Shown piece after piece: positions 1-38,690 of a DNA stretch of 38,690 nucleotides. How positions within the stretch are numbered: the first letter of the stretch is position 1; each line of letters begins with the position of its first letter. The DNA comes from Myxococcales bacterium. Its GTDB lineage: Bacteria; Myxococcota; UBA727; JABDBI01. The position numbers and the translations under genes were made by a program. Where the stretch lies: positions 1 through 38,690 of the forward strand of contig CANFCB010000009.1 of the NCBI GenBank assembly GCA_947445025.1, given 5' to 3'. The notes beneath the pieces were generated by a model, which was given only the letters and a program-made list of their open reading frames with translations, was not told the DNA's origin and ran no database searches.

Positions 1-289
1 GTAGGGGGATTTTCTCGTCGACACCGTCACTCTTAAAAACAAACTTCTTAAAATGCTGGTCCGACAACCCAACAAATTGAATCAGCTGATTCTCTTCAAG
101 AGATTTTATGGCGCGTCGCAGCGTACTAACACAAATACCCAACTGCAAACTTAACTCTTTTTGATGAATAACAAACTCGCCATTCACAGCTCATGGCAAC
201 AGCGAAAGCTCTGCCCAAACAAACTTGGCGCGTAGCGATAGCTTAGAATTACGAAATATGTCTACGGGAATACACACTTAATTTGTCAT
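1..289 (-). pseudogene. Decayed copy of small winged-helix protein gene (partial at window edge)
   Basis: This stretch aligns without gaps to the intact winged-helix gene at 22552-22863 (offset 22574). I count 26 differences in 289 bases. The start codon (ATG read from 289) and an AGGAG ribosome binding site are kept, but codon 4 is TAA where the intact copy has AAG, and a second in-frame TGA (complement of positions 192-194) replaces the CGA codon in the intact copy's LLPRG segment. The rest of the reading frame is open up to the window edge, where the C-terminal codons run off. The copy is therefore a recent pseudogene, or at best encodes an internal fragment. The function of the parent is not known beyond likely DNA binding. 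Confidence 0.88.
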
Positions 290-452
290 GAACACTCCTA
301 AGCTTTTTTTAAAAAGCTTTACAAGCAGAACCGGAGTGCTAATTCTCGCCCCAGTTCTGAGATGAACTTGCCGCGCCTTAAATTTTTTCGGATTAGGGGG
401 CGCGGTATTTTTTGCCGCAACAGCATGCTGCGGCAATCAATAAAAACATCAT
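290..452 (-). promoter_or_regulatory. Structured leader of the decayed winged-helix gene, copy 1
   Basis: Read on the minus strand toward the start at 289, this leader holds four hairpins. They are TTGCCGCA/TGCGGCAA (412-436), CCGCGCC/GGCGCGG (371-405), AGAACTGG/CCGGTTCT (327-358, with one G-U pair on this strand) and AAGCTTTTT/AAAAAGCTT (300-319). The ribosome binding site (complement of 293-298) is complementary to 333-338, giving CACTCC/GGAGTG, which competes with the third hairpin. The intact copy has the same arrangement. Promoter not identified. Confidence 0.6.
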
Positions 453-560
453 AAATTAAAAAGCAAATAGAAATCAACAAGAATTCAAAAAATAATTTAT
501 TATTCAGATTGAGCGCCATTAGGCGTGATTTTTGATAGCCTGGCGGCCTTGGCCCCGGGT

Positions 561-753
561 GACAAATAATTTTTTGTCCAAAAATTTGCATCTCACAATC
601 TGTATGTGTTAATCTAATGGTAGATGCCCGTGTAACTTAGCTTTTGGAGCAACGAACGTTAACAAAAGAGCGTTTGGAGAATCTCGAGTAAGGATTTGTT
701 AACTGGGGCTGTTAAGAACAAAAAAACATAAACCGAAAAAAGTGGGGAATTTT
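561..753. other. Non-coding stretch upstream of lipoprotein gene with inverted repeats
   Basis: No gene is visible between the duplicated element and the lipoprotein start. There is a small hairpin, GACAAA/TTTGTC, at 561-578. A longer inverted repeat GTTAACAAA/TTTGTTAAC spans 658-703 with a 28-base loop and ends about 50 bases before the lipoprotein ATG. That places it where an operator or a leader structure would be. I could not pick out a convincing -35/-10 pair. Confidence 0.45.
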
Positions 754-1173
754 ATGGTTACAAGAATATTGGCTTTAATTGTGTTGATTGTGGGTACTGT
801 TACGACGACTTCGTGCGGATTGAGCGACGGTGGTGCGCCGGCTCTTGTGGGTTCAACTGTTGGACAACCACTCGCAATCGACGTGGTTTGTTGTGGGTGC
901 CATCACCGATATGAGAGTGAGGATTGTGAAGAGTCGTCACAATCATGGGGTGACTATTGGAGTAATGATTATTGGTATGTTGCCCATGATAAACGTACAG
1001 GATGCCCTGGTCAATGGAATTATGTGGTAAATCAGCAAAACCCTACGTGTGTGTCACTTTACAATCCCAATAGTAGAAATCAAGTCTTGAAAAATCAGGA
1101 TAGTAATGGGCCAGATGGTGGCACCCATGACAAGTGCGGTGGTATCACATATTTTGATGGGACCGTATGCTAG
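754..1173 (+). CDS. Cysteine-rich lipoprotein, unknown function
   Basis: I do not recognise this protein. It is 139 residues from the ATG at 754. I preferred this start over the GTG at 742 because GGGGA lies six bases before it. The N-terminus is a short basic stretch, a hydrophobic segment and a possible lipobox ending in TTSC, with threonine at -3 being atypical. The mature part is rich in Cys, Trp, Tyr, Asp and Asn and contains eight cysteines besides the lipid-anchored one, including a CCGC cluster just after the linker and one as the last residue. An even number of cysteines suggests disulfides and an extracytoplasmic location. It stands alone between the duplicated element and an aconitase fossil, and differs in composition from the housekeeping genes. 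The best comparison in the window is the lipoprotein at 6547-7062, which also has a CC pair followed by a WG(D/E)Y motif, but the similarity is weak. Confidence 0.7.
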   Translation: MVTRILALIVLIVGTVTTTSCGLSDGGAPALVGSTVGQPLAIDVVCCGCHHRYESEDCEESSQSWGDYWSNDYWYVAHDKRTGCPGQWNYVVNQQNPTCVSLYNPNSRNQVLKNQDSNGPDGGTHDKCGGITYFDGTVC

Positions 1174-1210
1174 TGAGAGAGAATGTGTCGTAGTTAATCA
1201 ACATATTACA

Positions 1211-1418
1211 CCTTAGCCGGCAATGCTATACATATGTGGTGAACTTAAAGCAATTGGCTCCTAAAAAATCGGTAGAAGTGATTTTGCACCACGCCGAAGG
1301 ACGACCTGAAACAATCAAATGCCTCAGTTAATTTACGCTTGCCAGCGTAAATTAACTGACGAGCATATTTAATGGTTTAAGTCCGGAACGGCGCTGTAAC
1401 GGAGAAAAAGCCATAACA
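1211..1418 (+). pseudogene. Fossil of the 3' end of an aconitase gene
   Basis: From 1234 to 1322 the plus strand reads as the C-terminal region of the intact aconitase encoded at 36193-38469 (VVNL, QLAP and VILHHA segments). I count 11 differences in roughly 88 aligned bases, with no gaps. After a 20-base insertion (1323-1342) the match resumes as LTDEHI, a TAA stop, then WFKSGTAL and a second stop. Weak similarity continues to about 1418 and back to about 1211. Only the last 50 to 60 codons are present, so the piece cannot encode an enzyme. It lies on the same strand as, and just after, the Cys-rich lipoprotein gene. Confidence 0.85.
1325..1358. repeat. Perfect 15-bp inverted repeat inside the aconitase fossil
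   Basis: CAGTTAATTTACGCT (1325-1339) and AGCGTAAATTAACTG (1344-1358) are perfect reverse complements around a TGCC loop. The right arm is the diverged aconitase coding sequence. The left arm lies in a 20-base insertion absent from the intact gene, so the palindrome arose by inverted copying of the neighbouring sequence. It is not followed by a T-run, so it is not a classical terminator. Confidence 0.85.
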
Positions 1419-1466
1419 ATTCAAATCACTGCGACGCAACCAGGGTAACGGTAATAATATGGGAAT

Positions 1467-1483
1467 GCGCTCCGCGGGAGCGC
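1467..1483 (-). terminator. Hairpin after the aro operon
   Basis: GCGCTCC and GGAGCGC pair perfectly across a three-base loop, beginning eight bases after the aroKB stop on the minus strand. The sequence that follows on that strand is T-rich but has no clean U-run, so termination efficiency is uncertain. Position and stem strength make it the best candidate terminator for the operon. Confidence 0.55.
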
Positions 1484-1490
1484 TGAACCA

Positions 1491-3080
1491 TCAAACCATA
1501 ATCGATCGAATTGCTTTTAAAACCGCGTCTTTTGCTTCGACCTCGACAATAGCTACGTCTCCCAGCGCTTTGGGCAAGATAAAACGCAAGGTTTCCTTCT
1601 GCTTTTTCTTATCATGAAGCATGGCGTCGTAAATAGCGTCGGGGGAAAACTTGGATAAAGATGTCGGCAGTTGGAATTTTGTTAAAAGATGCGCAATCCG
1701 TTTAGCTAAATTGCCGTCACATAATTGCAAATCATGCGCCAGGTTGGCAGCTGCGACGAGCCCAAGAGCGACGGCTTCACCGTGTCTTATTTGGTACTGG
1801 GAAACCAGTTCAATCGCATGTGCAAAAGTATGACCCAAATTCAACACGGCACGTCGGTCATGCTCAAACGGGTCTTCTTGAATAATTTTAATTTTGACTT
1901 GGACGGCTTGTGTCAAAAGGCTTTCTAAATTGCTCAAGGGCAGTGTGGCATTTTCTAAAGCGGTGAATAAATCGATATCGCTGATAATGCCATGCTTAAT
2001 AACTTCAGCCAGCCCAGAACGATATTCTGCTTCGGGCAGTGTGCCTAAAATAGTAGGATCGATTAAAACTGCGGCTGGTTGCTTAAAAGCACCAACCAAA
2101 TTTTTGCCTTCTTCCAGGTCAACGCCAGTTTTTCCGCCTACGCTTGCGTCAACCATGGCAAGCATTGTGGTTGGCACTTGCACAAAAGCAAGTCCGCGCA
2201 AAAAAGTGGCAGCAGCAAAGCCTGCAATGTCACCGGTAACACCGCCACCAAGTGCTAGCAGCGTATCTTTTCTGGTGACTTGGTGTTGCAAAAGTTGTTG
2301 ATACAAACCTTGTACTGTCGCAAGATTTTTATGCGTTTCTCCGTCAGGGATTTCGATGATCACGCTTATGTATTGTGCCGCCTCGAGTGCTTGAACTAGA
2401 GCCGCGGCATGCAATTTTGAAACCACTTTATTGGTCACAATCACGATGCGCTGTGAGGACAAACCTATCCATTTCAGAAAAGATCCGATTTGCGCCAGAC
2501 CGTTATTTTGAATCCAAATAGGATATGACCCTTGGGGTGGGGTTTGGACAATAATAGTGTTTTTTGAAAAAGTATTTTGCAGTTGATAGCGTTCAAAAAT
2601 ATGGTCCGCTATTTGTTCGGGGCTTAAGTCGTCGGTTGGCACTTGATGAAAGATGCGATTACAGGCAGCAAAGCGATCTTCTAAAAGTGTTTGGAGGGTT
2701 GTGGGGTTAAATAAAGGTCGATTTTTTGTGTGGATAATTCGTTTTTGAATAGTTTGTGGGCGTGCATTTAAGCAAAAAACCGTGCCACTTTTCTGCATCA
2801 TTTCCAAATTAGAAAATGGAATCAAAGTGCCACCTCCTGTCGCTATAACCAGTTTTTTTTGTTGGCTCAGTTCTTGGCATAATTCAGCCTCTGCTTTGCG
2901 AAAAGCTGCTTCTCCTATTTCTTTAAAAATATCTGTTATGTATTTTTGAAAACGTGTTTCCAGCACTTTGTCGGTATCAATAAATTGCCATTTTAACTTC
3001 TTAGATAACAGTTTTCCCACCAGCGATTTGCCGGTACCCATGAAACCCGTTAGCACAAGATTATGATTCGTTTTGTTCAT
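1491..3080 (-). CDS. aroKB: Bifunctional shikimate kinase / 3-dehydroquinate synthase
   Basis: One chain of 529 residues carries two shikimate-pathway enzymes. The N-terminal about 170 residues are shikimate kinase (shikimate plus ATP to shikimate 3-phosphate), with the P-loop GFMGTGKS, a DTD substrate motif and GGGT. The rest is 3-dehydroquinate synthase (DAHP to 3-dehydroquinate), shown by DGE, GGGVTGDIAGF, PTTMLAMVDASVGGKTG, GKNLVGAF, GLAEVIKHG, NLGHTFAHAIE and HGEAVALG. These include the NAD- and metal-binding residues of the family. I start at the ATG at 3080, which overlaps the aroC stop by 20 bases. Upstream in-frame codons to 3191 would extend about 130 bases into aroC and give an N-terminus unlike the family. 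It is the last gene of the aro operon. Fusing the two activities is known in some delta-type lineages. Confidence 0.95.
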   Translation of the reverse strand: MNKTNHNLVLTGFMGTGKSLVGKLLSKKLKWQFIDTDKVLETRFQKYITDIFKEIGEAAFRKAEAELCQELSQQKKLVIATGGGTLIPFSNLEMMQKSGTVFCLNARPQTIQKRIIHTKNRPLFNPTTLQTLLEDRFAACNRIFHQVPTDDLSPEQIADHIFERYQLQNTFSKNTIIVQTPPQGSYPIWIQNNGLAQIGSFLKWIGLSSQRIVIVTNKVVSKLHAAALVQALEAAQYISVIIEIPDGETHKNLATVQGLYQQLLQHQVTRKDTLLALGGGVTGDIAGFAAATFLRGLAFVQVPTTMLAMVDASVGGKTGVDLEEGKNLVGAFKQPAAVLIDPTILGTLPEAEYRSGLAEVIKHGIISDIDLFTALENATLPLSNLESLLTQAVQVKIKIIQEDPFEHDRRAVLNLGHTFAHAIELVSQYQIRHGEAVALGLVAAANLAHDLQLCDGNLAKRIAHLLTKFQLPTSLSKFSPDAIYDAMLHDKKKQKETLRFILPKALGDVAIVEVEAKDAVLKAIRSIMV

Positions 3081-4266
3081 AGCGGAAAAACCATGGTTCA
3101 TTGCTGAGGTGGAAATTGGAAATTTGATTTTGCGCGAGTGCTTTAAATCGTGGCTGCATTTCTTGTAAGCTGTCGCCACCAATTTTTTCAAAAAGAGCGT
3201 TGGCTAAAACAAAGGCCACCATGGCTTCGCCAATAGGGACGGCTCTGGGTACGGCGCAGAAATCACTGCGTTCATAGGTCGTTGGCGAAGCTTTCCCCGT
3301 CGCCAAGTTTACGCTCGGCAAAGGACTTAGTGTGGTGCTAATCGGTTTCATGGCCACGCGGGCAATTAGCGGAAGGCCCGTGGTTATTCCGCCTTCAAAA
3401 CCGCCGGCGCGATTGTTTCTTCGGTAAAGTGTGCCATTTTTCTTGGCCAAAATAGCGTCGTGTACTTGTGTGCCTCTTAAGGTAGCGTTGGCAAAAGCGC
3501 CCGCAAACTCCACACCTTTCATGGCCTGAATGCTGAGCAGGGCCATGCCTATTTGTGCTTCAAGACGACGATCCCACTGCGCATAGCTGCCCAAGCCAGG
3601 AGGAATACCTAGCGCAATTATTTCAAAAATACCGCCCAGGGTATCTTTTGCTTTCATGCATGCTTTTATTTCTGCATGAATGGCATCGTTAAATGCCAAA
3701 TCTGCTAAGGCAAATTCATTTTGCTGAGCATGCTTAAAACGCTTCTGGTATTCGCTGATTGAAATGGTTTCGTTTAAATCGATGGCGACAGAACCTATTT
3801 GGGTAACATAGCCTCCGATTTCAATGGCAAAAGGCGAGAGCAATTGTTTGCAAACGTTGCCGACGCAAACACGCATGGCTGTTTCTCTGGCGCTGGCCCG
3901 TTCTAAGCTTAAACGTAAATCGGCGTGGCCGTATTTAATGGCGCCAGTTAAATCGGCATGACCAGGCCTGGGTGTGGTCATGGGTGCGATGGCTTTATTT
4001 TTCCAATTTTTGTAATCAATATTGTTTAGTTCCATGGCAATGGGAGCGCCAGTGCTTAGCCCAGCGGCAATTCCCGACGTGATAATAACTTCATCGCGTT
4101 CCATTTTCATGCGTCCGCCGCGACCAAAACCTGTTTGACGTCTCGCCAAATCGATGTTGATTTTTTTTACGTCGACGGGGAATCCTGCTGGTGCACCTTC
4201 TAAAATTGCCGTGAGCTTGGGACCGTGACTTTCACCTGCTGTTAAAAAACGCAAACGTGGTATCAT
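3061..4266 (-). CDS. aroC: Chorismate synthase
   Basis: The enzyme converts 5-enolpyruvylshikimate 3-phosphate to chorismate with reduced FMN. The 401-residue chain begins with the typical LRFLTAGESHGPKL motif and has RRQTGFGRGGRMKMERDEV, RPGHADLTGAIKYGHADLR and a C-terminal ERSDFCAVPRAVPIGEAM block. These are the standard chorismate synthase signatures, including the conserved histidines, and the length is in the range of the longer bacterial form. The gene starts three bases after the aroE stop and overlaps the start of aroKB, so the operon is probably translationally coupled. The reading frame is intact. Confidence 0.97.
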   Translation of the reverse strand: MIPRLRFLTAGESHGPKLTAILEGAPAGFPVDVKKINIDLARRQTGFGRGGRMKMERDEVIITSGIAAGLSTGAPIAMELNNIDYKNWKNKAIAPMTTPRPGHADLTGAIKYGHADLRLSLERASARETAMRVCVGNVCKQLLSPFAIEIGGYVTQIGSVAIDLNETISISEYQKRFKHAQQNEFALADLAFNDAIHAEIKACMKAKDTLGGIFEIIALGIPPGLGSYAQWDRRLEAQIGMALLSIQAMKGVEFAGAFANATLRGTQVHDAILAKKNGTLYRRNNRAGGFEGGITTGLPLIARVAMKPISTTLSPLPSVNLATGKASPTTYERSDFCAVPRAVPIGEAMVAFVLANALFEKIGGDSLQEMQPRFKALAQNQISNFHLSNEPWFFRYEQNES

Positions 4267-4269
4267 ACT

Positions 4270-5115
4270 TTACTCCGCAATAGCGATGCGCATAGTTTCA
4301 ATGGAAGGCTGTACGCCCGTCCAGATGGTAAAAGATAATGCGCCTTGATGGACAAGCATCCCTAAACCATTCAGTGTCCGTGCACCATCGTGCTTTGCTT
4401 TTTCAAGAAAGCGTGTTGGATTGGGATGGTAAATTAAATCATAAACAACTTGGTCTCTTTGAAAAGAAATATTGTCATACCAAGGCATTTGATCGGAATT
4501 TTCTTGTCTGCCCAGCGAAGTGCAATTAATAATTAATTTTGCTTTAGAAAACCTGGATATATTAGATTCATCGAAGAGGGCAGTTTGAATGTTGACCTTG
4601 GGGAAATATACACCTATTTCTTGAGCAGTTTTCGCCGCTTTATCTAAAGTCCGATTAAGCAGTATTACTTCGGGGCAACCTGCTTGTAAAAGCCCATAGA
4701 GAATAGCCCGTGAGGAACCACCAGCACCCAGGATCAGTGCTGTTGAATTTTTAACGTCGACATTGTTTTCTTGCAGATCTTGAACAAAGCCCCGAGCGTC
4801 GGTGTTGTCTCCAATAAGTTTGCCATCGGGGGTGATTGAAATAGTATTGACAGCGTTGATGGCGTGGGCACTCGGAGAAAGCTCGTTCATAAAGGGTAAA
4901 ACGGTTTCTTTGTAAGGAGTAGTTACATTGACGCCTCTAAAACCCAGCGCAAGCAAACCTTTTAGCGCACGCTCTACCAGGTCTGGGTGAACGGGCAGGG
5001 GAACATAGGCCCAGTTGAGTCCAAGTTCAGCGAAGGCGACATTGTGCATCACCGGGCTTTTGCTTTGGGAAACCGGGTAACCCAGTATGCCAACTAACTG
5101 CGTGTTTCCGTTCAT
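4270..5115 (-). CDS. aroE: Shikimate dehydrogenase (NADP+)
   Basis: The product reduces 3-dehydroshikimate to shikimate with NADPH. Its 281 residues show the substrate-binding SQSKSPVMHN near the N-terminus, NVTTPYKE with the catalytic lysine, NAVNT, GDNTDARGF with the catalytic aspartate, and the Rossmann motif GAGGSSRAI with a following NRT. Length and order of motifs fit the standard AroE family. AGAG lies upstream of the ATG, and two bases separate it from the aroA stop. It lies second in the aro operon. The step before it (3-dehydroquinate dehydratase) is not encoded in this window. Confidence 0.96.
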   Translation of the reverse strand: MNGNTQLVGILGYPVSQSKSPVMHNVAFAELGLNWAYVPLPVHPDLVERALKGLLALGFRGVNVTTPYKETVLPFMNELSPSAHAINAVNTISITPDGKLIGDNTDARGFVQDLQENNVDVKNSTALILGAGGSSRAILYGLLQAGCPEVILLNRTLDKAAKTAQEIGVYFPKVNIQTALFDESNISRFSKAKLIINCTSLGRQENSDQMPWYDNISFQRDQVVYDLIYHPNPTRFLEKAKHDGARTLNGLGMLVHQGALSFTIWTGVQPSIETMRIAIAE

Positions 5116-5117
5116 GA

Positions 5118-6425
5118 TTAATTCTCTTTAATAATTGCCCCAAGACAACGCAGGGAATTGGTGAAATCGGGAAAACTATCTTTGATGACGTCAGCGTTTA
5201 AAACATGGGTATCACTTTGTGCGCAAAGGCCAGCTATTGCTGCCATCATGGCCAAACGATGATCGCCGTTACTGTCTAATGCTGCTCCCTGAAGTCTTGT
5301 AGGTCCTTCAACAATAAAGCCGTCATCAGTGGCGTAGATATGTGCGCCCATTTTACGTAGTTCTTGAACAGTGGTGTCGATGCGATTGGTTTCTTTGACT
5401 TTGAGCTCGGCGGCATCTTTGATGACAGCAATACCTTTGGCTTGCGTGGCAGCCACTGCTAAAATTGGTAGCTCATCGATCATGCGCACGACAAGTTCGC
5501 TGCCTAAAGTAATATTGGTTAAAGGCGCGTATTTGATTTCAATATCAGCGACGGGTTCACCTGATTCCTCGCGGATGTTATGTAGGGTTATGGCTGCACC
5601 CATTTGTTGCAGCGCCTGAATAATACCGTCGCGGGTAGGATTAATTCCGACATTTTTAAGAATCACATGGCTGTCTTCGACAATGCAGGCTGCCACCATC
5701 AAAAAAGCAGCAGAAGAAATATCGCCGGGAACAATGACGTCGATGGATTGCAAACCATGATCGGGACGACGAATGCTGACGCTGTTGACAGCGACTTGAA
5801 TAGGGGCACCCATGGCTTTAAGCATGCGTTCGGTGTGATCGCGGGCAGGGCCTGGTTCTGTGACCGAAGTTTCTCCGTCGGCAAATAATCCAGCCAATAA
5901 TAAGCAACTTTTAATTTGAGCGCTGGCCACCAGAAGTTCATGCGCTGTGCCTTTTAATGAGGGTACGGGGCTGATCGCAATCGGAGCAAGAGTGTCTGCT
6001 TTGCAACCATGAATTTGGGCACCCATTTTTTGTAGCGGTTGCAGCACCCGTCCCATGGGTCTTCGGCGAATTTGTTCGGAGCCTGTAAGGACGCTGAAAA
6101 AATTCTGCCCTGCCAAAAGGCCAGCCAGCAGTCGAATGGTTGTGCCAGAATTTTGGCAGTCAAGTACATCGCTGGGTTCTGAAAAAAAACCAGGACTTCG
6201 TAAAATAATTTCGTTGGCGCTGACTTCATTTACTTGAATGCCCAGCTGCTTGATTAATTGAAGCGTTGCCAAACAATCTGAGCCGTTTAAAAACCCGAGA
6301 ATACGTGAAGAGCCTTTGGCTAGGCCCGCAAACATAAGGGCGCGGTGACTGATGGATTTGTCTCCGGGCACAAATACTTCACCATGGAGTTTTTTAACAG
6401 GGGTAATTGTAAGTCTATTGGCCAT
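5118..6425 (-). CDS. aroA: 3-phosphoshikimate 1-carboxyvinyltransferase (EPSP synthase)
   Basis: EPSP synthase transfers the enolpyruvyl group of PEP to shikimate 3-phosphate. The 435-residue chain begins with the diagnostic PGDKSISHRALMF, followed by LNGSDCLATL, LDCQNSGTTIRLLAGLLAG, RRPMGRVLQPL, SAQIKSCLLLAGL, DISSAAF, DELPILAVAATQA, ELKVKETNRI and DHRLAM. All are family signatures. The NSGTT segment places it among ordinary AroA enzymes; whether the PEP site is of the sensitive or insensitive class cannot be judged by eye. It is the first gene of the aro operon, and its ribosome binding site lies within the arm of a strong hairpin just upstream. Confidence 0.97.
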   Translation of the reverse strand: MANRLTITPVKKLHGEVFVPGDKSISHRALMFAGLAKGSSRILGFLNGSDCLATLQLIKQLGIQVNEVSANEIILRSPGFFSEPSDVLDCQNSGTTIRLLAGLLAGQNFFSVLTGSEQIRRRPMGRVLQPLQKMGAQIHGCKADTLAPIAISPVPSLKGTAHELLVASAQIKSCLLLAGLFADGETSVTEPGPARDHTERMLKAMGAPIQVAVNSVSIRRPDHGLQSIDVIVPGDISSAAFLMVAACIVEDSHVILKNVGINPTRDGIIQALQQMGAAITLHNIREESGEPVADIEIKYAPLTNITLGSELVVRMIDELPILAVAATQAKGIAVIKDAAELKVKETNRIDTTVQELRKMGAHIYATDDGFIVEGPTRLQGAALDSNGDHRLAMMAAIAGLCAQSDTHVLNADVIKDSFPDFTNSLRCLGAIIKEN

Positions 6426-6430
6426 GCTGT

Positions 6431-6469
6431 CCTATGAGCCATTTTTCATTATTTGCAAATGGTCATAGG
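6431..6469 (-). promoter_or_regulatory. Hairpin covering the aroA ribosome binding site
   Basis: On the minus strand, CCTATGA-CCATTT is followed by a 12-base loop and AAATGG-(C)-TCATAGG, giving 13 base pairs with one bulged base (38 in 6438). The 3' arm ends in ATAGG, part of the AGGA Shine-Dalgarno (6430-6433) that sits five bases before the aroA ATG. If formed, the hairpin would restrict translation of aroA. This suggests control of the operon at translation start. Confidence 0.65.
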
Positions 6470-6474
6470 TTGTT

Positions 6475-6504
6475 TTTATCCTTACCAGTTTACCAGCATG
6501 ACAA
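6475..6504 (-). promoter_or_regulatory. Possible sigma-70 promoter of the aro operon
   Basis: On the minus strand TTGTCA (6504-6499) and GATAAA (6480-6475) are separated by 18 bases. A transcript started from here would begin about where the aroA leader hairpin begins (near 6468). The match is moderate and is called by eye. Confidence 0.4.
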
Positions 6505-6546
6505 TTCTTCGGAAAGTGAACGCTCGCAACAACATCCAATGGATAG

Positions 6547-7062
6547 TTACAGAGGAGGTGGCGGGTTTTCAGACATGCAGAGGGCATACCCGGGACGGGG
6601 TAACTTGTTGTCACATACTGCCGTACAAGCGATCATGTCATTATTGCACCCGTCGGAATCGGCAGCAGGATGATATGATAAGCAAACATTCATTACTCCC
6701 CAACAACTGCTCTCACATTTAGCCCACGCCGGGCAGTCAACCTTAACCGGAGTTGCATCTGTTTTTTCAGCGCAGAATACCGATGCATCTGTATTATGTG
6801 GATCTGTGCTATATTTACAACCATCGCCTTCTGACCAATCTGGGTTGTGCTCGTTGCAGGTGGTGTATTCCCCCCAGATGGCATGTATACAGTTCCCAGT
6901 CCTTGCTCCAACAGGTGCTGTACAGCACTGCCAGGCAAAATTCGCTTTCGTGTCGTCTGTTGTTGCTATATATCCCTCGCTCTTTTTAGTGACGGCACAA
7001 CTCTGTAGCAGAGCAGAGAGCAAAACCGTCAACAGCGATAAGGCCTGTATTCTCTTAACCAT
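6547..7062 (-). CDS. Cysteine-rich lipoprotein, unknown function
   Basis: I do not recognise this protein. It has 171 residues, a GAGG ribosome binding site six bases before the ATG, a basic start, a hydrophobic segment and a lipobox ending in LQSC. The lipidation signal is better than in the lipoprotein at 754. The mature part has 14 further cysteines, an even number, starting with a CC pair, and is rich in Asp, Asn, Thr and Trp, ending in a proline run. It should be lipid-anchored outside the cytoplasm and disulfide-bonded. It lies upstream of aroA on the same strand, but the gap holds a separate promoter-like site and hairpin, so it is probably transcribed on its own. It might be a distant relative of the 754 lipoprotein (CC then WG(D/E)Y), but that is a guess. 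Confidence 0.72.
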   Translation of the reverse strand: MVKRIQALSLLTVLLSALLQSCAVTKKSEGYIATTDDTKANFAWQCCTAPVGARTGNCIHAIWGEYTTCNEHNPDWSEGDGCKYSTDPHNTDASVFCAEKTDATPVKVDCPAWAKCESSCWGVMNVCLSYHPAADSDGCNNDMIACTAVCDNKLPRPGYALCMSENPPPPL

Positions 7063-7279
7063 AAATTACCTCGATTTCAGTGTTTTATATTTGATTTAAC
7101 TACTCCATTGTTTGATGGTAACAGCAGTGGTTATTGAGTGTCAAATTTTTGGCCAAAATAAAATCCAGACTTTTAAGAATATTAAGTCGGTAATTGTTGT
7201 TTTTTCCGCTTGACGGCTTCTTTTTAGCCTCTAATCTCTAGGCCTTACCCACCCATTGTACAAGGTAGATTAGGCTATA

Positions 7280-8869
7280 ATGATTAGCACCAGCAAGGTC
7301 AGTTTATTTTTTGGCAGTCGCAAGTTGTTTGACGAAGTGAGCGTTAAGTTTACCGAAGGCAATTGCTACGGTATTATCGGTGCCAACGGTGCCGGAAAGT
7401 CCACTTTTATGAAAATCTTGGCCAAAGAGATAGAGCCATCTTCAGGCACCGTGGATATCTCAGCCAGCGAAACCCTGTCGGTTTTGCAGCAGGATCATTT
7501 TCAGTACGACAACGAAACAGTGCTCGCGACAGTTATCATGGGCGACGAAAAGCTTTATAAAATCATGGCCGAAAAAGACTGTATATACGCAAAACCTGAT
7601 TTTTCAGAAGCTGACGGCGAGAAAGCTGCTGACTTGGAAAGTATTTTTGCCGAACTAGGTGGCTGGGAAGCTGAAACCAACGCTGCCACTTTGTTGCACG
7701 GATTGGGCATCGGGGATGAACTTTTGCACAAGCAGATGAAGGAGATCAAGGATTCTGAGAAACTCAAAGTTCTTTTAGCACAGGCGCTTTTTGGTAAGCC
7801 TAATAATTTGCTGCTCGATGAGCCTACTAATCATCTTGATGAAAAATCGATTCGCTGGCTAGAAGAGTATCTTTTAAATTTCCCCAACACCGTGATTGTG
7901 ATTTCTCATGATCGGCACTTTTTGAATAAGATTTGTACGCATACGGTCGATATCGATTATGGAAAAGTTAGACTTTATGTTGGCAATTACGACTTCTGGG
8001 AACAGTCAAGTTTGCTGGCACAGGAACTTAGACAAAACGACAATAAGAAAAAAGAAGAAAAAGCTAAAGACCTGGAATCTTTTATTGCCAGATTTAGCGC
8101 CAACGCTTCCAAATCGAAACAAGCTACATCACGTAGAAAACAGTTGGAAAAACTGACGATTGAAGAGCTGCCTATTTCGACGCGTAAGCGCCCCAATATT
8201 TTGTTTTCGCAAAAGCGTGAAGCTGGCGATATTTTATTGGAAGTGCAGGGCGTATCTAAGTCAATCGGCGGGCAAAAGATTTTGAAAAATGTGACTTTTA
8301 CCTTTAAAAAAGGTGACAAGGCAGTTTTTATTGGCCAAGAGGAAATCGCTACCTCTTTGCTTTTCCAAATTCTGATGGGTGAAGTTGCGCCTGACCAGGG
8401 AACTGTGCGTTGGGGTACCACAACGACAACGGCTTTTTTGCCCAAAGATCACAATAATTATTTTGAAGGCGTAGACCTGAATTTAATTGATTGGCTGCGG
8501 CAATACTCCGAAGACAAGGCCGAGAATTTTATTCGCAGTTTTTTGGGCAGGATGTTGTTCTCTGGTGAAGAAACCTTAAAAAAAGCCAGCGTCCTATCCG
8601 GAGGCGAGCGCGTGCGTTGCATGCTCGCGCGCATGATGTTGCTCGGGCCTAACGTGTTGTTGCTCGACAGTCCGACCAGCCATCTTGACCTCGAGTCGAT
8701 TAGTGCTTTGAACACAGCCGTGGTTCAGTTTCCCGGGACCGTTCTTTTGGCGACGCATGATCAGTATTTTGCTCAAACAGTTAGCAATCGATTGTTCGAG
8801 GTGAAAGAAGGCAATGTGATTGATCATCAGCGTAGTTATGTGGAATATTTTGCCGAAGATGCTGGGTGA
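7280..8869 (+). CDS. ABC-F family ATPase (YbiT-like) with degenerate second site
   Basis: This is a soluble, two-domain ABC-F protein of 529 residues without membrane segments. The family acts on the ribosome. The start MISTSKVSLFFG and Walker A GANGAGKST (near residue 34) are close to YbiT/EttA relatives. The first domain has LLLDEPTNHLD and a switch histidine in VISHDRH. Its signature motif is weak (EIKDSEKLK). In the second domain the signature VLSGGERVR is intact, but the Walker A region reads GQEEIATSLLF, without the lysine, and the Walker B reads LLLDSPTSHLD, with serine in place of the catalytic glutamate. The composite site made from Walker A1/B1 and signature 2 is therefore canonical and the other is degenerate. 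A charged linker lies between the domains. xseA starts a few bases downstream, so they may share a transcript. A TATAAT abuts the start codon, but family alignment supports this ATG. Confidence 0.88.
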   Translation: MISTSKVSLFFGSRKLFDEVSVKFTEGNCYGIIGANGAGKSTFMKILAKEIEPSSGTVDISASETLSVLQQDHFQYDNETVLATVIMGDEKLYKIMAEKDCIYAKPDFSEADGEKAADLESIFAELGGWEAETNAATLLHGLGIGDELLHKQMKEIKDSEKLKVLLAQALFGKPNNLLLDEPTNHLDEKSIRWLEEYLLNFPNTVIVISHDRHFLNKICTHTVDIDYGKVRLYVGNYDFWEQSSLLAQELRQNDNKKKEEKAKDLESFIARFSANASKSKQATSRRKQLEKLTIEELPISTRKRPNILFSQKREAGDILLEVQGVSKSIGGQKILKNVTFTFKKGDKAVFIGQEEIATSLLFQILMGEVAPDQGTVRWGTTTTTAFLPKDHNNYFEGVDLNLIDWLRQYSEDKAENFIRSFLGRMLFSGEETLKKASVLSGGERVRCMLARMMLLGPNVLLLDSPTSHLDLESISALNTAVVQFPGTVLLATHDQYFAQTVSNRLFEVKEGNVIDHQRSYVEYFAEDAG

Positions 8870-8874
8870 AATAA

Positions 8875-10104
8875 GTGACCACGCTTTCCTCGTTTAAAAA
8901 AACCGAAACAAAAGTTTGGAGTGTTTCCGAACTGGTTGGGATTGTTAAGCGGAGTTTAGAAAATCAATATCGTGAAGTATCAGTGGTTGGCGAGGTTAGT
9001 TCTTTCAAGGCTTGGCGTTCGGGGCATTGGTATTTCGATCTCAAAGATGCGCAGGCCTTATTGCCGGCGGTGATGTTTAAGCAGCTATGTTCGCGCGTGC
9101 GTTTTGAAGTCAAAGATGGCATGCAGGTCATAGTGACTGGTCGAGTTTCTATATATGCGCCGCAAAGTAAAATCCAAATTATCGTAGACAATATTGAGCC
9201 GGTTGGTGTCGGTGCTTTAGCTCTGGCGTTCGAGCAGCTCAAAAAAAAGCTGGAACAAGAAGGCTTGTTTGCAGAAAAAAACAAAAAGATTTTGCCGATT
9301 TTTCCCTTGCGGGTTGGTATTATTACCTCGCCACAGGGTGCCGTGGTGCGGGACATGTTGCGCATATTAGCGCTGCGCATGCCGCAAGTTCACGTGCTCA
9401 TAGTGCCGGTTCGCGTCCAGGGTCAGGGCGCCGCGCTTGAAATCAGTGACGCTATTCGCCTTTTGGATCAAAAAGGCAATTGCGATGTCATGATCGTTGG
9501 TCGAGGCGGAGGTTCACTGGAAGACTTGTGGGCTTTTAACGAGGAAATCGTGGCTCGTGCTATTTTTGCCTGTCAAACACCTATTGTTAGTGCGGTAGGG
9601 CATGAAACGGATTTTACCATCGCTGATTTTGTCGCCGATTTAAGATGTGCAACGCCAACCCATGCTGCTCAAACTGTGGTGCCGCTTTTTAGCGATATTC
9701 TATCGACGCTATATTTACGTAAAAATCAGCTTTACCGCCAAACTAAAGCGTTGTTGACAAAGCATCATTTGAAGCTGGAAAAAACCTCGAGGCGTATCAA
9801 GGAACCGCGTGTGTTATTGTTCCAACTCATGCAACGGATTGACGATAATGCCATGCGGCTTGAACGTGCTTTAGTCAAGCAATGTCAAAATTTAAAAAAT
9901 CGAACGCGTCTTTGCCAAGCTCGTCTTGCCGCTTTATCGCCTTTAGCTGTGTTGTCACGGGGCTACGCGTTGCTTTATCGTTTAGATGAAAATGGTGAGA
10001 GAAAAATAGTGTCGAAGTTGGAACAAGCACGTATCAAAGAGAGCTTAACTGTACAGTTGAGTGATGGTGTGCTTGACGTTACCGTTGAAAATTTGCGTGG
10101 ATAA
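8875..10104 (+). CDS. xseA: Exodeoxyribonuclease VII large subunit
   Basis: The 409-residue product is the nuclease subunit of exonuclease VII, which degrades single-stranded DNA. The N-terminal OB fold is visible in VSVVGEVSSFK, WYFDLKD and VIVTGRVSIY. The catalytic domain has GIITSPQGAVVRDML, VRVQGQGAALEI, GRGGGSLEDLWAFN, VSAVGHETDFTI and DLRCATPTHAA. A helical region follows, and then LSPLAVLSRGYAL. The start is a GTG five bases after the ABC-F stop, and xseB begins three bases after its end. Length and motif order are standard. Confidence 0.96.
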   Translation: MTTLSSFKKTETKVWSVSELVGIVKRSLENQYREVSVVGEVSSFKAWRSGHWYFDLKDAQALLPAVMFKQLCSRVRFEVKDGMQVIVTGRVSIYAPQSKIQIIVDNIEPVGVGALALAFEQLKKKLEQEGLFAEKNKKILPIFPLRVGIITSPQGAVVRDMLRILALRMPQVHVLIVPVRVQGQGAALEISDAIRLLDQKGNCDVMIVGRGGGSLEDLWAFNEEIVARAIFACQTPIVSAVGHETDFTIADFVADLRCATPTHAAQTVVPLFSDILSTLYLRKNQLYRQTKALLTKHHLKLEKTSRRIKEPRVLLFQLMQRIDDNAMRLERALVKQCQNLKNRTRLCQARLAALSPLAVLSRGYALLYRLDENGERKIVSKLEQARIKESLTVQLSDGVLDVTVENLRG

Positions 10105-10107
10105 AAA

Positions 10108-10332
10108 ATGGAAAAAGAATTACCGTTTGAAAAATTATTGGAAAACTTAGAAGGCCTTGTCAATCAACTTGAAAAAGGCGAATTGTCTTTAGAAAATAGT
10201 TTAAAAGCCTATGAAAAAGGCATTGGCTTCGTTAAAGAAGCAGAACAGCGTCTGGAAAAAATGGAAGGTCGCATTGAACAGCTGATGTTAGACGGAAAGA
10301 AAAAACCGTTTGAAGAAAAAGCTGAAGCATAG
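10108..10332 (+). CDS. xseB: Exodeoxyribonuclease VII small subunit
   Basis: This 74-residue protein is the regulatory small subunit that coats the large one. It has the family pattern FEKLLENLEGLVNQLEKGELSLENSLKAYEKG, a helical hairpin with the conserved GELSLE turn, followed by a second helix with AEQRLEKMEGRIEQL. It lies directly between xseA and ispA, the usual order xseA-xseB-ispA seen in many Proteobacteria. The C-terminus is lysine- and glutamate-rich. Confidence 0.95.
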   Translation: MEKELPFEKLLENLEGLVNQLEKGELSLENSLKAYEKGIGFVKEAEQRLEKMEGRIEQLMLDGKKKPFEEKAEA

Positions 10333-10344
10333 TGTTGGAGTCCC

Positions 10345-11181
10345 ATGGATCTTTGGCAAAAATACCCTCTTGAGATGCAAGCAATCGAAGAAAAACTTCG
10401 TTTAAGTCTATTGGAAGCAAAATTGGCTTATCCAAATAGTTTAGGCGCTCAGCGTATTCAAGAAGCTATGGCCTATAGTCTGCTTGGCCAAGGAAAAAGA
10501 TTGCGACCATGGTTGGTTTTAGAAAGTGCCAGTGTTGCGGCAGATATTTTATCGGCACAGCAAGTACAAGCATTGGCATTTCCGGCGGCAATCGCGGTTG
10601 AATATGTGCACACTTATTCGTTGATTCACGATGATCTGCCTGCCATGGATAACGATGATTTAAGAAGAGGTCTGCCGAGCAGTCATCGTCAATTCGATGA
10701 AGCCACCGCTATTTTAACAGGCGATGCTTTGTTGACCGATGCCTTCGCCGTGCTTGGAAATGCGCGTGTTAAAGCCGGGCTGCAATGTGTGACTTTAGCC
10801 AAAGCCGTTGGCAGCGGCGGTATGATTCAAGGGCAGATGGGTGATATTCATGACAAAAATGCTCAAAGTGAAGAGCAATTTTTAGCAATCAATCGTTACA
10901 AGACCGGAAAACTTTTTGAGTGTGCCTGTGTGCTTGGTGCGCTTTCTGTCGATGCTGCTGCAGAAGTTTTAGCGTCGCTGCGTTTGTTTGGTATGTCGTT
11001 TGGCCAGGCTTTTCAATTGGCCGATGACCTGGTTGATGAAAGCAAAATTGTTGTTTGTTTGGGACGTAAAAACGTTTCTAGATTACTTGAAAACGAAATT
11101 GAAAATGCTGTGCAGGCTTTAATGCCCTTTGGAAAAAAAGCGGAGCGATTGCTTGAGTTAGTTCGGTCCTTGGCACGCTAA
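10345..11181 (+). CDS. ispA: Polyprenyl synthetase (farnesyl/geranyl diphosphate synthase type)
   Basis: The product condenses isopentenyl diphosphate with allylic diphosphates. The first aspartate-rich motif is LIHDDLPAMDNDDLRRG, of the short-chain IspA type, preceded by GKRLRPWLVL, and GDALLTDAFAVL follows. GGMIQGQMGDI and YKTGKLFECA are also conserved, and the second motif is FQLADDLVDE. The segment after the second motif is shorter than in E. coli IspA: the usual lysine-bearing stretch before the last helices is reduced to about a dozen residues. At 278 residues it is a little under the typical length. No dxs follows, although that is its common neighbour. Confidence 0.92.
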   Translation: MDLWQKYPLEMQAIEEKLRLSLLEAKLAYPNSLGAQRIQEAMAYSLLGQGKRLRPWLVLESASVAADILSAQQVQALAFPAAIAVEYVHTYSLIHDDLPAMDNDDLRRGLPSSHRQFDEATAILTGDALLTDAFAVLGNARVKAGLQCVTLAKAVGSGGMIQGQMGDIHDKNAQSEEQFLAINRYKTGKLFECACVLGALSVDAAAEVLASLRLFGMSFGQAFQLADDLVDESKIVVCLGRKNVSRLLENEIENAVQALMPFGKKAERLLELVRSLAR

Positions 11182-11203
11182 CGCGACATCGATATTTATT
11201 TCT

Positions 11204-11231
11204 AAACCAAATACGACTTCGATTTTGGTTT
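11204..11231. terminator. Hairpin between convergent ispA and dacB
   Basis: AAACCAAA and TTTGGTTT form an eight-base-pair A/T-rich stem around a 12-base loop, 23 bases after the ispA stop. There is no strong T-run on either strand, so it is a weak terminator candidate. The convergent arrangement is where a shared terminator would be expected. Confidence 0.35.
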
Positions 11232-11299
11232 CTTGGTCGGGATAGTTTCCCTAGTGTTTACTGCAGGAATAGTGGCTTCTGTTTTTTGCGTAAAATAAA

Positions 11300-12814
11300 C
11301 TAAGAAGCCAGCACTTCAACGAGTATCTGTTCATATAATTTCCGGCACTGTTCTGCAGTGAATGATGACCCATTCATCATAAATGTGAAGGCATATGTTT
11401 CCAGAGGCGTCCCATCTAAGTAGCCAGCGAGACTGCAAATGTTGCTCATGGCTCCTGTTTTGGCTCGAACGCGTCCTCGAAGCGGCGAGTTTTTCCAAGC
11501 ATTATTAAGGGTACCGTCTTCACCTGCTATAGGAAAAGTAGCTACAAACTCTGCTCCGCCGCGAAAATTGTGCCACATGTAACTAAGCAGCGATGTCATT
11601 TGTTCGGGGCTGGTTTGGCTGTATCTGGAGAGTCCAGAACCATCGGCATTCACCAGACCTTTTGTTTTTATTTTAACTTCTTGAGTTAGAAACTCGCGCA
11701 CGGCTTTTGTGCCTTTTTCAAAAGATCCAGGAGCTTCGCCTTGTTTCAGTCCGATAGCTTTCAGCAGTGTTTCGATGGCTTGATTGTTGGAAAATTTAAC
11801 GATGTCAATGAGTGTTTCACTCAAAGGTCTTGAGGAAACAGTGTCGATTAAACGCGCATTTTCTGCGGTATTTCCTTGGCGGACTTGGCCTTTTACTTGA
11901 ACGCCATTTTTTTCCAGCTGTTCTTTTAAGAGGAAGCCGGCAAATAAACTAGGGTTTGCTACCGAGAAAGTTTCGTATTGGTAAGTTTTATTCTTTGACA
12001 ATTGTCCCGACACGTAAACAGTTTGATTTTTCATAAGTCCGTGGGGTGGCGGTGTGCTTTTGTTCTCTTTTTCTCCCGGAGCTGTGAGACCAAAATGAAC
12101 AGTGCTCGGGGTATTTTCTTCTGCTGTTTTGGCTGTGACCTTGACGTTGATGAAATTGGTGTAGGGCTCCACGGTAATGCCCACGGGATCACCCGCTTTT
12201 TTCTGCGGCCAAGCAAAGACCGCGATGCGATTGCAGTCGACATTTAAAGCATTAATGGGTGCAGAGTAACCATTAATCATGTCGTTCCACATCCAGCCAT
12301 TACCCCACAAAACACCATCGAATTGATTATCGTCGATCACTATATTGCCTTGAATATTTTTAATGCCCAGTTGCTTAACGGTGTTGGCTATCTTGGTGAT
12401 GTCATTGGCTGAAAAACTGGGATCGCCACTGGCGCGAACATAGAGATCGCCGATTTGATTTTTATGCAAATCTTCAACTAATACTTGTGTTTGAAAACGA
12501 TAAGAAGGGCCTAGATAGTATAACGCCGCTGCCGCTGTATAGAGTTTTAAAATACTAGCAGGTGTGAACATCTGGTATGCATTTTGCTGATAAATAATTT
12601 CGTTTTTCTGTAAGCGTACGATCTGAATTCCTAACTTGGCATAGGGATTCTGACGAGATATGACCGCCTCGATGCGCTGCAGAAGTGGCGTTGTCGCCTG
12701 CTTCTTATTAATTCCAATTTCAGGAATTGACTGCGTGGTTTCACAAGAAGCTATCAATGTGGCGAATAAGAAGGTGAAAAAAAGAGCTGGTATTTTGGCA
12801 GTAGACCTGTGCAC
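11300..12814 (-). CDS. dacB: D-alanyl-D-alanine carboxypeptidase/endopeptidase, PBP4 family (S13)
   Basis: The enzyme trims or cleaves peptidoglycan cross-links in the periplasm. The three active-site motifs are present: SxxK in PASILKLYTAAAALY, SxN in KFSNNQAIETL and KTG in RAKTGAMSNICSLAGY. A long insertion domain between the first two motifs is typical of class C PBP4-like enzymes. I prefer the GTG at 12814 (504 residues) because AAGG lies six bases upstream and it gives a normal signal peptide ending in a lipobox (LIASC). The ATG pair at 12850 has no ribosome binding site and would add a 12-residue leader. A lipid anchor is therefore likely, unlike the soluble E. coli enzyme. The gene is divergent from the transporter next door. 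Confidence 0.92.
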   Translation of the reverse strand: MHRSTAKIPALFFTFLFATLIASCETTQSIPEIGINKKQATTPLLQRIEAVISRQNPYAKLGIQIVRLQKNEIIYQQNAYQMFTPASILKLYTAAAALYYLGPSYRFQTQVLVEDLHKNQIGDLYVRASGDPSFSANDITKIANTVKQLGIKNIQGNIVIDDNQFDGVLWGNGWMWNDMINGYSAPINALNVDCNRIAVFAWPQKKAGDPVGITVEPYTNFINVKVTAKTAEENTPSTVHFGLTAPGEKENKSTPPPHGLMKNQTVYVSGQLSKNKTYQYETFSVANPSLFAGFLLKEQLEKNGVQVKGQVRQGNTAENARLIDTVSSRPLSETLIDIVKFSNNQAIETLLKAIGLKQGEAPGSFEKGTKAVREFLTQEVKIKTKGLVNADGSGLSRYSQTSPEQMTSLLSYMWHNFRGGAEFVATFPIAGEDGTLNNAWKNSPLRGRVRAKTGAMSNICSLAGYLDGTPLETYAFTFMMNGSSFTAEQCRKLYEQILVEVLAS

Positions 12815-12888
12815 TGTGACACCTTGTTTGGTTTGATTAATAACCATCATAGCATTAAATAATTTTGAAAATTTGAAAAGAGGTAATT

Positions 12889-14304
12889 TTGCTAACCATG
12901 ATCGATTCGCGAATGAGACGTATTGCTCTGTCGGTTGCGTTTGGCCTTTTGATTTGGTCTTTGCCTGTTCCTCTGGGAGTCGACTTGAAGGCGTGGCAAC
13001 TGTTTGCCATTTTTGTTTTTACTTTGGCTTTGGTGATATCAAACGCCTTACCCATGGGCGCAAGTACGCTGCTTGGTTTAACATTCGCGGTTGTAACTAG
13101 TACACTTACTTTTCAGATGGCCTTTGCGGGCTATGCTAATGAAGTGGTGTGGTTGGTTTTGACGGCTTTTTTTATTTCGCAAGGATTTATCTTAACAGGT
13201 TTGGCCCAGCGCGTTGCATATTTATTTATGGCGCTGCTGGGTAAAAAATCCATTGGTTTAGGGTATGGCGTTGTCTTGTCTGAGTTAGTATTGGCGCCAG
13301 TTATTCCAAGCGTGACAGCGAGGTCTGGTGCTATTGTTTATCCGATTGTGAAATCGCTCGCGCTTAATTTTCATAGTAGTGTCGAAGAGAAGACGACAAA
13401 AAAACTAGGAAGCTATTTGGTGCTGGTGGCTTTTCATGCCGCGGCGATTACCAGCGCTATGTTTTTAACAGCTATGGCCGCAAACCCTATGGCGGCAAAT
13501 TTAGCAAAACATACACACGTAGAAATTACTTGGGGCAATTGGGCTTTATTCGCGATTGTGCCTGGCTTGGTTTGTTTGCTTTTGTTACCAATGCTGATTT
13601 TTTTCCTATCTCCCCCAGAAATTAAAAACACCCCAGACGCCTTGGTGATAGCGAGTAGCAAACTCAAAGAGATGGGACCTATGTCCAAGCATGAATGGCT
13701 GATGCTTTTTACATTTGTAGGACTGCTTTTCCTGTGGATTTTTGGTTCAGTGTTGCAAATTAAGGCTGTGACTGCGGCCTTGCTTGGTCTGGCATTTTTA
13801 ATGTTGACCGGCGTCGTTCAATGGAAGGACTTGCTGTCTTTAACCAGTGCCTGGGATACTTTTATTTGGTTTGGCGCTTTTATCGCCATGGCTGAGGGAT
13901 TAAATCAATTAGGGATTACTAAATGGTTTGGGATGCGGGTGGCAGAAGGGGTAGGAGATATGCCGAGGACTTTGTCCCTCATTATTTTATTGTTGATTTA
14001 TTTCTATGTGCACTATTTTTTCGCCAGCAGCACGGCCCAGGTTGGTGCTTTGTATCTTCCTTTTTTGTTGGTTGCTCTAAATTTAGGTGCACCGGCGTTG
14101 ATCACGGCTCTGCTATTTGGTTATGCCAGTAGTTTGTTTGGCGGTCTTACCCATTACGGATTTGGTTCAGCACCTATTTTATTTGGTTCTGGATTTGTGA
14201 GTTTTCAAGAATGGTGGCGCATTGGATTTATTGTGAGCACTGTCAACTTGGTGATTTGGGTTTTAGTAGGTTTGCTCTGGTGGAGTTGGCTTTTGGCTCT
14301 GTAA
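12889..14304 (+). CDS. DASS/SLC13-type divalent anion:sodium (or dicarboxylate) transporter
   Basis: The protein is a polytopic inner-membrane transporter of 471 residues with about a dozen hydrophobic segments. It resembles the 2-oxoglutarate/malate and citrate transporters of the DASS family. The repeated substrate-site hairpin is visible as APVIPSVTARSGAIVYPI, and later as FFASSTAQVGALYLPF. AMAANPMAANLA is another family landmark. The exact substrate (malate, 2-oxoglutarate, citrate, tartrate or succinate) cannot be read from the sequence. The start is either TTG at 12889, five bases after GAGG, or ATG at 12898; the former has the better spacing. It is not part of an obvious operon. Confidence 0.9.
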   Translation: MLTMIDSRMRRIALSVAFGLLIWSLPVPLGVDLKAWQLFAIFVFTLALVISNALPMGASTLLGLTFAVVTSTLTFQMAFAGYANEVVWLVLTAFFISQGFILTGLAQRVAYLFMALLGKKSIGLGYGVVLSELVLAPVIPSVTARSGAIVYPIVKSLALNFHSSVEEKTTKKLGSYLVLVAFHAAAITSAMFLTAMAANPMAANLAKHTHVEITWGNWALFAIVPGLVCLLLLPMLIFFLSPPEIKNTPDALVIASSKLKEMGPMSKHEWLMLFTFVGLLFLWIFGSVLQIKAVTAALLGLAFLMLTGVVQWKDLLSLTSAWDTFIWFGAFIAMAEGLNQLGITKWFGMRVAEGVGDMPRTLSLIILLLIYFYVHYFFASSTAQVGALYLPFLLVALNLGAPALITALLFGYASSLFGGLTHYGFGSAPILFGSGFVSFQEWWRIGFIVSTVNLVIWVLVGLLWWSWLLAL

Positions 14305-14361
14305 TAAAAAGCAATTTGTGGAAGAAGTAGTGGAAGAAGTAATTGAATTGAAAGAAAAATT

Positions 14362-14384
14362 TATGTATAGTAAAGGTATACATA
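14362..14384 (+). promoter_or_regulatory. Palindromic operator candidate of the toxin-antitoxin operon
   Basis: TATGTATA and TATACATA are perfect eight-base inverted repeats around GTAAAGG, ending 14 bases before the antitoxin ATG. Type II antitoxins of the Phd family commonly repress their own operon by binding such palindromes near the promoter. The arms themselves resemble -10 elements. Confidence 0.6.
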
Positions 14385-14398
14385 TTCAGAGGTGTGCC

Positions 14399-14638
14399 AT
14401 GGAAGCAACAGTTTTAGATTTGCGTTACAAAATGAAAGACGTGCAGCAGGCGCTGCGCCGTCGCGAGACCGTCAAAATAAAATACCATGGCAAAATTATT
14501 GGAAAAATCCTCCCTTTTCCTGAAAGCCCTTCGGTAAAAATTGAATCGCACCCTTTCTTTGGGATGTCGTGTTCTGATGAAGTTGATGTTGAATCGGTAA
14601 TGGAACAGTTGCGTGGAGGGCGCACCGGTGATCTTTGA
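14399..14638 (+). CDS. Type II antitoxin, Phd/YefM-like
   Basis: A 79-residue protein read from the ATG at 14399, which has AGAGGT eight bases upstream; an in-frame extension to 14318 would run through the operator. It fits the prevent-host-death family: an N-terminal DNA-binding dimer region (TVLDLRYKMKDVQQALRRRETVKIKYHGKIIG split across the fold) followed by an acidic C-terminal toxin-binding tail. The HPFFGM motif in the middle recurs in antitoxins paired with this VapC type. It should neutralise the toxin encoded next and autorepress the operon. Its stop overlaps the toxin start by 11 bases. Confidence 0.88.
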   Translation: MEATVLDLRYKMKDVQQALRRRETVKIKYHGKIIGKILPFPESPSVKIESHPFFGMSCSDEVDVESVMEQLRGGRTGDL

Positions 14639-15005
14639 TACTGACGTCTTGATATGGATAGAACGTGGCAACAGCAAAGCAGCAAAATTGGTAGAGGCCG
14701 CGGAAAAACGAATGATTTCTGTACAGACGTACATGGAATTACTTCAATGCGCAAAATCAAAAGCTCAGCACAAAATTGTGCGCGACTTTTTAGCACAAAG
14801 CGGGTTCGAAATTTTGCCGTTCACCGAAAATATTGGCCACAGATCTTCGATTTACATTGAGGAATACACCTTGAGTTCAGGCCTTCGAGCTGGTGACGCG
14901 ATTATTGCGGCTACGGCTATTGAGAACATTCTACCCTTAGCTACAGCCAACCAAAAACACTTCCGAGCGATTAAGGACTTGGAGCTAACGATATTTAAGC
15001 CTTAA
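14628..15005 (+). CDS. vapC: VapC-type PIN-domain toxin (endoribonuclease)
   Basis: A 125-residue PIN-domain ribonuclease. The acidic catalytic residues are visible as D in IFDTDVLIW, E in TYMELLQC and D in GLRAGDAIIAATA. The fourth position is in TANQKHF, where N or D is usual. I start at GTG 14628, which has GGAGGG seven bases upstream, inside the end of the antitoxin gene; the GTG at 14613 would overlap that ribosome binding site. VapC toxins typically cleave tRNA or rRNA and inhibit growth. The operon sits alone just before the atp operon. Confidence 0.92.
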   Translation: MIFDTDVLIWIERGNSKAAKLVEAAEKRMISVQTYMELLQCAKSKAQHKIVRDFLAQSGFEILPFTENIGHRSSIYIEEYTLSSGLRAGDAIIAATAIENILPLATANQKHFRAIKDLELTIFKP

Positions 15006-15123
15006 CCTGCTAAAAAAATACCTGATATATCCTGCCCATTATTTTGCGCTTGTCTTGACATTGCGCTGGATTATGGGTAGAGGCTGGCGTGCGACATGTG
15101 CTTTTTTTGAGCTGAGAAAAATT

Positions 15124-15597
15124 ATGGAAATTAATGCGACATTGATCGTACAGAGTATTTTGTTTTTGTTGCTGCTCACGTGGTTGTCGCGGTTTTTATT
15201 TAAGCCCTTTTTGGAATTATTCGATGCCCGTGAAAAATACATTGATGGTGCTCGCTTGGAAGCGGCCGAGCTGCAACACGCCGCGCAGAAAAATTTAGAA
15301 TTAGCCGAAGATAAAATTAGAGCTGCTCAAAAAGAGGCGCGCCAGGTCTTGCTCGATTTAAAAAAAGAAGGCCTACAATATAAACGCTCCTTGTTAGATG
15401 CTGCGCGTAAAGAAGCGAAGCTGAAAATGCAAACGGCCGAAATCGAGCTTGCTAAAGAAGCAGCTAGGCTCGCTGCAGAACTACTCCTCGAAGCTCCTGA
15501 ATTATCCAAGCTTGCCATCGATCGCATGTTAGAGCCAGAATATGCCCCAGGAATGCCTGGTTCTAATTTTGAAAAAATGGAGAGCCGCAGTGTCTAA
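15124..15597 (+). CDS. atpX: ATP synthase F0 subunit b'
   Basis: This is the first of two stator subunits. It has one N-terminal membrane helix (NATLIVQSILFLLLLTWLSRFLF) and a long charged helix rich in Ala, Glu, Lys and Arg. The motif FKPFLELFDAREKYIDGAR after the membrane segment is the b/b' signature. I start at ATG 15124 (157 residues); the frame is open back to 15055 but that extension is not b-like. Together with the next gene it forms a b-b' heterodimer, an arrangement known in cyanobacteria, alphaproteobacteria and deltaproteobacteria. Confidence 0.9.
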   Translation: MEINATLIVQSILFLLLLTWLSRFLFKPFLELFDAREKYIDGARLEAAELQHAAQKNLELAEDKIRAAQKEARQVLLDLKKEGLQYKRSLLDAARKEAKLKMQTAEIELAKEAARLAAELLLEAPELSKLAIDRMLEPEYAPGMPGSNFEKMESRSV

Positions 15598-16192
15598 ACC
15601 GTTTATTTTTATAAATTCATTATCAGTGCTGCTTGCGAAGGTGGTTTTTGCCAGTGAGCACGGGGCCGTGAGCCCTGGCATTAATTGGTGGGGGCTTGGC
15701 AGTCAGTATGAAGATAGTCCGGCGCTGGGCTGGTACATTCTGACCTTTGCTGTTTTTGTATTTGGCTTAATTTATGCGATCAAAAAACCGCTTGGGTTAT
15801 ATTTAGCAGCCAGATCCAGAGATATTGGTAAAGCCATTAACGAAGCAGAAATGGCCAAAGCCGAAGCTACAAAAAAAATGCTGGCCTGCGAGATGAGGCT
15901 GTCTGACCTTGATAACGAAATTGCTCAGATGAAAGCAGAATTTATAAAGCTAGGTACTTTGGAAAAAGCCCAATTAAAGAAGACAGCCGAGCAAATGGCG
16001 ATACAGATTGCCAAGGATGCTGATGACGTGATTGCTGGCGACATACGAGAGACCATGTATCGCTTAAAGCAGGAGATGGCTGTTCAGGTTATCGCCTTGG
16101 TGAGAGAAAAGATTAAAAACCGTACCAATCAGCAAATTGAAAACCGCATGCAAAATGAATTTTCACGAGATGTTAGCAAACTGATGCATTAA
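15590..16192 (+). CDS. atpF: ATP synthase F0 subunit b
   Basis: The second stator subunit, 200 residues, starts at a GTG at 15590. That codon overlaps the atpX stop, with GGAGAG six bases upstream. It has a signal-peptide-like N-terminus ending near VFASEHG and then a Trp-rich segment. A membrane helix follows (LGWYILTFAVFVFGLIYAI), then KKPLGLYLAARSRDI and a long helix of the peripheral stalk. The N-terminal signal-like extension is common in delta-type b subunits. Overlap with atpX implies coupling and equal production of the two stalk proteins. An in-frame start at 15542 exists but lies deep in atpX. Confidence 0.92.
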   Translation: MSKPFIFINSLSVLLAKVVFASEHGAVSPGINWWGLGSQYEDSPALGWYILTFAVFVFGLIYAIKKPLGLYLAARSRDIGKAINEAEMAKAEATKKMLACEMRLSDLDNEIAQMKAEFIKLGTLEKAQLKKTAEQMAIQIAKDADDVIAGDIRETMYRLKQEMAVQVIALVREKIKNRTNQQIENRMQNEFSRDVSKLMH

Positions 16193-16209
16193 GAATTGAA
16201 GGCGTTGAG

Positions 16210-16767
16210 ATGCAAGAAGAAAAAATTGCCAGGCGTTATGCGCGGGCCCTCATGTTAGCCGTTAACGACGAGGCGGTCTTACTTAAAGTTGAGTCTGATT
16301 TCGCGGGATTTTCTAAACTCTTTGGCGTGAATGATTATGATTTTTTACAGCTGATGTTCAATCCGGTATTTTACAAGGAAGAACGCAAAAGCGTGCTTTC
16401 ACAAATTGGGAAACAGTGTTCTTGGCAGTTAGAAACGCTGAATTTAGGCAATCTGTTGATTGATAAAGATCGAATGCGCTTTGTCCCTACGATATACACC
16501 GAATTGTCTCGCGAAATTGACGAGAAGCTTGGCCGTGTTCGCGCCAACATTGTGACCGCGGAAGCATTAAAAGAGCAGGATCTGCAAAAAATTGTCAGCG
16601 CCTTGCAAACCCAGCTTGGTAAAACTGTGATGGCTAAAACCAAAATAGAAAAGTTAATTTTGGGAGGCGTGCGGGCTCAAGTTGGCGGTCTCGTGTTTGA
16701 TAATACCTTAGAGGCGCAAATAAACAGCCTCGAAAAATCGTTGCTTTCATCATCGTTATCGAATTAA
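16210..16767 (+). CDS. atpH: ATP synthase F1 subunit delta
   Basis: The delta subunit joins the stator stalk to the top of F1. The 185-residue product starts EKIARRYARALM, the usual beginning of the family. It has LLIDKDRMRFVPTIYTELSREIDEKLGRVRANIVTAE in the middle and the signature ILGGVRAQVGGLVFDNTLEAQINSLEKSL at the C-terminus (shown here in its key part LGGVRAQVGG). Length and order are standard. It lies between atpF and atpA as in most bacteria. Confidence 0.95.
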   Translation: MQEEKIARRYARALMLAVNDEAVLLKVESDFAGFSKLFGVNDYDFLQLMFNPVFYKEERKSVLSQIGKQCSWQLETLNLGNLLIDKDRMRFVPTIYTELSREIDEKLGRVRANIVTAEALKEQDLQKIVSALQTQLGKTVMAKTKIEKLILGGVRAQVGGLVFDNTLEAQINSLEKSLLSSSLSN

Positions 16768-16782
16768 ATTTCTGGAGTGAAC

Positions 16783-18366
16783 ATGGAGCTTAGGGCTGAA
16801 GAAGTATCGCGCATCATTAAAGAACAGATTCAAGGATTTGAAACGCGAACGCAAATTGCGGAAACCGGAAGTGTCCTGACTGTTGGTGACGGTGTGGCAC
16901 GTATTTATGGTTTGGAACGTGCACAAGCCGGCGAGTTGGTAGAATTTAAAAATGGCGTTAAGGGTCTTATTTTAAATTTGGAAGAAGACAGCGTCGGTGT
17001 TGCTATTATGGGTTCCGATGTTGAAATACGCGAAGGCGATATTGTTAAGCGAACAGGACGTATTGCTGACGTCGCTGTGGGCAACGCTGTTTTGGGGCGC
17101 GTGTTAGATGGGCTGGGCGAACCTATCGACGGTAAAGGTCCCATTGTTTCCAATGAAAGAAGACGCATTGAAAGCAAGGCGCCTGGTATTATTGCGCGCG
17201 AGCCAGTGTCCGAACCCATGCAAACAGGGATTAAAGCTATTGATGCTATGATTCCCGTTGGCAGAGGACAACGCGAGCTTATTATTGGTGATAGGCAAAC
17301 CGGAAAAACCGCGATTGCGCTTGATACCATTTTGAATCAGAAACATACTGGCGTGAAATGCGTTTATGTGGCGATTGGGCAAAAGCAATCAACGGTTGCT
17401 CAAGTGGTCGATCGCTTGCGTAAAAATGGCGCCATGGATTATACCGTGGTAGTGTCTGCCACGGCTGCAGATCCTGCGCCTTTGCAGTTTTTAGCCCCGT
17501 ATACTGGGTGCACGCTTGGTGAATATTGGCGTGATATTGGCGAGCACGCTTTAATCGTTTACGACGATCTTTCTAAGCAGGCAGTTGCGTATCGTCAACT
17601 TTCTTTATTGCTGCGTCGTCCACCTGGTCGAGAAGCGTATCCAGGTGACGTTTTTTATCTCCATAGTCGCTTACTGGAACGCGCAGCCAAGATCACTACC
17701 AATGAAAAAGACTTGTCTGCTTACCCTTATATTAAAAAAGGCGGAGGTAGTTTAACTGCTTTGCCCATTATTGAAACGCAAGCAGGCGATGTTTCTGCTT
17801 ACATTCCGACCAACGTGATTTCGATTACCGATGGCCAGATTTATTTGGAAACGGATCTTTTTTATGCGGGACAGCGACCTGCGATAAACGTTGGTTTGTC
17901 GGTTTCCAGGGTCGGAGGAGCTGCGCAGGTAGCGAGCATGAAACAGCTGGCAGGAACTATGCGCTTAGATTTAGCGCAATATCGTGAACTGGCATCATTT
18001 GCGCAATTTGGATCGGATTTAGATAAGGCCACACTTGAGCAGATAGCTAAAGGGCAGCGTCTATTTGAACTTTTAAAACAAAAACAATATGACCCAATTT
18101 CCGTAGAAGAACAGATTGTGCAAATATATGCGGCTACGCAAAGCAAAAGCAAAGAAGATAGCACCACGTGGGTGCGTCGCTACAGTCCCAGTGAAATTCC
18201 TCGTTACGCAACTGAGCTTATAGTCTTTATGCGTTTGCAGTATAACGATGTTTTGCTCGATATCAAAAACAATCCTAAACAAAAAATTGATGATGCCATG
18301 CGTGCTCGTCTAAACCTTGCGTTGCTGGCATTCGAAAAAATATTTGAAGCGGAAGCGGTGGTATGA
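16783..18366 (+). CDS. atpA: ATP synthase F1 subunit alpha
   Basis: The non-catalytic nucleotide-binding subunit of F1, 527 residues. The P-loop GDRQTGKT lies near residue 170. Other landmarks are [11 protein letters not shown] at the N-terminus, [29 protein letters not shown], and the signature around [18 protein letters not shown] start at ATG 16783, which has GGAG five bases upstream, rather than at GTG 16777. The frame is full length. The catalytic partner beta (atpD) is not in this window. Confidence 0.98.
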
Positions 18367-18369
18367 TTT

Positions 18370-19248
18370 ATGGCGTCATTAAGAGACATTCGAAAACGAA
18401 TTCGCAGCGTTAAAAGTTCGGAAAAAATTACCAAAGCCATGAAAATGGTGGCGGTAGCCAAGCTTAAACGTGCGCAAGAAGAGGTTAAGAAAACACGTCC
18501 CTATGCTGAGAAAATGGGAGAGGTGGTTGCCCAATTAGCCAAGCGTTTGGAAGCACAAGGGGAATCTCCCCATCCCTTACTTGCTAAGCACGCCGTTCGC
18601 AAACGTGTTGAGATTGTTGTATTGACTTCGGATCGCGGACTTTGTGGCGCGTTTAATTCCAATATTATTCGAAGAGCGCAGCGTCTCTTGTTTGATATTC
18701 GTGATGAGCATGAAGAAGTGCGCATTTCTACATTGGGAAAAAAAGGATACGATGCTTTTCGAAGAGAAGGCTTGCCCATTCGCACCAATTATACCGGAGT
18801 TTTAAATAGACCAAGCTATGCTAGAGCGGCTGAGATTGCCCATGAAATTGGCGAAGCTTATGTGAAAGATGAATTAGACGGCGTATTTTTAGTCTATAAC
18901 GAATTTAAAAGTGCCATTTCTCAAAAAGTGATCGTGAAGCAAATGTTGCCGGTTACTCCCAAAGAAACTATAGCGGGGGAAGATCTGGTGGATTATATTT
19001 ATGAGCCTTCGCAAAAAGAGTTACTGGATCATTTAGTCCCTCGTCATTTTGCCACAGAGCTGTTTCAGGCATTTTTAGAATCTGTTGCTTCTGAACACGG
19101 AGCGCGTATGACGGCGATGGATAGCGCGACTAGAAATGCCAAAGATATGATTTCCAGTTTGACCTTAGGCTACAATCGCGTGCGTCAAGCAGGAATTACC
19201 AAAGAATTGATGGAAATTGTGGGAGGCGCGGAAGCGTTATCTGGTTAA
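18370..19248 (+). CDS. atpG: ATP synthase F1 subunit gamma
   Basis: The rotor shaft subunit, 292 residues. The N-terminus MASLRDIRKRIRSVKSSEKITKAMKMVA is the family's first helix, with SDRGLCGAFN in the middle and MTAMDSATRNAKDMISSLTLGYNRVRQAGITKEL as the C-terminal helix (key part MDSATRNAKDM). It starts three bases after the atpA stop. In most bacteria atpD and atpC follow; here the next gene is atpZ. Confidence 0.97.
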   Translation: MASLRDIRKRIRSVKSSEKITKAMKMVAVAKLKRAQEEVKKTRPYAEKMGEVVAQLAKRLEAQGESPHPLLAKHAVRKRVEIVVLTSDRGLCGAFNSNIIRRAQRLLFDIRDEHEEVRISTLGKKGYDAFRREGLPIRTNYTGVLNRPSYARAAEIAHEIGEAYVKDELDGVFLVYNEFKSAISQKVIVKQMLPVTPKETIAGEDLVDYIYEPSQKELLDHLVPRHFATELFQAFLESVASEHGARMTAMDSATRNAKDMISSLTLGYNRVRQAGITKELMEIVGGAEALSG

Positions 19249-19251
19249 AAT

Positions 19252-19536
19252 ATGACCTCAAAAAACGAAGACATTAAAAAAGAGGCGGCAAAGTGGCGTC
19301 AAGAAAAAGCTAATATTTACAAAGAATATGTCAAGGCCAGCGTCATTGGTCTTGAAGTAGGCTTAAGTTTAATCGCAGGTATCGTGGGTGGCTTCTTTTT
19401 TGATCGGCATTTTGGCGTTGAGCCCTGGGGAATTATTATAGGCGCTATTTTAGGAGTAGGATTGGCTGGAAAATGTCTTTATCGGTTTTCCAAAACATAC
19501 TTAAAAGAACATGGTTCTGATGCAGATAAATTATGA
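19252..19536 (+). CDS. atpZ: AtpZ-like ATP synthase accessory protein
   Basis: A 94-residue protein with a charged N-terminal half and two membrane helices (near residues 32-50 and 58-76) separated by a short loop, FFDRHFGVEPWGIII. This is the pattern of the AtpZ/AtpI (F0F1-ATPase subunit 1) family. Such proteins are linked to assembly of the c ring or to divalent-ion handling by the enzyme. It overlaps the following atpI by four bases. The position inside the atp operon supports the call. Confidence 0.82.
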   Translation: MTSKNEDIKKEAAKWRQEKANIYKEYVKASVIGLEVGLSLIAGIVGGFFFDRHFGVEPWGIIIGAILGVGLAGKCLYRFSKTYLKEHGSDADKL

Positions 19537-19919
19537 GTAACACAAACGAGATTAAAGAACTTGCGGTGTTATCAAAGACGGCAGCGTTATTTCAGGCGGT
19601 TGTTTTAATAGTGCTGTGTATTTTGGAAATGGCTTTTCCCTATTTTGTTTCAGGAACAACTTTAGGATTCCTGCTAGGCAGTATCGTAGTGATTATTAAT
19701 TTGCATATTTTGGGAAAAGGATGGGCTCCTTTGCTGTTATTTTCTAAAGGGGCAGGACTTGCTTTTGCCAGTATGTTGTTCTCTCTTTTATTTTTAGGGA
19801 TAACAGCGTTTGTCCTTTTCCAAAAGATTCCTTTTTCTTCGTTTGGTTTTGCGCTTGCATTTGCTTGTTTGCCGGTTGGCTGTTGTTTTTATGCTTTTCG
19901 CTTATCGAGGCGCGAATAG
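19533..19919 (+). CDS. atpI: ATP synthase subunit I (AtpI-like)
   Basis: A small membrane protein of 128 residues with four hydrophobic segments and few charged residues. It lies between atpZ and atpB. ATP synthase I proteins of this size and topology act in c-ring assembly or stability. No sequence signature is strong enough to rely on alone, so context carries most of the weight. Its start overlaps the atpZ stop. Confidence 0.75.
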   Translation: MSNTNEIKELAVLSKTAALFQAVVLIVLCILEMAFPYFVSGTTLGFLLGSIVVIINLHILGKGWAPLLLFSKGAGLAFASMLFSLLFLGITAFVLFQKIPFSSFGFALAFACLPVGCCFYAFRLSRRE

Positions 19920-19983
19920 GATGGGCTGAAATTTTAACTTTGTGGGTTGACCTTCTTGTCGATTTAAGTCATTGGATTTGTAT

Positions 19984-20775
19984 ATGGGTCATGATATTTC
20001 TTGGTACAATTTTTTGCCTGGCTACGACGCGTTGCTCGCGTTTTTCCAAGAGCATTTTTCGCGAACTGTTGTTTTTAATAACGGCATTTTGCCAGCCAAG
20101 GGTGTCTTTGAAACTGTGCATCACATCGTGGCTGCGCTTTTGGTTTTCATCGTGTTGGCTGTTCTTTCGCTGATGGCAAAATATCAAATGCGCAATTTGC
20201 AAAAGGTACTGATACCTTCACCGAAATTTAATTTATTGAATTTTTTCGAGCTGATATTGCAAGCATGTTTTAATCTCATGCGCGATATTATTGGCCCTGA
20301 TTATCGACGACACATCCCCATGGTGGGCACTTTAACTATTTTTATTCTGTTCTCCAATCTGCTGGGACTTATCCCTGGATTTATACCGCCAACTGACAAT
20401 CTGAACACGACGTTGTCCTGTGGCTTATTGGTTTTTTTCTATTTTAATTATCAGGGATTTCGCGTGCACGGAATTGGCCACATTACCCATTTAGCGAATC
20501 CTATTGGTGCGTGGTGGGGGTGGTTTTTATCGCCCTTGTTCTTGCCTATTGAGTTGATCGGACTTCTGGTCCGTCCTTTTTCCCTGGGCATTCGTTTGGC
20601 TGGTAACATGATTGGCGATCATAAAGTTGTATTTGCTTTTGCCGGAGTGCTGCCCTTTTTGTTGCCGTTGCCATTCATGCTATTGGGGCTTTTGGTCTCA
20701 CTCATCCAAACCGCAGTTTTTTGTATTTTGACTTGTGTATACATTTCTTTGCATACACAAGAAGCGAGTCACTAA
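19984..20775 (+). CDS. atpB: ATP synthase F0 subunit a
   Basis: The proton (or sodium) channel subunit of F0, 263 residues with five to six membrane helices. [48 protein letters not shown] and the C-terminal helices are conserved. The essential arginine is the one in GIRLAGNM. The start could be TTG 19972 or ATG 19984; GGA sits about seven bases before the latter, which I chose. The gene follows atpI and precedes atpE with an 11-base gap. Confidence 0.95.
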
Positions 20776-20786
20776 GGGAGTTTAAT

Positions 20787-21113
20787 ATGAAAAGGTTATC
20801 TGTCTGTTTTTTCAGCGTTCTTTCCACGATATTCATGGCATCGAGTGCTTTTGCCGACGAAGGTGGTAGCAATGCCGCATCATCCAACTTTGGTTGGTTT
20901 GCTCTTGCTGCAGCGTTGGCAATTGGTTTGCCGGCACTGGGTGGCGCATTGGGTCAAGGTCGTGCCGCTGCCGCAGCTCTAGAAGGCATTGCACGTAATC
21001 CTGGCGCTTCTGGAAAGATTTTCGTACCAATGATCTTGGCCATGGCCTTGATCGAGTCTTTGGTATTGTTTGGATTGATGATGGCATTCGTGCTCTCTGG
21101 TAAAATTGCTTAA
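20787..21113 (+). CDS. atpE: ATP synthase F0 subunit c with N-terminal signal peptide
   Basis: The ring-forming proteolipid. The 108-residue precursor begins with a cleavable signal peptide (predicted cleavage after AFA, residue 23), unlike the E. coli subunit. The two membrane helices are joined by the polar loop [11 protein letters not shown]. The ion-binding carboxylate is Glu90 in LIESLVLFG. Gln57 (GALGQGRAA) and Ser91 sit at positions used for sodium binding in some c subunits, but the following Thr and the Tyr of that motif are Leu and Phe. AAGGGAG lies upstream of the ATG at 20787; the frame is open further back but that part overlaps atpB. Confidence 0.95.
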
Positions 21114-22076
21114 ATGGGCAAAGCCGCTGGACAGACGAAGCAATCCTGGCAGCAAATTGTAGTAGATGTCAGTGAAGATGTTTCGCTGAAAGTTCAGCAA
21201 GTATTACTCGAAATGGGCGCGCTGGGTCTTGAAATCGACGACGACGAAACTATGGCGCTGGGTTTTGAAATTGATGACGACGAGATGCGCACTGTCCCAG
21301 AAAAACCATTTATTCCGACGCACCAATCGCATATTGTTGCGACTTTTACGCATGAGCCAGGTTTAAAAAACCGCGTCCAGCAAAAACTATCGGCACTTTT
21401 AGAAAGCTACCAATATAAATGGCAAGAGTTGCTCGACGGTGATTGGGCCAATACTTTTCAAAATTCTTGGAAAAGCTTTACACTTGGTCACAACATTTGG
21501 ATTGTGCCCTCTTGGGAAGTGGACAAGTTTGAAGTTTTACAAGAGAACGCAATTGTTTTGTATATGGACCCGGGCATGGCTTTTGGCACGGGACATCATG
21601 AAACCACGACGATGTGCGCACGAGCCATCTATGAGTGCATTAAAAACAATCTAAATCAGAGCGGCATGCGCGTGCTTGATGTCGGAACTGGTACAGGTAT
21701 TTTGGCGATGATCGCTGCCAAAATGGGAGTAGGGCGTGTCGTTGCAACAGACAACGACCCAGAAGCTGTGCGCGTCGCCATTGAAAACTGTGCGCACAAC
21801 CAATTGGCTGATAAAATCGACATATACAATCAGCCTCTCAATTTATTGAGCTCCCATTTTGATTTGGTGGTTGCCAATATTTTGGCGAATCCCTTGATTG
21901 AGCTGTCTAAAGAAATCATAGAGATCATAACTCCAGGGGGAACTCTGTTGTTAAGCGGTGTTTTACAAACCCAAGAGGCTTTGGTGCGTGAAGCTTATGT
22001 TCAAGGTGGGTTGGTTTATCAAAAAACCATTTCCCTTAATGAATGGGTATTGATTTCTTTTCAGAAAAACTTTTGA
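21114..22076 (+). CDS. prmA: Ribosomal protein L11 methyltransferase
   Basis: The enzyme trimethylates L11 with S-adenosylmethionine. It has 320 residues: an N-terminal substrate-recognition domain with DGDWANTFQNSWKSFTLG and the IVPSW motif, then DPGMAFGTGHHETTTMC and the SAM-binding LDVGTGTGILAMIAAKMG. The catalytic-domain motif NILANPLIEL follows. The N-terminal domain contains a 12-codon tandem repeat (ALGLEIDDDETM then ALGFEIDDDEMR; 21219-21290), an in-frame duplication. The ATG directly follows the atpE stop with no spacer and no clear ribosome binding site, suggesting coupling to atpE. Confidence 0.95.
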   Translation: MGKAAGQTKQSWQQIVVDVSEDVSLKVQQVLLEMGALGLEIDDDETMALGFEIDDDEMRTVPEKPFIPTHQSHIVATFTHEPGLKNRVQQKLSALLESYQYKWQELLDGDWANTFQNSWKSFTLGHNIWIVPSWEVDKFEVLQENAIVLYMDPGMAFGTGHHETTTMCARAIYECIKNNLNQSGMRVLDVGTGTGILAMIAAKMGVGRVVATDNDPEAVRVAIENCAHNQLADKIDIYNQPLNLLSSHFDLVVANILANPLIELSKEIIEIITPGGTLLLSGVLQTQEALVREAYVQGGLVYQKTISLNEWVLISFQKNF

Positions 22077-22091
22077 TTTTAGAGTTTTCAT

Positions 22092-22433
22092 ATGCGATGG
22101 GTCTTGCGTTCAAAAATACACAAAGCAACAGTTACCGACGCTAATGTCGCATATGTTGGTAGCATTAGCATTGATGTTAACCTTATTGAAAAAGTCGGAC
22201 TTTGGCTGCACGAAAAAGTTTTAGTGGTCAGCAACACCAGCGGTGCGCGTCTCGAAACTTATGTTATCCCTGGCGAAAGAGGCTCGGGCACCATTTGCAT
22301 TAACGGTGCAGCGGCGCATTTGATTACAAAAGGCGAAGAGATTATCATTATGGGTTTTGAGTTGACTGACAAAGTAATCGAAACAAAAAGCGTTTTAGTA
22401 AACGACGATAATATCTTCGTTCGCTATCTGTAA
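22092..22433 (+). CDS. panD: Aspartate 1-decarboxylase (pyruvoyl-dependent proenzyme)
   Basis: The enzyme makes beta-alanine for pantothenate synthesis. It is translated as a proenzyme and cleaves itself between Gly23 and Ser24 of YVGSISID to form the pyruvoyl group. The N-terminal KIHKATVTDA, and later NTSGARLETYVIPGERGSG, CINGAAAHL and GEEIIIMGF, are conserved in PanD. The length of 113 residues is normal. It is the last gene of the atp-prmA run. Downstream come palindromic repeats without a clean terminator. Confidence 0.95.
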   Translation: MRWVLRSKIHKATVTDANVAYVGSISIDVNLIEKVGLWLHEKVLVVSNTSGARLETYVIPGERGSGTICINGAAAHLITKGEEIIIMGFELTDKVIETKSVLVNDDNIFVRYL

Positions 22434-22495
22434 TGTAATTGTTCACGCCACTGGAATGACAATCCTGCGGGATAACCGCGACAGATTTTGGCTCT

Positions 22496-22575
22496 AAATC
22501 CCCCTTTTTCTAAGGGGGATTTAAGAAGTTCACCCTCGATTATTTTTGGATTTAGTCCCCCTTGGAAAAAGGGGG
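22496..22575. repeat. Pair of GGGGGATTT-type palindromic repeats
   Basis: AAATCCCCCTT and AAGGGGGATTT form a perfect 11-base-pair hairpin with a 5-base loop (22496-22522). A second hairpin, CCCCCTT/AAGGGGG, spans 22557-22575 and is followed by TAGGGGGATTT. Such elements are dispersed in many bacterial genomes, and when read through they yield the protein tail PLPPFSKGD, as here at the end of the winged-helix protein. The start of the window (GTAGGGGGATTT) is the edge of another copy. Confidence 0.8.
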
Positions 22576-22863
22576 TAGGGGGATTTTCTCATCGACACCA
22601 TCATTCTTAAAAACAAACTTCTTAAAATGCTGGTCCGACAACCCCACAAATTGAATCAGCTGATTCTCTTCAAGAGATTTTATAGCCCGCCTAAGCGTAC
22701 TCACACAAACACCCAACTGCAAACTCAACTCTTTTTGATGAATAACAAATTCGCCATTCACACCTCGTGGCAACAGCGAAAGCTCTGCCCAAACAAACTT
22801 GGCACGTAGCGATAGTTTAAAATTACGAAATATATCTATGGGGATACAAACCTTGTTTGACAT
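22552..22863 (-). CDS. Small winged-helix DNA-binding protein
   Basis: I do not know its specific role. The 103-residue protein has a helix-turn-helix/winged-helix region: LSLRAKFVWAELSLLP, then a glycine-containing turn, FVIHQKELSLQLGV and STLRRAIKSLEENQLI. This resembles the HTH_36 type found in replication initiators and phage or plasmid regulators, but here it is alone. The last nine residues (PLPPFSKGD) come from a dispersed palindromic repeat that the gene runs into, so the original C-terminus was probably lost. CCGGAG lies seven bases before the ATG. A decayed near-copy starts at 289. The gene and its structured leader lie as an island between panD and an FHA gene. Confidence 0.75.
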   Translation of the reverse strand: MSNKVCIPIDIFRNFKLSLRAKFVWAELSLLPRGVNGEFVIHQKELSLQLGVCVSTLRRAIKSLEENQLIQFVGLSDQHFKKFVFKNDGVDEKIPLPPFSKGD

Positions 22864-23118
22864 AATTTACTCCGGACAAAGCTTTTTAAAAAAAGCTTTA
22901 CAAGCAGAACCGGAGTGTTAATTTTCGCCCCGGTTCTAGTGATAGACCTGCCGCGCCGTACTTTTGCGAGAATGGGCGCGGCATTTGCTTTGACGGGCAC
23001 CGTGCCCAGCAACCAAATACATAAACATAATAAATTAAAAGCTAATTTAATGGCAATACGTAAGTGGGATTTATTTTGTCGACATTGCAGCCTTCGCTGG
23101 CATAACGACCCCGGGTAA
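22575..23118. repeat. Duplicated winged-helix/leader element, copy 2 (intact)
   Basis: This is the intact counterpart of the element at 1-560. The left side ends in the palindromic repeats at 22496-22575. The right side shares CCCCGGGTAAC with copy 1 and then diverges. Copies are on the same strand, about 22.5 kb apart. There is no transposase in or near either one. Confidence 0.75.
22864..23007 (-). promoter_or_regulatory. Structured leader with mutually exclusive pairings, copy 2
   Basis: Reading toward the start at 22863 on the minus strand, hairpins are GGGCAC/GTGCCC (22995-23007), TGCCGCGCC/GGCGCGGCA (22949-22983), AGAACCGG/CCGGTTCT (22906-22937) and AAAGCTTTTT/AAAAAGCTTT (22878-22899). 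The Shine-Dalgarno CCGGAGT (complement of 22869-22875) is fully complementary to ACTCCGG in the 3' part of the third hairpin (complement of 22910-22916), so it can form only when that hairpin opens. The pairing pattern is kept in copy 1 despite sequence change. This has the layout of a translational switch, with ligand or trigger unknown. Confidence 0.6.
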
Positions 23119-23130
23119 CGCGTGCTGCTT

Positions 23131-24159
23131 TTATCCAAGCGCAATCACTGCACCGACGATCAAGCCCACCACCACCAAACCAACTAGAGCCAACAGCACA
23201 TACTCCTCTGTCCCGAATCGTCTACGCGACGAAGGCGTGATGTGCACTTGCGAAGCTGTCGCATCGGTGCTTTTTGCTGTTTTTTCCGGTACAGCTACGG
23301 GTTGCGCAGGTGGCTGACTGGCAGCTTCATAGGGCATCGGTGCCTTAGTATTAGGCAAACCTATAATATTTGGTACACTTTTGACTTCGTTTTTCTTAAC
23401 CTCATTGGCAAAAGCTGTAATCTCGCCGAGTTTTACCAAAATGCTGGCTTGCTCATCAACAAAAGTCAGACGAATCGTACCCAAATCAATTTCATCATTA
23501 TTTTTTAAACGGGTTTTGCCTGTGGTCTTTTGTCCATTTACAATCACCCCATTTTTGCTGTCTAAATCTTCCACAAAATATTCATTCCAGTCTCGGATAA
23601 CCCTGGCATGACGTCTTGAAATACTTGCATCCTCCAAACGGACGTCGCAATTCTCACCTCGACCAAAAACCACCTCGGTTACATTGGGACCAAGATCAAT
23701 ATTCTTTCCTTGCAACGGTCCATTCATCACGAGCAAATGAGTAATCTCAGGTGATTCATCGAGATTTCCCAAAACATTATGGACCATTTTGCGTGCCACC
23801 ACCTCGGTCTTTTCCTCGCTTATGTCCTCTTCCTCTAGCTGCTGCCCACTGATTTTATTATAGGTAATAAAAGCATAAACAATCTGGATTTGATCGCCAT
23901 TATTCAGCTTTTTTTTACCGCCCGGCCCCAGTGCCTGTCCATTGACTTTGGTTCCATGGGTTGAATGTAAATCCTCAATAAACCAATCGCCTTGTTCCTT
24001 ATAAATACGAGCGTGGCGACGAGATACTGCACTCAGTGGAATTTGAATGTCATTTTCGCGATCACGGCCAATAGTGATGACAGGTTTGTCAAAAAGCAAA
24101 TCAAACTCACGCGTGGCTTCTTCCGGCACCCTGATCGCAATGTTGAGTTTGATTGACAT
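23131..24159 (-). CDS. Membrane-anchored protein with two FHA domains
   Basis: The 342-residue protein has two forkhead-associated domains that bind phosphothreonine peptides. The first is at about residues 25-95 (ITIGRDRENDIQIP, SRRHARI, STHGTKVNG). The second is at about 155-225 (VVFGRGENCDVRLE, SRRHARV, DSKNGVIVNG). Both keep the Gly-Arg, Ser-x-x-His and Asn-Gly residues. A Pro/Ala/Lys-rich linker leads to a C-terminal membrane helix (residues about 318-340) with almost nothing beyond it, so the FHA part is cytoplasmic. FHA proteins of this type scaffold Ser/Thr kinase signalling or secretion machines; no kinase is in the window. It begins 29 bases after the TPR lipoprotein gene. GGAG lies nine bases before the ATG. 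Confidence 0.9.
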   Translation of the reverse strand: MSIKLNIAIRVPEEATREFDLLFDKPVITIGRDRENDIQIPLSAVSRRHARIYKEQGDWFIEDLHSTHGTKVNGQALGPGGKKKLNNGDQIQIVYAFITYNKISGQQLEEEDISEEKTEVVARKMVHNVLGNLDESPEITHLLVMNGPLQGKNIDLGPNVTEVVFGRGENCDVRLEDASISRRHARVIRDWNEYFVEDLDSKNGVIVNGQKTTGKTRLKNNDEIDLGTIRLTFVDEQASILVKLGEITAFANEVKKNEVKSVPNIIGLPNTKAPMPYEAASQPPAQPVAVPEKTAKSTDATASQVHITPSSRRRFGTEEYVLLALVGLVVVGLIVGAVIALG

Positions 24160-24188
24160 CGACGCTACTCCATTTTACATGAATCGTT

Positions 24189-25331
24189 TTACTGACCACT
24201 TAAGGTCGTTATCACTCGCTGACACTGTGCGGTTTGATCAGTGTTTTTTTGACTTTGATCACACAAAATATATGACCTGCAATTGGTTAAAGCATTATTC
24301 GAATTAAGCGTTTTCTTATAGTACATGGCCAACTGAAAGTAAGCATCACATAATTTGGCATTCAATTGCGAGGCATTTTGACATTCAGCCGCTGCCATAT
24401 CGTTCATGCCATTTTGAAACAAAGCAATACAATAACCCAAATGTCCCTGTGCGTCATTGGGATTTGCTTTCAGCATTTGCATGTAAGAACTAAGCGCGCC
24501 GCTTTTCATCTGGCTGCCTTGATAAGCAGCTTCCATGCCTTGAATACAAACGACATTGGTCTTATCAATGCTGAGGCATTGAACGAATTGATACAGCGCC
24601 ATATCAAATTGATTTTGATACAATAAGGTATGTCCGTAACTTTCACGACAACCTTCGTTATTGCCATCAACTTGTAAACATTGTTTAAAATAATCATTGG
24701 CTTTGTTTAAATCACTCTGCAATTGCCCCTGATCTGTTTGCATTGATGCCAGATAAGTCATAATTAATCCCATATCACGATATGCATTGGCATAAGCGGC
24801 ATTCACCGCCGTGAGTTTACGATACTGATCTTGGGCGTTAGAAAAATCAGATTTAGCCGTGCTGTTATCTTGCGCCAGCATGGCCTTTTGTCCCACACGC
24901 AAATAACTCAAGGCCAAATTGTAGCGTGCATCCTGATAACCAGGATCAATGTTAACTGACTCTTTAAAAAAAGGCAGCGCTTCGGTAAATTTGCTCTGCT
25001 TAAAATAAATAGCTCCTAAATTATTGCGCGCTTGGGCAAAATTAGAACTCATCTGAATGGCCTGAGTGAAATATTTAACAGCGGTGTCGGTATCGTTGTT
25101 GGCATATGCAACCAACCCAAGACCGTTCACGCATTCAGGTACGTTCTCGTTGTACTCTAAACAAAGTTCACATCTGGTTTTCGCACCTTGGTAATCGCCC
25201 AATTGCAAGCTTTGCACACAAGCATTTTCTTGAGCTAGCGCCTGAGGATTCGTCGCCACGGGAGCGATACAGGCAACACTTAGAAAAATAAAAAATCCCA
25301 AAGCCGCTATTGCCCGAAATACCTTGATCAT
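24189..25331 (-). CDS. TPR-repeat lipoprotein
   Basis: The 380-residue protein has a signal peptide with a lipobox ending in SVAC (cysteine near residue 21), so it is probably anchored in the outer or inner membrane. The body is a run of tetratricopeptide repeats with the typical Ala/Tyr/Leu spacing, for example AVKYFTQAIQMSSNFAQAR and ALPFFKESVNIDPGYQDAR. Many cysteines (NEGCRES, AAECQN, KLCDAY, TNCRSYILCD) give an unusual extracytoplasmic TPR. Such proteins often serve as assembly scaffolds or pilotins for gliding, secretion or cell-wall complexes. It overlaps nothing but starts one base from the plsY stop, so the two are in one transcript. Confidence 0.88.
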   Translation of the reverse strand: MIKVFRAIAALGFFIFLSVACIAPVATNPQALAQENACVQSLQLGDYQGAKTRCELCLEYNENVPECVNGLGLVAYANNDTDTAVKYFTQAIQMSSNFAQARNNLGAIYFKQSKFTEALPFFKESVNIDPGYQDARYNLALSYLRVGQKAMLAQDNSTAKSDFSNAQDQYRKLTAVNAAYANAYRDMGLIMTYLASMQTDQGQLQSDLNKANDYFKQCLQVDGNNEGCRESYGHTLLYQNQFDMALYQFVQCLSIDKTNVVCIQGMEAAYQGSQMKSGALSSYMQMLKANPNDAQGHLGYCIALFQNGMNDMAAAECQNASQLNAKLCDAYFQLAMYYKKTLNSNNALTNCRSYILCDQSQKNTDQTAQCQRVITTLSGQ

Positions 25332-25332
25332 T

Positions 25333-25938
25333 TCATCCCTCTTTCTTGTTTTTTAAAAAACTTCGAATGTTATTTTGATGACACAAAACAATGACTGAAC
25401 TCATGATAACTAAAATCGATGCCATAAACCCATTCGAAAGCAGAAAAAAATTACATCCCAATACAGTAAATGCTGCCACCATAGAACCAACGGCCACCTG
25501 CCTGCCTATCCCATAACCTAAAGAAAATGCAATGAAAGCAATTGCGGCCATAGCAGGCGAGAGAATTAATAAAGCACCAAGACCGGTCGCAACCCCTTTG
25601 CCACCTTTAAAATTCAGCCACACCGGAAAGCAGTGACCGAGGACCGTTATCAGCCCAAGCACGGCCTGTGTTTCAATCGATAGATGTAAAGACATTGCCA
25701 ACAAAACAGGCAAGGCGCCTTTAGTAACATCTAAAAAAAATGTAGTCAGACCTAAACGAAAACCGCCAGCCCTCGCAACATTGGTTGCCCCGATATTGCC
25801 ACTTCCAACTAAGCGCGGATCTATATTTGCAAACCATTTGGAAAGTAAGAAACCCACGGGGATAGATCCCAAAAGATAAGCAAAAATAATAAGAAAAATC
25901 ACCTGAGGACTTGTGAGATCTTGCGTAAAAACAGCCAT
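25333..25938 (-). CDS. plsY: Glycerol-3-phosphate acyltransferase PlsY
   Basis: The enzyme uses acyl-phosphate to acylate glycerol 3-phosphate, the first step in phospholipid synthesis, in the inner membrane. The three conserved regions are visible: GSIPVGFLLSK, SGNIGATNVAR and GHCFPVWLNFKGGKGVAT, in a polytopic chain of 201 residues. The final RH-type motif reads CHQNNIRSFL. I start at ATG 25938, which has AGGAG six bases upstream; the GTG at 25944 overlaps that ribosome binding site. It is flanked by Yip1-like and TPR genes. Confidence 0.95.
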   Translation of the reverse strand: MAVFTQDLTSPQVIFLIIFAYLLGSIPVGFLLSKWFANIDPRLVGSGNIGATNVARAGGFRLGLTTFFLDVTKGALPVLLAMSLHLSIETQAVLGLITVLGHCFPVWLNFKGGKGVATGLGALLILSPAMAAIAFIAFSLGYGIGRQVAVGSMVAAFTVLGCNFFLLSNGFMASILVIMSSVIVLCHQNNIRSFLKNKKEG

Positions 25939-25957
25939 TGCCACTCCTTGTTTGCCT

Positions 25958-26683
25958 CTATTTTATCGGAACTGGAACAGATAACAAACTCTGCACGGGT
26001 ATTGCTTTCAACAATGGATGATCAAAGTATGAATTTGGCATAGCAGCTAGCAAAGATTGCATAGCAGAAATCCAAATCATTTTAATCAAAAATGCCGGAA
26101 GCAACACAGAGATCAAACTTTTAAAAAAAGTCAGTTGGTAATTTTTACAAAGTCCTTTTACCAACAACATTAAAATCCAGACAGTGGCAATCCAAATCCC
26201 CACTACGGGAATCACTGTGAAAATAGCTGGAGCCGTCGAAAAACAAACAATGCTAAGTGTGCGGTCATAAGACGGTTCAAAGGAACGAATATAGCCAAAT
26301 ATGTTCATGGAAAAATGCAAAGCACCAGCGAATAAATAAATGACAAAATAAGGAGCAACCGGTAACAGCAGGATCATTAACGCGCTTTCTTTCTTAGAAA
26401 AAACAAGTTGCTTCGAGAAAAATTCAGTCCATTTTTCTGGCGGCATTTTAAAAACTGTCGCCAATTGATCAAGCAGATTAGTGTCCTGTATTAAAGCTTG
26501 TTGTGTCAAATCTACTAACCAAAATTGACTACACGCTTCCAAGCCAATACCGAAAAATAAACAGATAAAACCAAACCAAATGACGTAAGCATTATGCTCG
26601 GGCAACTCAAAATCATTCCAAAAATTTCGCGGCGCTTTCAAGATTTTTACAAAATGAAAATAAAACCAGCGGCTAAAAACCAT
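25958..26683 (-). CDS. Yip1-domain membrane protein
   Basis: A 241-residue integral membrane protein with an N-terminal amphipathic stretch and about five hydrophobic segments. The region from SFEPSYDRTLSIVCFSTAPAI to the end (key part CFSTAPAIFTVIPVVG) has the pattern of the Yip1 family. Bacterial Yip1 proteins are of unknown function. AGGA lies eight bases before the ATG. The gene lies between the AlkZ-like gene (76 bases upstream) and plsY, on the same strand. The N-terminal region before the first membrane segment is short. Confidence 0.75.
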   Translation of the reverse strand: MVFSRWFYFHFVKILKAPRNFWNDFELPEHNAYVIWFGFICLFFGIGLEACSQFWLVDLTQQALIQDTNLLDQLATVFKMPPEKWTEFFSKQLVFSKKESALMILLLPVAPYFVIYLFAGALHFSMNIFGYIRSFEPSYDRTLSIVCFSTAPAIFTVIPVVGIWIATVWILMLLVKGLCKNYQLTFFKSLISVLLPAFLIKMIWISAMQSLLAAMPNSYFDHPLLKAIPVQSLLSVPVPIK

Positions 26684-26759
26684 ATTTTTTGTCCTAATGA
26701 AAGATCGCTAATGTGGCCCTTAGGACAAACAAATCAAGGGGAGACTTTTTTCATGGTTT

Positions 26760-28079
26760 TTAAGAAATGCGAACGACATGCTCACTATCAAGATAACTGG
26801 TACGAAAGGTATTGGATGTTCTTCGCTCCATGGGACTTTCCATCAATCTCCCATCGGGTGTTTTGAAAGGAGGCTCTTTACCCAGCGGCCATAAAAATGA
26901 TCCAAGCGGTCTTGCTGACAAAGGTGCCAATAAAGGTCTTTCAAAAATATTAACAGCGGTGGCACCAGACAGATTAGCCAACAACAAAGAGTGTTCTTCT
27001 GCTCGACGAAACACTTTTCGGCTCTGATTCGCATAAGGTGCGAAAATATGAAATTCTAAAATATTGGTTTGGCTATCTCGAAATTGCCAAAGACCAATAA
27101 CCTTGCCATTGTCGACAATAACGCCAGTCGCATTACCGGCCGGATCATAGACCCAATTGGCAAATTCTCGATCCACTAATCGACGTCGATTGAGCCAACC
27201 AAAACTATAAGGATCCCAAGGTGGCAGAAACTGGATTGCTTCTCGTGCTTCTCCCGGATTTTTCATGTCATCAATATTTTCTCGAAGGCCGTATAAATCA
27301 TCCCTATACCCTTCTACAGGAATGCGAACCGCCTCTCTGCGCAAGTGAGTAACCGAACGCTGCACCTGTACTGCTGGCAGCCCCGTCCACCAGGCTATAT
27401 CTTCTAATGACGCTGGACCGTAACAACGCAAATAGCGTCGGATGGTTTCGGTGCGCGCCATTTCTGGATTATCAAAGGTCAATTGCGATTCGGGGATCCA
27501 ATTTTTAATCAGAACATAAGAAAAATCATTGCCCTTCCAGCCCTTGGTATGCGTGCGCGCCAAAACACCAACATCGCACAATTTGCGTAAAAGCAATCGC
27601 TGAGTATCCATATCAGGAATTTGCTTTTTGCCAGCAAAGAGAAACTCTACGATCTGATCATGACTTTGGGGTAATTCAAAATTAGCTTCGAGCAGGGCTT
27701 TTTCCATTTTACGAAAAATCATTTCGCTAATATTGCCTGCATCCAGCTGCTTAAAACCATTTGCTTTTAGTTGCGGATAAAGTGCACGAAAATAAATAGG
27801 ATAGTCTGCACTGCAAAGCAAAAAAAGTGATGAGCGAAATGCTGTCGCACGCAACAAAGTGCGATCATTTAGCAATGCTTCATCTAAATCACTTAGTTGA
27901 ACCAAGGGCCTGCGGGCCATAATCGATAAATACGCAACCGGATTTGGTCCAAAAAAACCTGGACGCTTGGCTATGGCTTCTACTAAGGTTTCGTGCTCAC
28001 CAAAATTATTAATTGAATTATGATGATAACGCTGAATTACTTTTAAAGGAATTTTTTCAACAACCATTCGACTTGCCAT
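26760..28079 (-). CDS. Winged-helix protein of the AlkZ/HTH_42 family
   Basis: The 439-residue protein has the tandem winged-helix plan of the HTH_42 family, which includes the DNA glycosylases AlkZ and AlkX/YcaQ. Landmarks are LLRATAFRSSLFLLC near residue 80, ETIRRYLRCYGPASLEDIAWWTGLP in the middle (key part PASLEDIAWW) and LPPWDPYSFGWLNRRRLVD toward the C-terminus. The family's catalytic Gln-x-Gln should lie just before the first PVAYLSIMAR-like segment. Here the aligned residues read FFG, so base-excision activity is doubtful. I start at ATG 28079, with AGGTGG eight bases upstream, instead of the GTG at 28091. It is read away from the tiny membrane gene at 28252. Confidence 0.8.
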   Translation of the reverse strand: MASRMVVEKIPLKVIQRYHHNSINNFGEHETLVEAIAKRPGFFGPNPVAYLSIMARRPLVQLSDLDEALLNDRTLLRATAFRSSLFLLCSADYPIYFRALYPQLKANGFKQLDAGNISEMIFRKMEKALLEANFELPQSHDQIVEFLFAGKKQIPDMDTQRLLLRKLCDVGVLARTHTKGWKGNDFSYVLIKNWIPESQLTFDNPEMARTETIRRYLRCYGPASLEDIAWWTGLPAVQVQRSVTHLRREAVRIPVEGYRDDLYGLRENIDDMKNPGEAREAIQFLPPWDPYSFGWLNRRRLVDREFANWVYDPAGNATGVIVDNGKVIGLWQFRDSQTNILEFHIFAPYANQSRKVFRRAEEHSLLLANLSGATAVNIFERPLLAPLSARPLGSFLWPLGKEPPFKTPDGRLMESPMERRTSNTFRTSYLDSEHVVRIS

Positions 28080-28251
28080 ATTTGTATCCACCTAAAATTC
28101 AAAAGACAGTATGTCTTAACGGGAAGTCCAAGTGAAAAGCAACCGTTTAGTGAAAATGAATTAATATTTATGCATGATCACATGAATAAATCAGTCCACA
28201 CAAAGGTTATGCAGGGTAAAACTAAATTGTGCTCAAAATAAAGAGAATCTC

Positions 28252-28437
28252 ATGGAGCGACATACTCATCATACCCTTGAACCAAAAACAGAAGATGAGT
28301 TATGGGTTACCCCAGAAGAATCCATGTTTAGCACTCGCGTTCCGAGACCAACCCATGTGGGGTTTCATCTTGCTTTTTCCTTTTGCATGTTCATCGCAGC
28401 GTTAGTGATCGCTGCTTTTATGAAACGCCTTGTTTAA
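28252..28437 (+). CDS. Small single-span membrane protein, unknown function
   Basis: A 61-residue open frame starts with AAGAGAA a few bases before the ATG. The N-terminal half is polar, with a histidine cluster (RHTHHTLEP). The C-terminal half is a membrane helix (FHLAFSFCMFIAALVIAAFM) ended by KRLV. It overlaps the end of the convergent rhomboid gene by four bases. The amphipathic plan and the ribosome binding site make it plausible, but I recognise no family. It is transcribed divergently from the AlkZ-like gene. Confidence 0.55.
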   Translation: MERHTHHTLEPKTEDELWVTPEESMFSTRVPRPTHVGFHLAFSFCMFIAALVIAAFMKRLV

Positions 28438-29747
28438 AATTGGGCAGCTCGCGCTTGTTTTGCTAATTTCTCAAAGCGTTGTTTTTCATTCATAAAAAAA
28501 CGTGCGTTTTTTGGTTTTTGTAAAACGATTCTTTCCATCGTCATAATCGCTTCATCTATTTTTCCATTTTGAGCATAAGCTTCAGCAAGGGTATGTAATA
28601 TCTCTGGCTCTGAATTTTTTGATAACGCCGCTGCTTTTTTTGCCCATCGCAATGCTTGGTCTTTATATGATTTATTTGACAGATCTTTCATCAGCAAAAG
28701 CCAGGCGCACTCATTAAACATTTCGGGCAAAAGCTGACTACTTTCATGCTGCAAAAATGCTTCACATAAAAATTGGCTTGATTTAACGTCCACAAAAAGC
28801 AAGCCAGAGGCATCAGAACTTTGATCGGGATTCCTAAAAGCCAGTTGCCAAAGATCACTTAAATCTGTACTGCTTATAATGGCTTGTTTGAAATATTTTT
28901 TAGAAATTGAGTCCTGTCCGTTTCTGGCGGCAATTCTTGCCTGTAACAGCGCTGCTCGCGCGTCACCAGGCTGCATTTTTTTTAGAATATCTGCCAACCC
29001 AGTGGCTTCTTGAATTTTATTTTGCCCTAAAGCATGAAGGCCCATTTGGTAATAATAATTGGCAGAGAAAAAAGGTTTGACTGCTAAGCTTACCGAGACA
29101 AACAAAAGGCAAAAACCAGTCACTAAAAAAAACGCGCTTAATAAGCGACGGTTTGACTTATCTGCTGCAAATGCCAATCCCAACAAAAATCCAGAAAACA
29201 AGCCACCAATGTGTGCAACATTATCAATGGCAAATGAAGTCACTGTCAAATTAAGCAAAAAACCAAAGGTAATATTAATAGCAATAAACCAAAGCAGTGA
29301 GCGCAGGAGCTGTCGTTCCATTTTATTTTTAGGCAAAATTAAAAATATCCCCAACAGAGCCCCGACCAATCCAAATATCGCCCCGGAAGATCCCACTGCA
29401 TTCGAGCTATTTATCAAAAGGGAGAATGCAAAACTGGTAATACCTGAAACTAAAAACACAAATAAAAATCGTGCAGGACCGATTAACGGCTCCAGCAAGC
29501 GTCCTATTTGCAACAAGACAAAACAGTTAAGCCCAACATGTAAAAGACCGCCGTGAAAAAAGATGGCCGTAGCCATTCGCCATATTTCCCCAGACCATAC
29601 GTAGACGGGATCAACGGCGCCCCACTTGATCCAGTCGGCCTGGGTTTGGGTGCCTAGGTAGACAAAAATATTCGCGGCTATCAATGTCCATGTTAACCAA
29701 GGATGCTCTTGAAGCGCTATTTCTTTATTTTCGCTTTGATCCGACAT
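28434..29747 (-). CDS. Rhomboid intramembrane protease with TPR tail
   Basis: The 437-residue protein has an N-terminal rhomboid domain with the catalytic serine in GSSG (Ser121), the catalytic histidine in NVAHIGG (His179) and the HxxxN motif FHGGLLHVGLN. The following half, after about residue 215, consists of TPR-like helical repeats (NKIQEATGLADILKKMQPGDARA, AKKAAALSKNSEPEILHTLAEAYAQ). It is anchored in the inner membrane. The rhomboid cleaves membrane-spanning substrates, and the TPRs probably present partners. It ends four bases into the convergent small gene and begins nine bases after the 29757 gene. Confidence 0.93.
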   Translation of the reverse strand: MSDQSENKEIALQEHPWLTWTLIAANIFVYLGTQTQADWIKWGAVDPVYVWSGEIWRMATAIFFHGGLLHVGLNCFVLLQIGRLLEPLIGPARFLFVFLVSGITSFAFSLLINSSNAVGSSGAIFGLVGALLGIFLILPKNKMERQLLRSLLWFIAINITFGFLLNLTVTSFAIDNVAHIGGLFSGFLLGLAFAADKSNRRLLSAFFLVTGFCLLFVSVSLAVKPFFSANYYYQMGLHALGQNKIQEATGLADILKKMQPGDARAALLQARIAARNGQDSISKKYFKQAIISSTDLSDLWQLAFRNPDQSSDASGLLFVDVKSSQFLCEAFLQHESSQLLPEMFNECAWLLLMKDLSNKSYKDQALRWAKKAAALSKNSEPEILHTLAEAYAQNGKIDEAIMTMERIVLQKPKNARFFMNEKQRFEKLAKQARAAQF

Positions 29748-29756
29748 TTTGATTCT

Positions 29757-30323
29757 CTAGGGTAAATCAGAGTAACCGATTAAAGCCTGATCGATTTGAT
29801 CGCCAGGATAAACGCTGACTTGGCATACAGTGTAGCTTTTTTTATCTTCGCCATTTTTTCGAACCGCCATAATAACCTCAGATACTTGCGCACCTTTAAT
29901 CAACGTTACAATAGCGCTTCGATCTGGTGAAAAATTAAAACGACCACGATTATCCCAGTCAAAAAAACAAGCCATGCCAGCGGCAGGAACGCTGGTCCCT
30001 CTAGGAAGGTAAAAACCTTGTCGCTTTAAATAGTAAATTAGATTAACCGCACTGCGGAAAAAATAGGCCACCGCTGGCGTATTGGCGCCACCGCCGATTT
30101 TACGATAGCCCGGCTCGTCTTTAAAAAAATCGCGTTCAAGGCCATCTCTAAGCCAGGGTGCACCTGCCACCATCACCACGTCAATAGGGCAAAGCAGAGA
30201 ATGCACCGGATCAAAATTGTCTTCGACAAAAGCGCCCAACAGTGACTGCGCTGCCGAAACAATATGTTCCCGACGTTCCTGCCGAGCTTGGCTCACGTCT
30301 GAAAACTTCTTGTCTGCACCCAC
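29757..30323 (-). CDS. Conserved-looking protein of unknown function
   Basis: I do not recognise this 188-residue protein with certainty. It starts at a GTG with GAGG five bases upstream. There is no signal peptide or membrane helix. The order of a LCPIDVV segment, a VNLIYYLKRQGFYLP helix, a FFDWDNRGRFN block and the C-terminal DQALIGYSDLP resembles the layout of the NlpC/P60-like DUF1287 family (Cys then DVV, and a later region). The match is weak and a catalytic His is not clear. It lies between cdsA and the rhomboid gene on the minus strand, so a role linked to the envelope is possible. Confidence 0.6.
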   Translation of the reverse strand: MGADKKFSDVSQARQERREHIVSAAQSLLGAFVEDNFDPVHSLLCPIDVVMVAGAPWLRDGLERDFFKDEPGYRKIGGGANTPAVAYFFRSAVNLIYYLKRQGFYLPRGTSVPAAGMACFFDWDNRGRFNFSPDRSAIVTLIKGAQVSEVIMAVRKNGEDKKSYTVCQVSVYPGDQIDQALIGYSDLP

Positions 30324-30363
30324 AAAAACCTCGTTGACTTAAAAACTGTTGGCATATCGACTA

Positions 30364-31185
30364 TCAAGCCGCGCGCACAAGAAATGCATATGCTGCTACC
30401 CAAATGCTAGTAATCAACAAAGCATCTACGCGATCAAGCAAACCTCCATGGCCTGGTAAAATCTTTCCCGAATCTTTAAATCCATAAAAGCGTTTGATGC
30501 GACTTTCGATTAAATCTCCCAAAGGTGCAAGAAAAATTATAGGGATGGTGATAAAAAATATGTCGCGAACCGATAATGACGCAAACAATATTTTAGCGGC
30601 AAAGGGGACGATAACCGTAAACAGCGCACCGCCAAAAAATCCTTCCCAGGTCTTTTTAGCACTCACCTTTTCATTTAAAAGATGTTTTCCAAACAATTTC
30701 CCGACAAAGTAAGCAAAAGTATCGTTGGAAAAAGTTGCCAGCAGCAACAGAAAAATAAACTGCAGCCCAAGCTCGCTGTGGCCGATAAGTGTACCCCCCG
30801 TCCGCAGCAAATAGATCGATAAAAATCCGCTGCCGATATAAAAAACTCCAAACAACAAGACGCAGACCTTTTCAAATTGCCATTTTGGTAAATCAGGATT
30901 GAGGGTAAAATAAGCACCAATGAAAAAACACAGCGTTCCGATTAAAACAACAGTAGCGGCAAGCGAGTTCGCATAAAAAACAAGTACCGCAGCAATCAAA
31001 CTAAATAGAAAACTGAGCACCTGCCAGCCACGATGCTGATTCATTACCATGGAGGTATATTCAAATAATGACACCGCGAAAGCAAGCAAGATCAAAATGG
31101 CAAATCCAAGGCCACCTTGCCACAACACATAAATGACAATGGGCAACAGTGTCACTGAGCTTAAAACACGAAGCAATAAATTCAT
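30364..31185 (-). CDS. cdsA: Phosphatidate cytidylyltransferase (CDP-diacylglycerol synthase)
   Basis: The enzyme makes CDP-diacylglycerol from CTP and phosphatidic acid, the branch point to all phospholipids. It is polytopic, with 273 residues. The C-terminal signature is RIKRFYGFKDSGKILPGHGGLLDRVDALL (key part KDSGKILPGHGG). SDNTFAYFVGKLFGKHLL-like motifs (here SNDTFAYFVG) are also present. It follows uppS in the typical uppS-cdsA order, with a 21-base gap. Confidence 0.96.
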   Translation of the reverse strand: MNLLLRVLSSVTLLPIVIYVLWQGGLGFAILILLAFAVSLFEYTSMVMNQHRGWQVLSFLFSLIAAVLVFYANSLAATVVLIGTLCFFIGAYFTLNPDLPKWQFEKVCVLLFGVFYIGSGFLSIYLLRTGGTLIGHSELGLQFIFLLLLATFSNDTFAYFVGKLFGKHLLNEKVSAKKTWEGFFGGALFTVIVPFAAKILFASLSVRDIFFITIPIIFLAPLGDLIESRIKRFYGFKDSGKILPGHGGLLDRVDALLITSIWVAAYAFLVRAA

Positions 31186-31206
31186 CTTTTTCTCAATTCA
31201 TCTTTC

Positions 31207-31959
31207 TTAAGAGGGATTTACAATCTGTTCAGAAGTTAATCCAAACCGACGTTCGCGCGCATAAAAATCGCTTAAAGCTTTATCAAATTCAGAGCGTGTA
31301 AAATCCGGCCAATATGCCGGTGTTACATAAAGTTCAGCATAAGACAATTGCCACAACAAAAAATTAGAAAGTCGCATTTCACCGCTGGTGCGAATCCACA
31401 AATCGGGATCCGGCATTTTTCTTGTGTCTAGGTAGTCACTCACCAGGGTTTCATTAATCTTATCAATTGCAATCAAGCCATTTTGCACGTCGCTAGCTAT
31501 TTTTTGCACGGCCCTGGTGATTTCATCGCGAGCCCCATAAGATAACGCCAGCGTCAAATGTAAACGCGTCCCTGCTTTGGTTTTTTCACAGACCTCACTG
31601 AGCGCATTTTGCACAAGTTCCGGCAAACGATTGCTGGCTCCAATGGTATGAAGCGATACCCCATTTTTAACCAGTGAATCTGATTCTTTGGTTAAGTAGC
31701 CATACAAAAGACTCATCAGTCCTAAAACTTCTTCAGTGGGTCTGCGCCAATTTTCCGATGAAAATGCATACAACGTTAAATATGGAATTTTTAGCTCGCC
31801 GCAATACTTCACGATTTCTAACGCCGCATCGACGCCTGCCTTGTGGCCTTCCATACGCGACAGGCCTTTTTTATTGGCCCAACGCCCGTTGCCGTCCATC
31901 ACAATAGCGATGTGCTTTGGTAAAGTCGGCAGTTCATCGTTAACAGCAGCGTTCGTCAT
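31207..31959 (-). CDS. uppS: Undecaprenyl diphosphate synthase
   Basis: The cis-prenyltransferase makes the C55 carrier lipid for cell-wall assembly. The 250-residue chain has IAIVMDGNGRWANKKG with the catalytic aspartate, GHKAGVDA, LYAFSSENWRRP and WIRTSGEMRLSNFLLWQLSYAELY, all conserved. It stands upstream of cdsA on the same strand. The ribosome binding site is weak. The gene follows the SctL2-like gene by a few bases. Confidence 0.97.
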   Translation of the reverse strand: MTNAAVNDELPTLPKHIAIVMDGNGRWANKKGLSRMEGHKAGVDAALEIVKYCGELKIPYLTLYAFSSENWRRPTEEVLGLMSLLYGYLTKESDSLVKNGVSLHTIGASNRLPELVQNALSEVCEKTKAGTRLHLTLALSYGARDEITRAVQKIASDVQNGLIAIDKINETLVSDYLDTRKMPDPDLWIRTSGEMRLSNFLLWQLSYAELYVTPAYWPDFTRSEFDKALSDFYARERRFGLTSEQIVNPS

Positions 31960-31974
31960 GGCCTGAAGCTTTCC

Positions 31975-32616
31975 TTAAATGGTTTGCGAAAGAGATTGGA
32001 CGGCTGCGCTTATCTTACAGAGCGCACTGCCGACATCAGTGACAACCCGCACATATCCTGCAGGGACATTGGACACTTCTTCTAAATCAAAATCAATTTC
32101 TTTTTCAAGCCCAGCCATCAATTGACTATGTTCTATTTTCAATTGTGCAAGCTCTCCTTGCGGAAATTGCAGTTTAATTTGACGACGTCCTCGTAATTGT
32201 AAAACTCCCTTGGCCACCAGCGCATCATACTCTTTGCTATCTAATGGCGAGGGCGTACCTAAAACTTTCTGCACAATTTCCTGTACCAGCACGCGCAAGT
32301 CACTTTCAACATCAACATATCGATGCGCTTTATTACGAAAAACAGTAATCGCAGCCTTAGCAACTTCGGCAAATGCATCCGCAGCGCCGTCAACCATGGC
32401 CGCTTCATTTGCCAAAGCAATGGTTTTAAGCCCTTCAGACAAACGTCTTTTTCTTTCGACTTCGCCGTCTTTCATTATCTGTTTGGCAATTTGCCCAGCT
32501 TTGTAGACGTCGCGATCAATCAGCCGTCCCCCGATCAATTCTTTTGCTTCTGTGACTACTACTTTTGGCGTTGATACTTCAGATTCATCTTTTATGTTTT
32601 TAATTACCCGAACCAT
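31975..32616 (-). CDS. FliH/SctL-like stator protein (paralog 2)
   Basis: A 213-residue, mostly helical and charged protein. The middle (KAGQIAKQIMKDGEVERKRR) is a coiled-coil type segment, and the end (AGYVRVVTDVGSALCKISAAVQSL) has the pattern of the HrpE/YscL/FliH family's C-terminal domain. Such proteins connect the ATPase of a type III export apparatus to its ring. It starts just after the paralog at 32620 and its gene ends before uppS. No export ATPase or other secretion gene is in the window, so the complex it belongs to is unknown. Confidence 0.65.
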   Translation of the reverse strand: MVRVIKNIKDESEVSTPKVVVTEAKELIGGRLIDRDVYKAGQIAKQIMKDGEVERKRRLSEGLKTIALANEAAMVDGAADAFAEVAKAAITVFRNKAHRYVDVESDLRVLVQEIVQKVLGTPSPLDSKEYDALVAKGVLQLRGRRQIKLQFPQGELAQLKIEHSQLMAGLEKEIDFDLEEVSNVPAGYVRVVTDVGSALCKISAAVQSLSQTI

Positions 32617-32619
32617 GTT

Positions 32620-33183
32620 TTACACCCCTAAGAGCCGAGCCATTTCCTCGATTTGCGTTTTAATTTGGGCATCGATAACGCCAGATTCAGTTTGAATCAA
32701 CACACCGCCTCTGCCCACCTGTTTATCTTCTCTGATATCAATCTCCTTGACGCGCTCTAATCCATCAATAATTTTCTGCTTGTTTTGCACAAAAATAGGC
32801 GCATCCACGGGATTAACCCGAAGCCAAATATGAGTCGTATCGGGGATTTCGCTCAATGCCGTTTGCGTAATTGAAAGCACAGCACTTGGAAAAACATTAA
32901 CTGAGGCATTTAAAATATCTTCTGCCACACTAAATGCGGTCTGCACGACCCCGTCTTTGACTTCGCTCAAAACCAAAACTTCCAATTTCGCGAGTTTATC
33001 CTTCAGCTCCTGGGATTTTTCATATCCCTTCTTGGTGCCCATTTCTTTTGCCTCTTGAACCCTCACAGATATTTCTTCATCGGTTTTTTGGAGCAACTTA
33101 TCGACTTCTTCTTTGGATTTTTTAATAATATCTTTCGCATCTTCAGATGATATTTCGCTTTCTATTTTTATATACGATACCAT
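32620..33183 (-). CDS. FliH/SctL-like stator protein (paralog 1)
   Basis: A 187-residue protein read from the ATG at 33183, with GGAG about nine bases upstream; the frame runs back to 33204 but the preferred start is better supported. The N-terminal half is a long charged helix (DAKDIIKKSKEEVDKLLQK), as in stator proteins. The end, RGGVLIQTESGVIDAQIKTQ, closely fits the SctL/FliH C-terminal domain (GG, T/E, G-x-x-D-A, T-Q). This is the clearer of the two paralogs. It lies between a periplasmic binding protein gene and its paralog, likely in one transcript. Confidence 0.75.
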   Translation of the reverse strand: MVSYIKIESEISSEDAKDIIKKSKEEVDKLLQKTDEEISVRVQEAKEMGTKKGYEKSQELKDKLAKLEVLVLSEVKDGVVQTAFSVAEDILNASVNVFPSAVLSITQTALSEIPDTTHIWLRVNPVDAPIFVQNKQKIIDGLERVKEIDIREDKQVGRGGVLIQTESGVIDAQIKTQIEEMARLLGV

Positions 33184-33225
33184 GGAATTAAACTCCGCTC
33201 TCAAATAACCAACCTATCTATATAG

Positions 33226-34608
33226 CTACAATGCGCCCAGTTGGCCTTTTTCAAAAGAAAACCAAGATAAAGGTACCACTGAATCACCAGAAGCATCAAA
33301 TGAAATCCCGCCGGTTAGCCCATTAAAATTTTTGACTTGCAGTAAGGCTTTTTGTAAATCTAAGCGTGTTTTAATCAAAATTTTAGACTCTGAAGTTTCT
33401 AATAAAAACCGCAAAAGAGATGCAGCATCGTACGCTTGCGCTTCTATCAATGATGGATCTCCGTGGGCCAATTGTTTGAACTGCCTCAAAAATGGAGCCA
33501 TGGCGGGATTTGTGCTTGCCCAATTAACACCGTCAACAAACAAGGAGCCGTCTATTTGATTACCCAAACGTTGTGCTAGCAGATCTCCGTTCCAACTGCT
33601 CGGACCAAGTAACTGGATCGGACGCGCATCCTTCGCTCGTTTATGATAGGACTTCACGACGTTTTCATTTTGTGAAACCAAAAAATCTTGCGCCACCAAA
33701 GTGGGAACCAGATAGCTCACAGTTTTCGGGAAATCTGGTATAAAAAGCGCATCAAAATTAACTTGCGGCATGACCAAATTTTTGCATTTTTCTTCATTTT
33801 TTGTTTGCAAGACACAAGCTTGATATTCAGGATTTTTAGCAAACAAGCGATGTCCTAATTGATTGACATGACTCATAAAAGTGGTTTCGCTGGGCTGATA
33901 CGCAACAGATATGGTGACTTCACCTCCTTGACGTTTCACCTCTTTGATAAAGCTGTCTTTCATTTCAATGCCATAAGGATGCGTCGGGTATAGCACGGCA
34001 AATTTCTTCATGGAGCGAACCTGGCGCATACGCTCAACTAAGGCGCGGGTTTGCTTAGACGTTGTCAAACCAAGCCGAAAGACCCAATCACCAATATCTG
34101 TCAAACCTTCTCGGCGCGACAGAGACATATTCACAACAGAAAGTTTTTCAGATTTTTTCGCAATACTTAATGAAGAATCAACCAAGAAATCCCCTAAAAT
34201 GGCAACTACTTGGTGCTTTTCCACTAAATCTTGCACGAGATTTTCAGCAACCTGAACATCTGCTTTAGAATCGGCAATTATCAGGTTTAGCTTGCCATTG
34301 GTCTGCGCCATAAAAGGCTGCCCGCTAAACTTCAGTACAGGCATTCCTAAAGCCATTTGCACCGCAATCAAAGCACGCTCGCCGTACACTGCAGTAGAGC
34401 CGCTCAGTGGCAAGATAAGACCAATAGTTGACGCCGAAACGGGATATTCAGGAGCAGGCTGAACAGAAACTGTTTGAGCTGGCGCCGTCTTCGACGCATT
34501 AACGTCCAGCGGCTTTGCTGGTTCTGTTTGAACCGGCAATTTAATTTCGATCTGAGCGTGCGCAATTGGTACCAGAGTCAGTGACAGAATAAAAATAATA
34601 CGCATCAT
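33226..34608 (-). CDS. Periplasmic ligand-binding receptor, LivJ/LpoA-like
   Basis: The 460-residue protein has a signal peptide (MRIIFILSLTLVPIAHAQ) and no lipobox. From about residue 60 the chain reads as a type I periplasmic binding protein: IGLILPLSGSTAVYGERAL, VVAILGDFLVDSSLSIA and FAVLYPTHPYGIEMKDSF. The family includes branched-chain amino-acid receptors and LpoA, the activator of PBP1A. A Pro/Ala-rich stretch lies after the signal peptide. No ABC transporter components are adjacent, which favours an LpoA-like or sensor role, but this is inference. It precedes the SctL-like genes on the same strand. Confidence 0.82.
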   Translation of the reverse strand: MMRIIFILSLTLVPIAHAQIEIKLPVQTEPAKPLDVNASKTAPAQTVSVQPAPEYPVSASTIGLILPLSGSTAVYGERALIAVQMALGMPVLKFSGQPFMAQTNGKLNLIIADSKADVQVAENLVQDLVEKHQVVAILGDFLVDSSLSIAKKSEKLSVVNMSLSRREGLTDIGDWVFRLGLTTSKQTRALVERMRQVRSMKKFAVLYPTHPYGIEMKDSFIKEVKRQGGEVTISVAYQPSETTFMSHVNQLGHRLFAKNPEYQACVLQTKNEEKCKNLVMPQVNFDALFIPDFPKTVSYLVPTLVAQDFLVSQNENVVKSYHKRAKDARPIQLLGPSSWNGDLLAQRLGNQIDGSLFVDGVNWASTNPAMAPFLRQFKQLAHGDPSLIEAQAYDAASLLRFLLETSESKILIKTRLDLQKALLQVKNFNGLTGGISFDASGDSVVPLSWFSFEKGQLGAL

Positions 34609-34724
34609 ATTTTGCTTTCCTTTGCTTTTGGCATACTGGCAAACTCTTTTAAAAGCGCGAGTATTCTGTCATGATCATCACAAGGGCTTTTTTAAGATAA
34701 GTTTTTTTACTAAAAGAGTATTAT

Positions 34725-35693
34725 ATGGCCAATTTCGCATTTTTTGGTACCCCTGAATTTGCAGTTCCTGCTTTGCAAGGCCTGCAACAGTTTTGCTTAA
34801 ATAACGAACACACCATTGCCATGGTGGTTTGCCAACCCGACAAACCCTCTCATCGCGGGAAAAAGATTCATGCACCTGCTGTCAAAGAAGTGGCTGTAAA
34901 ATATGATCTTCCGATTTATCAGCCCGCTTCTTTGAAAAAAGATTCCCAAAGTGGAGAAGAATTCTATGAGGAGTTTCAAAAATCCCACATTGATATGGCG
35001 ATTATTGTTGCTTATGGACGTATTATCCCTACGCGTTTTTTGAGCATTCCGACTTTTGGTTTTATTAATATCCATGGATCTTTACTGCCTCGTTGGCGAG
35101 GTGCTTCGCCCATTCAGCACGCACTTTTGGCGGGTGACGAGGAAACGGGTGTGTCAATTATGGCACTGGTGCCTTTGCTTGATGCTGGTGATGTTTACCG
35201 CATGGTTTCCATACCGATTCAAGCCAGTGATGACGCTGTTACCCTCAGCAAAAAAATGGCTGAAGTCGGTAAAGAAACTTTGTTGCAATGCTTGCCTCTG
35301 CTGCTAGCAAAAGCGTTGCCTAAAATTCCGCAGGCAAGCGAAGGAGTTACTTACGCTTCGCTACTGGTTAAAAAATCCGGTGAAATTAATTGGCACTTGA
35401 AGAATCGTGAAATCGTTAATCACAGCCGTGCCATGCAACCTTGGCCGGGCAGTTATACCTTTCACAAAGGTGTGGTGCTTCGTCTTTTTAATGCCACAGT
35501 ATTAGACGTTGCTGATTCGAAATCCCAACTAGCCCCTGGAACGGTTACGGAGGCCGGCTCGCACTTAAGCGTGCAGACATCTCATGGGGTTGTGGCTTTT
35601 CACGAAGCACAGCTCGAGGGAAAAAAACGTCTCCAAATTAAAGAGTTTCTGAACGGCTACTCGATTAAAGTTGGAGACATTTTAGGCTTATAA
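34725..35693 (+). CDS. fmt: Methionyl-tRNA formyltransferase
   Basis: The enzyme formylates initiator Met-tRNA with 10-formyltetrahydrofolate. The 322-residue chain has FFGTPEFAVPAL at the start, CQPDKPSHRGKKIHAPAVKEVA, and the active-site region IHGSLLPRWRGASPIQHALLAGDEETGVSIM (key part HGSLLPRWRGASPI, with the catalytic Asn position in the previous segment FINIHGS). The C-terminal tRNA-binding domain follows. AAGAG lies just upstream of the ATG. Def, its usual partner, is not adjacent. Confidence 0.96.
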   Translation: MANFAFFGTPEFAVPALQGLQQFCLNNEHTIAMVVCQPDKPSHRGKKIHAPAVKEVAVKYDLPIYQPASLKKDSQSGEEFYEEFQKSHIDMAIIVAYGRIIPTRFLSIPTFGFINIHGSLLPRWRGASPIQHALLAGDEETGVSIMALVPLLDAGDVYRMVSIPIQASDDAVTLSKKMAEVGKETLLQCLPLLLAKALPKIPQASEGVTYASLLVKKSGEINWHLKNREIVNHSRAMQPWPGSYTFHKGVVLRLFNATVLDVADSKSQLAPGTVTEAGSHLSVQTSHGVVAFHEAQLEGKKRLQIKEFLNGYSIKVGDILGL

Positions 35694-35702
35694 AACGTAA
35701 GC

Positions 35703-35746
35703 GTTCACGGCTCGGTAGTTGTCATGACAAATTCATGTGCGTGAAC
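35703..35746. repeat. Inverted repeat with internal palindrome after fmt
   Basis: GTTCACG (35703-35709) and CGTGAAC (35740-35746) flank a perfect 12-base palindrome TTGTCATGACAA (35719-35730). It could be a terminator of fmt or a binding site. Part of it, GGTAGTTGTCAT (35714-35725), recurs at 36148-36159, on the other side of the lipoprotein gene. Confidence 0.5.
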
Positions 35747-35779
35747 CTGCGTTCAAATAATTATTGTCGATAGATTTGC

Positions 35780-35811
35780 ACACTCAAATCCATGAGTGTT
35801 AATTTGATAAT
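35780..35811 (+). promoter_or_regulatory. Operator-like inverted repeat and -10 candidate of the third lipoprotein gene
   Basis: ACACTCA and TGAGTGT (35780-35799) form a seven-base stem around AATCCA. GATAAT at 35806-35811 is a plausible -10 box, and the corresponding -35 would fall inside the inverted repeat. A repressor binding here could block the promoter. Called by eye. Confidence 0.35.
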
Positions 35812-35840
35812 GCACATGACCAAAAAAAGAGGAAAAAAGC

Positions 35841-36137
35841 ATGTATCGAAAAATGTTGCCTTTATTGTTGTTGACGATAATCTTGATCGGTATCGCCGCC
35901 TGTGGGCAGGGTGAAACTCCGAAGGACAAGGAGACAGGCGTCAGTAATAAGCCATGCAATGAGGCTATGGTGTGCCATGAGAACAAGTGCGCTGCACCGT
36001 ACCAAGATGCATTAAAAAAATTCAACCCGAAGAATGATAACTCCGCTCACGAAAATAACGAATACCTAAATGGTCTGGCCGTGACTTTAAAATCCTGTGG
36101 GGAAAGTTGCCTAAAGTTATGTGATGCTGTCAATTGA
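35841..36137 (+). CDS. Small cysteine-rich lipoprotein, unknown function
   Basis: A 98-residue protein with AGAGG upstream of the ATG, a hydrophobic signal segment and a clear lipobox (GIAAC). Six cysteines follow the lipid-anchored one: KPCNEAMVCHENKC near the middle and KSCGESCLKLCD near the end. Spacing of C-x3/4-C type suggests a compact disulfide or helical hairpin fold. I recognise no family. It is convergent with aconitase and is flanked by the 12-base direct repeats GGTAGTTGTCAT. It is the third lipoprotein in the window with an even number of mature cysteines (8, 14 and 6). Confidence 0.7.
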   Translation: MYRKMLPLLLLTIILIGIAACGQGETPKDKETGVSNKPCNEAMVCHENKCAAPYQDALKKFNPKNDNSAHENNEYLNGLAVTLKSCGESCLKLCDAVN

Positions 36138-36192
36138 AAGCGGACTTGGTAGTTGTCATCATCAGATAAATTGGAATAGTGATCTTTAAACA

Positions 36193-38469
36193 CTAATGAT
36201 GCTTTTGTGCCAAATAATTAAGCGCAGAGCCTGCCTTAAACCACAAAATCTGCTCGTCAGATAAAGTGTGCTGACATTGGATTGTTTCAGTACGTCCGTC
36301 GGCGTGGTGTAAAATCACCTCGACCGGTTTTTTGGGAGCCAATTGATTTAAGTTCACCACATCGACTCTATCTAAGGCTTCAAATTTGTCGTAATCAGCA
36401 GCATTGATAAAAGTCATGGGTAAAATCCCGTGTTTTTTCAAATTGGTCTCGTGAATACGAGCAAAACTGCGCGCGATAATTACTTTGCCACCCAGGTGTC
36501 TTGGCTGCATCGCGGCATGTTCTCGACTAGAGCCTTCTCCAAAATTTTCATCGCCAATTACCATCCAGTCTATGTGTTGGCTTTGATAGTGACGGGCAAT
36601 GTCAGGATAGGATTTTGATGGCGAAGTTGGATTGGTAACATCGACGCCATGGCCAGTTTCACTGCTAAAAGCGTTGATAGCTCCGATGTAGGTGTTGTTG
36701 GAAATCTGATCCAAGTGTCCTCGGTATTTTAACCAAACGCCAGCTTGAGAAATGTGATCGGTGGTACACTTGCCCTTGGCTTTTAAAAGCACGGGCATGC
36801 TCATGAAATCTTTGCCGCTCCACTTGGGAAAAGCTTTGAGTAAAGCAAGTCTTTGGGAGTGGGGATCGACTATCACTTCGACTAAATCAGCATTGGCCGC
36901 CGGTGGTTCATAACCGGTGCGATCGATTTTGAAGCCTAAAGCAGGCAAAGCATCAGAAGCGGGGATGGGTAATAAAACTTCAACACCCGCTTCGTTCATG
37001 AGTTTATCTTTTAAGGGGTTAAAAGATAATTTTCCCGACAAGGCAATGGCAGTGACAATTTCGGGGCTCGCTAAAAAAGACAAAGTGGCGCGATTGCCGT
37101 CGTTACGACCAGGAAAGTTGCGATTGTAAGAACTGATGATAGCGTTATTTTCGCCTTTACCGATATCGGTTCGATGCCACTGCCCAATGCAGGGTCCGCA
37201 GGCATTAGCGAGCAGAACGCCGTCGATGTCGGTAAGTTGCTTCAGCAATCCATCGCGTTCAACGGTGGCGTGAACAGTTTCGCTGCCCGGAGTAATATAA
37301 AAGGGGATTTTAACTTTCAGTTTTGCTTTTGCGGCAGCGCTGGCAATAGAAGCAGCGCGACCGATATCTTCGTAGGAGCTGTTGGTGCAACTGCCGATTA
37401 AGGCAGCTTTGGGGATTTCTGGGTAACCTTCTTTGGCTATTGCTGATTTCATCTCGCTAATGGGTCTGGCTAAATCCGGGGTATGCGGACCAACTATGTG
37501 AGGCTCTAGGGTATTCAGATCGATATGAATCACGCGATCGTAAAATTTTTCCGGTTCGGCATAGACTTCTGGGTCGGCTGTTAGAAAAGATTTAAAGTTG
37601 TCAGCTAAATTGGCCCATTCGCCACGATCGGTTGCTTGTAAATATTGCGACATGTTGTCGTCGTAAGGAAATACGGAAGTGGTTGCGCCATGCTCAGCAC
37701 CCATATTGCAAATGGTGCCTTTTCCCGTCGCTGAAATGCTATGGCAGCCTTCGCCAAAAAACTCGACGATACAACTGGTGCCGCCTTTCACGGTCAAAAT
37801 TCCCATGAGTTTTAAAATGACATCTTTGGGCGAAGTCCATCCTGAAAGCGATCCGGTCAGTTTCACGCCAATCACGCCAGGCCAGCGCAAGCTAAAGGGC
37901 TCACCGATCATGACGTCGACAGCATCAGCACCGCCAACTCCGATGGCGATCATGCCAAGCCCGCCGGCGTTTGGCGTATGCGAATCAGTTCCGAGCATCA
38001 TGCCACCGGGGAAAGCGTAATTTTCCAAGACCACTTGGTGAATAATACCAGACCCGGGTTTCCAAAATCCCATGCCGTATTTGTTGGCAGCGGTTCGTAA
38101 GAATTCATAAACTTCGTGATTTTCATTGAGGGCATTTTTTAAATCAACTCCAGCGCCTCGTTCTGCTTGAATCAAATGATCGCAATGAATAGTCGTCGGC
38201 ACGGCTGTTATGGGCTGGCTGGCGGTCATGAATTGCAAAAGAGCCATTTGTGCGGTGGCATCCTGCATGGCCACGCGATCGGGAAAAAAATTAACGTATG
38301 ATTTGTGCCTGAGCAATTGATTGCCATCTTCGTCAGTGACTTGATTCATGTGACCAACTAGAATCTTTTCCGCAAGCGTTAAGGGGCGATTGAAATGCTG
38401 GCGCGCTTCTTGATATTTATTTTTGATTTTTTCGTAAGCGTTCTGGATGAGTTTAATTTCGTTGGTCAT
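36193..38469 (-). CDS. acn: Aconitate hydratase, mitochondrial type
   Basis: The enzyme isomerises citrate to isocitrate in the citric-acid cycle, with a [4Fe-4S] cluster in the cytoplasm. The 758-residue chain has the cluster cysteines in SCTNSSYEDI and ACGPCIGQW, and substrate-site segments TIHCDHLIQAE, GTDSHTPNAGGLGMIAIGVGGADAVD and GDENFGEGSSREHAAMQPRHLGG. The last is the swivel-domain serine region. I start at ATG 38469, with AGGA about nine bases upstream; the ATG at 38484 lacks a ribosome binding site. The start overlaps the end of comEC by 17 bases. A fossil of this gene's 3' end lies at 1211-1418. Confidence 0.96.
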   Translation of the reverse strand: MTNEIKLIQNAYEKIKNKYQEARQHFNRPLTLAEKILVGHMNQVTDEDGNQLLRHKSYVNFFPDRVAMQDATAQMALLQFMTASQPITAVPTTIHCDHLIQAERGAGVDLKNALNENHEVYEFLRTAANKYGMGFWKPGSGIIHQVVLENYAFPGGMMLGTDSHTPNAGGLGMIAIGVGGADAVDVMIGEPFSLRWPGVIGVKLTGSLSGWTSPKDVILKLMGILTVKGGTSCIVEFFGEGCHSISATGKGTICNMGAEHGATTSVFPYDDNMSQYLQATDRGEWANLADNFKSFLTADPEVYAEPEKFYDRVIHIDLNTLEPHIVGPHTPDLARPISEMKSAIAKEGYPEIPKAALIGSCTNSSYEDIGRAASIASAAAKAKLKVKIPFYITPGSETVHATVERDGLLKQLTDIDGVLLANACGPCIGQWHRTDIGKGENNAIISSYNRNFPGRNDGNRATLSFLASPEIVTAIALSGKLSFNPLKDKLMNEAGVEVLLPIPASDALPALGFKIDRTGYEPPAANADLVEVIVDPHSQRLALLKAFPKWSGKDFMSMPVLLKAKGKCTTDHISQAGVWLKYRGHLDQISNNTYIGAINAFSSETGHGVDVTNPTSPSKSYPDIARHYQSQHIDWMVIGDENFGEGSSREHAAMQPRHLGGKVIIARSFARIHETNLKKHGILPMTFINAADYDKFEALDRVDVVNLNQLAPKKPVEVILHHADGRTETIQCQHTLSDEQILWFKAGSALNYLAQKHH

Positions 38470-38690
38470 TAAAGTTGTCCTCATAAAAGGCGTTCACTAA
38501 AGTACCGTGGCCCGTGAGCCAAATGGTGATTTCACCTTGTGTGCCTGTATTCCAAGTTTTTGCGCCTTTATCTTGCCAGCGTTTTACGATTTGGGAATGG
38601 GGGAAACGCCACATATTATTATCTTGTGTGCAAAACACGACGTGTTTCGCGTTTGTGGATTTAACAAATTCTGTAGTTGAAGATGTTTTA
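38453..38690 (-). CDS. comEC: ComEC/Rec2 competence protein, C-terminal part (cut by window)
   Basis: The frame is open from the window edge to a stop at 38453, giving the last 78 residues or so. It starts with KTSSTTEFVKSTNAKHVVF and has NMWRFPHSQIVKRWQ, then WNTGTQGEITI. This matches the end of the metallo-beta-lactamase-like domain of ComEC, where HGSxTSS is followed by a W-R-x-P segment and a TxxQGxITI strand. ComEC moves single-stranded DNA across the inner membrane during natural transformation. The membrane channel would lie outside the window. It overlaps the aconitase start, so the two are probably cotranscribed. Confidence 0.8.
   Translation of the reverse strand, partial: KTSSTTEFVKSTNAKHVVFCTQDNNMWRFPHSQIVKRWQDKGAKTWNTGTQGEITIWLTGHGTLVNAFYEDNFNDQRN

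Follow-up and report, generated by a model that had tools for sequence, protein, structure and literature searches.

A dispersed leader RNA ahead of initiator-like DNA-binding genes in one family of Myxococcota, most likely switched by a small RNA from the opposite strand

Does the leader of a small winged-helix gene in a Myxococcales bacterium fold as an RNA switch and, if so, what would throw it? The question was raised by an earlier note on a stretch of 38,690 nucleotides (hereafter the window), which described a hairpin at 22906-22937 competing with the ribosome binding site (RBS), and a second copy of the same arrangement. We found these details as described: AGAACCGG/CCGGTTCT lies at 22906-22913/22930-22937 and forms on the minus strand 10 pairs, AGAACCGGGG/CTCCGGTTCT, one of them G-U; ACTCCGG (minus strand, 22916-22910) is fully complementary over its seven bases to the Shine-Dalgarno sequence CCGGAGT (minus strand, 22875-22869); and copy 1 (window 1-461, minus strand) has CACTCC/GGAGTG, together with a hairpin whose T-G pair is kept only as minus-strand RNA. 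Absent from that note were three further hairpins (P1, P2 and P4), about 10 further copies in the genome, leaders in other genera, and the signature of an antisense promoter and terminator.

Aligned copies of the leader share a single order: sense promoter, P1, P2, P3, P4, Shine-Dalgarno sequence, gene. The corresponding features of the window are:

23051..23056, minus strand: sense -35, TTGCCA (TTGCCA-N18-TATTAT in 10 of 12)
23027..23032, minus strand: sense -10, TATTAT, of the same promoter (10 of 12)
22989..23013, minus strand: P1 hairpin, near the predicted start, with apical CA-YGN-UG and a stem that covaries among copies
22949..22983, minus strand: P2 hairpin, with near-invariant stem TGCCGCGCC/GGCGCGGCA and a hypervariable 17-nt loop (22958-22974)
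22906..22937, minus strand: P3 hairpin, 10 pairs, the hairpin first described
22910..22916, minus strand: anti-Shine-Dalgarno ACTCCGG, within the P3 3' arm
22877..22900, minus strand: P4 hairpin, AU-rich, between P3 and the Shine-Dalgarno sequence
22869..22875, minus strand: Shine-Dalgarno sequence CCGGAGT, alternative partner of the P3 3' arm
22552..22863, minus strand: winged-helix gene, 103 aa, weak HTH_36 match, nearest PHROG a DnaD-like helicase loader
1..461, minus strand: copy 1, with leader at ~284-461 and pseudogene remnant at 1-289

The P2 stem reads TRCCGCGCC/GGCGCGGCA across aligned copies, and P4 comes close to a perfect palindrome. Copy C4 has GGAGTCGAGA/TCTCGACTCC in place of much of the P3 stem, with pairing kept. 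A leader peptide, judged by eye, was rejected, as the ATG preceding P2 lacks conservation.

The source assembly (G000; 1.09 Mb in 43 contigs) contains 12 matches to the gene including the query, the other 11 at 86-94% identity; many of the copies end at contig ends, as expected of repeats. A search of G000 with an RNA model returned 10 full leaders before the 103-aa gene and two that are partial or gene-less. Several cassette copies are pseudogenes or lack the gene, and the copy 1 gene is a pseudogene with two stops, while the pooled dN/dS of 0.16 among G000 copies indicates purifying selection on the protein. The neighbours of the 103-aa gene in the window are panD/prmA. AlphaFold models the winged helix confidently and the C-terminal part with low confidence; Foldseek with this model gave generic winged-helix matches only, none with E below 0.001, and added nothing on function. 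The 3' end of the gene continues in frame into a GGGGGATTT-type palindromic repeat (window 22500-22600; protein ...KIPLPPFSKG), a similar insert, KIPLNPPLAKGEEKA, lies inside a protein of class C from a second genome, G007 (L115 1642-2127), and relatives in a third, G005 (L140, L142, L162), contain other in-frame repeat inserts, all reminiscent of Rickettsia palindromic elements. Another dispersed G000 repeat forms an 88-nt inverted repeat pair in the window (1234-1321 / 36275-36362), 89% complementary and 35 kb apart.

By sequence comparison, the leader is a genuine folding RNA, conserved in evolution and present in many copies within a single family of small-genome Myxococcota. A covariance model built from the G000 leaders alone (R1) identified a leader in G007 (Myxococcales bacterium nzgw262, a different genus of the same family as G000), 20 nt upstream of the gene for a 30%-identical homolog. 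Structural alignments were made by hand, with N padding and bulged letters dropped, because MAFFT misaligned P1; pair counts on such alignments lean toward the given structure, and the counts are not independent since homologous rows are related, but with that reading 18 of 30 pairs change on both sides in 14 leaders from G000 and G007, with 92.6% of cells pairing as against 38-43% with slid partners, all 10 P3 pairs change on both sides in 19 leaders, with 98.4% of P3 cells pairing, and across the 14- and 19-leader sets 93-94% of cells pair as against 34-45% for slid partners. The sole conserved unpaired motif in the 19 leaders is UGUCAA, 3' of P3. Free loss of pairing in homologs, which the earlier note had named as the mark of chance, is not what we see for P3, which is kept across copies through double-sided changes. 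Covariation rules out chance pairing for P1-P3; for the RBS pairing, absent from some families, chance is less fully excluded.

Models R2 and R3 identified further leaders in G007, G005 and G003, that is, in three other genera of the same family (taxonomy below phylum is taken from genome labels). No credible leader was found in other families among 195 Myxococcota genomes; matches in G009, G015 and G188 look like chance. Most of the 13 loci held out of R3 building precede an open gene, and two, G005 C42 and C118, look broken. The P1 apical motif is conserved across two genera, and its CA-YGN-UG form was not seen in the leaders of G003, G005 and G000 contig C15.

The genes behind the leader encode DNA-binding proteins of ~100-285 aa that fall into several groups: HTH_36 proteins in G000 and G007 class B; proteins of G007 class C and G005, which share 41% identity; and those of G007 class D (the leader being recognised by eye) and G003. 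On G000 contig C15, and twice in G007, the leader instead precedes a gene whose product joins an ORF6N domain to a DnaA C-terminal DNA-binding domain (L156 ~1045-1840; L157; L158). This diversity behind one leader indicates that the leader is common to unrelated initiator-type proteins. The winged-helix proteins weakly resemble replication initiation proteins in PHROGs (phrog_270/186-like), and the similarity of leader-borne proteins to RP-C falls below the curated cut-off.

G007 copies adjoin mutS-like and fmt-like genes, and from such housekeeping neighbours on draft contigs the copies are apparently chromosomal. Searching plasmids and phages with the winged-helix gene by tblastn gave no match, the plasmid and phage collections contained no near relative of the winged-helix proteins, and no plasmid record matched the genes well; IMG/VR contributed one weak relative, 38% identical to the winged-helix domain (L097 5001-5195). 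A phage or plasmid origin of the window copy was rejected on these tblastn and IMG/VR results. The ORF6N part does match plasmid proteins, but no plasmid record covers the whole ORF6N-DnaA_C fusion. Units of G007 class C (L111, L113, L115, L117) are ~640 bp long, with sharp common ends that suggest mobility as a unit; they start at TTTTAGAAAAATTC in three copies and end within the last codons, the stop codon being supplied by the flank. Other leaders stand without an intact gene (L082 ~980-1080, L075 ~850-1005, L123 1501-1605), one of them beside a tRNA gene, which suggests decayed cassettes or solo RNAs. A recurring motif, approximately CAGTCA..CCGATAG, is found upstream of leaders in G003, G005, G007 and G000 C15 (L101, L100, L091, L079, L123, L156-L158), sometimes as part of an inverted repeat; it is a possible operator.

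The leader has a second signature, on the opposite strand. In nearly all intact leaders, TTGACA or TTTACA is followed at the homologous place, after 16-18 nt, by TAnnnT, and most leaders have 49-57 nt between the start predicted by this promoter and the end of P2. The features predicted for the window are:

22897..22902, plus strand: predicted antisense -35, TTTACA (TTGACA in most relatives), complement of the conserved UGUCAA
22919..22924, plus strand: predicted antisense -10, TAATTT, spacer 16, in the P3 loop
22931..22992, plus strand: predicted antisense RNA, consisting of a 5' tail complementary to the P3 5' arm, a link, the P2' hairpin and a U-rich end

The G000 antisense promoter, TTTACA-N16-TAATTT, is weak (single-locus P ~0.15-0.2), and in the held-out loci the -10 is mostly not significant alone. 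Since the leaders share ancestry, UGUCAA could also be conserved for another RNA reason. The flank of P2 is U-rich on the antisense side only, with 5.3 of 8 positions (4.5 in held-out loci) as against 2.3 in the background and 1.3-1.6 on the sense side. The antisense tail in G007 class C has T at 4 of 8 positions, and the P2' loop of 16-22 nt is large for an intrinsic terminator. Wobble pairs also separate the hairpins: P1 and P3 together have 25 G-U and 4 A-C on the sense strand, whereas P2 has no G-U and 8 A-C (Fisher P 1.3e-5, for cells that are not independent), and A-C on the sense strand in P2 means G-U on the antisense strand. From these signatures we infer the existence and ends of the antisense RNA.

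The P2 loop and the P2-P3 link are the parts that an antisense RNA would use for recognition, and they vary more than any other part of the leader, with 0.44 and 0.48 differences per site in G000 and 0.28 and 0.32 in G007 class C. Raw silent divergence, derived from dS, is ~0.23 in G000 and 0.14-0.19 in G007 class C (dS 0.16-0.22), which puts change in the P2 loop at roughly double the pace of silent sites. In G007 class C the remainder of the leader, counted from P1, has 0-0.10 differences per site; the P1 region of G000, with its covarying stem, varies too (0.33). Comparison among copies and genomes establishes this hypervariability of the P2 loop, as it does the sense RNA structure and its covariation, the dispersal, the constraint on the protein and the link to initiator-type DNA-binding proteins. 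The layout had been suggested to be that of a riboswitch, thermosensor or small-RNA target; the best fit of the three is a small-RNA target whose RNA would be encoded in cis by the opposite strand, and we rejected a metabolite riboswitch, which is disfavoured by the lack of an Rfam match and of a conserved aptamer core, by UGUCAA being the only conserved unpaired motif over 19 leaders, and by the hypervariable P2 loop.

We examined the second fold by computing mRNA structures at 37 C with the antisense footprint blocked. The predicted antisense 5' end in G000, CGGUUCU, copies the P3 3' arm and starts inside the complement of the P3 5' arm. Blocking the footprint freed the P3 3' arm, which then paired with the ribosome-binding region: in G000 through ACTCCGG/CCGGAGT or AACACTCC/GGAGTGTT, in G007 class C through a long interrupted helix across the Shine-Dalgarno sequence and start, and in G005 through another helix. 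The mean cost of opening the RBS rose by +3.3 kcal/mol with the footprint covered, and by ~1.1-1.4 when the footprint stopped 4-8 nt short; in the held-out loci the mean was +2.5, with 8 of 13 above +1, and the short footprint alone already gave +1.5. Against shuffled RBS sequences, the P3 3' arm pairs more strongly with its own RBS (combined P 2e-4 to 2e-3). The 7-bp anti-Shine-Dalgarno pairing itself was reached by dinucleotide shuffles in 9 of 300, and the P3 3' arm/Shine-Dalgarno pairing is only 5 bp in copy C4. The RBS switch was not seen in G007 class D; it is marginal in G003 and class B, and copy C4 shows it in reduced form. The proposal of two mutually exclusive folds, one hiding the RBS, is therefore supported in silico in several gene families with unrelated sequences (G000, G007 class C, G005), though not in all. 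Given this dependence on family, the second, RBS-hiding fold probably exists but is not constant across the leaders, and the evidence for the RBS pairing is weaker than that for the P3 hairpin.

Most likely the leader acts as a switch that responds to a tiny RNA transcribed from the opposite strand, in much the way that plasmids hold down their own copy number. We consider it probable that the window contains one copy of a dispersed cassette, made up of a leader and an initiator-like gene, that is controlled by a cis antisense RNA switching between the P3 and RBS folds. Such a cassette would consist of a sense promoter, P1-P4, a Shine-Dalgarno sequence and a gene for a replication-initiator-like DNA-binding protein, with an opposite-strand promoter across P3 producing an antisense RNA of ~50-65 nt that would run back through P2 and end at the P2 hairpin. 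When the antisense RNA is scarce, P3 would form and the ribosome-binding region would be relatively open. When it is abundant, it would bind its own mRNA via the copy-specific P2 loop and P2-P3 link, and its 5' end would displace the P3 5' arm; the freed 3' arm would then pair with the ribosome-binding region, reducing translation. The switch itself we infer with moderate confidence.

Known systems offer parallels. The earlier note knew of no matching family, which holds for Rfam, where the window gave nothing above gathering and chance-level matches only with E up to 10, as did the relatives; the layout, though, resembles plasmid ctRNA control of rep genes. In repABC plasmids of alphaproteobacteria, the ctRNA (RepE) is 50-59 nt long with one stem-loop and lies opposite the repC leader; the RBS is free in its absence, whereas its presence makes the leader refold and lowers repC expression, and it is an incompatibility determinant (PMC6090056, PMC10194956, PMC2783167). 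The likeness would lie in a predicted short, one-hairpin antisense RNA opposite the leader of an initiator-like gene and in the two alternative mRNA structures predicted for some of the leaders. By contrast, the Myxococcota cassettes are dispersed, multi-copy and apparently chromosomal, have a leader with P1-P4, encode short winged-helix or ORF6N-DnaA_C proteins rather than RepC, and have an antisense RNA that is predicted and would block by RBS occlusion, whereas repABC forms a new terminator. RNAII of pMV158, a small antisense RNA with a 5' tail, one hairpin and a U-rich end, inhibits repB translation (PMC4485353). The predicted Myxococcota RNA has the same three elements, set against an initiator mRNA, but the loop of RNAII is 6 nt and of minor importance, whereas the P2 loop is 16-22 nt and hypervariable, and pMV158 is a plasmid whereas the Myxococcota copies are apparently chromosomal. 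The Myxococcota leader resembles both in layout and is a member of neither, since it has no Rfam match, its proteins are not RepC, no plasmid is recognisable and its antisense RNA is so far predicted.

The role of the protein could be read differently. A module like type I toxin-antitoxin systems, in which antisense RNA silences a harmful DNA-binding protein so that the cassettes persist and spread as selfish units, is compatible with cis antisense control, and we regard it as unlikely without dismissing it. Chromosomal type I systems likewise consist of dispersed small genes under antisense control, here predicted, and the numerous short intergenic units of G007 class C, which stand alone and have sharp ends, the antisense layout, the pseudogene copies and the purifying selection on the protein all fit. 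Type I toxins are classically hydrophobic, and the Myxococcota proteins are not small hydrophobic toxins. They are DNA-binding proteins of 100-285 aa, as against chromosomal type I toxins that one source gives as typically under 60 aa (PMC11264685).

The initiator-like domains, and the copies that are broken or reduced to solo leaders, might instead mark remnants of integrated plasmids or phage replicons, a rep gene and its copy-control leader that persist in the chromosome but serve no function today. We think this improbable: dN/dS of 0.12-0.16 among paralogs argues for current function, as do compensatory stems and P2 loops that change faster than silent sites, and the winged-helix proteins have no near relative in plasmid or phage collections.

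Improbable as well is a cis-regulatory RNA that works with no antisense partner, a protein (for example, the gene product) or a ligand binding P1-P3 and switching the leader between its P3 and RBS-occluding folds. The strong conservation of the sense structure, the P1 apical motif shared by two genera and the conserved, unpaired UGUCAA would suit it, but it leaves unexplained the opposite-strand -35/-10 pair at fixed spacing, the U-rich P2 flank on the antisense side only and a hypervariable loop on a near-invariant stem; moreover, the P1 form is not seen in G003, G005 and G000 C15, and an aptamer-like conserved core was not found. Least credible by far is a dispersed repeat whose palindromes act in DNA, as operator or mobility hairpins, with RNA folding incidental: P4 is palindromic and the unit recurs across the genome, but the P1 and P3 wobbles, G-U far above A-C, fit sense RNA, and the leader lies directly before start codons, including that of the unrelated ORF6N-DnaA_C gene.

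Antisense control of a dispersed cassette thus remains the reading that we favor. More tentatively, and at somewhat less than even expectation, we propose that the cassettes form an undescribed class in one Myxococcota family, dispersed and apparently chromosomal, in which one leader and antisense module has been placed on unrelated initiator-type proteins (several winged-helix groups and an ORF6N-DnaA domain IV fusion). P2 loops would diversify under selection so that copies coexist without cross-silencing, as in plasmid incompatibility, and the proteins may act on replication of the chromosome or of mobile elements. If this is true, a single window would have led to a new RNA family with strong covariation, and to plasmid-style antisense copy control acting on many small, dispersed, apparently chromosomal genes. 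The P2 loops would provide a natural series of sense/antisense pairs within one cell, and the DnaA domain IV and initiator-like winged helices pose a testable question: are these selfish or regulatory cassettes acting on replication in small-genome Myxococcota?
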